Below are positions 1 to 64,000 of a stretch of DNA of 64,000 nucleotides, one piece after another; position 1 is the first letter of the stretch, and every line of letters begins with the position of its first letter. Below the pieces are notes generated by a model. It did not search any database, was not told where the DNA came from, and saw nothing but the letters and a program-made list of their open reading frames with translations. Origin of the DNA: Verpa conica (taxonomy: Eukaryota; Ascomycota; Pezizomycetes; Pezizales; Morchellaceae); contig JAUFSD010000019.1 in assembly GCA_033030425.1 (NCBI GenBank), forward strand, positions 124,001-188,000, given 5' to 3'. Position numbers and translations under genes: made by a program.

Positions 1-860
1 TGATTCCGGAGTAGATACTGTACTAATTCCTAGCTGAGTATTATGATCTACACATGTAACGTCTGGGTAGAGCCGTATTGGGGTAGGTATTAAGTTTGAA
101 AACTCCTAGCTATGACATAATACGCGGCCTCAACTATGACACCAAAACAGTTTGCCTCCTCATTATAATATGATACATCGATACATCATTCCACCAGATA
201 TTCAAAAACCACCATAGTCATCAACTATCCATATCCCACTCTAAACTTCTGCCTGATCCGGTAGTCTTGGAGTGGGGACTCTAAGTACACTCGTTACGCC
301 TGGGCTAGTGTCCTTATTGCTAGGTACCTCCAATCGGCGTTTGTTCCACTACATGGGGTATTCAGCACACGGCCAAGGGTCTTGGATGAAAGTAAAAACT
401 TACCTCAGGCAAAATCGCGCCAAGTAAGACTTTTGCTATCTGAGGAATAGTCAGTATCTCTCACAGCGCTTCGGGTAGCATCGTCAGACTATAAACTTAC
501 AAAGACCCAATATCCCTCAGATGTTTTGGGTTTATCGAGATGAGGCGATACTGCCATATATCAGCGCGTTAATATATGAGAAGGGCCACCCAAACACTCT
601 AACTACGAACCTGACTGGAAATCCGCATATCCTCCTTTAGGATCGTAGTCTAAGAAGCGAGGTAGAATTTCGTCTGAGACTCCGTTACTGCCCAATTGGC
701 AGAATTGAAATGCAGCAGCGTTAAAGGCTAATAAAGAGAGGGAGTTCAGTTACTTAAGAGGGAACCAAAAAGTAACTAGACTTGAAACGTACGAACGTTT
801 TCTTTCTGGAAAATGATTCTTGATGAAATATATATATTCTCCCAAGGCACTGGCTCCGGC
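1..860. other. Gene-free left edge
   Basis: No reading frame here resembles a known protein. It is AT-rich spacer downstream of the minus-strand kinase gene that ends at 861, and it presumably holds that gene's 3' untranslated region. Confidence 0.5.
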
Positions 861-2658
861 CTAATAGAATATAAAATCAAAAACCCATGCCTTTAAGGCA
901 AAGATAATGGGAGTTCCTACCTCCCAACCCGCAACAATACTAGTAATAGCTAGGGTAGGTTTCTCAAGGCTCCCATAAATCAGATACGGGATTATTACTC
1001 TGTCACAAATTACTCTTTCCAAGTTCTTGTTACCCACATATGGGCTCTGCACGATAAAATCCTGTAGATTCTCCTTGGTGGCATCTTTTTGGGATAGCTC
1101 AAGATTAGCAAACCCAGCGCTCACTATCCCCTTAGGTCTGGCAAATGTATAAATCTCTGCAACATTACTTAGGAACTTTCCAAGGTCCCTCATGTGGTTG
1201 TCATCAATTTTCATAGAGGGGCCGTCATCTACCCATCATATATTAGTACTACAGAACACCGACACAAGAGTATACGAGAAATAAAAGGTACATACCAATG
1301 ATTACTATAAGATCATAAAGAATTAATATTATCAAATCCATTGCAATATCCTTCGGACAACCGATATCTTGCAACATCGTAATCATATTTGCAGCTCTTT
1401 CGACATAAGATTCATGCAGGGCACGAGGGAAGAACTCTTTTAGGAGCGGATTTTCCTCGATAAACTTTGTTAAACGGTCATTGCATGTACCCATCGTGAT
1501 CCATAGGCTGTTTAAAGCATCTGCCGCAGTCATCCGGGATTGAGGATCTGCAGCTAAGAGCTTCTTCACAAATTCAATCCCACTCCTGCTCACTCGAGCC
1601 TTCTCTAAACTTCCCGTAGGAAACTCTACTCTTCCATTGCAATAGTCACGCATAAGCTCCATATCTGGCACATCCACCCAGTCCGAGGTATTATCACTAG
1701 GTGGTTCAACACCAGTCTCGGAGGGATCGTCATCCAAAAATGTTTCAAGGAATGGTATCTCCAAGGTCAGTATTTCATGTACTAACGCGCCCAAAGACCA
1801 CAAGTCCACGGCATTCGTGTATGACATTGGCTTTTCACCCCTACGTCTTGGGCGACGAGGTAGGAGCCCTTGTAGTTCCGGTGCCTTGTAGTTTGTGGTA
1901 CCGCAGTTTGTTCGCAGATTTGTATTCTGTTCGCTCTTCGATAATCCAAAATCGGTAATCTTGACCCATATTGGTGAGATACCGGCGATTAGAACGTTCT
2001 AAGCATAGACCATCTTAGCATGTGGGCCGGTGCGGTTGGGGAAGAATATCTTGGCCCAAAACAGGGGGTCAGACCTGCGGTTTTAGATCCCGATGACATA
2101 TATTCTGGCCATGCATGACTACAAGCCCCTCTAGCAGCTGTCTAGTGATTTCTTTAGCCTGCTGCTTCGCTTTCGCACCAAAGTCCTTAAGGTACGTGCT
2201 CAAGTCGCCGTGTTGGATATATTCCATCGTGAGGAATACAAAGTCCTCGTTATCATACCAACCGAGAAACTCCACAAACGATTTCGGGTGCTTATCTGCA
2301 GTTAGCCTCGTACCGTAAACCACATAACCAACACACTATTACTTGCCTTCTTCAGCTTTACAAACGTACTTAATTCCCGGGAGAAATCAACCCTATTGGC
2401 AGCCAACATATCTCGGCTTAGTTTTTTGACAGCCCTCAGTTGTCCGTTTTCATCTTCCTGCCGCAGAACGACCCCAAACCCCCCAGAGCCAATCTTGTCC
2501 CCCAATGTCCACCTCGTTTCAATCCCAGCTTTCGCACCCGACTCCTCCGTCGCTGGTTCCGACTCCGACTCCGATTCGTACGTTGTATGAATTACATGGT
2601 CGGTACAGAATCTTGTCTCTAGCCGGTACTGATCGAGGCTCGGATATTTGGTTGCCAT
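861..2658 (-). CDS. Active Ser/Thr-type protein kinase with hydrophobic C-terminal extension
   Basis: Four exons join in phase: 2658-2343, 2295-2075, 1998-1296 and 1228-861, giving about 535 residues. The kinase domain is complete. It has a Gly-rich loop GSGGFGVV (residues 57-64), the ATP-binding Lys in RAVKKL (Lys78), the catalytic loop HRDLKPQ followed by N (173-180), DFG (195-197), an APE-like YKAPE, and the Asp of DLWSLG. All key residues are present, so it should be catalytically active. A Ser/Glu-rich stretch (28-40) precedes the domain. After the kinase fold comes a region with runs of Ile, Leu and Val (IAMDLIILILYDLIVII) and a last exon I do not recognise. It is head-to-head with a paralogous kinase-ankyrin gene at 3149, and both share a start like 'D-x-Y-x-LET-x-F' plus introns in the same two places. 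The substrate is unknown. The last exon is placed by splice phase only. Confidence 0.85.
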
Positions 2659-3148
2659 GACAGTTGGTTGGGGTTGCAGTAGTGCCGGTGGAACAGGAAG
2701 AGGGGTATTTACTCAGCACCAGTTGATAGCCAGTTGAGCCTCCTAGAACAGGCTACCAAGCGGATGTGCCGCTATCGAGAAAGGAAAGTGGGAGGGAACA
2801 AGTTAAAGAAGTATACTAACACAGCAGTGGTACTGATTGATTGTGCAAGGTAACACACGAAGGGTACGGTCCTCGGGCTCCCGCAAGGATAATCCCTATG
2901 AGGGTTCTTTAGACCAAACGACTCTATGGAGCAACATCAATCGATCTTGATTGACTATCCAATCAGACAGATGAACCCCTCCAGAAACAAACCCTAACCC
3001 GTTCCAAAGACGATTGCTACGAAGCGATCGCCCCCGCCTAGGAACATAGTATCTCAACAACACACGCCCCGGATCCCCCCCCCACTTAGGAATACACTAT
3101 CTCAATAACACACACACCGAGTAGCGCCGATCCCACACTACGACTAGG
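2659..3148. promoter_or_regulatory. Shared divergent promoter region of the two kinase genes
   Basis: These 490 bp separate the start codons of two divergently read paralogous kinases and must hold both promoters. Next to the plus-strand start lies an imperfect direct repeat with a period of about 48 bp (3037-3072 and 3085-3120, core TATCTCAA followed by ACACAC). A GC-AT mixed tract and an AACCCTAACCC-type motif lie at about 2990. No specific factor site can be named. Confidence 0.5.
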
Positions 3149-6034
3149 ATGGCCCCAACGCGGAATTTTGATGACTACAAGCTGGAGACGGCCTTTCAAG
3201 ATAATTGTGTGGTACATACAACGGATAAGTTGTGGAAGTCGACATGGAGGCAGGAGGGAAAGATTGGCAGCGGTGGGTTTGGTAGCGTCTGGCTGCAGAA
3301 GGGGCAAGGGGGGGAATTGAGGGCAGTCAAAGAACTACGTCGAGATTCATTGCCAAAGGGAGGTTTTTCCCAGGAGGTACTAGCTTTGATTGAACTTAAA
3401 GATGTAAGCCCCCAAATATCTGAATTAAAGCGACATACTAACAGGTTTTAGTACGGCAATCTTTTCGTAAACTTCTTTGGTTGGTATGAGGACAGGGACT
3501 ACATATTTCTTGCAATGGAGTATATCAAGCATGGGGACCTGCATAAATACATGTCCGAAAATCCCGAAAAGGCAAAGTCAGAAGCCCAAGCTATTACCAG
3601 ACAGGTCTTAGAGGGACTTGAGGTCCTTCACAAGAAGATGATCTGTCATCGCGACTTAAAGCCGCAGGTTAGCCCCAAACACCCAAAAATCGTGTCTTTG
3701 ACACTAGGTCTTGTCGCAATATTCTAACAGAAATGATTACAGAATATTCTTATCGCCAATTTTGACCCAATTCACGTCAAAATCGCCGACTTTGGCGTAG
3801 CGAAAGAAACAAAAAACACGACAGCGCGAACTGCTTGGGCGAGTAACGGTTATTGCGCTCCCGAAATACTCGGAATACGTCTCCCAGGCCCCAAGAAGGT
3901 TAAGGGACGTAAGCTCAGCTACGCTTTGGACATATGGTCATTGGGCGCTCTAGTACACAAGCTCTTGACTTTCCAAACACCTTTCAGCTTCACCGATATA
4001 GAATCCGGCTCAGAGACAGGCGTGGTGGTGGAGGAGCCGGGGGATACAACCGACATAGGCTCTCTTCATGGCTATTGTCAAGGCAATATTGAATTTCCAG
4101 TCTTGGTTTTGAAAGAATCTCAAGTGGATGAAGTAGGAATAGCTTTCGTCAAAAGCCTGCTGGTTCCAAATCCTTCAGAACGACCGACTGCAACTAGCCT
4201 TCTGCAAAGTCCATGGCTCTTGAAACCGACTGCAACTAGTCTTCTGCAAAGTCCATGGCTCTTGAAACCAACTACAACTACCCTCCCCCGAGACCCACTG
4301 CTTCTAGAAACCTTAGCGAAGATTCGGGACCCAGTCTTTTCGGTTCAGGACCTCAGATCGATAGATTCTTCGACTCTAGGGAAACTATTCCAACTAGTAG
4401 TCGGGGAGCCTAACACGATAGATATGCTCCTAGATAAGAAGATTCATATCGGTGCTTGCATTGATAACCAGTCGGTACTGCAGTGGGCGTGCAAGGCCGG
4501 GCACACCGATATGGTTATACTACTCCTGAGAGACGAACCCAGTGTTAGCCACAGCACCAACTACCAGAAAGCTTTTCAAGAGGCTACCAAATCAGGGCAT
4601 ATCGATATAGTGAGGGTATTCCTGAGCCTGAAAAGCAAAAACACTGCTATGACAGGTTCCGTGGACCTTGATAGAGCATTAGGTATTGCGGCTGGGGGTG
4701 GGCACATCGAAATTGTCAAGCTACTCCTGGAAAACAAGGCCGACGTGAATGCTGATGCAGCCAGATTTGACGGTCGAACAGCCTTGCAAGCAGCGGCTGG
4801 AGGCGGGCACATCGACACTGTCAAGCTACTCCTGGAAAACAAGGCCGACGTGAATGCTGCAGCCTCTGATGATCATGGTCGAACAGCCTTGCAAGCAGCG
4901 GCTGGAGGCGGGCACATCGACACTGTCAAGCTACTCCTGGAAAACAAGGCCGACGTGAATGCTGCAGCCACCTATGGCGGTGGTCGAACAGCCTTGCAAG
5001 CAGCGGCTGGAGGCGGGCACATCGACACTGTCAAGCTACTCCTGGAAAACAAGGCCGACGTGAATGCTAAAGCAGCCACCTATGGCGGTGGTCGAACAGC
5101 CTTGCAAGCAGCGGCTGGAGGCGGGCACATCGACACTGTCAAGCTACTCCTGGAAAACAAGGCCGACGTGAATGCTGCAGCCTCTGATGATCATGGTCGA
5201 ACAGCCTTGCAAGCAGCGGCTGGAGGCGGGCACATCGACACTGTCAAGCTACTCCTGGAAAACAAGGCCGACGTGAATGCTAAAGCAGCCACCTATGGCG
5301 GTGGTCGAACAGCCTTGCAAGCAGCGGCTGGAGGCGGGCACATCGACACTGTCAAGCTACTCCTGGAAAACAAGGCCGACGTGAATGCTAAAGCAGCCAC
5401 CTATGGCGGTGGTCGAACAGCCTTGCAAGCAGCGGCTGGAGGCGGGCACATCGACACTGTCAAGCTACTCCTGGAAAACAAGGCCGACGTGAATGCTGCA
5501 GCCACCTATGGCGGTGGTCGAACAGCCTTGCAAGCAGCGGCTGGAGGCGGGCACATCGACACTGTCAAGCTACTCCTGGAAAACAAGGCCGACGTGAATG
5601 CTAAAGCAGCCACCTATGGCGGTGGTCGAACAGCCTTGCAAGCAGCGGCTGGAGGCGGGCACATCGACACTGTCAAGCTACTCCTGGAAAACAAGGCCGA
5701 CGTGAATGCTGCAGCCTCTGATGATCATGGTCGAACAGCCTTGCAAGCAGCGGCTGGAGGCGGGCACATCGACACTGTCAAGCTACTCCTGGAAAACAAG
5801 GCCGACGTGAATGCTGCAGCCACCTATGGCGGTGGTCGAACAGCCTTGCAAGCAGCGGCTGGAGGCGGGCACATCGACACTGTCAAGCTACTCCTGGAAA
5901 ACAAGGCCGACGTGAATGCTAAAGCAGCCACCTATGGCGGTGGTCGAACAGCCTTGCAAGCAGCGGCTGGAGGCGGGCACATCGAAATTATCAAGATTTT
6001 AGAGAACAAGATTTTAGAAGAACAAATCGTTTAG
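3149..6034 (+). CDS. Protein kinase fused to near-identical ankyrin repeats
   Basis: Exons 3149-3403, 3452-3667 and 3743-6034 join in phase 0, giving about 920 residues. The N-terminal half is a complete kinase: GSGGFGSV loop (40-47), Lys61 in RAVKEL, HRDLKPQN (151-158), DFG (173-175), YCAPE and DIWSLG. All catalytic residues are kept. A 14-residue stretch at the end of the kinase C-lobe (PTATSLLQSPWLLK) is tandemly duplicated. Degenerate ankyrin repeats begin near residue 400. From about residue 469 come a slightly divergent repeat, then copies of a 35/36-residue unit with the ankyrin signature GHIDTVKLLLENKADVNA and almost no differences, closed by a degenerate half repeat. Ankyrin arrays bind proteins, so the likely role is a kinase receptor whose ligand face is the array. 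The substrate and ligand are unknown. Repeat number may vary between strains, and assembly collapse could hide more copies. Confidence 0.92.
4186..4269 (+). repeat. 42-bp tandem duplication in the kinase-ankyrin gene
   Basis: Two adjacent 42-bp copies encode PTATSLLQSPWLLK twice, at the end of the kinase C-lobe, with one silent C/T difference. A third, degenerate start (PTTTT) follows. The frame is kept, so the duplication only lengthens the linker between kinase and ankyrin array. Confidence 0.85.
4689..5996 (+). repeat. Coding tandem array of 105/108-bp ankyrin units
   Basis: The first unit (about 4689-4788) carries a few changes. From 4789 the unit starting GCAGCGGCTGGAGGCGGGCA recurs about 12 times with essentially no synonymous differences. 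Units are 105 bp, or 108 bp where an extra Lys codon is present. The only variable part is a block of 7-8 residues, which reads AASDDHG, AATYGGG or KAATYGGG. The order SDDHG, TYGGG, K-TYGGG occurs near the start of the array and again near its end. Identity at silent sites points to recent unequal crossover or gene conversion. Confidence 0.95.
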
Positions 6035-8978
6035 CCCCGCCATAGAGAGGGTAGGTGTTGCCAACAATCCCTACAGATATTTGGTGTCTCTGCTGAACTA
6101 TAGACAAGATACTTCCACGCCTTCAAAACCACATATCCCTTTTCCCCCACGACCCTCCCCTCTCGGCCCTCGAGTTTTGTGGTAGTTTATTCTTTTCAAC
6201 AGACCTCCATAAAATTACCAGGGATCTACCTTCAGGTCGTAATTTTCGTGACAGTAGCTTTAGGAATGATTACTTGATTTAGAACTGTTTTTCTCTTTTT
6301 CCTGTCTTTTCACCCTTGGCCTCTTTTTCAGTTTGCATTTATCTCTCCTACTCTTGTTCTATAGCTGTACTTTTGCTATGTCATCCCACGGCACTGTCCT
6401 TTTTTTGTCTTGGTAAATTCTGTTAAGCACTCGTTTCATAAAATCTGTCAATGTTATTTATTTAGTAATTAGTATCAAGCTCACCTTCATCACTGTCTAC
6501 CAATTGCCCAACACTTTTACTCATTCCTTCGATAAGTTCGATGGTTAGTACAACACTTGTTATACCTGTGGCTGATTGACCCTAGAGATTTAGTAACATA
6601 CGGAAAACTATGTGCACCCGCTAAAGCTAAAATTATGTAGCTTTCTAGATCACTATCTTTAGGTGAAAGTTAGTGAAAATGATAAAAATCATTATTTTCA
6701 TTTGATAGTGTACAATCTACCAGTATAGAACCCGGAGATACCTTGGGTGGTAGTAGATTTTAGTGCCCCAGAACGGAAGATACCTTGTATTTGTGGTAAA
6801 AACTGCTGAATCGATTGTCTAAGGGAGATAGAGAAATATATCGGTATATGCTCCAAAAGAGAGAACCCTAAACCCTAATATGGGATGCCTTGCCTAAGCA
6901 TAGTTTATCTGTACCTTATTTGATAATGTTAGCTTTAGTATAAGAGGAAGAAGGTTAGCGGAGGGCCCAGGGCGTAGACCTTGCCTGAGCTACCAGGGAT
7001 CATACTTCTGCTCGCTACGCTATAAAGAGTCCTCAAGATTGTATCCACGCCTTATATACTCATTTACGTCTCGGAGGGCATGTGAGTATCTATGGATCAT
7101 TATACAACTCAGTTGTATAGGTATCTATATACATAAATTTTGAATCAAACGATTACACTAGCAGTTAGGCTAGTAAGTGTACTAGTAGTACTTGATAACA
7201 GGTGTCGTCAAAAGGACTACACTACAAGAAGGGGCTCACCCCTCCTTATTCTTTCTTTTTCTTCTTAGTCGGTAATTATACAATTTACATATTTCCGCTC
7301 CAACAATAAATAGATATATACATGTAATTCTAATAATCAGCAGGCAAGTGGCGAGGCAATAAATAATTGGTTCCATTGGTAGTAGTTAGGAAATGAATTA
7401 AGCTAGCGCTGTAGGGTTAAGAGTTCGTACTGTGGCTGCTTCAGTTCAATACTAGGAAGCTTGGGGTAACCGATGACGGAGGTTACAAGCAATCTAGCTA
7501 CTTATCTATCTGCCAGCGTATACCACCTAGCGTGCTCCACCAGTACCTCCATTCTATCCCATAACCCGGCAAAGCTGCCCCTTTTCCATGGTGCCAAATT
7601 CTGTGGTTAGGCTCAAGCTTCTGCTTTTTTTCGTAGGCTGCTATACGTTAAGCAGCCACCACTTTGGGGGCAGCATTTTTCGCCGGGTTATGGGATAGGT
7701 AGGATACTTTAGGGGTTACTCTTTACTGACCACTAAGCCCTTCCTAATCAGTGCTTTAAAATTTCCTTGGTAGTACTCTATAAGAGATAACGCCCTTCGT
7801 TAATGGTTTCCGGGGAAGAAGATAGGTTTCGCTATGATAAAGAATAGGTATATCCCAATCTGCATCCAGGGTACTTGGAGAGATATTATTTCTCCACAAC
7901 AGACTCACCTAACTCTTAGCGCATTAGAATATAGGTTCTTCGTTCTACCGGAGAAATTTGACATTACAGAGAGCTACCAACATAGCGTCAAAGCTCAACA
8001 TTGTGCCAACCACCAATGCCCTCTCTGTAGCTACCGGCATTACTATTATTAACAGTAACAATGATATACTTACACAATCGATTATAGGCTACATACAAGT
8101 CTTTGGGTTACTTCCCTATGACTTTTGTAATTTCTTTAAACTCTTTACTAATATAGAGAACACTGACGCCATTGATTATAACTTTTGCGTACGTCTCACG
8201 TTATTATTTTGCTTTGACTTACACGCTACATGTGGCTATACCCCGTGTAATTCTTCTTAAGGCGAGATTTGGCATGTATGATATTATATTTTTCCCCTCC
8301 GTTTGCGCCCTTCTCTCCCTCTCCCCCTACACCTACCCTTTACCTTTATTATAATTAAATTCACACAAAGAACTCTTCGAGTTCACCATTAGTTAGTATT
8401 TAGACCCTTAGAGCCCGATGCATTTTTACCAGCTTCCGCTTATATACTACAGAAAATGTGGTTCTCGCGGGAAATTAACTCTAGGGCTATTAGTAGGAGT
8501 TTAATACTATAAAGCATTTATCAACTAAAGTAAAGGATATTTTGCGCCAAGCCACCGGCCTACTCACGGTGCCAGGCTTAATATCGGTGTGGCGGGGATC
8601 GACATTCTTTTAAGGTGTGAATCTCCAATAACCCTAGTAAATACACCACGAGCGCAATTACATTTCTCCGTAATCGGGTACGTGACAATAAAAATCTCGA
8701 GGTTTCGGTCGTATTCGCAACACCTTCAGTGCGCACCAGCGCATCAGGTCTTAGGCAACTACTCTAGGCAGACCTGTCCAGCCTCACTGCGCGGCGCAGT
8801 TTGAGTCCATCCTCTCCAATCATGCATTGACTTGTGAAACCCCGCTTTCCAACACCCCCTCCCCTTCTACATCCAATCTTGTACAATGAACAATCGCAAC
8901 ATGCGCTCCCAACTGCTAATACACCAAACTCGAATGCACAAAGGGAGTTCTTGAATCTTTGAGTCTTTTTTGGATAAA
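6035..8978. other. Spacer between kinase-ankyrin and HeLo-pseudokinase genes
   Basis: About 2.9 kb of AT-rich sequence without a recognisable gene. It contains one miniature inverted-repeat element (listed separately), a short AACCCTAAACCCTAA motif near 6864-6878, and otherwise only short unconvincing reading frames. Confidence 0.6.
7557..7695. mobile_element. MITE-like element with TA flanks (139 bp)
   Basis: The ends are inverted repeats: TCCCATAACCCGGC at the left and its complement GCCGGGTTATGGGA at the right. A second matched block (GCTGCCCC / GGGGCAGC) follows inside each arm. Both ends are bordered by TA, as expected for the target duplication of Tc1/mariner-type transposons. There is no coding capacity, so it would depend on a transposase elsewhere. 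Confidence 0.75.
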
Positions 8979-10776
8979 ATGGCAGAAATGGCAGGACTAG
9001 TACTGGCTGTCCCCGGCATAGTTGATCTTTGCATCAAGTAAGGCTGAACCATGGCGCGTGTCTAGCTAACGGCTAACAGTTGGGTCTTGTAGGTACGGAC
9101 AGTCTTTAGTGCGAAAGTACCAAAGTTATAAAAACTTTGAAGAAGAGCTGGGGGAACTTGTTGTGAAGTTCGAGGCTCACTGGGTCAACCTGGAAGGGCA
9201 GATCAGCTTTTTTGCGAAGGTCGAGGACCGTGTCGAGGAACGTCAGCGAGTCGTCTTCGACAAGCTGGTCACCGCACTATACAACAAGCTTAAACAAATA
9301 AGCATACAAATCGAGGGTGTCTCCGCTCATGTTAAGAAGATATTCCGGCGAGCGAAGTTCGCCATGCTTGCCAAAAGGTTGCTTAAAGATGCAATCTCCG
9401 AATTAACGGAATGGCAAAACCTTATCCAACCGATAATCTTCCACCTAACACAAACAGCTGATCCTGTTGCTGATCAGAGAATTAAGGATGAGCCAGGAGA
9501 GTCTAATACAGCGATATCAACCGTGCAAAACATGAGGCGGGCCTTCAGTTCAGCAAAACCTCCCGCGAAAGAGCTTGTTGTTTTCCCCACAGACAATAAC
9601 TATTGGAATTCCGACCTCAGGCAGCTTATCAGATACACCTCCATTCAAATCCACAGAATCCCAGGCTATAATGGGCGGCAGCTTCTCATTGACACAATTC
9701 CCTGCGATGGGCGTGATCCTGCTGTGAGGCGTACTATCCGAGATATTCGAGAATTGGTCCAGGTCCTTCGCTTAGTCGACCCCATGACTTTCGGTATCCC
9801 CGTTTGCGCAGGAATCGTCAATATAAAAGACCCTAAAGGAACACTGAGCGGAATTGAGATGGTATTTAATGTGCCCGGGGGTCTGGTGAAGCCGCGGTCC
9901 TTGCGAGATATTCTTCTTTCCCCAGAAAACGCAGATGACCCCATCAACGTGAGAGTCCAACTTGCCAAACGACTTGCGAGAACCGTCTCGTTTGTTCATT
10001 CTAGCAAATTCGTTCACAAAAATTTCCGCCCTGAGACTATAGTTATTTTCGAATCGCGTGGTCAGTCGAGCGACCAAAGTTTCGCCAACGAGGTTGGATT
10101 CCCTTTTCTTGTCGGCTTCCAACGATTCCGCTCGGCAGCCGGGGGTCATACGACAATGATGGGAGATACGGCGTGGGAAAAAAATATTTATCGGCACCCA
10201 GACCGCCAAGGAGAGTTCCCGGAGGAGGTATATAAAATGGAACATGACATCTATAGCCTCGGCGTTTGTCTTCTGGAAATTGCTCTCTGGAAATCGTTCG
10301 TAATTTATGACGACAAGGGTCTTGCGTATAGGTCGGCTGAATCCGAATGCTTCAAGAACATGCCTGGGCGCCAGGTGAAGGATATGCTTGTGAAGATGGC
10401 TCGGGAGGTCATACCGAAAAAACTAGGGAACAGGTATGCCGAGGTGACTATTTCATGTTTGAGGTGCCTAGATGACGGCGACGACGACGACGACCATTGT
10501 GATCTTCTAGACGAGGAAGGAATATCTATCGGTGTCGGTTATATTGAAAAAGTAGGTGTAACAAAACCCGTGTATTGGGAATATATGCTAACGAGACCAG
10601 ATATTAGGGAAACTGGAGGAGATAACCGTGTAATTTTCGGGAATGGAACTTCCCCTAGAGTAAGACATAGGCTCTACCGGGTAATTCCTCAAGTATTGAT
10701 GGTATTTGGAACGTTTAGTTGCCTTTTTCTCCTTAGTCTACTTCTGGTTAAACATGAGCAAGACCCCTATTTCTGA
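8979..10776 (+). CDS. HeLo-like domain and pseudokinase protein with C-terminal membrane segment (MLKL-like)
   Basis: Exon 1 is 8979-9037 and exon 2 is 9093-10776. The 55-bp intron (GTAAGG, branch CTAAC, acceptor TTGTAG) restores GLVLAVPGIVDLCIKYGQS, the typical first helix of fungal HeLo-like death domains. The protein has about 580 residues. An all-helical N-terminal domain spans about 1-160, then a linker, then a kinase fold at about 210-530. The catalytic loop reads VHKNFRPETI (327-336), so the HRD Asp is replaced, and the DFG region reads VGF. A later Asp in HDIYSLG is kept. This is therefore a pseudokinase. A run of five Asp lies near 484, and a hydrophobic segment (about 550-572) ends the protein. 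Family knowledge: HeLo/HeLo-like bundles of HET-S and MLKL permeabilise membranes. That this one does so is inference. A second in-frame ATG at 8988 could also be used. Confidence 0.88.
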
Positions 10777-12367
10777 CTTGGAACATCGGATAGAGAAAGC
10801 TACCTGTCATTATCTACTTTTCCATCTTATAGCCCCCCTTCTGGTCTTCTTTTATAATATACGGTCACGGTTGAAAAATAGAATCAGGGCTGTTGGATCT
10901 GCGTGATCCGCGGGTAGTGTTCTATATTTGCCGGTGGGGTGTTAGCTATTTTTCTATTTCTTTGTTCTATAGGGGGATCGCATATACCGGGGAATAAATA
11001 CCAATTCACATCTAGTTTATTAAATACACTTTATTATATTTACCTATATTCAAGTTAGTTAGTGGTATACCTATCTAGAATCAAAGATAGGCTTTTGCGA
11101 TTCTCTGTTTAATGTATTGTCAGGGGACAAAAATAACCGGCACCCATAACTAATAAGTACAACGGTCGTTACAACAAAGACTTTTAAGTAGGAAATGCAT
11201 GTAGTAAATAGACCCAAGCACCGCCCAGAGTGCTCTGTAAGCACTCTAGGCTTCTAAAAAGGTCTCTAAGATTGTGGTTCTGGCTAAAGAGTGGTGTTGT
11301 AGTAATATTATATAAACATTACTTATGCTCATAGGTTATGTGTGCCGGTTATTTTTGTCCCCCGGCAATACCTAGTTATTCCCCCTTCCATGTACTTATG
11401 ATTAATTCATTCATTCATTCATAGCTATTCCCCCTCCCCTCCTGAGACTAACTAGCTGATAACCAAACCACTGGAATTTTACACAAGTAGCACTTACTCT
11501 TTAATCTCTGAGACGAGATATAGCAGTATCGTACTGAGTTTCTATCGTTTCATTCAACAATAATCCCGGCTTCAGCTATGAAGAATTGCAGTAAGTTTCG
11601 ATGATAGCTCTAAAGATAATGAGATGCTATAGGACGTTTTGTAGATGAAAGCCTTGTAATTTTGAAATATGGAGGGTGTTCAAGTTGGTGATTGTATAGG
11701 TGGTATGAAGTTCAGTCTAAAGTTTGATTTATAGGTACCCGCTAATTTGAGTCACGTGATCACATTTGTGACTACAACTTAACCTCCCCCGATCTGTGAG
11801 TCCTGATAATCAGGCAAGATAAAGCACACATCCACATATAGTAAAACTTCTAGGAATGCCATCATTGTACAATTTAGCAATTTAGCCAGCGATGCGAGTA
11901 TTCTTCTGTGATTATTAGATTATCGTGGCTAACGAGACTTGGGGCCCATTTATCTCTGTATTGTGGTCGCGTCTCAGTTCAACAGGAAGATTCTGGTGCA
12001 CAAATATCATATGCACAAGATGTCGGATTGGTTATCTGACTAACAGAGGAAACATTTCTTATCTACAGCTCCGCTAGCTTCATCCCCTACAGTATCTAAC
12101 CCTTATCTGGGTATTCATCCATATTTGATCTTCATGTTCTTTTTCTATTCAAGCTTCTACAAATATCCTTTATACTTGAACTAATGTGTTTTATGCCTAT
12201 AAACCCTTGATTATATAGAAGTTCCTCCGTAGCACGTAGACTCTTAATTTCCTCGCAAAATGTAGAACCTGATATGCAGACTGCTAACATATGGTTTGTC
12301 TCAGCATGATATTTGACATCTATGTTGATTGATTGATAATATGTACATGGAGGTTACTTATATTATT
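10777..12367. other. Spacer without recognisable gene
   Basis: AT-rich sequence holding one miniature inverted-repeat element (11117-11368) and a short ATTC microsatellite near 11405. I see no gene. Confidence 0.6.
11117..11368. mobile_element. MITE-like element with long inverted ends and TA flanks (252 bp)
   Basis: The left end begins TTGTCAGGGGACAAAAATAA. The right end, read on the other strand, begins TTGCCGGGGGACAAAAATAA. The match continues through CCGGCAC and CATAAC, about 30 bp in all with 3 differences. TA borders both ends. The interior has no coding capacity. Confidence 0.8.
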
Positions 12368-14969
12368 TTAAACGGTCTTCACTTTTAATTCCTCTGTCGA
12401 CGGCTTTCTCTTAGTCTGCCGTTTACTCGACTTCATTGGTAATTGTAGTTCACCAATACCAGTATCTACCTGGTTAGAAGCGGTGACTTCCCCCCGTGAC
12501 CTTCGAGGTCTAGTATCTACATACAAAAGTTCCGGGCTGTTTTCCGAGTTGGTGCTCCCATAGTCTATTGAGACTAACTTCCTAATTCTATCACCAAAAG
12601 GACTTCCTGGAGATGGGGTTTTTTTCTTATAGCTTGATGATTTTGGAGGAGTTGTTAGAATAGCTTCGCTTCCTGCTCTTCTACTACTCGATGAACTGGC
12701 CGTAGGTGCCCTTATTTGACTTGGTTTCCCGCTAGTGTTTTCTATATAGTTATCTGAAATATCGCCATCGCTAGCCTCAATATCTTCCTCGCTCAGCCAA
12801 TTCTCAGTGGCGCTAGGTGATTTTCTTCTAGAGCTTCCACTTGGAATTTCCTCTCTGTATTTATTTTCCCCATGTTTTCCGGCACGAGGGCGCTTTTGAG
12901 AAGGTTCGCTACCGGAAGTATCAATCTGTCGTTTCCGCTTTTTTATTGGAGTATCTAGAACTATTTCCGGAGGTTGCGACGAAAAGCTGGAGGAACGTGA
13001 AGACTTGGAGCAGAATATGGGAGAAGAAGAGTAATACTCACTTGGTAAAAATGAGGTATCTTCGTCTTTAGCTTCATCTACAAACAGAAGTATTGGACTA
13101 TCTCGGATTCTAGAGGCAGAATTCTCTTTCTTAGTGGGTAAGCTCCTTGTAAGTTTTTTTGAGGATGATTTATGATTTTTGTTTGGTGACCCAAACTGTG
13201 TCTCTTCTGTGATTGGTGTCATTAGTGGAAGGGTGCCACTATAAAGTTGCCGAATAGGCCGATCCCCGTACCGGTCCAAATATATCTGATCTGAATCTGA
13301 GCTTAGTTCTGATTCATTAATATCATCTCCATCCTCTAGTATAGTAAAAGACCTATTTTCTTTATCTTCATCTCCCTCTTCTGCTTCTTCGTCCTCTTCA
13401 CTTTCATATTCCTCTCTACTTTCATACTCGACTACACTTTCATCTTCCTCCACACTTCCGTCTACCTCTTTTTCTTTTTCTTCTTCCTCTTCCTCCCCCT
13501 CCTCCTCTTCCGCTTCCTCCTCCTCTTCCTCTTCATCCTCTTCATCCTCTTCATCCTCTCCCCCTCCTTCTACCCCCTCATTCTTATTCTTATCCTCCCC
13601 CCCTCTCTGATGCACTTCCCCCCGTCTAGTATCCTTACTTCCTTCGACTTTATTCACACACCCTTTCCCCTCATGGGACCCATCAATAACTCCAATATTA
13701 CGTTTACCATCACTATTCCTCCCCTTATTAGGCTCACCCCCTGTTCCTATTTTTCGTGATAGAGTTATCCTGACTTCATCCGCTGGCACAATAGGCTGGT
13801 CATTTGGACTTGACATATACCTACTCCTAGCATCAGTATAAGGTATATTGCCCTCTAACTTGCTTTTTCCCGGTGGTGGTTTTTTTGCTGGTGTTACCTC
13901 CCTCTCCCGCCTGGAAAGCCTTTTCTGGCTGTTTGAAGTAGTTTTACTACCCGAAGGGATATCTCTCTTTACAAAATCTACATACCTGATCAATATTGTT
14001 ATGTTTAAATTTTTTTAATACAAGGATGAAAAGATATATCACATCATTTTATAGATAACACACTGAAAGAGAGGAACTTACTATTACTAAAAGAACCCTT
14101 TGAGTCGCTAGAACCAGGAAAATTCGCTTTTATAGCTGACTTTGGAGAAGAATAGCGCTCTTGCTTCGGTCTTCTTGTTGGATGCTCGTTCCAATAGTTT
14201 TCAGCAATCTCACTCACGGTTTTTTTAACATCGTCGATTTGTTCACTAAACGTAATAAAACTAAAATAAAGGTCATTAAGCAGAGTTTCTGTCTCTCTGC
14301 TATGATCCTCATAGCGTTTCAAAAGTCGAGTATGAAGCCAATCTGTATGATCATTACGAGCTATAACATAGTTGTGGAACTTCTCTAAAGTAATTCTACC
14401 CTCTATGGGAGGTGGCAACGTTGGTGAAGGTGAAGGTGAGAATAGCTCATATATTACTCTATTCGGTGGCGATGATAAAGGATCCTCGTATATATTCCCT
14501 TCTCTCGTATTGGGTGGTGGTTCAGGGACTCCCCCAGGCGAAGGTAGGAGAGTAGCGTCTTTATCAGAACTAATAAACTGAACAGAACTTGTTTCCGGGA
14601 TACTCAAAGCGGGAGGGCGTCGGTTGGACTTTCGAGAACTGAGTCTCCGAAGTGGCGAAGAATCCTGTTCGGGGTCGTCATCATTATCATCGAAAATTGG
14701 GGAAGATGAATTCCGATGTGGCGAGTATAATATCTAATATCAAATGAGCCCCTAATGAATTTCCACTGTATCTTCATAGTACACACCTTCTCACCAATGT
14801 CGTTCCATACATGTTGGTTTGCTCTATGAGGACAGCCCAGACATCGCTCTCTGCCACTGTACTCCGAGTCCCTATCGTGCCCAGTATCAAGAAACTCGAA
14901 ACATACACATTTCTTGCAATGACTAGGGACGTGCTTCCTCCGGTTGAATGGGCCTTGTGGGTCTGGCAT
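12368..14969 (-). CDS. Hypothetical acidic, disordered protein with Cys-rich N-terminus
   Basis: Exon 1 (14969-14787) and exon 2 (14733-14082) join in phase 0 across a 53-bp intron. A third exon runs to the stop at 12368 from about 13985. The exon 2/exon 3 junction is not settled: the good GTAAGT donor at 14081 and the nearest acceptor at 13986 differ in phase. A weaker donor a little downstream (GTTATC, near 14057) would fit. The N-terminus carries HCKKCVCFEF then CLGCPHRANQH, a Cys/His pattern able to bind zinc. Exon 2 includes a helical stretch (about TLEKFHNYVIARNDHTDWLH onwards). Exon 3 is low complexity: a long Glu-rich run, Ser-rich blocks and the basic patch KKRKRQ, which would serve as a nuclear signal. 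I do not recognise the family. A chromatin- or DNA-associated role is only suggested by composition. Confidence 0.6.
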
Positions 14970-16404
14970 GTCGAATTGTTGTTGGGCTCGTGGGGACTAG
15001 TCTATTGTCGCTAATTTCTAGATGCATCTGTTGCTGCCTTAGACATAGCAAAAAGTCCATAGTGATGATCTTATGCAATCTTGAGCAGAGGGACAGGGCC
15101 CTTTGCAAGTAAAGCCTGTTTGGTTACTTCTTTGTCCGGGGGTATAAATTACTTTCGGTGATGAATCCAGATTATAACCACCTGAAATAGATTAACATGA
15201 TCTGAGCCAAGGGCTGTGACCATCAATTTCTTTGTTGGGCCAGAGGACATGTGACACTCTGTACTGTCATGATTCTCTTGGGGATGTTTTAGATGGAATG
15301 ACTACTCCTGGAGGCCAATTCCTTTGTTTGAGGCTGACGGAATGAAACAAATAAAGCATCAGGTTTGAAGGTCGGGTTAGATTATCGGATTAGATCGAGA
15401 GATCCTACTAGCGTGTAGGCTAGCCTTTGGACAGAAACGGCTGCTGACAGAAACCCTAATCCCATTCCCATTCCCGAGGTCGGCTTATATTTGTATAACT
15501 AAATGCAGCCACAACGGACAAATTTAGGGCCTATAGCCCTTCGGTACCGTAGACAGAGGTATAAATTAAATACCTCTATGAAATTAACACTATCCCAATC
15601 AAGAATCTAGACTATAATTTATATCCAAGTGTGGCGTATTATTATAGCATAACCACTGGCCTTCAGAGATGAGTGATTTCATGTGTTTCTACGACGCAGC
15701 CAATTTATATTTCTTTTTTCATTAAACCCTGTAGTTTCTACTCTTAATCCTATCCCATTAGCCGATCCAAACGGGTACGCATGCTTCATCTAATTCTAGA
15801 AAAATCATTATGAGGTTCCTAGTAGGTATTTGACGAAAGCGGCGATCCTCTCGCAATCCAACAGCTAAGCTAGATCAGGCTAATTAACAAGATTAAGATG
15901 ATAAGAATAGTCAATCGCGTATACTCCTACTACATGTATATAGAAACTTCCAAAGCGTACCAAGATGCAAGGGGGTTTCCCACACGAGGTTTCCCCGCCG
16001 GAAGCGTACAACGTGTATTATGGAATGAAACCCTCTGTTTACATCACAACCATTGCTTCGGTACTTACAGGAACATATAGAAAGTCCTTGAAATTGACAC
16101 CGGAGCAGAACACTCGACTACATGCAGTTCTCTCACAGCCCTTCTATATCCATAACCATTTAAACCTTGTACATTTGGAGCCTTATACACTCTGTAGTCA
16201 TGCGAACCTTTTACATCATTTGAAGTTTCAGAGTTATCTTTAAGCTTTTAGCTTACCTATGGTTGAATTCGGTCTTTGGGTAGGTATGTATAACCCCGCA
16301 ACAAGCTACAGACTACCGGAACCGCCCTATTGTTGTGTATAAGAGTTACAGCTTATCTTTATGTATCTTTACTCAGTCAGATAGAAATCCAGCAGGGAAA
16401 AGAA
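14970..16404. other. Spacer without recognisable gene
   Basis: Nothing here resembles a protein or an RNA gene. It must contain the promoters of the minus-strand Cys-rich gene and of the plus-strand tyrosinase. Confidence 0.5.
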
Positions 16405-17723
16405 ATGCACCTCTTCAAGTCTTTTACAATATTCCTCTTAGCCATTGCGCAAGTCTCAGCGGCACCAGCAGACCACGGGAAACGGCAAAGCTGTACAAAC
16501 AAACTTCAGCGGCGGGCATGGTCTGTATAATTTATTCTCTTTTAGAAAAAATGTTTTTCACTAATGATTACATGTACTTTTACTTCTATCCTAGGCATAC
16601 ATTATCCAGCTCAGAGAAGATTAGCTACCTCAATGCGGAACGATGCCTAATGTTTGGACGCTCTGCATCGACAGGCGCAGAAGGAGCATTCAGTAGATTT
16701 GACGACCTAATCGGGGCGCATCAAAACCAAGCTGGGTGGATCCATAACACCGGATGGTTTCTTCCATGGCATCGGCTTCATATGCGCGCGCATGAGCGCC
16801 TTTTGCGGGAAGAATGCGGCTACACAGGAGCACAACCGTGAGTATTCAGTTATATCCTAATATATGTAGTTTTTTTATATGTAGTTTTTTTTATATATAA
16901 TAAATTCGGCGCTGTCATTTATATGCTGACTTATACCGAAATATAGATATTGGGACGAAGCCCGTGATGCAGGAAGATTTTCTTCTTCTGAGATATTCAA
17001 TTCCCGGGATGGATTCGGCGGTAATGGAGTTGGGGGAGATGATGACCGTTCCGGCTGCATCAGAGATGGTTTACTTCCCTTTTGTTTTCTATAGTTTTTT
17101 CTCCATCTAACTGCGTATAGGCCCCTTTGCAGAGTACATGCTCCACCAAGGCCCTGGGTATTCACACATCGAGCACTGTATCCGTCGTTCAATAAACGAT
17201 GATATCAGCCATGCAACTAACCAGGATTCAATCAATGAATGCTTAAACCAGTCCAACTTTGAGAACGCATGGCCTTGTATAGAGACAAACCCTCATACAG
17301 GAGGTCACAGAGGTATAGGTGGTGTAATGGTAACAGCCCTTTCCCCGCCACCCGAAAATAAGTAACCCCACACTAACAGTAATTCCTACTACTAAAGGAG
17401 GATGCTGTGGCAAGCCCTGGTGGTATGTTTTTCTTCAACCTTTCCTTTTTAAATTTTTTCAGGTGCTAATTATCTGCTCTACAGACCCCCTCTTCTACCT
17501 CCACCACACATTTCTTGACCGTGTCTGGTGGCAATGGCAAGAGCGAGATCTGGCATCTAGGTTATATGATATAGCAGGATCCGTAGCTAGTTCTCAACCG
17601 GATAACGGGTGGGTTCCCGTAACACTGGATGATGAGCTGGATATGCATGGTATCATCCCGAGTGCGAGAATTAGAGATCTGATGGATATTGGTGGGCCCC
17701 TGCTGTGTTATGAATATATATAG
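16405..17723 (+). CDS. Secreted tyrosinase (type-3 copper oxidase)
   Basis: Six exons fit in phase: 16405-16520, 16595-16837, 16947-17068, 17121-17329, 17398-17422 (25 nt) and 17485-17723, giving about 317 residues. The start MHLFKSFTIFLLAIAQVSAA is a signal peptide, followed by a KRQ processing-like site. The CuA region has GAHQNQ, IHNTG and FLPWHRLH. The CuB region has HTGGHRGIGG and, after the 25-nt exon encoding DAVASPG, DPLFYLHHTFLDRVWW. The protein ends GPLLCYEYI. It lacks the long C-terminal lid domain of larger fungal tyrosinases, as in the short secreted class. The expected reaction is oxidation of phenols to o-quinones, in melanin or phenolic chemistry. The exact acceptor before the microexon (17397 or 17400) is open, since either keeps frame. 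Confidence 0.93.
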
Positions 17724-18472
17724 TAAGCAATAAGTTATCTATACCTTATTCAATAATAAATGGGGTTGCCTGCCAAAATACTCGACTGCCAAGCCAAATG
17801 CGTAATGTGAGGAGTGCGAAGTAGACCTAACCCATACATAGCCCACAGATGCACATGCATATAAATGTAGGTACTGGTGTCACAAACGGTAATCGGCACA
17901 GCAGCATGTAAGTATTGCCCACTCATCAGTGCGCATGTATAAAGATAATTAAACACCCAACTATTAGTTTACGGGCCTAGTGCTAAACGCCCTGATGCTA
18001 CCCAGAAAAAGGAAGGGAAAAAAACCGGAAATTAATGTGAGCTATCGCCCCTCCCTAGTGATCGGTGATGAGAATGGAATGACGTATGAAGAACAAAAAG
18101 AATGAGGGATGTGACTGGCTAGAGATTTTTTCCTGGGAGAGGAGGGAAAAGTAATTTCTCAGGGTCTCTGAGATTCCCGCCCTTGGAGGGAATCTTTCTT
18201 TATATAGCACTTGTCGCGGTTTTTAATGGTCATGGTTGCGGTTCTGGTAAATACTCTTTACTTTCTAGACTATGCTAACTCACCTTGTAACCAAGATTCT
18301 AGATGCAGTAAGATGTGCAGTACTGAGAAGGCACACATCGAGGAACTTAAGTACAATAACCCTTTCTCATCCTACATCACCTACTCACTGACCAGCCTAT
18401 CCTCCCCTAAATCATCCCCCATATCATCCATCAATACATACTTCATGCCACCATACCCGCAATTCTATGCAT
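17724..18472. other. Convergent spacer between tyrosinase and beta-galactosidase
   Basis: The two flanking genes converge here, so this stretch should hold both 3' ends. No other gene is seen. Confidence 0.5.
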
Positions 18473-21896
<3,424 letters not shown>

Positions 21897-22964
21897 AGCG
21901 ACGAAAAACAATAAGGGTGGTGGTCTTTGCGGGAAGTAGTACAAGTAATGCAAGGTGCCAAAAAACACAATGGAACGCGAATTCTGCTACTTTTATACTA
22001 CTAGGGACGTTTTCTGTGCCTCTGGAACATATTTAGGGTATACTAATAGATGAATCTGACTTATGAGAAAACTAACTCTAAATTTCCTCAGACAGCCTAT
22101 ACGTTTCCACTGCGGATGCAATACCAATCTTCTGTAGCAAAAAACCCACGCACCAGCGGGACGCGACGGAGTTGCCCCCGGCCGTCCGATTGAATAAGTT
22201 ATTTCAACAACTGATTGATAGATAGTAAAGAGACGTCACTCAGTCAGGCGATCCCATGCTTAAATCACGATGCAAAACGTCAAAAGTGCGTAACGGCCCA
22301 AGCAGAAAATAAACCATAAGTTATACCCCGCTTGTTGGTTCGAAAATTTAGCAGTGGGAGGAAATTCATGTGAGTTTATCCCAAAAGCCCGCCAACTAAT
22401 ATTCCGATTGAACATTACTTTGGGCTTACTATGCAGAAGTTATCGACCACCACAATCTTTGAATAACATCACTCCCAGCGACTACGGTCAGGTTAAAGGG
22501 GGAGTTAACCAACAAAACCGGTACTGAAACCGCTATACTATACCTACTCCAGCTAGCTGCCCGATCTACCAGGATTTTGGATAAGTTCCTGCCCACAGAT
22601 CGACGTGGTAGGAACGTGGTGAGTAGGTACAGCGCTTTCCGTGAGCCGTGCTGGGCCTTTAGTATCCGGAGTTCTGTTCCGGCTAGTATCTTGCTATATT
22701 AGGTCTTTGGCTCTTGGCATCCAATAATGGTAACTAATCAATCGGTAACCCTAACCCATAATACAGAACCAATCCTAAATACCGTCAACTCGTTTCTGTT
22801 TATTCTAAAATTCTAGAAACTTTGATAATTCTGCATATAGCTATGCCCATGATTCAAAGAGGAGGCTGAATGCACTTTCTAGACGTCAAACAACAGCTGG
22901 AATTTGCTCAGGGCTTACTATTGGGCGGGAGCTCTAATCCTCAGATAGCCAGAAGCCTATTGTA

Positions 22965-23086
22965 CTACGAGGATGGGGGAAAGTCCAATGACACCTGACT
23001 GTGGTGGCGTAGGTTTTTCCTGAGGAATAACCAATAATTTTATGGGAGAACTAGTGCCATCACTGCCATCAGATTTACCCCCATAG
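22965..23086. mobile_element. MITE-like element, copy 1 of a pair
   Basis: It begins CTACGAGGATGGGGG and ends CCCCCATAG, with TA on both outer sides. The interior GACACCTGACTGTGGTGGCG is close to the interior of copy 2 (GACACCTGGCTGTGGTGGCA), so both belong to one family. A 21-bp direct repeat (AATCCTCAGATAGCCAGAAG) lies outside each end, at about 22936 and 23102. Confidence 0.65.
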
Positions 23087-23253
23087 TACTTCGGGGTCTA
23101 GAATCCTCAGATAGCCAGAAGCATAAGTAAAGAGTTCTAGAATCCAGTAGCTAATCATGTGCTACATAAATCTGCTGACTTTTCTTGGGAGTACAGTTCC
23201 GTTAGCCGGTCAGGCAATTACAAAGGGAAATCCAGCCGGTTAGATGCATGGTA

Positions 23254-23388
23254 CTACGCCTGGGGGGATAAGTCTTTGGACACCTGGCTGTGGTGGCACA
23301 GGCTTGGCCTAAGAAACAGCCAATAATCCTATGTGAGAGATGGTGCCACCACTGCCACTATCCAAGGACCTTACCCCCACAGGCGTAG
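23254..23388. mobile_element. MITE-like element, copy 2 of a pair (135 bp)
   Basis: The ends are CTACGCCTGGGGGGATAAG and, as complement, CTACGCCTGTGGGGGTAAGG, with TA on both sides. The termini match well, so this copy looks younger than copy 1. It is non-coding. Confidence 0.75.
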
Positions 23389-26300
23389 TACATACAACAA
23401 GCCATATCGTCCCTATAACCGAAAATCCTTCAGTAGCGGACACTTGACATTGATATAACAGGCGCGTCATTAGACGCCGCAGTACGATCAATATCCTGAT
23501 TGATTACCCAAAGAGATCCTAACCTCTATCGCCAGCTATATAATTTGCCGCTTACGAGTAATAGACTTCGGTCAGATGGAGCACCGGCAAACGGAAAGGT
23601 TCTTGGTATAAAACCAGTTGTATATTTAGATATCCTTAATTAATACATCAAACCCCAAACAATTTCGAACAAACTATCGCTAAAATCTTTCATACCAGAT
23701 ATTAAGGGTGGTCCCTTTAGTATTCCCCCCCCCCATATTCCTAGGGTGGCCGAGCTCTTTGGAATGTCCTAGACCATTCTTAGAGACAGAAATAAACGTA
23801 TGATCTTCGATGATCTTATTTGAAACATAGCTACATAACATGGTAAATGCCTTCAAAAGGACTTTCTCCCCCGAGGTCCTTTCTATCATCAGGATCGCCA
23901 CATTATTTTATGAAAAAATTCTCTTCAACGCCCCTACGCTCTTTTTCGTTACTCCATTGCTTACTCCCCAGATCCTCATCTTTTGGTTCATTTTGTGCGT
24001 CGGAGACTGTGGCGGATATTCCCATTCATCTGTTAGTCCTGAGTTCTGAATGGATAGGAGAGATGATTCTGCCTGATCTATGGCCTTCTTTCTCATTCTT
24101 TTCACTGACTCACTCGATCACTCGACATTTTACTCTCATCCGCCGCTTACGAACCGAACTTACGGAGGGGCCTAAACACGTTCTCCGATTGCACTCTCCA
24201 ATTCCTTTTGCCCTGCTACGTCCGCCTTGCAGATACTGCGAAATTATGATCTCAGATCTTCGATACCACCTTTCTACGGTCGGGCTGTCTTTATCACTTT
24301 CTAAAAAAAACCTGATTCTGTTCGCTATCCCTCGCTCCCTATTAGCTACAGTGTAAGAGGTATAGGGGACAACTTTAGCAATCTTGTTCACACCACCTTT
24401 GATTAAAAAAATATTTGCGCGTAAGCCATATCAAGTGTTTTATCTTGGATCAATAGCAAAGCTGCTTAAGACCCAGAAAAATGGTCCATTAAATCCATGA
24501 GTTTGTGTGAACAGGGTTGGCAAGATCACCCCCTAAACCTTCTCGCTATGGGTTTACGCAAATTTCGACAGCATGACCACGACTCAACTCATCCTCACCC
24601 GCCCCAATTTTACCACCATCAATACTTCCACGACATTCGATTGTCATGCTTCCACCCTCATGGCCTTGTGTCCTCCTTTGCCTTCCCCCTAAACACCATC
24701 ACCTATTCTCCATAAATGGGCAAAAACCTCTGCACCGTGATATTATCTATTCTAGTTTCCTCAATCCTTTATAGCTTTCTCGGTCGCTTTTCCATCAAAA
24801 ATCAACACGCCAGCGGAAATGACAACCACTGTTCATCACCCTTACCTATCTACCCGTGGATCTCTCTTATTTACATCATTTAAACGTGCCCATACATTTT
24901 TGTTGTAGGCTGTGACCGCCCATCAATGTACTTTACTTTAGACAGTCATACACCCGTCTACCTTGACCCTCAGACCGTCACCAGACTCTACACTTACCGC
25001 TTCTTTACATGTTTTGTTAAAGCAGTTCTTGCAGCCTCATCCCCTTCGTCACGTAACTTGCACCTACATCAACCTCTAACCATAGATCTCTAGACCCCGA
25101 CTCCTTAACACGACTAAAGGGTTCACCCAAGCCTAATCATTAATCTTGGTGAGTAGTAAAGACGACGCATGAATTCTGACTCTCGTAGGTCTAACTGGAA
25201 ACCTGCGCAGATTAGTAATTACTGACGCGTATTTCAAACTCAGAATCTACACATACGTAACGATTCCAGACCCACTACGAAAGCCTCTACTTTACCCATA
25301 TCCTCGTATACAGCCCTCTCATGTAGCTGGCCGTTCAGCCCATGAGGTCTTAGCAGAAGCAGTGAAATATTTTGGGTTACAATCATACAAACGCAGAAAT
25401 AGTAGGAACCTACCCAGCAATCTTGCAGAAGCAGCTGGAGAGGATATTTTACACAACTTGGTCTTTTACATTGGCTAAGATGACTCAGGGAGCTATGCTA
25501 GCCTGCGAGCATGCGTTGTGGGTTTAAGGAGTCATGGAATCTGACTCGGCGATTCGAGCCTTGTCAGGCTTCAACTACAGATGAAGAGTCGCCCCACAAG
25601 TCAGTGGTGAAAACGTTAGTGTAATGCCAGTCTAAATTGAGCTTCGACTTGAACTCGACTTAGTCATAGGTGATATTGTACAGATATTTCAAAATTGAAT
25701 CCCCTGAGAATCCTCTCCCAAGTATTACTAGTTCCTTCTGAGTTCATTACATGAAGATTATGGCAAGAGACCTTTAAGTTTCTTGCTAGGTGATTTTCTA
25801 TTCCATTTGAATGTCTAACCCTTTAGCCATGGAAGGAGTGGGTAAAATCATCTTAAATCTTTAGTCACGCGTTTTAGCTACCTGTCACGATTCATTGAAA
25901 GATATTATACTTACCACCTGGCGGCTATCCTTGTAAGGAGGGATAAATTGAAAATTTAGAATTTTCAAGAGTATCTCAATGTGTCCCCATGTGCACCAAG
26001 CCCTCCAGAGGCTAGGGGGGAAACCTAGTCCCCAAAACCACCAAACAGAAATTAAAGTTTTACTACGCAGAAGAACTCCGATATCTTTACGTATTTTAAA
26101 GAGATTACCCTAGTCAAACTTATTCATATACCCAGGTCTACGCACAGCGGAATAATTAAGAGCATGCCAAGCTTGAATAGTAGCTCAGCAGTCTAAGTGA
26201 TAGACCCCCCCGGGCACGAGGCACTGTATCCTATAGGCTTAGCCCTCTCCATACGGACACCCGCAGGACAGATTTTAGAATTTATATAAAGCACCCGTGA

Positions 26301-27521
26301 AAATGACTCATCACTTTAGGTCATTCTACTACGTACTGTTGGGAAATTTCCCAGATGGTAGAGTGCATTAGCGTACCAAGATTACAACAAGTATATGATT
26401 AGCTAATTAAACCGACCTTGCATAGATACTGAAACGAAAATTCACACTCTAGGTAGTAAACTAGCATTTCGAACGTGGCGCCTCAACCGCTTGTAACCTA
26501 GGAGAGATAATAATACATATTGCATATACCATATACAGAAGATGATCTTCAGGAGTTCCACCCCGGAACTAATTTTTCATCCTTTATACTTTATGGAGTG
26601 ACATATATAAGGAATCTGCTGTCGAGTTTCACACTACTATTATCCCCTAGGAGTCTCGCCTATATTTACTTTATGTGATATATCAGTAGATTATATTCGT
26701 TCTACTAAGTAGGGTGACTAGCTTCCGCACTGTAGATCCCATGCGCAAGGCAGAATCCAACTATTTCCAGGTCTGGAGCTGCGTAGGGCCCCCACAAACA
26801 GCTTTTCTAATAGCATAACTTATGACCACAACCTCAATGTAAGTTATCTCTGAGATAACATGTTAGAGTCGACAGTGTAATCGAAATTTCTACGATTCCG
26901 TTCAATATCTCAAACACCATAGTTAAATAGCCAATAGCTGCGCTGACCGATTGATTAGAAATTCCGATTTCGCATCTATCGCAAGTGCTAAGGTTATAGA
27001 CAAGTGCATTTACCCCGCAGAATTTTCAGATTTCAAGCATGGATTAAAAAAAAATAAAAAAAATCGATGTATGTACAATAGCGATCTGTTTCTTTTACAG
27101 CACTCCCGTGACAAGTCATACGATTATTTGTGCCGTGCTAAAACCTGATTTGAGGGGGACCTTTTGTCGTCATAGTCGTCGTATTTTTTTTCCCCGAGAG
27201 TTGTAGTGGTCTATGATACGTGGCTAAGACGAGAAACTAGCCGAGTGATAAAATGTGATGATTAGATGTATCGCTTTTCTCTCCCCCCCCCCCCACCGGT
27301 GTGCGGGGTAACCGATAAATTCGGTATCAAGGGGCCGAAAGTTCGGCCCGGGTAAATGGGTGAATCTCCGGAAAATGTGCGTCCTCGGTCATTGCCCCGA
27401 TACCCCACATTCAGGCTCTCAAAAATAGATAATCGTATTGCATTTGCCCGTGGTATGTTACATGACACCTTCTCGCACTTTGCCTCCGTTCCCTTCTATC
27501 GTAGCTTCAGTTACGATCAAG

Positions 27522-30500
27522 ATGCGTGTTCTTGTGGCTGATAGAGACTCCAATTCGTTGTGCGACGGCGATAGGACAACCAACCAGGCAGTTTTACGGA
27601 AGTTGCCGGTTGTTGAAAATTGGGAGGTCAAGCAGTCTTCCCACGTCAAGCCGATTGCGACTGAAGATTTCATACCGGTTGCACAATTCCCGACGGTCGT
27701 CCAATTGGACCTTTTAGCAAATGGACTGATTCCAGATCCATACATTGGCACGAACGAGGTATATAAGCTATTCCTAGCTATCAGACTCGCAACCAATCCA
27801 ATGTGATGTAACTAATGTCTACCTATAGCTTGACTGCCTCTGGATTAATGATGCGTCTTGGATATACCGTACACGCTTTCCACATCCTCAAAAAAGAAAT
27901 TATGGAGAAACTGTGGATCTGGTCTTTGAGGGGCTCGATACAGCTGTAGATGTATATCTCAATGGGGAGCACTTATTCTTCTCAAAAAGCATGTTCATCC
28001 CACGACGTGTCGATATTAGTGAACAGATCAGGGCAACAACCGGGGGTAAACAGCTTGAATTAGAGCTCCGATTCAGATCTCCGAGTAAGTTTGCAAAAGC
28101 AGAAGAGGAACGTATAGGGTTTAAGAAAGCCTCGACAGACGATACGTTGATGGGAGGGCATGCAAGGATGTATGCAAATTATTTTTCATATCACCACTAG
28201 TTGACCAAAAAAACTATCTCACATACTATATTATTGACACATTTAATGTACTAGGTACCTCCGTAAAGCTCAATATCACTGGGGTTGGGACTGGGGCCCA
28301 GCACTAGCCTCAACAGGGCCGTATCTTCCAATTTACCTTGAGATTTACCAATCACGAGTCTCGAATCTCAAAATCCTTCCCTCGGTGAACAGAGAACTCA
28401 ATAAAGCAACCATTCAAATAACAGCAGATATTCATGGATATACTGGAAAGCACCTGTTGGTTGAGCTCAAAGGACCCAAGGGCGGAATAGTAGAAAAGAA
28501 AATATTCAATATAATAGGAGAGGAGAAGGTTAGAGCTTTTAAAGGGATCATATCGGTCGATAACCCAGAGCTCTGGTGGCCACATACACACGGAGAACAA
28601 CCGCTATATAATATCAAAATAGACCTATTAGATAGTAATCAGGTATACACCATTCTACCCAAAAGCATCTATGTAGTCAATATATTAACTAATAATGGTA
28701 GGTACTACTTCATGAAATTAGTAAAACACTCGGTCTAAGACGTCTCCGCCTCCTCCAGACCCCACTGAGAAATGCTCCTGGGACGTCATTCACTTTTGAA
28801 ATAAACAACACTCAGATCTTTGCTGGTGGGTCGAATTGGATTCCGGGAGACTTCTTCCTTCCTCGTTTCACCCACCCGGTAGACAAATCAGAAAACTACC
28901 GTCGCTGGCTGAGGCTTGCAAAATCCGGGAACCAGAACATGATACGAGTTTGGGGAGGAGGTATTGTCGAGAATGACGAGTTCTACAATATATGCGATGA
29001 GCTGGGACTCATTGTGTGGCAAGATCTGTTATTTGCTTGTGGGAATTACCCCGCTCATGATGAATACTGCGACCTTGTAAGAGAGGAAACGATAACGCAG
29101 GTCACGAGGATTATATACCATCCATCGCTGGTGCTTATTTGTGGTGATAACGAAGATCTCTGGCTCTCCAAGGAGTTCGGGTGGGATTACAACCCGGAGG
29201 ATAAGAACGTTACAGACTGGATGAAGGGTAACTTCCAACACCGGAAGATATTAGAAATAACCTTACCGCAAGCCTTGAAAGAAGTGGGGATAGAAAAGAC
29301 CGGAGTAGAGTACTGGGAAAGTAGTCCATTTAGCGGAGAAGGAGTAGAGGCAAACTCCAAAATCAAGGGCGACACTCATATCTGGGGCTAGTTACCCAAA
29401 CCCTGCCTATTAAAGTTCCCTAATAACTAATAGTTTTTTTTTCAGACGTCTGGCACGGACCAATGCATCCATACCAGTCATACAAGCCCCTCGGCGGCCG
29501 ATTTGTCTCCGAATTCGGCTTTGAATCACCCCCAAACATCCGAACAATTAAGCACATGCTACCAGACCCCAAAACACGACAATCCCAATCTCTAGAATTC
29601 CTAGCTCACGATAAAGGGCCAGGCGCAGAACGGCGCGCAACAATGTACATGGGTGAAAACTTCCGATTCAGGATGGACCCACTCGAAGATTACCTCTATT
29701 GTGCCCAGCTGCTTCAAGCCGAAGCCGTCGGGTTTGCCGTCAACACATGGAGAAGGGAGTTTAAAGGCCCAGGAGAAGAACTCTGTTCTGGCGCGCTGGT
29801 ATGGCAGTTGAACGATAAGTATGTCTGTTACGTATATCCCCGTACTCAACGATAGAGCTTACGTTTTTTTTTTTTTGGTGAACCAATAGCTGGCCTGCGA
29901 TTTCTTGGGCTATAGTGGATTACTACTTCCGCCCGAAGCCTGCATTCTACGTCCTCAAACGTGCACTAGCCACTTTCTCAATCGGCATAGAACGAATCGT
30001 TACTAAGAAGAACATCAATATTCTACGCTCTTATCCTGAAGAAAAATCAAAAATCTCGATATGGGCCACTTCTTCGTCTCTGTCCGAGAAAGAGGTGAAC
30101 ATAAAGCTTTCGGCTTTCGATATCGAGTCCGGAAAGCCGGTAGAGGGGTTTTTCCCTCGCTGCATCAAAGGAACGCTGAAACCAAACTGCTCTACAGAAT
30201 TTATAACGTTGACTATACCGGATGCAGAGAAAACAGTCGTAGTGGGCTATCTATACTCTACAGCGGAGGATGCTCCACTACTGGCAAGATTCGTGTCCTG
30301 GCCGGACCCTCTGAAGTTTTTGAAGTTCTCAGAGGATCCAAAGATTTCAATCGTAGTGAAGGAGAAAGAAAATAGAGTTATCGTGACTGCCAAGGCCCCA
30401 GTGAAGGGTCTGGTGTTAGCGGTAAGGGATGATGATAATGGAGAGGACGCAGAGTGGGAGGATAACGGGGTTGATCTAGTATCAGATGAAGAACTTGTGG

Positions 30501-30592
30501 TAGGAGTAAAAGGGTTGAAAGGGAGGGACATCTGCGCTAGGTGGTTGTGTGACTGGGAGACAAAGTCAAAAGTCGAGGTTTCGGCTGTCTAA
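27522..30592 (+). CDS. Beta-mannosidase, glycoside hydrolase family 2
   Basis: Six exons fit in phase: 27522-27758, 27829-28169, 28255-28642, 28702-29386, 29446-29818 and 29890-30592, giving about 908 residues. Landmarks in order: NWEVKQ and LDLLANGLIPDPYIGTNE, WIYRTRF, RKAQYHWGWDWGPAL, WWPHTHGEQPLYN, SKTLGLRRL, FAGGSNWIPGD, NMIRVWGGGI. The acid/base Glu is in ICGDNEDLW and the nucleophile Glu in GGRFVSEFGFES. The set matches fungal GH2 beta-mannosidases of the intracellular type, which remove terminal beta-mannose from manno-oligosaccharides. No signal peptide is seen after the chosen start. The junction restoring HIWDVWHG needs a GC donor at 29387, because no GT gives an open frame. Usual NDCWP reads NDNWP here. 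Confidence 0.93.
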
Positions 30593-30957
30593 AGATCAAG
30601 TATTATCCGTGGTTTATATTTGATAGTAAAATTATTTGCTATAGTGTAAAAGAGTACAATTATAAAATTAGTCAAAAAGAGTCGCCTAGGTAGGGAATAA
30701 ACAGAGGAAGTCCCAGATACAATTGTAATCTCAGTAGACCAATAGATTACGAACTGGAGCCCCATAAATATCATCACCTGGGCTAAAGAATATCTAGCGT
30801 AAGACCTAGTGGTTCTAAAAAAACCTAATGTATACTTAATAGTATTCAACACGAATACAGCCAGATCACTTGAATATCTAGCAACTCAAGACCTAACAAA
30901 TAGCTACAGAATTCCGTTGCTCCAAAAAAGTGATCCAATTCAGCAGATAATTCCACA
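30593..30957. other. Short spacer between beta-mannosidase and the cullin remnant
   Basis: The stretch lies between converging genes. I find no continuation of the cullin and no other gene. Confidence 0.5.
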
Positions 30958-32083
30958 CTAGGTATCTCCCTTAAAAGGATTCGAACCCACAATAGCTTGA
31001 GGATCCTCCGATACCCTCGAGAGCAACCGGGACACAGTACCGCTATTCACTCCCTCCAGCTCTGAAAGTAAAAGCAACATAGAATGCTCCTTGATGAGAA
31101 CTTTCTCGCAAACACTTAAAAGACGTACACGAATATCAGGTAGATACTTCTGAGCTCTTTCCTCCTCCTCAGCTAACCAAACCCCAACCTAAAATCATAT
31201 ATAAACCCGATTAGCGAAACAAAAAAAAAAAAGATAAACCTAGTTAACACCCTCAAAAAAATTCCATTCAACTTACCTTCTCAACATACTTCGCCACAGA
31301 GTTCTCCGCCAAAAACCGTTTCGACTCCGCCCTGTAGTAAGCCTCCGCGGAGTCCAACAACACTGCCGCGAAATAAACCTCAAACAAGTCAACCTTCGGC
31401 TTATTAGGAACTCTTTCCTTCCCAAGGGCAGCCAGAGCGTCCACAAGACCCTTAATCGTTATGCCTGCTGTTTCTATCGCCTCTCCTTTGCGTTGCTTCT
31501 CGACCAACTCCACCACCTCACCTACCATCCGCACCTGCACACTCTCAAAGAAGGTCCTCCAGTATATCAAACAGAGCTATCATCACACATAAGCACACGC
31601 ACCCCCCCCCCCCCCTCTCAACCAATGCAAAAAGAAAAACTCACAGAATTGACAGGATACGCGCGCAGACCCGCCTTGGTCGCTTTCGGTACCCAGTGGC
31701 GATTAAGGTACCTAAACAAATGATTGACATACCTCGAAGCAGCCGAATACCGCTCCCACTCCCTAACGTAAAAGACAAATAGTTTCTCTCCAGAACATTC
31801 TAAAGATTCCTAACACCCACCACCAAAGAGAGAGAGATAGAAAATCTTATTAGAACCTCTAGCTAGTCATTTTTTAAACTCCCCTCCCCCCCACATACTG
31901 TCATTGCTCGCTCACCTTTAATAGCCTCGAGATATGGTTTTCGAGATACTGTGTAATCCAATCATATAACTGTGTACCCCCACGGCTTTCCGTATTGCGG
32001 CGCCGGTTTGATGCACTGACCTCCGAGTATTGTGGCGTATTCGGGGGGGGCGCACCGGTTGTTGAAATTTTATAGATAGTGCT
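30958..32083 (-). pseudogene. Truncated cullin: N-terminal repeats only
   Basis: Four exon-like blocks on the minus strand match the N-terminal cullin repeats. The first (about 32083-31916) reads QLYDWITQYLENHISRLL. The second (31809-31645) reads FYVREWERY and YVNHLFRYLNRHWV. The third (31576-31277) reads YWRTFFESVQVR and YYRAESKRFLAENSVAKYV. The fourth (31188-30958) reads EEEERAQKYLP and CEKVLIKEHSMLLLSEL, and stops. All three introns keep phase 0. A normal cullin has about 750 residues with a C-terminal domain that binds the RING protein and carries the neddylation Lys. None of that is present, and the frame ends at about residue 290. The start codon was not found with confidence. It could be a decaying copy or an expressed N-terminal fragment that still binds adaptors. 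Confidence 0.7.
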
Positions 32084-33808
32084 AGGGAGATACTTCCTGA
32101 TTAGGTACTTGTTTGAGTAGTGGCAAGTAAGGAGTAGCTATGTAGCATGATCGAATGAGAGAGAGAGGGGGAGCCATACGTATATATACCCGAGTACTAA
32201 GTGAGGATTATCAGCTGTAATTACCAAACCCTAAAGGAACCGAGAAAAACAAACAGTTTGCATACTAATGGGGGCAGTTGGGGCCTCCATGATCTTCCCA
32301 ATCTCTGTACCGAGGTAGCTCAGTCTTGGTTATAGGTTTAGCCAAGTGGTTAACTTCCTTTAGATCAGGCCATGCACAACTGACCTCTCAGCAAGGTTAT
32401 ATCCTCTAGTAGCCATGTTGTAAAGCTAAAGTGGTTGGGGGCAAAGGATAAAGAGGAAGCGATGGTGAGACCAGATACAAGAACCTCGCCTAGAAATGCT
32501 GACAGAGAACTATACTTGCTGTTGTACTATGGCTGTCGGGATAAGCAGTAGAGTACTTACAATTCAAGCCAAAGCCACATAGAGCGCCACATAAGTCAAT
32601 CCGCCCTAGCCCTTGGAATAATACCTAGTACATAGCACGCTACATATATTACTACTACTACTCTACCTACTAAGAGCTTACAAGGGAATTATATATAACC
32701 ACAATCTATCTGATCTAGCCATATACCAACTGTAGCTGTCACGTGAAGACCACGTAATATCTTTGTCACACTAGCTAGTGATCCTCCATAAGAGGATCAT
32801 CCCTCCGATTCAGGAGGAGAACAATAACATTCTTGAGTTTGTCATCTTTTGATCAAATTTAGTAGAGAGCTAGTCTTTCCGCTGGCAGTCGAGTCTTGGG
32901 GACCACAGCCAGCCATCACAGTAGCCCTCAAACACTCAAAAATATAGTAAGAAAACTCATTAACAAGAGAACTAATACTAGCTCTAGACCTAACTTTTTT
33001 TGCTTTTTTTAAAAAATTCATGCTCTAGGCCCCCTTTCATCCCAAAAAACCTGCAATTACATGTACCTTTAATTCCTATAAACGAACCTCATCCAAAATC
33101 GCACTCTAGCTTCACAACCAAAGCAAACAAACACACGAGTGATACTGCATGACACTAACATCAACCCACTCCCCTCAGCCCGGAACAAAAATAAGATCCC
33201 AGACCACCCACACAGGGTTAAAGCTTAGCTAAGCCCCCCAAAGACATGGGGCTCACGATATCAACCCTGACCCTGTATATCTAAAAGTAATCCATGTCAG
33301 AAATCATCACTATCAAAGCCTCAGAGACCCGATTAATCCCGGCCGATAATTAATCATCGCCTATTCCAACGTCACCCGATAAGCTATAAAGAAGTAGGTT
33401 ATGAAGGCGCCAATATCTTACTGTATCTAATCACATTTATATATGTATTTCCGCTAAATCAGGCCATGCGCGCGGGCCCCACATGGACTTGGTCTGCAAA
33501 ATTCATACAATCATAAAAGCGCATTATTCATTGAAACGAAACTCCAGTATTAACACTCGCCACCCCCGCATTCCTACTCTAGTTTACCCGTTACAAGTCT
33601 TCCGTTGCCCATTTATAAATACAAGAAAAGGGAATAAGATACCGATATATACATTAGTAGATATAGTGTAGTTCAACCAGACGCTCCGTAAATGCAAGGA
33701 AACCGAAAAGAAAAATGAATGTCAAAAACACCTCAAAATGAACCATATTCTATGTACTTTGCTTCCCCCATCTCTACAGTCACGCGCACCGATCTTCCAA
33801 CACCCCAA
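32084..33808. other. Spacer without recognisable gene
   Basis: Between the cullin remnant and the surface protein gene I see no gene or RNA. The 5' exon of the cullin, if one exists, would lie in the first few hundred bases. Confidence 0.5.
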
Positions 33809-35271
33809 CTATCGAATAACTCCCCCATGCCCACTACTCCCGGGATCCGCATTATAATCCATCCAACTCAAAACATGTGTATTCGGATCCTGTGGCGGCG
33901 GTGGCGGTGGTGGTGGTGCCAGTGAACTCGAAGCCCGAGTTGGTTTCCTCCTCAGACTATTAAGGTTCGCCCTCATTCCCGGCCACCCGCCCCCCCTCAA
34001 ATTTGAATTCTGCTCTGGCTGTCCCCACGATTGCTGCCCTGGCCTCGGACTCCCTCCTGCCGTGCTTGTCTCACTATAATGTGTCTCCCTCATGGGCGAC
34101 AACACAGCTCCTGTACTCGAATTTGATACCTCAGATGGTAGCTCTGGGGTTGGCGACCACGCACTACTTGATGTCCTGGTGGTGTGGTAGAGGGGTGTTG
34201 ACACGGCTGAGAGTTCTGAGGGGGCGGTAACAGCATCCGAGTCCAGCTCGACCATATTGTACGGCAAATGGACATTTGGATGTAGTGGGGCGAATGACTG
34301 AGCTGGCATTTCCGTGAACCCTGGTAGTGGAGGCGGGGATCCAGGTGTATCGGGGACTTTTGTATCATCGCGGTAATGAGCATCTGTATCACCACCCCTC
34401 CTCTTGAGAAACCCAAATCCGAAGAATCCAGCTTTTGCCGGGTTAGGACTGTCGGGAGATGCCATGGAATTTACGTTGCTACCGCTAGCGTGCTTTTTAG
34501 GGAAAATACCCGCAAAGAAACCTAGAGAGAGTTAGTAAATAGTTGAGGAGGAGAGTAGGCAAGAGGTTGGGTACCAGCAATACCATTAGATCTCTCAGAA
34601 ACAGCCCCATATGGTGGCGAGGCGTTATGCTCCCTCCGTCTTCCGCGTATAAAAAAGAATGCAGCTACCAAAATAATGAGGAATACAACACCGGCGACAG
34701 CCCCTCCGATGATGGGGCCCATGTTGTTTCCCGACTCTGAGGTCTCAGAAGCCCCAGCGACAGCTGTTGACGTGGTCGGGCCGCTGGTAACGGTTGCAGT
34801 CGAGTCACCATTGAGCGATATTGTGATTGTACGTCCACCAGTTGTTTCTATCACAATGGTATCCGTACCCCTAACCGTTGTGGTAACTCTAGTTTCTTGA
34901 GGCGAAACTGTACCCCCATCTGCGGTGGTGAGAGTAGGTGAGAGAGTGATCGTGGTAAGTGGACTGGCTGTTGTGGTAAGAGGGCTGGTTGTTGTAGGAG
35001 TGGATGTTATCCTTGGAGTAGTAGATGTGGGGGTAGTAGATGTGGGAGTAGTAGATGTGGGAGTCTCCCTTGGCGTCGTTGTTATTATCCGCTGTGTTGG
35101 AGACGTTGTAGATACCGCATCTAAGTTTGTTCCCTGACTTGCAGCAGGACAGACACCATCTGTGCACGGGTCCATTGAGCAGCATCCTCTGAATCCAGGG
35201 CCGTTTGAGCAGACATACCAGGCGAAGCCGGATGCACAGCTCTGCCGCTTCTCCAGCCACAGGACACCCAT
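33809..35271 (-). CDS. Single-pass Thr/Ser-rich surface protein with Cys-rich ectodomain
   Basis: Exon 1 is 35271-34575 and exon 2 is 34521-33809. The phase fits (GIA-G-FFAGIFPKK), giving about 469 residues. The N-terminal part has eight Cys within about 30 residues (from SCASGFAWYVC to DGVCPA). A long Thr/Ser/Pro stretch follows with TSTTP repeats, likely O-glycosylated. A transmembrane helix (MGPIIGGAVAGVVFLIILVA, then FFFIRGRRR) is followed by a cytoplasmic tail with Pro-rich runs and an eight-Pro tract. This layout matches fungal wall-stress or mating-type surface sensors such as the Mid2/WSC-like group. Which one cannot be told. The first residues (MGVLWLEKRQ) do not make a signal peptide, and KRQ looks like a site after a pro-peptide. 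An upstream exon with the signal may therefore be missing from this model. Confidence 0.75.
35016..35063 (-). repeat. 15-bp minisatellite encoding TSTTP
   Basis: Three adjacent copies of a 15-bp unit (plus strand GTAGTAGATGTGGGA) encode TSTTP in the Thr-rich region of the surface protein. One copy has a single change. The unit is a multiple of three, so gain or loss of copies keeps the frame. Confidence 0.8.
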
Positions 35272-36120
35272 TTTGGGGGGGTATCGGAGGTTTATGTCAA
35301 GTAGTCACCCAGAGCAGAGAGATGAGGGAGCTGTAGCGAGGAGGGGTATAGAGGATTCTGGATGGATGTTAGATGAGGGGTTAATGGCTATCTGATTAAT
35401 AATTAATGATGAAAAGTAATAGATGATGGATTAGACGGATGGTAAAGTGATAGATGAGGGATCAATGGAAGGACCGGTGAGTTGATGGAGTCGATGGACA
35501 GAGGAGTGGAAGCTGGGGAGAGGACAGATGATGAACGGGCAAAGGATGGAGTCGTGGTTGGGCCAGCGGACAGCGGACAGAGTCGTGGTTGGACAGATGG
35601 ATTAAAGATCAGATGCGAGTGAGGGGAGACAGACAGACGGAGGCCAGAGCCAGAGGAGAAGCAGCTCCATCCATCCACCCATACATAAATACCGCCCCAC
35701 TCGTGTGTGCTGCTGCATGTTGCTCTAAAGTTGGGAGTGCAGTGCGTGCAGTGCAGTGCAGGGGTCCCGGGCCCAAGCGAATTAATCCCTGTGCACGTGT
35801 CCGGGGCAGTGTTCCCTGGGTGAGGTGAGGAGAGTGTTCATTTAGGTGCTGTTCATTTAGGTGCCAGGCCGGGCTCTAGAAGGAATCAATACAGCAGTAC
35901 AACCAATACACACAAACCCAGCCACCTGTTTACCCCCCCGAGTGATTCCCCGTGACTACAATCACCGTTTATGATCACCGTTTCATACCATGCACCCAGC
36001 CAATACCACCCGCAGCCAAACTGACAACAAACACCAAATCGAAACGGACACGAGTACATAACTCTACATACATGACGTGACCTCGGTGTGCTGTACAGCA
36101 GTCGGTCGCGCTTGCGCTTA

Positions 36121-36263
36121 CTCGGGGCAGGCAAGAAGTACCCGACAATGCAAGTCTTATTCTTACCAATCGATAGGCGTATTTTGCTCACTAGAGAGGT
36201 TTCCTCAAATAAAGAGCCCTTGCCCAAGACTTGCATTATCGGGTACTTGTTGCCTGCCCCGAG
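36121..36263. mobile_element. MITE-like element with about 40-bp near-perfect inverted ends (143 bp)
   Basis: The left end starts CTCGGGGCAGGCAAGAAGTA and the right end, as complement, CTCGGGGCAGGCAACAAGTA. The match goes on through CCCGA-AATGCAAGTCTT with two differences over about 40 bp. TA lies directly outside both ends (36119-36120 and 36264-36265). With arms this similar, the element is probably fairly young. Confidence 0.82.
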
Positions 36264-39200
36264 TACAACCCAATTGAACCCGGTCCTGTAGCAAACGCGT
36301 CTGCATTTGCAGCAAGCCTGAAAATCTTTTCTTTTTCTTTTCCCGCGACAGTTTACCGACAAGCAAGGTACCGTTACCAGCAAAAGGGCATTTCAAGCCT
36401 CCTGTTGCCTGTCGCAAGTTTGTAAGTTTAAGTCTCAGGCAGGGGATCGCGCCAGGTACTTGAGCTTGTTTATCCCAGGTACTGGCCCCCTGCCATCGTA
36501 CTAGGGCAATGTTTAATAAGTACATGTAGTATAGTACTGGGAGCTAATCGGAAGCCAGTGTTCAACCTCGAATACTGATATATACAGGAGTCACTTTAAT
36601 TCCTGTTTTTTATAAAAGTGGCGAGCGGCCCTTATGGTTGATGAAATATATCAATTACACTTGCCAGCCCATCAGAGCTTTGGTTCGCATGAAACATGTC
36701 TTTCCTTTAAAATACACCAGATATAGAAACCCACGGAATACCTACTCTTATTTGTACCTATTTAGTCTTGATACGTGCCCTAACATAAATAGAAACCCTT
36801 TTCAATAATATTAGACCACCTAAAGCCTATTACGATAAAAACCTACACCAGCACGATATCTCGCCGCGCTTATCAAGCGCGGCATATGAAAGCGTGTTTT
36901 TTTTCCATCCACATAAACCAGTACACCCAATACCATCAACAAACCCCCGGAACCATACAAAAGAACACCACCCCACAAAACTCCAGCCCCCTCAACAGCT
37001 ATACAATAAGATGATCATGTCAATATCCGCAAACCAGCTGAGACACACAAAAACAATTCGGCCGGATATCTACTGCACTAGTCGATACACCTATTAGCAT
37101 ATCGGACCAAGAGTATCCACGAAATCTGCAACGCAGCCCCCGATGCCCCAATAAGCTTCCCTTTCTATGTCTCGGAGTGGTTTCCCTGGGTCATGTTGAA
37201 TCGAAACCTGCACACAGGTTTTCAGCAGATACGATGGCAGTTCTAGCACAAACAGAGAACCAATCGGAGCAAAACAAAAACAAAAAAACAATCACTAAAG
37301 CATACCCACACCCTCGGGGGCTCCCAGAAAGCCTCCGAATACCACATAATGCATAAATGAAAAAAAAAAAAAACTTACCTAAATAGCACCGATCCCCGCT
37401 GAAGCCTTGTCTCTTTCTCTCTTTCTCTTAGGAGGGGGGGGAGGCTCGGGGGCAAAACCAGCAGGAACCCGATCGAAGGATCATTTGATACTTACTACTC
37501 CAGAACACACTTCTGCATCTACCCATAAAAAAACCAAAACCAAAACCGTAACCGCAATAACCGTTATCTGACATCCGCCACATAATGTACTTTGTGTCAC
37601 GTATCCCCCCGTTGGTGCGTGATCTATTTTCGTACCACATGTAAGACAAGTTCAATCGCGACAAGAAACGTGATGCGGCTCAACGATCTCAATGCGGGGT
37701 TAACGGTATCTCCTCCCCCCCCGGCACCCCTAACGAGCGGTTAACCGATAGCCCGGTGGCGGCCGGTTGGATTTGTGGTTCCCGCACCTCTGAGGTGTAG
37801 ACCACCCACATGTATCCTAAAATAATTGTGACGAACTTCTAAAATAGGGATACAACTTACATGTAAAGCTTGGTCTTCCCCCCCACTCAACCCAACTGAG
37901 CCTTTTAAGTTATCTTCACGACTAGGGGGATGTCCTATCTGGGTAAACGAGCACTTATAGGGGTGGGTTTATGGATGACTTAGCGGTTCTGGGAATTAAA
38001 ACCTACCGCGCTAGCCTCTTGTGTGCGCGGGATAAATGCATTATGATGGACACAACACGATAGCTTTTGGGAGTAGAAGCTCAAGAGCAAGTTTTTTTTA
38101 TGCGGTCAGGGGTATTTATGTACAACATTTCATGCTCTATATAGCTAACAATACTATCACAGCATCATAGCTAAAATCACAGAACTCGAACCCCCTCAAG
38201 GCGAGCATTATTCAATAACATATACTTATATAAAGCGAAAGTAGATATTGGTAGTAAACCCCTTAGAGTACGTAAATCAGGCATCTACAAACACTACTAC
38301 TCCAAGACAGCTACCCCTTTATCCGGTAAGACTCACATGTAGTCTTCCTATGTAGGCTAGTGTAAAGCACCAGGAGAGAGTGAAATATGCGGATCTCGCT
38401 TCATATGGAGTGGAGTGTTGGTTTGTCGGAGCACATAGCACATTACTATAAATCGGCCGGTTTGTAAGTTCCATCTGCGGATGAAATTTTTCCTGAGGCT
38501 GGGTAGGGACATATTTAGATTAGGGGTCATTAAAATCACAACCCCCCCCCCCCTTTCTCTCACATGAGCACCCCTATTGTTTACACTAATTATGTATTAG
38601 TCAATAGAAGAGGCAGTTTATACACCGGTAGATACTTCATATGCTTGGCCACATGCAGGTAAACGAAGTAGGTGGTAGATACAGTAAAGAGATCCGGTTT
38701 CCAATACCCGAAGTATCAGTCACAAGGTGAACGGCTATACAGGATTTAGGCTCAGGAGGTGCTACCTTTGAGTTCTGGCCAGAGGTTACACAAATCGTGA
38801 ATTAAAATAAAGACGGCACAAACCGCCAGCTCATTTCAACCTTGCTATAACTAGCAAAAAATAAAATTAATGAATTAAACCCCCTTCCAAAAAAGGGTTT
38901 TTTTTTGTGGAAACGACAATAAGTACAGTTCACACCAAGAGCTAGGGTTCTCGTCCCGTGCTTCTTGTGCTCCCACAGAACGAGGTCATTATGGGCTAAG
39001 TGTAGCCCTGGTATCAGTTTGTGATTTCATACTTGTTTTTTGACTCTCTAGATGAAATTTACGCGCGGGTTGGTGATATAAGACCTTTTGAAACTGCCAT
39101 TGGCCCTAAGACAACACTTGGGTTTTTCCTACCTTGTTTTAGTAGGTTAGCTAAGGCTGATAGTATAGCGATTTATCACATTCATGGCGTATCACTCGAT

Positions 39201-42200
39201 CCAATAGTTCTTCAAAGGTCACGAAATGAGTTATAGGGTTTCCCTCAAGCAACTGGCTCTTCTAACCCACACGGAGCCCAAATCGCTAATTGGGGATGTT
39301 GGGCGCCATAGATTAAAATCATAGCTCAACATATATAAAACAATACCTACTAAAAGAGCAAATACTGTTTAAATTCTAGGCCTAGGTTAATGAGGGTGAC
39401 TATATCACTAATTCTACCAGCACCATCTGAGGGGGCTTCTAAAGGGTTGCTAGATTGTGCGGTCATGTCGCGGGTTGCCCTAAGCAGTCCAAATTATACG
39501 TAGTCTTGGCACACCCACGCTATTTAACACCCACCATAAACATCTTTCGAATCTTCTCCTCCGCTCATCACTCATCAGCTGGAAGTCAACTATAAACGTT
39601 ACTTCCCAAGGGCCTTTAGGGGCTGTGCTAATTTCTTGCTCTAGATACTCGCGCGTTAATCAATAACTCGGAGTTTTCATCAAGAAACCCGTAGTAAGTA
39701 GACCCTAAATATGGTTAAGACCAATTAATACTTAGTTGAATTACCAATTGTAATTCTATAAGATTCAAACTACATGCAGTTTTGTTGCCATTACACCACT
39801 GTGTTCATTCTGGTGGTTGTAACCACATTCCGAGTTGTTAATTAACGCGCGAGTAGGTATATTACTTCATCGATGATCACTCGATGGACCAGGAGGATCA
39901 CCAGGTCTATTTCTGAATCATGGTTTTATCAATTATAGGTACAATAATATCGCGTAAAGCTAAAGCTGTGCTGATGAAAAGCACATGTGGCCCTCCAGGT
40001 ATGGTATTATACCACTGGATCCTAAGTCACAGAGTTGGTTCATTGAGTATATCCTGAGCCGATAAAAAAATCCGAATCTTTCTTCCTTACCTTGACTTCA
40101 GTTGGGGGGCTTTAGGTCTAAGCCGCAGCACATAACTAGACTCGCAGAACCACAGCGGTTGGAGTCTAAAACTACAAGAATTTTAAAGGCCGCACGAGAT
40201 ATTTGGTATCGTAGGCTAACCACAACGGCGGAAAACAGTATGCAAGCCTCCTACTTAGTGGATATTGGGTGGGGGAATCCTCATATGGCCTTGTGTTCTT
40301 CCTATAAGATTTATCAATACAAATTTCCATCTCATTTAGAGTATAAAATATTTCCCTATGGCTTCTACAAACTAGCGAGTCCGGCGTCTCTTACCAGCAG
40401 TAGTCCATAAAAAGCCACTGTTTATAATCACTGTTTAGACCCACAGGGATGCGGGACAGATGCGAGACACACTCAAATTCTGTATCTATAGAAATTCAGT
40501 AAAGAGATACTATCCTTGAATACGATATCCAGTCAATCGACGATACAAACTAAAGATACAAAGTAGCGGCAAACACTCGTTAAGTTTTTTACGGTAGAAT
40601 GCTTAAGCACCTACTTAATCTCGTACCCAGGCCTATTATATGACTATAGATACATAGGAGAGTCTTTTATTACTTCTCCAAGTTTTTCTAGTTATTTTCT
40701 AGGAATACCACCCTTTAGAACCCCCGGGGGTCTTTTGACACCTTTGTTTGCGAATCCTAATATATAGACAAACCCAGTACCTAGCCCTGTGAAACAGTTC
40801 TACACAGGCCTAAGTACTTTATGACGTTAGAGAAGTCTCGAGTTGTTAAAGCCCCTCGAGAGACCGCGAGGAACACTCAAAACTTTACACCTTTATTAAT
40901 TCAGGCTGTATCATATACAGAGTGCTGCACATACAGGCCTAGGCGCAAGGCAGTATTTTGCTTTAACAGAATAAGCAGAAGATGTAAGGTATATTCAGGA
41001 TAGAAAACATTTCCTAGTGGGCCCAATACACCGGGGGAACTCGGTGCATAAAGTATATTAAGAGGACAAATAGCTGTAGATCAATCCACATAGCAACCAA
41101 CGTCTAGAAGAGTAAGAGACCAATGAGAACTAACCAACAACTATCGATAAGGATATAAAGATCAAAATAGAGAATTAGCAAGCTAATAAGTCTTATATCA
41201 TCTATACATCTCGATTGTTTAGTCACAGAAACGCTCAACTTGGTCGCTATGCGAATACGCGGTTATTTCTGTCCCCCTACAAGGCATTGAGCGACACTAG
41301 GTAAAAATCTTTACTTATGAAAGTATTAATATATTTATTGAAATACCGAGGACCTTCAATGAGGATGATGTACCGGCGTTTCGTACCTACCTGTAAAGGT
41401 GTTAATTTGTATCCTTGTGGTTCCCACCAGTCGCTCAGACGTCTATAAAGAGCTTTTAGATATAGACCTATTTTGTACCAATAGAAGCAGTTATAGATCA
41501 GTTTAGAGTAATGACGAGCTTGCAGGTATAAAAGGAAGTTATATTGCCTTTATCACTTTTCATGGGTAGTCACTCGGTCCGCGTCGCCAACTTCCACAAG
41601 ACACAGCCAATAGTGCCGCTTTACTTTCAGGCCAACATTATGACTAGGGTTATTCTCCTTAGTGTATAAAGAAATCATACCACCGCCCCCAGCACCACTT
41701 ATACATCTACCTCTAAGATAATCTCCCCCGAGGTCCCTAAATATCAATATAAACTACGTTAACATCTAACTCCCTAGCTAGCCCTAATTCTATACTACCA
41801 AAAATCACATTTATAACTAATAACCCAATTCAGCTAAAACCTACCTAGGAGATATTTCCTACTTGCGCATCGGCCCGCATATATAGAAAGCCCTATAAGA
41901 ACAAGTATATGACGTTTTAGTAGCTAGGATCCACGCTTCTTAGCCGTAAAGGCAATAAATAAATAATCAAAACTAGCTAGGCGGTGCCAATCGTTATTAT
42001 TTCCACTCACCCTAGGAGGTGGCACAGGATCAACGTACATGGTCGGTTGAGTCCACCAAAAGATGTGTTTCACTTATCAAAGATACAAATGCTGTGTTCA
42101 TAATATATAAGTTAGGTGCACTGTCCGCTGCTCATGTGAGGAGCGGCGGGGGGGGGAGGAGGGGAGGCTTTGTGACACCAAGAAATAACCCTACGTGTCT

Positions 42201-45200
42201 CCACTTGTTAGTACTTATTGACACAGATCTGCTTATATTGAGTAAGTTATGGTAACACGCGGAGCTAAAAGGATATAATCCGTTATCCGAAGATGTGATG
42301 ATAAACGAGTCTAGTGGAAGAAGAATGGGGGGGGGGATGGGGCGCCGAGAGCTAATCCCTAAAGCATAGCGGGGAGGATACAAACAAGGCGAACAATAAA
42401 AAAAAAAAAAAAACTCTGGCGTCCTGAAACATGGCTTGCTTTGTGGTTTTTTTTTTTTTTTACGGAACGGAGTACATAAATGGGGTAATCCTAAGAAATG
42501 GGGGATCGAAGAGGGGTTGGTTATGCTCACACGCCAAGGATAAAACTAGACCTGCCTTAATTCTTCAGTGGATGTGCATCTATAAGGTAATATCCTTCTG
42601 TCGCCACAATTCTCCTCGCACGATCGAGGGCGTAGGTATAGTATAACCTGCATGCAAGGACACGGTCGGGACCGGGATTTGATATTCTTATAGTTTATCC
42701 CTTACCAAGAATGCCTAGCCAGGATAAAAACAATGACAAGACTAGAAAGTTGATATCTTTATTTCACAATAGGCAGCCACCCCTACTGTAATATTGCAGG
42801 GAACGTTGATCTTTATCTTGTGATTGGAGAGGGGGACCTGGATGGTAGATACCAATCCCTTGGATCGCGGGTGATTGACGGGTCAACCCGATTCCAATTT
42901 TCAGCCCGAGTAGCTAGCATCGATAGGCGGGATCCAACCTGCCTTATAGATCTACTTTTCAGCCCGAGCAGTATGTACAGGTGAGACCTATGGAGAGTCA
43001 AGGGTTCTTCAGGGTGCTAGATAATCATTTCCTTTGGGGATTAACTCACTCCACACAAAGGCCTAGCTAACACCACGGCCCTATCGAGCGGTCAACCTCC
43101 TAAAAAGCCTACCTGGTGCTTCAGGGGCTTAAGCTCTATTGAATCCAAGAGTGAGTAAAAGAGGAAAGAGAGTGCGACGTCTCTCTAGCCACAAACTCAT
43201 CATCGATCTAGTCGTCCGTGTAAACTATGACCAAATCACTCATGACAAGCTTGACATTTCAAGGCTATTTAGTCCATTACTTCATATTATACGAGAATTT
43301 CTTGAGATTAGTCTAGGCTCGGCCCCCTCTCATATATCTTTGCTTAGGCTGTTAATTTCGATCGATCGAGCTACAATTCTTTCCTTAACGCTATCTTACT
43401 GTGCCACAGCTCTCTACAATTTTCTCGCGTATTGATCAAATCCGTACGCACAGGCTACTCATAGGCGATCTTCGGGTATTGGAGTTCAATTTACCCAGAA
43501 ATCTGACCCCCCCGGATCAACAGTTTCATTTCATGTGCCGCTGCTCCGAGGATCAAGACGTGCGGTCTGTTAAGAAGACTTTTGTTAAGTCAACTACTTC
43601 GCTCAAGATCCTGTCGAGTAGATCAACTTTTTCAATAAGTGTGAATATTGACTTTATATAAGATGTAAGTGGTAGTTTGCTTAGCTGTGTGGGCAAAGCG
43701 TGCATTGACTGACTCCAAAAAGCACCAAAGCTAGATGTCGTACTACAGAAACAACAATCTCGCAAGGTATATCTTACGCATCGCCCATTGGCACCGGAGC
43801 ACTCTCCTTCACCAATCATTGAATCTTGGTAGTAAGGGCGACCATGACCCAAACTAGTGGGGCACACGTACAAATTGAGTGACCTCTCCCCCCCTCCCCC
43901 CCTCATGGCATATTACGAATTTCATAGATTGCCGCGACGATTGTGCGCGGCTAACAATGGATATCGCGTACACTTGAGAGTAAATTAGAGGAGATCATCT
44001 CCGGCTGTAGCACAACATCCCGGGTAAGAAGGGTGCACTACTTTATTCAAGTCAAGCCCCATGTTGATTTACATGCCCTCAAGTCGATACGTCGGCGAAC
44101 AATCGATATGATACATCGCCAATGGCTGATCGGGGTGTAATAACATGTCTCTTATCTCTTCTGCCTACTTTCTTAGTGGCCGATTCGCTTTGCTTTTTTT
44201 TTTTTTCCTTTTCTCCCCCTCCCCCCCCCGAGTAATCTTGCTTTTTTCTAACGAACATACAAAGAGTTTTTTTCTTTTCTTTCTACCGTATTGGCATTTG
44301 TGGCACCATGTAGACAGTTCGGGTACGAGGCGTAGGCGGGCCGGTGGATGTCAGTCGCGGGAAAGGAGGAGGAGGAGGCTTGATTCTGTCATAAACACGG
44401 GCAGGTTGATATTAGAATAAACACGGCACGCGACGGGTTTTTTTTTTTTTTCATTATTATATTGCTATCAGAATAATAAGCGCGTAACTCGGTTCTAGAT
44501 GCATGGGGTTGCTAACTCGCTCACGAGTTTCAACCACCTGTCTAGACCTCAGAAATGCTCCACCAATCCTGGATCATCGGTTGAATAAGGTTTGTCTTGG
44601 TCCACTCGATCACTTGGCGGGGAATGCAGAGATTTCAGATTAAGGGGAGAGCAAGATGGGGGCCGGGAACCATTTCTGTGTGTGTGTGTGTGTGTGTGGC
44701 TTGAGTGTTCCTGAGCTGACACTTCCTCATCGAGAAGAGGGGGGGGCCTGCATGATGGCGAATCCCAAGTTGCGTCATTCTAGAAAGCCGTCTTAGATCA
44801 AACGTCTTAAATAAGGAGGTGTTGAAGCAACGAGTGAGAGGTTATGAAATTCAGGCCAAGCCTTCGCGTTCCTGTATTGTAAACTCACCGGAAAACATAC
44901 AATAAACAGACCCTCCACACTGACTCCTTCCTAGACTTTAGAGGAGAAACAGCCAAATTGCTAGGGGAAGTAACTAGAACTTAGTCAGGATACACGCCGT
45001 AGAGCCTCCAATCGATGGTTCTTGTGATACACATAGTTGTCAGCACTACCAATCAGCAATGGTGCCCTTAAAGTTTCAGATATCCCCGGTACTTCACCTC
45101 AATATCAGACCTTTCTTTACTCCCAAAGCCATAACCATGACTTCATCGCTCCAACCAGAGCCTCGGTAGCCCACTTCTCGCTGTCATGTCATACAAACCA

Positions 45201-47064
45201 TAATCATACTGATTATCCCTCCTTATCCTCGCCTGAATACCACATACAGCGTATAGAAACACCATGAACAAAGGGTTAACGCGTATATTTCTATAGCCAA
45301 TAACCACTATCAGAACCCCCCGAGAACACAAAGAACAATTCAAAGCCTTGTATCTGAGGTTTCACGTCTCTCGGTCTTTTTTGTTATAAACTGTACACCC
45401 CCACACCAACCACCATTATTACCGCCCATCAAAATGACACAATTGAATCTAGACCCGCCTCTTTTCTAGATCGAATAGATCAATTATACTCCCGTCTCAG
45501 TATCCTACACGGCGACCAAGGCCCCTGTTGTATACATGTCCAACACTAATACCATGTGTCGACCCACCGAAAGCTCCAATCCAGTGAAGGGGAAATAGCA
45601 TGATAGGGACATTTCGAAGATAACCAAAGCCAAGTTCTAGCGCTAGAAAAGAAGTTAGCTCAGATCATTTATACATCTCGAAAAGAAAAAGAAAAAAGAA
45701 AAGAAAAATTAGCTTGTTCCTTACCTAGGTTCTGCACAACATAGCACTGGTCACGAGACTATATTTGACCAGCTGTACATGTTCGAATGTCTTCCTTACC
45801 ACTTCCATACGTTTGGTCTCGCACCAGAAGGCAAAACTCCCGAGACTACCCGCACTACCTCGATAGACTACCTTCCCTTCGCGTCGATGCACCCTGTATC
45901 TACAAGGGCTTCGTAATCAGAGCTATGGGATATCTAAGACACAGACTTTTTTTTTGAAGTAAAAAAAAAACATCACTATCCAACTACTCACCTATCCTAT
46001 CTCCGAGAGACTCAGTTTCTTCATTCATAGTAGGAAATCTAGCGACCGTGAGTTAGTAAAAAAAAAAAAAAAAAAAAGAAGGGAAAAGAAAAGAACATCG
46101 TAGAAGAGTATACAGTGTCTTAGTTCCGAGCTTAGCTCCAGAAACGCGCTATGGGATATTCTAGCCATAATAGGAGATGGAAAAGGATGGACTTCCAAAG
46201 TGGCTGAGTCTTAATCCATCTTGGTAGCGGGATCACATCGTTTAACTGGGTTTTTAAAATAAAATAAAAAAATTCTGGGGCGAGCTGCGCTGCACGGAAG
46301 GGACGGGAAGGCACTTGCGATGTTCGTTGATGATTGGAAAGGCCCCTCTCGCCCCCAATATGGGAAGGAAGGTCGGAGGAAGGTCCGTATACGAGGAATG
46401 ACAAGAGCTCGTTGGTGCAAGATCATGGAGATGAGCCCCCCTGGGGTTAGAGATCTTGGAAGCTAGAACGGCGGTGAGTTGGGAGCATACAGCTAGTACA
46501 TCGGGTAAGGTGAGGAATCTATTTCCCTAAGATAAGTAGACTTGATTCTGTAAGCTAGGTAGGTAGGTAGGAATGGAGTTATCGCTGACGTTCCTACTTT
46601 CTGTTATATCTCAGGTAAGACAAGATTGTACTGGGAACTACTTGTGAATTTCTTGCTAGAATATGATTTTTTAACGTCCTTTCCCCCTTCCCTTTCTTGT
46701 CGGTGAAAGCTCCTGTGGCTAGAGAACTATTAGAGGCGCACAAGGCACTGAAACATGGCGAATGATTATTCATGATGCGATACACTTGATTCTCACGGAG
46801 GATAGAGAATCAATCCCACTCGTACCCACACACACACACACGTAAGAAGAAAAAAAAGGTGAGAGATCGAAATGAAGAGACTGGTGTATAAATCAGGCAA
46901 TAGTGGTATGGAAAGACTACCCGCCCGGGTCGGATATTTGCAGCATGGGAACACGAGGGCGGGTATGTTGCACATAAACCAGGTACAGAGTCGAGATTCG
47001 GGGAGGTCTAGATGCACACGACAGGTACGACATAGCCCGGGTGACTCCATAGTCATGAGTAGCT

Positions 47065-47311
47065 GTTGTCAAGCATTTCCCGAATCTGGTAGCAGGGAGC
47101 GCCATGTCTTGTCTACTGGCTTACTGCCTGGCTGGCTGCCTGTCCACACAGAATGCAATGCGCCCCACAGGTTATTATACCTCGAAAAACACTTCAAGAC
47201 AGGGGGCCTTGGGCGATTCGCCGGATCTCGCTCAGCCAGGGGGGCATAATGATGAGTTGGTTGGGAAGACATGGCGCTCCCTGCTACCAGACTCCGGAAA
47301 TGCTTGACAAC
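47065..47311. repeat. Large inverted repeat, about 46-bp arms (247 bp overall)
   Basis: The left arm (47065-47110) starts GTTGTCAAGCATTTCC and the right arm (47266-47311) is its complement. Beyond a short mismatch block, both contain CTGGTAGCAGGGAGCGCCAT. No clean target duplication is visible at the ends, so I call it an inverted repeat, possibly a miniature element. Confidence 0.75.
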
Positions 47312-48566
47312 TACGACGTTACATAGCATAGGCTGTACTCCAACGGCTCTATAGGCTGTCTTTTTTGTAATAGTACTATAATAAATTATAAACGAAGCGG
47401 AGTCAATCCAGCATACTGGCTAGCAGATTATGTAGAGTATAGAGTGCGTGGTTAAAAAAAACAACGCAGAGCTCGTATCCGTTTCGAATCAAACCCGCAG
47501 GAGCAACCACTATGTGGTCTAGCAAGCAAGCAAATGAGCCAATTACTACTTTTCCCTCACACTCTCTCTCCCTTGCACATTCAATAGAGGTAATGAAATA
47601 TTGCATCGATATTCCCACTTGGGGGTATGGAGCTAGAGTCCGAGGAGAGTCGGCAGTGCAGTCTCTCTCACCACCGGTACGTACATACCCTTTTTTTATA
47701 TTCTGACAATTCTAATACATGACATTTTTTATTAAAGATGCAGGTACCATGATAAGGTAGTTGGAAAAGAAACAGTATGGTACGTGCTGCCGGTACATCG
47801 GCCCGAGATGTTTCGCGAAGACTTATACGGTTACTGTAACCCGAGCGCATGGTCGGAGCTATGCGATCGCTTGAGTTGAGGGAGCGTGCGTTTGCGTAGA
47901 TACACCGGATACAAGATATCCCAGTCCTGGTCTTCCCGACAGACAGACCACCCCGATCATAAAATCCCCCCCCCCAAGGATTTAATAAATTAAATAAATA
48001 AAATAAAAAAAAAGCCATGACCATCAAACCAGAGTGAGGGTCCTGCCTCGAGAGGGAAGGAGGGAGTGTTTGAGCAAACGACATCTTCCAAGAGTGCGTG
48101 CGTGCATGCTCAAACGAGATCGTCAGCTGTAGGTAGTGCCACTTGCCGTCTCGGCATTGCATCTTCAACCAAGGGCCCGGAATATGGCTTCTTCCGGGTC
48201 CAGAGCAAGGTCCATGGACATTTGATTGTGATACAGGCAGGGGGATCTATTTGACACACCACAGCAGTGGGTAGGTAGTAGGTATGTGGGTTTGGGTGCC
48301 AGTGTGGCTCTTTCTTTCCTTTTCTCGCTCTCTCCGGCAAAGAAGGGAAGAAAAGAAAAGAAGGAAAGGAAAAGAAAAGACAATTCCGTAACGTGGAGAA
48401 TACCAAACATGCACAACAAAAGTAGTAGCATAAATCACTAACAAGCAGGCGCAGTGGAATTGCAGGGCGTGTGGTGTATTACTCCTAACGGTTTGTTATT
48501 ATTCCTAAATGTTGTTATTGTGGTAGATTAGCCGCCGCCCCTAGTTTGCAGTTGAACCGCTAAGCG

Positions 48567-48640
48567 AGGAGGGAATAGGAAGAGGGGGGGGGAGAGGGGG
48601 GAGGGGGGGGAGGGGGGGAAGGAGAAGAGAGAAGGGAAAG
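48567..48640 (+). repeat. G-rich polypurine tract
   Basis: About 70 bases are almost pure purine with six or more runs of four to nine G. The tract can form G-quadruplex or triplex structures. It lies about 430 bp upstream of the methyltransferase start codon. Confidence 0.7.
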
Positions 48641-49064
48641 TTGTCTATTGCTACATATTGATATAATTGGTATTGGTATTGATATTGCTACTTCTATTGC
48701 TAGGTATTGCTATTCTATACTGTATGTGAGCCACTCACACCCCCCCCCCCGAGCTAGGACCGGGCGGGATCCCCACACCGCTGGAAAAGTATGTACCACA
48801 GAGATATAAAGAGGGAGAGGGTATCCGCGCCGTCGGTATTTTATTGTCTAAAGGTGGAGTGCCGGCATGTCGGAGAATAATACAGCACCTTCAAGCGTTT
48901 CGACTCCTCTTGCCTCGAGCACGAACCCTAATAGATCCTAATAAAGTACATATAGATTAGTATTACCAGTTACTCACGAGGTAGCACTCACTCGCCCCAA
49001 CCCTGACACCTATCGGATTACCAACCAGTCGTACGGAGAGGGGATCTGAAAATCACTAGCGAAG

Positions 49065-51092
49065 ATGTCAACTCTTGTTCAACCAGCCCCAGCTATGACC
49101 GAGAACATGTACGAGAGCGTGAACGGCGCTATTGATGCTCTGTCTGTGGACGAGGAGGAGGACAGCTTTGGTGGGTGGAACGATAGGGAAGAGGATAGGT
49201 AATATTGTCCAGCCCACTTGCCTGCTTGTCTTTCTTGATCCCCCCCCCATACACTCAAACTAGTAGAACTGACACCTAGTCCCGTATTCTCTGTATAGGC
49301 ACAGTCTGTCATCAGGCGATAAATATTCTTCGGACGAGGAATGTTCATCAGACGACGACGTGGACGATGCCGCCTCGGAGGCCTTTTCAACAATGTCACT
49401 TTCGGAATCAATAACGGACTACGTATATGAAAACGGGCGCCGTTATCACTCATATTCACACGCATGTTATGTAAGAGTCCCCCCTAATCTCATAGTTTTT
49501 CTTTTTCTTCTTTTTTTCTTCTCTTTTCTTCTCTTTTCTCTCAGGACATCATTGACTTTTGAGGATTATAGGCATTCCCGAATGACGAACAGGAGCAAGA
49601 TCGACTGGACCTGATGCATCATTTGTGGAACCTAACTCTTGGTGGTGAACTTTTTCTTTCGCCAATTGACCACTCGAAGGCAGAAAGGGTATGTGTTTAT
49701 TGGTCATCATTGGTGGTGAGACCATTGATACGTTAGGGGGCTGTTCAGGATCCGAGCTTGTTTGGTGGCGGCATCAAAAAAAGGAAGGAAAACCTAGAAA
49801 ACCGAGGCCGAAAGGGAGGATTCTGAAAGCTCACTAATTTCGTCGATGGTTCTTCGAACCGCCTACTTACCGTTTCGAGCCATTCTAACCTTCGACGTGC
49901 AGATTCTAGATGTAGGGACTGGAACTGGTATGATTATCAACTCCCCCCCAGTGCGCACATTGCGCACAGAACCTCGAGTTTCAGGCTAGCTGGCTTCAGA
50001 ATGAATCGACATACATATTTGGTCAGGGATAGCTAATATTGTTTCTTTTTTTTCTTTTCTTCTTTAAATCGAAATAGGGATATGGGCTATCGATGTAGCA
50101 GAGTAAGTTTCATGTAATCCCCCCTACTTACTCTTTCATTTACTGACCACAAGAAACATAGTTTACTACCAAACGCCACAGTAATCGGCAACGACCTGTC
50201 ACCTATTCAACCAGTCTATGTACCTCCGAATCTGCATTTCGTAATAGACGACTGTGAGGAGGAGTGGCCATTCCCGGATGACCACTTTGATTTAATCCAT
50301 ATCCGCAACCTGTCTGGCGCAGTGCGGGACTGGAAGAAGCTATATGCACAGGCTTTCCGGTGCGTCTGCGTCGGTCCAAGAGAAAGGGAGAAGGGGGTGT
50401 GAGAGAGAATAATGAGGAGGGGAAGAAATAAATAGCCGAATCTAACGTTGGGGGATGTATATCCGTATATTGATTAAAGGACACTCAAACCCGGCGGTTG
50501 GATCGAACTCAAAGATCACTCGAAACCATTCGATTGCGATGACAATACACTCACGAGTGAAAACGTGCTGAAGAGATGGGTCGATGATTTCGAGAGGGCG
50601 ACGGAAATTGCAGGTGTGAGATGGATCATGGCAGAGCAGTTTAAGGATGACCTTTCTGGTGCTGGGTTCGAATCTGTCACGGAACGGGAGTTCAAAGTAC
50701 CGCTTGGGTAACGAAAATCCCCTCCTGGGTGGTGAAATGAGGGACTGTGGAGAGAAGTCGACAAGTGGGGAGGGTTTTTTTTTGCTGACCCGTTTCTTAT
50801 GGAGTGATTTATAGTACATGGGCAGCTACAGAAGGTGGAGGTGAAAACATGAAGGAAATGGGTATGTCGCAAGGACGCAGTGGTTCTAGAAACGGTAGAG
50901 AATAGAGGAGACTTACTTACTCATCTGATAGGTGTGTTTCAACGAGAGATGCTGTTAATCGGTGCTGAGGGTTTGACACTCGCCATGTTTACAAGAATGT
51001 TGGGGTGGAGTAAAAAAGAAGTTGATGTTTTAGTAGCAAACGTTCGGAAAGCACTTCAGGATCCAAGTATCAATACTTATACTAAATTGTGA
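49065..51092 (+). CDS. LaeA-like SAM-dependent methyltransferase
   Basis: Nine exons fit in phase: 49065-49198, 49299-49470, 49572-49688, 49903-49927, 50078-50102, 50162-50359, 50480-50707, 50815-50861 and 50932-51092, giving about 368 residues. The N-terminal third is acidic (EEEED, SSDEECSSDDD). Then come ENGRRYHSY, FPNDEQEQDRLDLMHH and the SAM-binding motif I ILDVGTGTGIWAIDVAD, which is spread over two 25-nt exons. WPFPDDHFDLIHIRN, LKPGGWIEL, and a tail FTRMLGWSKKEVDVLVANVR follow. This layout is that of LaeA/Llm-type methyltransferases, which act in the nucleus on secondary metabolism and development. The actual substrate is not known from sequence. Confidence 0.9.
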
Positions 51093-51391
51093 GCTCACTG
51101 AGTATTCTTTGCCTAGGAATATGCTAATAGTCTATAGTTTGGTTACATACGCTCAAAAGCCACTGGAACAAAGTTGCTGAAAATAAATTCTCTTCTTTTG
51201 TTGCTTAAAATTGTATATAATGAACTGGCAGAACAATAATTGTAGATGCAAATGGCATTTACCCCTAATTAATTCCATGAATTCCTCTACAATAAATTAA
51301 TTCCAGTCCTCCAAAACCTTTAAATATTCAAGCTTGCACATGTATAAGACAGTAATCGCAGCTACCTAAAGAAATCCGTCGCCCAGTATCC

Positions 51392-52087
51392 TTAGAACGC
51401 TAGACCCTTCATATCCGCTAATGTCCAATACTTCCTCATATTTTCCGCCCCCAACTGCTTCACCTCATCATCCAGATGCTGCCAAAGCACCTCCCCAAAC
51501 AGTTCCATCGTCGCTTTCAGTTCCCTCAACACCAACTCCCTCTCACCGCTCTGGCACTCTTTCAAGTACGCCGTATACTTATCTAAACCGTCATGGATCT
51601 TCCTGTGTTGCGCCAACAGCTCGTCCTGCTTCCTGAAGGCAGGCATTTTCCTTGCGAGTCTTGGAAAAACGTATGATTCTTCAATGGAATGGTGCATTTC
51701 GAGATGAGACGCAAAACGCAATCCAAAAGCGATAAATTCACGAAGTGACATGGATTTGGGTCGTTGATTTGCCTCACAGGCCTTGTAAATTTCATTCCAG
51801 GATAAGCGGAAACCGTTATGCTGGGTTGTTTTTTGGGTTGTTTTTTCCCGGGAATTAGTAACCTCTCGATCCCCTTTTTTTTTTCCCATTCTTCCCCCCC
51901 CCCACCCCCGAAAAAAAAAAATACAAATGAGCGGGAGATTTACGAAATGATCCATGTGTTCCGCTAAAGTATTATATTGCCGGAACTCTGATGCGGTGAG
52001 CTTAGGCAATTGTCCCCCTGGAAAGCCGGCTTCCTCGCCGGTTGCCGAAGTTTCTCCACCTTCGGTTTTTGCTGGTTCCCCCGACAT
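51392..52087 (-). CDS. Hemerythrin (HHE) domain protein
   Basis: Exon 1 is 52087-51944 and exon 2 is 51820-51392. The intron (GTAAAT to CCCAG) joins LAEHMDHF to HNGFRLSWNEIY in phase 0, giving about 190 residues. The four-helix bundle has the metal-ligand pattern: HMDHFHNGFR, HLEMHHSIEE, QHRKIHDGLD and WQHLDDEV. Such domains bind a di-iron centre and oxygen or take part in iron or redox handling. The protein ends AENMRKYWTL, as in many fungal members. The frame stays open upstream of ATG 52087 without a better ATG, so an additional 5' exon (acceptor near 52160) cannot be excluded. It converges with the methyltransferase, with 300 bp between stop codons. Confidence 0.9.
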   Translation of the reverse strand: MSGEPAKTEGGETSATGEEAGFPGGQLPKLTASEFRQYNTLAEHMDHFVNLPLICIFFFRGWGGGRMGKKKGDREVTNSREKTTQKTTQHNGFRLSWNEIYKACEANQRPKSMSLREFIAFGLRFASHLEMHHSIEESYVFPRLARKMPAFRKQDELLAQHRKIHDGLDKYTAYLKECQSGERELVLRELKATMELFGEVLWQHLDDEVKQLGAENMRKYWTLADMKGLAF

Positions 52088-53495
52088 ACTGGATATACCT
52101 TGACCTTGCTGTAGTTTGTATCGACCGTAATGATTTGCGATGCGAGTACTTGGTGCAGCTGTTAGTAAAAAAAAAAAACTATATCTCCCCCTCCCCCCCC
52201 GGATAGGCAATTAAACATAAATAGAAACAAACTGACCTAATCGGATTGATTCCTGAAAGTAGTTTTAATTGGCGAACACCGAAACTCATAGACACGATAG
52301 AGAACTTGAGTATTCGGTGGTGGGGGGGAAAGATCCGCTCTCTTTTAGGTAGTTCTCTATCGGCCGTGACGGGTTTATGTCACGTGACTAACGGGTTTTA
52401 CTAGATTTGTGAGTGTAACAAACCCGGCTCCCTTGATGATTATTGGCTTTTCTGTTCTATGTAAGACATGTCCTGCAACGTTCCTTCCCTTTCTATCATA
52501 GGATATCGCCTCTTGGTAGCTGTATTACGGAGTACAAGCTTATACATCTACAGTATGAAAAAACGGCGTGGATTTACTGCCATAACACTACGGAATTTAG
52601 TCACAAATACCGAATTAAATCAGTATTTAAGGTGGATTACTGCACCAATACCGTATTCCTCCCATATTGCTAGCGTATTGGTGGGAGCACCGTACTGATC
52701 CCACCCCTCTTTTTGGTACTGTATGTAGTGCGTACCGGACTCTTGGATTTTTATAAATATATATAATTAGAACTTTTATATTTCGTGCTTTTAGGGAATT
52801 TTATATCACTGTTTATACGCAGGGATGGAATAGAGCCTTGTTACTATTACTCGATGTATGTGGATCGGGTCTTGGGATTTGTGTAAAGCGATTGTACTTG
52901 GCTTCCTATAATGAGTCTACCTATGATTCATCTTCTGAAGAAAATACGGTCCTTAACTCTAGAAACTAGATTTAAAAGGCTAAAATTAGTGGGCCACAGA
53001 CTGAGGTATTTAGATAAAACCCCTAGCTAGAAATTACCTCTTTATATCTCTCTATAGCACTTCTGGCGACATAATCACAGTCCATCACTCGGTATCCCCA
53101 TTCTATGCCCAGTGTCTTGGCATTTTGTCTTGGCGCTTCCATCTCACATCACCCCCTGAACCGTCCCCGGAACTCAACCAGCACAACAGTACCCCACAAT
53201 CATCATCGCATCATCACATCGCATCGTCACATCGCAGAGATAATACATTAGATGGATGCATTCAACGCTCGGTTCTCTATGGGGATATTGGATTCAAGAA
53301 GGCTTTTTGTATGGACGCGTTCGTTACGCGACGCGACTCACCCCTCATTTCCCAGCCCCTCCTTTATACATCAGCCCTCCCATCTCCCACCTCCCACGTC
53401 CCACCCCCCCCTTCTCTTACATTTCCTCTCCTCTCCTAGGATGAATTCAACTACTCTACCCCCGTCATCACTCATGACACTTGGTGCCCCTCATC
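52088..53495. other. Divergent spacer between hemerythrin and 499-aa protein genes
   Basis: The spacer contains a pyrimidine-rich stretch (53337-53440) just before the plus-strand start, and poly-A/C runs at 52167-52200. No gene is seen. Confidence 0.5.
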
Positions 53496-55601
53496 ATGGC
53501 ATATCATAAATTCACTACCAACTACTTCAACTCGCGTAGCCCTGGCGACTGGGATTTCTCAAACTTCATAGCCGAGTTTACACAGCAACACCCGACCATC
53601 AGGCTTGGTGAAGCCAACTCTAGGTTTTTGACCGCTCTCCAGAAGATTGTGGCCTCGCCTCCCTCAAGCTCTGCCAGCCATAAAGCTCAGTCTCTTATTG
53701 ATACTCACAAAAGAAGAAATGTAAGTCCTCCCATCTTTCCTTTTCTTTACCCTCGACCACACCAGCGTCAGAATGCGGACCAGTATCTCCTGGGACCCTA
53801 GGCACGACGCCCCAGAGGCAGTCGGGCAGCCTAGTGGCTTATCGCATTGCGGCCCAGAGCCAGCCTAGTTGACGCTGGGCAACCCTTGCGCGACGCCCCA
53901 GAGGCAGTCGGACAGCAGGGTTGATTAGGGGGTGGGGACTGGGTACTTGAATTTTTTTGCTCTCAACCACACCAGCGTTGGGATGTGGACCAGTATTTCC
54001 TGGGACCCTAGGCACGACGCCCCAGAGGCAGTCGGGCAGCCTAGCGGCTTATCACATTGCGGCCCGGAGCCAGCCTAGCTGACGCTGGACAACCCTTGCG
54101 CGACGCCCCAGAGGCAGTCGGACAGCAGGGGTTGATTAGAGAGCGGGAACATGTTACTGACTTTGTATAGCAGAAAAAACGTACTAGCCAACCGGACAGC
54201 GTCGTCATTCACGGAGGTGTTAGTATTGCACCGGATGTTCAGGTCATCAGTACCAGGGATGGGAATGTTTCAATCACAGGGCAAGCAAAGAGGCGACGTC
54301 GTGAACCGACACCAGAACCAGGCGAAGACAGGCAGGATGAAGAAAATGGTAGTGAAGATAATGAAAGGGATGGCGGTGACGGGGATCAAAGCGATGTCGA
54401 TTCCAGCAAGACCACCACCCCACAACCATCCAATCATCCGCTTCGTGCTTTCCTTGTTGCGTTCTCGACCATGCAGAATAAACGTCAGTTCACCTCTGGG
54501 CGTATCCTTGAGGATATCATTCACACTCGAGTAACCCAGGATCCTTCATCAGCCGGGGATGCTATTTACTGGATTATTGATCTTTCAAACAGTACCGTTT
54601 GTTCCTGGTTTACTGGAGAGGATCTCAGCGAATTACGGAGTTGGGCACCATCAACGCCCAAGGTAGATGAATACTTTACCTATGCAAGAAAGAGGTACGA
54701 TAATGTGCGTGTTTGGGCCCTTTCTCGGTTTTATTGCGCTAATACGCATAGAAATCAACTGTACTGGACCTCCGTGAGGTTGCGGAATCAAAACCGACAC
54801 CTGCAGGGGTGCGGTATGATCGGAAAAGCAATTTCAACGCAACCTACGTTAATGATGCAGCGGGTGCTATCCTTTCCATGATCGAGCAAAGCAGCAGCAA
54901 TGAATCGTTTGGTACGCAGGGGCACAAGGAAGGCTGGTACGGGTCAAAAATATGGAGCACTATTCTCGATCACTGTATGGATGATATGGACAACTTCACC
55001 GTCTCTAGAACCGATATTCGGTCTAAATCCGGTTGTCCGGGCAAAAGATTTGACGCAATTTTTCTTGGGTTTGCAGGGGTGGAAATTGCTGAATTTGGTG
55101 CAGTTGAGGTGGCTCGCACAGCGGACGTTCTAGCGTCGGGAAAACGTACTTGTGATGAGGAAAAGCTTAGGGATGTGATGGCTGCAATGCTCACAGCACT
55201 CTTAGTACATGTGGATCATGATGCAGAGGCTTCAAAGCTTCTCCAAGTAGTGGGTGTGCAACAGGTTGGTAAGTGTTCACTAGAATCTTTTAGGGGAGGG
55301 GGGTTGAGAGCTAATAGGGATAATAGGATTCAATATCCGAATTTCGACTATATGCTCATTAAGAAAGGGTGTTTTCTTGCTAAAGAGAGGGATTTGGCGC
55401 AAGGTTCCGAATAAGTTGAAGAACTTTGATACGGTTTTTGACGTTATGCAATCTGTAGTCGTAATGAAGGTATATCGAAGCTTTCTTACTCTACTGGCGG
55501 GGGGCTAACCGGATCGACAGAAAATTATCCAGCGCACGGTCGAGACCATTAAGCGGTACCATGATAAGAAGGCTGAATTGGCTGAGGGGTTTGAGCTATA
55601 A
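53496..55601 (+). CDS. Uncharacterised protein with possible PD-(D/E)XK-like nuclease core
   Basis: Five exons fit in phase: 53496-53720, 54171-54704, 54752-55268, 55327-55469 and 55521-55601, giving about 499 residues. After a short N-terminal block comes a charged region with the basic patch KRRRREP, a likely nuclear signal, and acidic runs. The following domain includes SGRILEDIIHTRV and IWSTILDHCMDDM. It also has GKRFDAIFLG followed by VEIAEFGAVEVA, and EEKLRDVMAAMLTALL. The D...E-x-G-A...E spacing resembles lineage-expanded fungal families with a restriction-endonuclease-like fold related to Crinkler effectors. This is my reading of the pattern, not a search result. The C-terminus reads RRKGVFLL-like, then KIIQRTVETIKRYHDKKAEL. 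The first intron is 450 bp because of an internal duplication. It is probably a multicopy family member. Confidence 0.7.
53751..54150 (+). repeat. Direct duplication (210-bp period) inside an intron
   Basis: Copies at about 53751-53940 and 53961-54150 both start with CCACACCAGCG and share CTGGGACCCTAGGCACGACG. Within each copy the block CGACGCCCCAGAGGCAGTCG occurs twice, so four copies are present in total. Each copy also has ACCAGCGT near its start and GACGCTGG further on, an inverted pair. The duplication fills most of intron 1 of the 499-aa protein gene. Confidence 0.85.
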
Positions 55602-58415
55602 GTGCGGCGAAGTCACATGTTTGAATCACAATTTATTTGTTCGAGGTACAAGCATATCACATGTAGCTAGAGCTATGACGCAATTGGGGGATCGTATACG
55701 TACCCCATGTCATGCTCATAAAATTGGTACATCAAATCGGGACGGCCCGAAATGGCAAACTAACAACATTGGGGGAAAGGGGTATGTTTGCATCATGGTC
55801 TCTCAAGACTCACGATTATGTTTATATAGTGGGAATTTACAGATTACTCTACTAGTAGAGGTCAAATAAACGATTCTGGGTTATATATATACTATGTCAG
55901 TAGAGTCCTATTGACAATGTTTCGTGGGTATCACTACTTCTCTAGGCATAGACTATCAGGATTTCAGAGTAGTAATTGTAGTAGACGGATTGTTGAATTG
56001 TTTTCAGGGCCTTTCCAATTAAACCCACTTGGCCTAGAGTAGAAGGCCATCGCTCTAAAATAGGTCTCGGCCAGAACTTCTCGGATGTATTTAAAAGACT
56101 GATCTAGGCCTTGGAATTTTGGCACAGATCCCATGATAGTGGTTCAGGGCATAAGTTGCTATATTAGGCCTGCTGTCAAAATCCCGACTAGAGCCTTCCC
56201 CTGGCGTCAGAGCTGTTACTTTGAGCTTGAATGGTGAACGGACTACAGCCCGGCTATCTACAATCATGAAGCATACTGATTACTAACATACAGGACTTGT
56301 TCTCGGAGATAATTTATCATGACCACTTCATTCCAAGAACTTATGCTTACCTGCCATTCTGATAAATTCCAATCCCTACCGGCAAGCTTCGGCAGCCCCC
56401 GGCAAAACTGAATGATTTTCTCCCCCCCAGGTGCTGTCGATAGTGAATTGACCTCCCCCCCCCCCCTCTTCTCTTTCCTGTACCTATTAGGGAAGCGAGA
56501 TAACCGCGGTATTGTCTCCGCAATCAATACTCTTCCCCCCTCCCACCCTTTTACCCTTAGGACCTAGTCACAGACTGCGGTTAAAAAAGAAAAAGAAAAT
56601 CAAAGCCGCTCGCTTGTCTGATAGGTACCTGCCTACCTACCTAACTAGCTAGGTTAACACGGTCTAGGAGATACTCCGAATATGCAGGTCTGAAATGAAT
56701 GATCTCTCTAGCTATGGGTAAGGATAGATTCTTCTGCCTGTTTTATTCCCTGCATGACTTTTTTTTTTCTTTCCCCTTCTTTCATATTATTATTCGATGC
56801 CGATACTCCGCGATGTCAAGATCAGCGGGGGGATATATATCGATATTGTGGATCGAGTTCATCTGCCGGTACCGAAGATAGTTCCGAAATAAACCTTGAG
56901 GGGGGGATGACGAAGCTGGGGGGGGGGGGAAAGGGATGGGATGGGATGAGTACTTAGGTCTAAGCTCTGACAGCAGTATATATATATACATATTTGTCAT
57001 TCTGGTTTGATGTACGTAGTACTGGTAATTTTATGTCTGGAGATCTCTTAGTCTGCTTTCAGCTAGCTAGATAATCTCCTATTAAATATTTTCCTGCTGC
57101 TGGGAGATTTTCAGCTAAGCTAGAGGTATACTTAGACCTATGTTCTCTTTCGGGGGGTTTGGATCCGCTGAGATGTGTAAATAGGCTTTAGTTTATTATT
57201 ATTATTATTATTAGTCTTTAGTATGAGATATTGTCTGCATCTGGTGGCTTATGCTATTGAAATTGTTGGGTAAAAATAGGCGAGATCTAGAGCTCCCGGA
57301 TGACATTGGTCGCTAGAGCCCCGATGTTCATAAGGGGCAGAAATCATTCGAGATCGGGAGTGCTGTTATTCCGTAATTAGTCGGCGGGTAATGTTTGGAA
57401 AGTGTCGAGATCACCCACCGGGCCCCCTCCCCACCTCCTAAGGAGTAAGTGGTTTTTTTTTTGTGGTTTCTATGTGTAAGTCTTGATGGTAATGAAATAT
57501 CATTTTGATGTTGGTGTGGAGGTATATTCTTCTTGGTATGGGGTTTGGTATTGGGGATATGGAAATAGTGAAGCTGGGAATCTTGCTTATACTAACTTGT
57601 CTAGGAAAGCTTTGCTGCACGTTTCACTAGAGGGGACGTACTAAGTAACTGGAAGCATGTCTCATATGCAAAAGTTAGCTTACTACATACTTTTTGTACG
57701 GTAGTGGTAAGTGGTGGGGTTTATGGTTTAGTACCTTTTTATGGTCTAGAAAACTAAAATACAAATCTATAAGGGTATAGTATCAGGTTTATATCGGTTT
57801 TGAATTATATTGTATGTTCTGGTGCTCGTGTAGTTAATGGGGAAAGCCAAAAAAAATCTGTTCTGGTGATTGACCCTAACCCTGATTCTTAATATCGTCT
57901 TTCATCACCGTGTACAAACCTCACTAGAGACTCCTCTCTTACAAAGTTACTAACAGTTATTGTAAGATTTAATTCTTCTATCTGGAACTGGAGAATTAGC
58001 TGACTTATCGTTTTCTTAAATTTGCACCATCCTGCTGCGCGCGCAATATTGTACTGAATGAATAAGTACAGCGCAATATGGTATCTTAGGACTGGCCGTC
58101 TAACTTTAATCCATTGTGATAACATACTACTCCTAGTAAGGATAGCTCCTTAAGAGATTTCATTCTCAAGTATAAACAGAAAGTTTCTACAAGACATTGA
58201 AACGAATGTTCATTTAATCACAGAAAATCACTCGTCAGAACTTCAGGGATAGTAAAAAAACCATATCAGACTCGCATTTGAACTCCAACCGCCTCCCAAA
58301 TAATTATCTTACAACAATGAAAGAATAATTCAAAAACAAAAAGAAAAACTCCTCTACTCGTTATAGTTTCTATCCCTTATCATAATCCTATCTCATTCCA
58401 TCCCATCGGCCTAGC
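55602..58415. other. Spacer without recognisable gene
   Basis: AT-rich spacer with a short ATT microsatellite (57196-57212), a GGGAT run (56935-56948) and an ACCCTAACCCT motif near 57880. No gene or RNA is recognised. Confidence 0.55.
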
Positions 58416-60560
58416 TCAGTTTATGATTCCCGTGCCACCGGTAGCTTTGACCATCTTCGTAAATCCGATACCGCCAGCAGGCTTCTTGACAGTGTAGTTC
58501 TCAATAACAGCGGTTCCGTTTGCGAGAGCATTGAGTTGTTCCTCGTTGCATCTGTTTTTTTCTGTCAGTACTTGAAGGTTCAAGAGTTTAGGGAAAAGCT
58601 TTGGTTCTTACCCCTTGAAGTCGGGAAGATAGCACTGTGGTGCCTCCCCGAAGCCCTCGTTCTTAGTCTTGGTGGTGCTCTTAGCCGGACCCTTGGAGGA
58701 GTAACCATCGAGAGCCTTCTCCTTTCCGGTACCGATATCCATACCGTTATGAGTACGCTCAAAGATACGGAATGAGATTTCAGGCGCATAGGCAGGGACT
58801 TTAAAGAATAATTATTAGTTTAATGAAACTATTAGTCTATGGGGGGGTTGTTATCGACTTACCAGCATGACCAGCTTGGAAAACTCTGCTGAAGCTGAAG
58901 TTACCATATTGGCGGACCTCACCTCCAACCTTTCCGTCACCACCAACAATGTTTGTATAACCGGCGGCAGCAAACTCTTTAGCTTTATTGTACTTGATTC
59001 CCAGACTGACCAACTCTCCACCGAACCAGTTGCAAGCGTGGTCACGGTCTCCGTAGATCATAGCAACCTTGACACCTTTGTCGAGCAAGTAACCAATGTC
59101 TTCCATATACCCAGGGCCGAACCTATCGTTAGAAGAGGTGAAAGCCCTGCTGACAGCGAGTGAAGAAGAGGTATAGTTGACGCGAGCACCCAATTCCCTC
59201 TGAACGTTAGAATCCATGAGATAGCCCTTCCAGAAGATCCAAGGATAACCATCAGTGCTATTGTGAGTGATATCGTATCTGTTTCTGCCCTGAGTCGCCG
59301 CGTACTCGAATTCAGTGACCGGTTGCTGGTCGTGGACAATGCTGCAGACTCCATTGTTTGCTTTATCAATACAGGCTCTTACTGTGCCCTTATCGCCCCA
59401 CGGATCATCCTTCATGAGTTTCTGGCACTCAAGGTAGGCGTCCTTGCAACCCCCGGTCTTCGTGTATTGGTTCAATAAAGTGTTGGCAATGGACTGGTTT
59501 AGGAAGGGGATATCGTAGGTGTTGTTTGAACCAAGTGAGTAGAACCCAGCGTACTGAGTGGGGTAGTCGATGCATCCGGAGACGACACCGAGGGTCTTCA
59601 CCTTGAGCTGGGCTGGCTTCTCGGTCCTGTTCCTGGGCGCCTTGAAGGTGTTGTTTGAAATCACTTCGTTCTTCTTCTCCAAGAATGCGGAGAAACGGGG
59701 TGCGTAGTGACCGCCGTAGCTCTGTCCGTAGATGGAGATCTCGTCGAGTTTCTTGTACTGTGAGAAGGCTTCGGTGAAGCCTTGCATTCCGTACCAGAAG
59801 GCTTGGGCTGCAATGTCTGTGGTGTTGGCAGTGTTGTTAGGGCTCATGGAGGGGAATGTTCCGACAAAGAAAGTCGCGTTGTTTTGCGGGATGTCATTGG
59901 AAGTGAAGTTCTTCAGGGTATCTCTGAAGCCCTTGATGGTGTGGTTGTACTGTCGGGTACCGTTGTTTAAAGTATCATAGGAGAACCCGACTTGATTTGG
60001 CTTTTGGGGGGTTAGAAAGGGTGGCTCTCTATAAAGTATTAGAAGTAACTTACCTGGTCGATAAACAACAAGTTGGTCAACCTGTTCCAGGCAAATTCTC
60101 GCTTTACGGTAGTCTTGGAGTCGTTCTTGACGTCACAAGGTCCGACCTCCTCGAAAAGACCGTTCCTATTAACATATTAGTATATCTGAGTTCCTAGTGC
60201 AGAGAGATCCACTTACATTGATGATGATCCGGGTCCTCCGTTCATCCACACTGTCAATGGGGCATTCTTAGCATCGGTGTGTGCCTCGAAGAACCAAAAG
60301 AAAGTGTTGATGGGGTAGTTCTGATTCGCCTCAAGGGTATTCGGCGGGATCTGAATATATCCAGAGTATGATTCGACGTTCGGGGTCTCTTCACAAATGT
60401 TTGGGTTTCTGTATGAGAGTGAAACACCCGGTACACGTGTAGAGTTGAAGCGAATATCGTCCTTTGCTGCTTGAGGGAATCGTGCAGCACCAGATTTTGT
60501 AAAGATGCTGGTAGCCAGAACAAGGGCAGCCGGAGCTGAATAGCTAAGAAGACCTCTCAT
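58416..60560 (-). CDS. Secreted serine carboxypeptidase, family S10
   Basis: Five exons fit in phase: 60560-60217, 60165-60054, 60000-58863, 58798-58612 and 58551-58416, giving about 638 residues. The start [20 protein letters not shown] is a signal peptide. Conserved parts are [22 protein letters not shown] (oxyanion region), [13 protein letters not shown], the nucleophile Ser in [11 protein letters not shown] (about Ser246), the catalytic Asp in GDRDHACNW (about Asp472) and the His in VFQAGHAVPAYAPE (about His530). The usual Glu before the catalytic Ser (GESYGG) is Gln here. Many NxS/T sites suggest glycosylation. It should remove C-terminal residues from peptides at acid pH, in the vacuole or outside the cell. 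The long C-terminal tail contains repeated Gly/Thr. Confidence 0.95.
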
Positions 60561-63505
60561 GATTGTGTTTGTGTGTTAAGTCTCACCTGAAGACTAGTTG
60601 GAATGCCGAGGGTTAATAGATATCGGCCAAGCGATATGAAAAAGAAATAAAAGAAATAAAAGAAAGACTGGACTGGTACGACTAGCGCTCCTAAAACTCC
60701 GTGTCCAACGGAAGAAATGAATGTATTGTTGATGTTGGGTGATACTTCCAATAGACCGACGACTGATGGCACACTATATACTGTATCTCAAGTCCCAAGT
60801 CGTTCGGCCCAAGTAGCTATTTTACCCCAACTTGTGCCATCTCGTCCGGTCAATAGCACGGCGTAGGATTATCGTGACATCTGGCTACTGTGAGAGGGAA
60901 GTGTTGAGTGCTGACCGGTGTTCTTGGGCATTACTATTGTGTTTGAGCAATGCCTCGTACAGTTGAATCCAGTGCTTTGTGCCTGCATGTCAGGCTTAGA
61001 TCCCTGTTAGGCCGGTGAAGTGCTCTATATCACAACACTATCTCGCTATCTTCACATTGAACACTCCGGGAATAGGGCTTGCCATGCCTGAGAAGTGTGA
61101 TCTAGCCATCACGACGGATGCCATATTCTTCAATTAGACGTGGGTAGAAGTCTTCTTACTGTTGTAGTATAGCTATAACCTCTAGAGCTTCGCTAAAGCT
61201 GGGTTTTTTCTCTCGGCTAAGGCCACCAATCGCCGGAAGAGCTCGTCCCGGCCCACTATACTTTAAAGTATGTAAAAACCTCCCCGCATCTCGGAGTTTC
61301 TGATACCTTCTACGCGGGAATGGCTGTGATAGTTAATCTGAGAATAGTAACAGACTGGCTTAGTAAGCTGTGGCTGCGCCACATACCCTGGTAATTTGCG
61401 CCTTAGCCGAGGATCGTCAAAAGGAAGGTCCTGGGAACAACTTAAGATCTACATCAACTGTAAAGTATTCAGGAGCTCGTTAAAGAATCATAACTAGTGA
61501 TTTCACTCCGCGGGTGATGATGCTTACCCATTGAACGATACCATCTAGACCAACAGCCGGAAAATCCCAGTTAGAGGCTCCTACAAGTGAGACACCCTTT
61601 TGCAACCCGAGTGACACTGCATGACTTTCACCATCCCTCAATACCGGAAAGTAAACAAAACACCGTAGTAAACAAAAAGAAACCTTATTTCTCTCCATAG
61701 CAGTGGGATACTAGGGCCCCCACAACTGATTGTCATGTTCTAAAAGTACCATTCGGTGAGATCTGTGCCACACGCACCATGCCGGTCCCGCCATCAAGGC
61801 ACGGATGATGACATACCGGGACAGGACATGATTTGTGCCTTTTCCAACACTGGTATTTATGGGTATTATCTGTCTCGGCACTTTTTTGAGATATGTAGAA
61901 TTTCTGAAAGGTTCTTCAGATATCACTCGTACCTAGCTTATAGGCGATGTTTTTGATCTCGTAATAGAATATAACATCCTCCCACTTATCCGTAGGTCCG
62001 GGTTGATTCTACCAATCGTATGCCAAGAAAGAAGATCGTTTTTATTATATACTTGTATTCCAAGGTAATTAACAAGGTTAGAGGGGTTTTTCACATGAAT
62101 TGTATTTTATCAACCTGATTGCACACAACCTCAACAACTCCACTTCCAGCAAAGCTTTAATCTCCGGAGTCGCCGAGCGAGTGACTGTCTATGATACCAA
62201 TAAACTGGTATAATTATCCTACAAAGGGAAACATTAAACGAGCAACATACCGCCCAATTAGTAGCGATACCAATTGAACCACTCACACTTTGCTATTTGC
62301 CATTACCAATACTAATACCACTCAAGTGGGGGAGAGAGGGAGAAGGGAAGGTTAGCGCTATAGCGGACATTAGGGCCGACCCAACAAAATTAAACAAGAT
62401 TCGATCGCTTACCAGGTCCTATACCCCCTCCCATAAAAGCACATGGTTCAAAGAAGAGGGTATACCTACAAAAACAGTCCTCTTATTCCTCATTAGTACT
62501 GTTCTTCCAAATAGGGCTACCATAGTCCGCTCTGATAAGTGTGACAAACAAGTGCAGGGGGGGGAGGGTTTTTCCTTTTCCACGTGGGGATTAATTAACA
62601 TGTAGATAACGACTTTTCCAGAACTCGGTTAGGAAAAAAGAAAAAAAAAGAAAAACACTGGGGAAGGTATTGACGCTCCATCTTCTCCCGGCTCCTCTCC
62701 CTCTCCTCTCTCCACTCTCGGCCGCGGAGGAAAAGAAGAGCAAGATACATATTAATGTGTTGTTGAATTCTGTCTAGCTTTGGGTTTTTTTGTACTTTCT
62801 TGGATTGATCATGATATATCCTTATCAAGAACCCCCCCATTGTGCACTCCAACCAACAAGTGAGGAGTGCGGTTTTATTCAGCTGTAGCTTCCCCCCCCC
62901 CTCCGACAACCTGTTACTGTTTCGAGTATCCAATTTCTCTCTCCCACCCTCCCATAAAAGAATCTCAGGTAGTACAGGAGTAGGGAAAAAAAGCATATAA
63001 AAACATGGGAGCACGTGGCGTACCATACCGATGCATGCAACCACTGGGAAAAGGTGTTCTTTTTCTTTCTTTTTTTTTTTGCGCTTTCGTCCGGTTGTTG
63101 GGCCGGACGAAATTGGTAGTGGATTTGATAGGCTCTTGGTGAATTATATACCCGCTGAAAATAAAAAAAAGATAGTCGTCTGGGTATGTACATGGTATGG
63201 GCAACTCGTACCGTACATACCTACCTAGGCGGTAGACTTTATTTTATTTTTTTCTCCCCTTCCCCAGTTAGTACAATCAAGGTTATCTATAGGAGGGTTT
63301 TAAGATTCGATGACGGTGATGATGTCAATTGTAAGAAATTAGAATATTTTTTATATAATGGGAAATTAAAATGTAGTGAGGTGAGTTACCAGTAAATATA
63401 TTTACAACAACAAACCGAAAAATAAAAACCAAGTGATAAGTAAATAACGATTAAAAAAATATACCCTCCCTCCCTCAAAAAAAAAAAAAAATATTTTCAA
63501 AACCT
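60561..63505. other. Spacer without recognisable gene
   Basis: About 2.9 kb upstream of the carboxypeptidase, holding its promoter and the 3' side of the transporter gene. Only poly-A/T and GGGG-type low-complexity runs stand out. Confidence 0.55.
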
Positions 63506-64000
63506 TCAAAGAAACCCATACCCCGCCAAGAACCCCGCAACCCAAGCGGCCCCCTTCCACCCGCCCACAAACCCCGTCACGATCCCCGCTCCCGGACAAA
63601 CACCCAGGATACCCCACCCCACGCCAAAAACCACACTCCCAACAAGCAAGCCAACATTCAAGTCTCTTTTTGTCGCTGTTAGTCTCCACTCAGGCCCCAA
63701 CAATGGTTTCTTCATCCTGGCGAGTGCAGACCTCCACATGAAGAAGTTTGGCACCACAGCAAAGAGCACGAGCATCGCAAGACTGGGGTCCCAGCGATTC
63801 CCGCCGTCGATCAGAAGCATCAGGAACCCGAGGGGCTTGGCGGGGTCCGTCATCCCTGCTATGATGAGACCCAGACCAAAGATGAAGCCGGACCACAGAT
63901 TGACAAGGGTCCTCGACAGGTCTGGGGTGGAGGCCGGGAGGAGACATGTTGATAGGGAGATGGCAGCTGTGGAAAGAAGGATTGAGAGGAGTGTTGTGGT
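63506..64000 (-). CDS. YeeE/YedE-type sulfur transport family membrane protein (partial)
   Basis: The reading frame is open from the window edge at 64000 to the stop at 63506. About 164 residues are visible, so the N-terminal part lies outside. Conserved parts are LWSGFIFGLGLIIAGMTDPA, PLGFL, WDPSLAMLVLFAVVP, and GVGWGILGVCPGAGI with the family's Cys in GxCPG. Several hydrophobic helices are visible: about LVNLWSGFIFGLGLIIAGM, SLAMLVLFAVVPNFFM, LLVGSVVFGVGWGILG and the final GAAWVAGFLAGYGFL. Family members move thiosulfate or related sulfur compounds across membranes. The substrate here is inferred. Confidence 0.88.
   Translation of the reverse strand, partial: TTTLLSILLSTAAISLSTCLLPASTPDLSRTLVNLWSGFIFGLGLIIAGMTDPAKPLGFLMLLIDGGNRWDPSLAMLVLFAVVPNFFMWRSALARMKKPLLGPEWRLTATKRDLNVGLLVGSVVFGVGWGILGVCPGAGIVTGFVGGWKGAAWVAGFLAGYGFL

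What the first reader, a model, noticed from the sequence alone, without database searches (positions are those of the whole stretch)
861..10776. Three kinase-fold genes suggest a RIPK/MLKL-like death or allorecognition module
Within 10 kb there are two active kinases, one fused to a repeat receptor, and a HeLo-like/pseudokinase/membrane protein. In animals the active kinase RIPK3 phosphorylates the pseudokinase MLKL, whose helical bundle then permeabilises membranes. The fungal HeLo and HeLo-like domains are known relatives of that bundle. A kinase with an ankyrin sensor next to a HeLo-like pseudokinase could be a self-contained sensing and killing unit. Linkage alone does not prove they act together.
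Basis: partly seen in the sequence, partly recalled or inferred. Interest (0 to 1): 0.88.

Follow-up and report, generated by a model that had tools for sequence, protein, structure and literature searches.

The report
Morel kinase and HeLo-pseudokinase gene cluster
A morel-like fungus carries, side by side, two kinases that look active (one with a repeat-built sensor) and a dead kinase joined to a probable membrane-attacking helical bundle, a layout that resembles the human necroptosis pair RIPK3-MLKL, but no activity has been shown.

Summary
Window 861-10633 of a Morchella-like genome encodes three kinase-fold genes: gene 1, an active-type kinase; gene 2, an active-type kinase plus an ankyrin array; gene 3, an N-terminal helical bundle plus a pseudokinase. 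Gene 3's 'membrane' tail is wrong: it is a read-through of a 49-nt intron, and the true C-terminus (ILGKLEEITV) matches the M. snyderi orthologue. Gene 3 belongs to a family seen in many Pezizomycotina. Its catalytic Asp is absent in 98 of 98 aligned homologues, and its pseudo-activation loop carries Ser/Thr at one position in 98 of 98. A confident AlphaFold model of the orthologue shows four long helices, brace helices and a kinase fold. HeLo identity is supported only through intermediates. Gene 2's kinase is Rad53/CAMK-like, not a RIPK by descent. Linkage recurs twice on the same contig: an ankyrin-kinase frame lies next to another family member, and a kinase frame runs into a pseudokinase. 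But 9 of 14 related loci lack a nearby kinase of this family, and without the window the statistics are weak. Best reading: a fungal analogue of kinase-to-MLKL signalling, unproven. HELL-pseudokinases are already mentioned in print, so this is a new variant of a known kind.

The parts
861..2658 (-). Gene 1: active-type Ser/Thr kinase, 4 predicted exons (2658-2343, 2295-2075, 1998-1296, 1228-861), 535 aa, with a C-terminal extension of about 185 aa without Pfam match
   Evidence: Spliced model; Pfam Pkinase 3e-49 over residues 51-346; AVK/HRDLKPQN/DFG positions
3149..6034 (+). Gene 2: active-type kinase with C-terminal ankyrin-repeat array, 3 predicted exons (3149-3403, 3452-3667, 3743-6034), 920 aa
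   Evidence: Spliced model; Pfam Pkinase 2.2e-50 and Ank_2 7.9e-123; nearest solved kinase RAD53
4772..6031 (+). Near-identical ankyrin units: 12 units, of which the first 11 have 87-nt cores identical base for base and differ only in the following linker (KAATYGG x5, AASDDH x3, AATYGG x3)
   Evidence: start
8979..10633 (+). Gene 3: N-terminal helical-bundle plus pseudokinase protein, 3 predicted exons (8979-9037, 9093-10551, 10601-10633), 516 aa
   Evidence: Corrected model; orthologue P0001 73% identical over 516 aligned positions; AlphaFold of P0001
9006..9453 (+). Four long helices (about residues 10-140) of the presumed diverged HeLo/4HB-type bundle; includes intron 9038-9092
   Evidence: AlphaFold helices 10-30, 37-66, 69-102, 106-140 in P0001 mapped by residue number; transitive profile link to HeLo
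9571..10630 (+). Pseudokinase domain (about residues 180-516); HKN at 10015-10023, GFQ at 10114-10122; includes intron 10552-10600
10150..10152 (+). Thr373 codon in the pseudo-activation loop; the aligned position is Thr (90) or Ser (8) in 98 of 98 aligned homologues: candidate phosphosite
10552..10600 (+).

Best explanation
The locus is most likely part of a fungal intracellular nonself or damage response that works like kinase-to-MLKL signalling. Step 1 (inferred): the ankyrin array of gene 2 senses a ligand. Step 2 (inferred): clustering switches on its Rad53-like kinase, with gene 1 as a second kinase or amplifier. Step 3 (inferred): a kinase phosphorylates the invariant Ser/Thr of the pseudo-activation loop of gene 3 (Thr373). 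Step 4 (inferred): this frees the N-terminal HeLo-type bundle, whose hydrophobic first helix attacks the plasma membrane and kills the hyphal cell. Shown here: the predicted gene models, the intact versus dead catalytic motifs, the predicted bundle-plus-pseudokinase fold, the invariant loop Ser/Thr, the repeat array with variation confined to one loop, and recurrence of a kinase next to a (pseudo)kinase partner at other places of the genome.
Against: No functional data. Three of the 5 linked loci belong to one cluster, the one that the finding was picked for; with it removed, 2 of 11 loci at 10 kb (P 0.04) and 1 of 11 at 5 kb (P 0.17). At C13 unrelated open frames lie between the two genes. 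Gene-2-family kinases are numerous (78 loci from a cut list), so most have no HeLo-pseudokinase neighbour. The pseudokinase behind the kinase at C19:121 kb lacks the N-terminal domain and has a frame change; the NACHT and winged-helix pieces at C19:344-349 kb are 3.3 kb apart, and the winged-helix and ankyrin matches there are at or just under their cut-offs. Gene 1's best listed M. sextelata match is 38% identical over half its length (120 of 1315 listed). HeLo is not detected directly, and the N-terminal profile alone finds no MLKL.
Confidence: 0.35

Rival explanations
1. Gene 3 is a HeLo-pseudokinase death or signalling protein, but its activator is not the neighbouring kinases. The pseudokinase itself senses (for example an NLR, a ligand, or another HeLo protein), and the kinases sit there because two rapidly duplicating families share a gene-turnover hotspot.
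For: 9 of 14 pseudokinase loci have no gene-2-family kinase within 10 kb; 78 kinase loci were counted from a cut list, many in tandem on other contigs; linkage without the window cluster is marginal; the gene 3 family is seen in many Pezizomycotina, while close relatives of gene 1 are few in the listed hits.
Against: Two further physically close cases on C19, one of them a possible fusion; a loop Ser/Thr invariant in 98 of 98 pseudokinases hints at kinase control.
Confidence: 0.35
2. The bundle is not a membrane killer; the protein is a scaffold in a kinase pathway (oligomerising helical bundle plus pseudokinase), for example in cell fusion or stress signalling.
For: Direct HeLo tests fail: Pfam 0 of 30 members, hhalign 7% to Pfam-HeLo loci, no MLKL hit with the N-terminal profile alone. 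915 homologues among the scored candidates suggest a broadly kept role.
Against: Transitive HeLo homology is strong; residues 1-19 are the most hydrophobic stretch of the protein; probable HeLo-NLRs exist in the same genome (4 of 11 Pfam-HeLo-only loci have NACHT within 0.6 kb).
Confidence: 0.2
3. Chance neighbours: three unrelated kinase-fold genes in a genome with large kinase families.
For: Kinases are common (162 exon-level Pkinase matches in the genome). Without the window cluster the enrichment is only marginal.
Against: Chance of a gene-2-family kinase within 10 kb is about 3% per locus; 3 of 12 clusters have one (P 0.005, window included).
Confidence: 0.1

Closest known systems
Animal RIPK3-MLKL (necroptosis)
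   Same: Active-type kinase beside a helical-bundle plus brace plus pseudokinase protein; degenerate HRD and DFG; loop Ser/Thr; profile hit to mouse MLKL over both domains.
   Different: Gene 2's kinase is Rad53/CAMK-like, its sensor is an ankyrin array, no RHIM noticed by eye; no Lys among the five commonest residues at any column of the aligned beta-3 strand of the gene 3 family (positions 217-222), whereas MLKL keeps its Lys (recalled); phosphorylation unproven.
Fungal HeLo/HELL proteins and HELL-kinase/pseudokinase proteins (HET-S, HELLP; Fig. 6 legend of PMC12881547, section 20 read)
   Same: N-terminal bundle as probable killer part; [quoted passage not shown]
   Different: Gene 3 fails Pfam HeLo; no amyloid motif noticed by eye (not tested); the neighbour is a repeat-bearing kinase rather than an amyloid-signalling NLR.
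Fungal gasdermin-protease clusters
   Same: Enzyme fused to WD40/ANK/TPR repeats, encoded next to its pore-forming substrate (PMC12881547, section 20).
   Different: Here the enzyme is a kinase and the putative substrate a HeLo-type pseudokinase.
Plant MLKLs and wheat Pm13 (PMC10951266, search listing only)
   Same: MLKL-type protein with an immune role, by title and start of abstract.
   Different: No homology tested here; different kingdom and partner genes.

Membership tests
HeLo domain family (Pfam PF14479) | Match above the curated Pfam cut-off | tested here: not met
   No PF14479 match in gene 3 at E<=1 (uncorrected version) or P0001 at E<=0.1; 0 of 30 homologues at E<=0.05
HeLo superfamily (wider) | Profile homology to HeLo domains, direct or via intermediates | tested here: inconclusive
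   Direct hhalign 7%; via six pseudokinase genes of the same genome 96.3% then 98.6%
MLKL-type protein | N-terminal four-helix bundle, brace, C-terminal pseudokinase | tested here: met
MLKL-type protein | Sequence homology to MLKL over both domains | tested here: inconclusive
   4btf E 1.6e-4 over profile 51-412, last of the 60 rows shown of 867; N-terminal profile alone finds no MLKL
MLKL-type protein | Catalytically dead kinase domain | tested here: met
   HRD Asp absent in 98 of 98 aligned homologues; GF in place of DF. Activity itself not measured
MLKL-type protein | Phosphorylated by a partner kinase and permeabilises membranes | not testable with these tools
   Needs biochemistry
RIP kinase family | Kinase domain of RIPK (TKL) descent | tested here: not met
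   Gene 2: best solved relatives are RAD53 and STK17A, with CAMK types below; no RIPK among 15 hits at E<=1e-20. Gene 1 not tested against the PDB
RIP kinase family | RHIM amyloid motif | not tested
   Only looked for by eye
Fungal NLR | NACHT or NB-ARC domain | tested here: not met
   None in genes 1-3
Fungal recognition-repeat protein | Highly identical repeats with variation at the binding surface | tested here: met
   11 cores 100% identical in DNA, only the linkers differ; cf. PMC4986451 passages. That the linker is the ankyrin finger loop is recalled knowledge of the fold; population variation not tested
Two- or three-gene fungal death cluster | Sensor gene conserved next to effector gene across species | tested here: inconclusive
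   Recurs within this genome; other species seen only by protein names: M. sextelata H6S33_004109 and H6S33_004115 six tags apart

The most novel reading that the evidence does not exclude
Fungi run their own kinase-driven necroptosis: Rad53-like kinases fused to fast-evolving repeats (or to NLRs) are the dedicated activators of HeLo-pseudokinases by phosphorylating an invariant loop Ser/Thr, a kinase counterpart of the protease-repeat/gasdermin pairs, arisen independently of RIPK3.
Probability: 0.28. Interest if true: 0.87.

Novelty: new variant of a known kind. Interest (0 to 1): 0.6.

Why it matters
Some fungal HeLo/HELL effectors are switched by amyloid templating from NLRs (PMC12881547, passages and section 20). 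Whether any are switched by phosphorylation, as MLKL is, I saw no report of in the listings of my searches, and the same review asks for work on how far necroptosis and fungal necroptotic-like death are conserved (section 18). This locus supplies a concrete pair, a candidate phosphosite and closely joined gene arrangements, so the question becomes directly testable. It also suggests where to look for incompatibility loci in morels.

Tried and rejected
Membrane tail of gene 3: rejected as intron read-through. The protein searches were run before this was noticed, on the 580-aa version; P0001 (514 aa) was used for the alignment, fold. First intron of gene 1: a GC-AG border tried broke the frame and was replaced by a GT-AG border. 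RIPK descent of gene 2's kinase: rejected. Direct HeLo membership by Pfam or by profile against HeLo loci: failed. N-terminal profile against the PDB: 27 hits up to E 10, none named MLKL or HET-S. Structural search of the bundle alone: my single-sequence model of window 9091-9579 was poor (pLDDT 63.7), and its Foldseek list (no hit at E<=0.001) says nothing; MLKL was not among the 50 rows shown for the full model, where kinases fill the list. NACHT near HeLo-pseudokinases: PF05729 has no match within 50 kb of the 13 of 14 loci on contigs with any match, and the contig of the 14th (C21) has none; that search also misses the split NACHT at C19:344 kb, seen by eye. C13:1359 kb as a linked case: unrelated open frames lie between, so it is weak. 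Segmental duplication with the second IPK1 gene on C10: the two IPK1 proteins are only 28% identical, so nothing recent. Papers: in the titles and abstract starts listed (one search listed none) I saw no paper on a repeat-bearing kinase next to a HeLo-pseudokinase; the library holds only open-licence PMC papers, and I read passages of PMC12881547, PMC9815663, PMC10197012, PMC9969410 and PMC4986451 and sections 18 and 20 of PMC12881547.
Full report
What is in the sequence. The window is G000:C19:124001-188000, a 45.8-Mb genome in 25 contigs. The closest named homologues of gene 3 are from Morchella, so the source is probably a morel or near relative. Gene 1 (minus strand, 2658 to 861, 4 predicted exons, 535 aa) and gene 2 (plus strand, 3149 to 6034, 3 predicted exons, 920 aa) start 490 bases apart and point away from each other. 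Both match Pkinase far above cut-off (3e-49 and 2.2e-50) and keep AVK, HRDLKPQN and DFG. Gene 3 (plus strand, 8979 to 10633, 3 predicted exons, 516 aa) matches no Pfam model above cut-off; kinase models score 0.02-0.03 and DUF7580 0.007 (on the uncorrected 580-aa version).

Correction of the observation. It begins at a donor site (GTAGGT) after YIEK. Removing 10552-10600, which carries TGCTAAC and ends in AG, gives YIEK-ILGKLEEITV-stop. The orthologue P0001 of M. snyderi ends in YIERILGKLEEITV, and the paralogue at C19:351 kb ends in ILGKLEEISV after a short in-frame stretch at the same place. The membrane protein of the finding is therefore an intron read-through.

The gene 3 family. A search of 5.8 billion proteins (7998 candidates scored) gave 915 homologues at E<=0.001, 120 listed. 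Names among them include Morchella, Wilcoxina, Terfezia, Aspergillus, Penicillium, Talaromyces, Xylaria and lichen fungi, and two Wilcoxina entries are called HET-s/LopB domain protein. I aligned 98 of the 120 listed (A1; I left out 22, choosing by hand). In these 98 the HRD aspartate position is N 94, S 3, G 1; H328 and K329 are invariant; the DFG site reads G 98 and F 96, then E 66 or Q 19. MLKL has GFE there (recalled). The position of Thr373, in the loop that would be the activation segment, is Thr 90 or Ser 8, that is 98 of 98. The loops of ten other genes of the family in this genome printed each contain Ser or Thr (read by eye, not aligned; the pattern did not print every gene).

The sensor. 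Gene 2 ends in an ankyrin array. The first 11 of 12 near-identical units share an 87-nt core with 100% DNA identity, and differ only in a 6-7 residue linker, in three versions. Identity at silent sites points to recent exchange between units. [quoted passage not shown] Gene 2 has no NACHT or NB-ARC domain. Its kinase is closest to RAD53 in the PDB (5e-29); no RIPK is among the 15 hits at E<=1e-20 (gene 1 was not run). Relatives in other fungi carry ANK, WD40 or TPR models.

Linkage. From the listed rows (list cut by the tool) I made 78 gene-2-family kinase loci, and, after merging exons of one gene, 14 pseudokinase loci (the one at C19:120.8 kb lacks the N-terminal domain) and 11 Pfam-HeLo-only loci. 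Five of 14 pseudokinase loci lie within 10 kb of such a kinase (3 within 5 kb, 2 within 3 kb) against 3% expected at 10 kb; 0 of 11 Pfam-HeLo-only loci do. Three of the five are one cluster, the one that was selected. Counting clusters, 3 of 12 (P 0.005); without the window cluster 2 of 11 (P 0.04), and 1 of 11 at 5 kb (P 0.17); the C13 case has other open frames in between. Kinases outside this family were not counted: one lies 2.0 kb from the pseudokinase at C23:233.6 kb and one 2.6 kb from the Pfam-HeLo locus at C3:234.3 kb. The two close cases on C19 weigh more. At C19:120.8-123.2 kb a kinase of this family runs, with 12 nt between stop and ATG or through a plausible intron, into a pseudokinase without a bundle; that pseudokinase has a frame change. 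At C19:343-351 kb, NACHT-like pieces (by eye), a winged-helix match (PF22939, about at its cut-off), an ankyrin stretch (just under cut-off) and a kinase lie in order; ankyrin and kinase share one open frame, though the kinase could also start at an internal Met; a gap of 3.3 kb separates the NACHT and winged-helix parts; and a family member with an open frame of 533 codons begins 1.3 kb after the kinase match. In M. sextelata the protein names H6S33_004109 (family member) and H6S33_004115 (kinase-ankyrin) are six tags apart on contigs of equal length, if tags follow position. Equal contig lengths also suggest a gene-1-type kinase (P0145) on the M. snyderi contig of P0001 and a kinase (P0289) on the Westerdykella contig of P0034; these are weak hints.

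Mechanism and status. I commit to a kinase-to-pseudokinase relay that frees a HeLo-type bundle, with the ankyrin array as sensor (confidence 0.35). The predicted architecture, the dead motifs, the invariant loop Ser/Thr and the repeat signature are shown; sensing, phosphorylation and killing are inferred. The main rival is that gene 3 is a HeLo-pseudokinase effector with another activator and that the linkage reflects two fast-duplicating families.

Known context. The review PMC12881547 (sections 18 and 20 read) says in its Fig. [quoted passage not shown] So the gene 3 type is not new in kind. I saw no paper on a repeat-bearing kinase partner in the listings; one search listed none.

Noticed in passing
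L047:4037-5455 (G000:C19:118.0-119.5 kb, just left of the window): An inositol-pentakisphosphate 2-kinase (IPK1) gene lies between a HeLo-pseudokinase paralogue and the kinase-pseudokinase stretch; the genome has a second, 28% identical copy on C10. A review lists inositol phosphate kinases among MLKL regulators (PMC9969410, passages), so the position is curious but may be chance.
   Followed up: partly
L047:6720-9198 (minus strand): Kinase reading frame leading into a HeLo-less pseudokinase with a Pro/Thr-rich linker; joined by a plausible intron or 12 nt apart; one frame change in the pseudokinase.
   Followed up: partly
L049/L048, G000:C19:343.3-350.6 kb: SesB-like and NACHT-like pieces (by eye), winged-helix, ankyrin and kinase segments in order, with a 3.3-kb gap between the NACHT and winged-helix parts.
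   Followed up: partly
G000:C10:560-608 kb: Dense tandem cluster of gene-2-family kinases, several in frames over 1,000 codons; none of the 14 pseudokinase loci is on C10.
   Followed up: no
window 18476-21010, minus strand: LacZ-type beta-galactosidase with TIM-barrel and small-chain domains (Pfam 1.6e-102 and 1.7e-67); whether it is of horizontal origin was not tested.
   Followed up: no
window 16284-16838 (+), 51395-52210 (-), 58840-60132 (-): Tyrosinase, hemerythrin-domain and serine carboxypeptidase genes: ordinary neighbours.
   Followed up: no
G000:C4:156 kb, C15:1289 kb, C20:251 kb, C20:1035 kb: Four of 11 Pfam-HeLo-only loci have NACHT within 0.6 kb, as expected of all-in-one HeLo-NLRs.
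   Followed up: no
G000:C23:233.6 and 236.1 kb: A pseudokinase family member has a Pkinase gene of another family 2.0 kb away.
   Followed up: no
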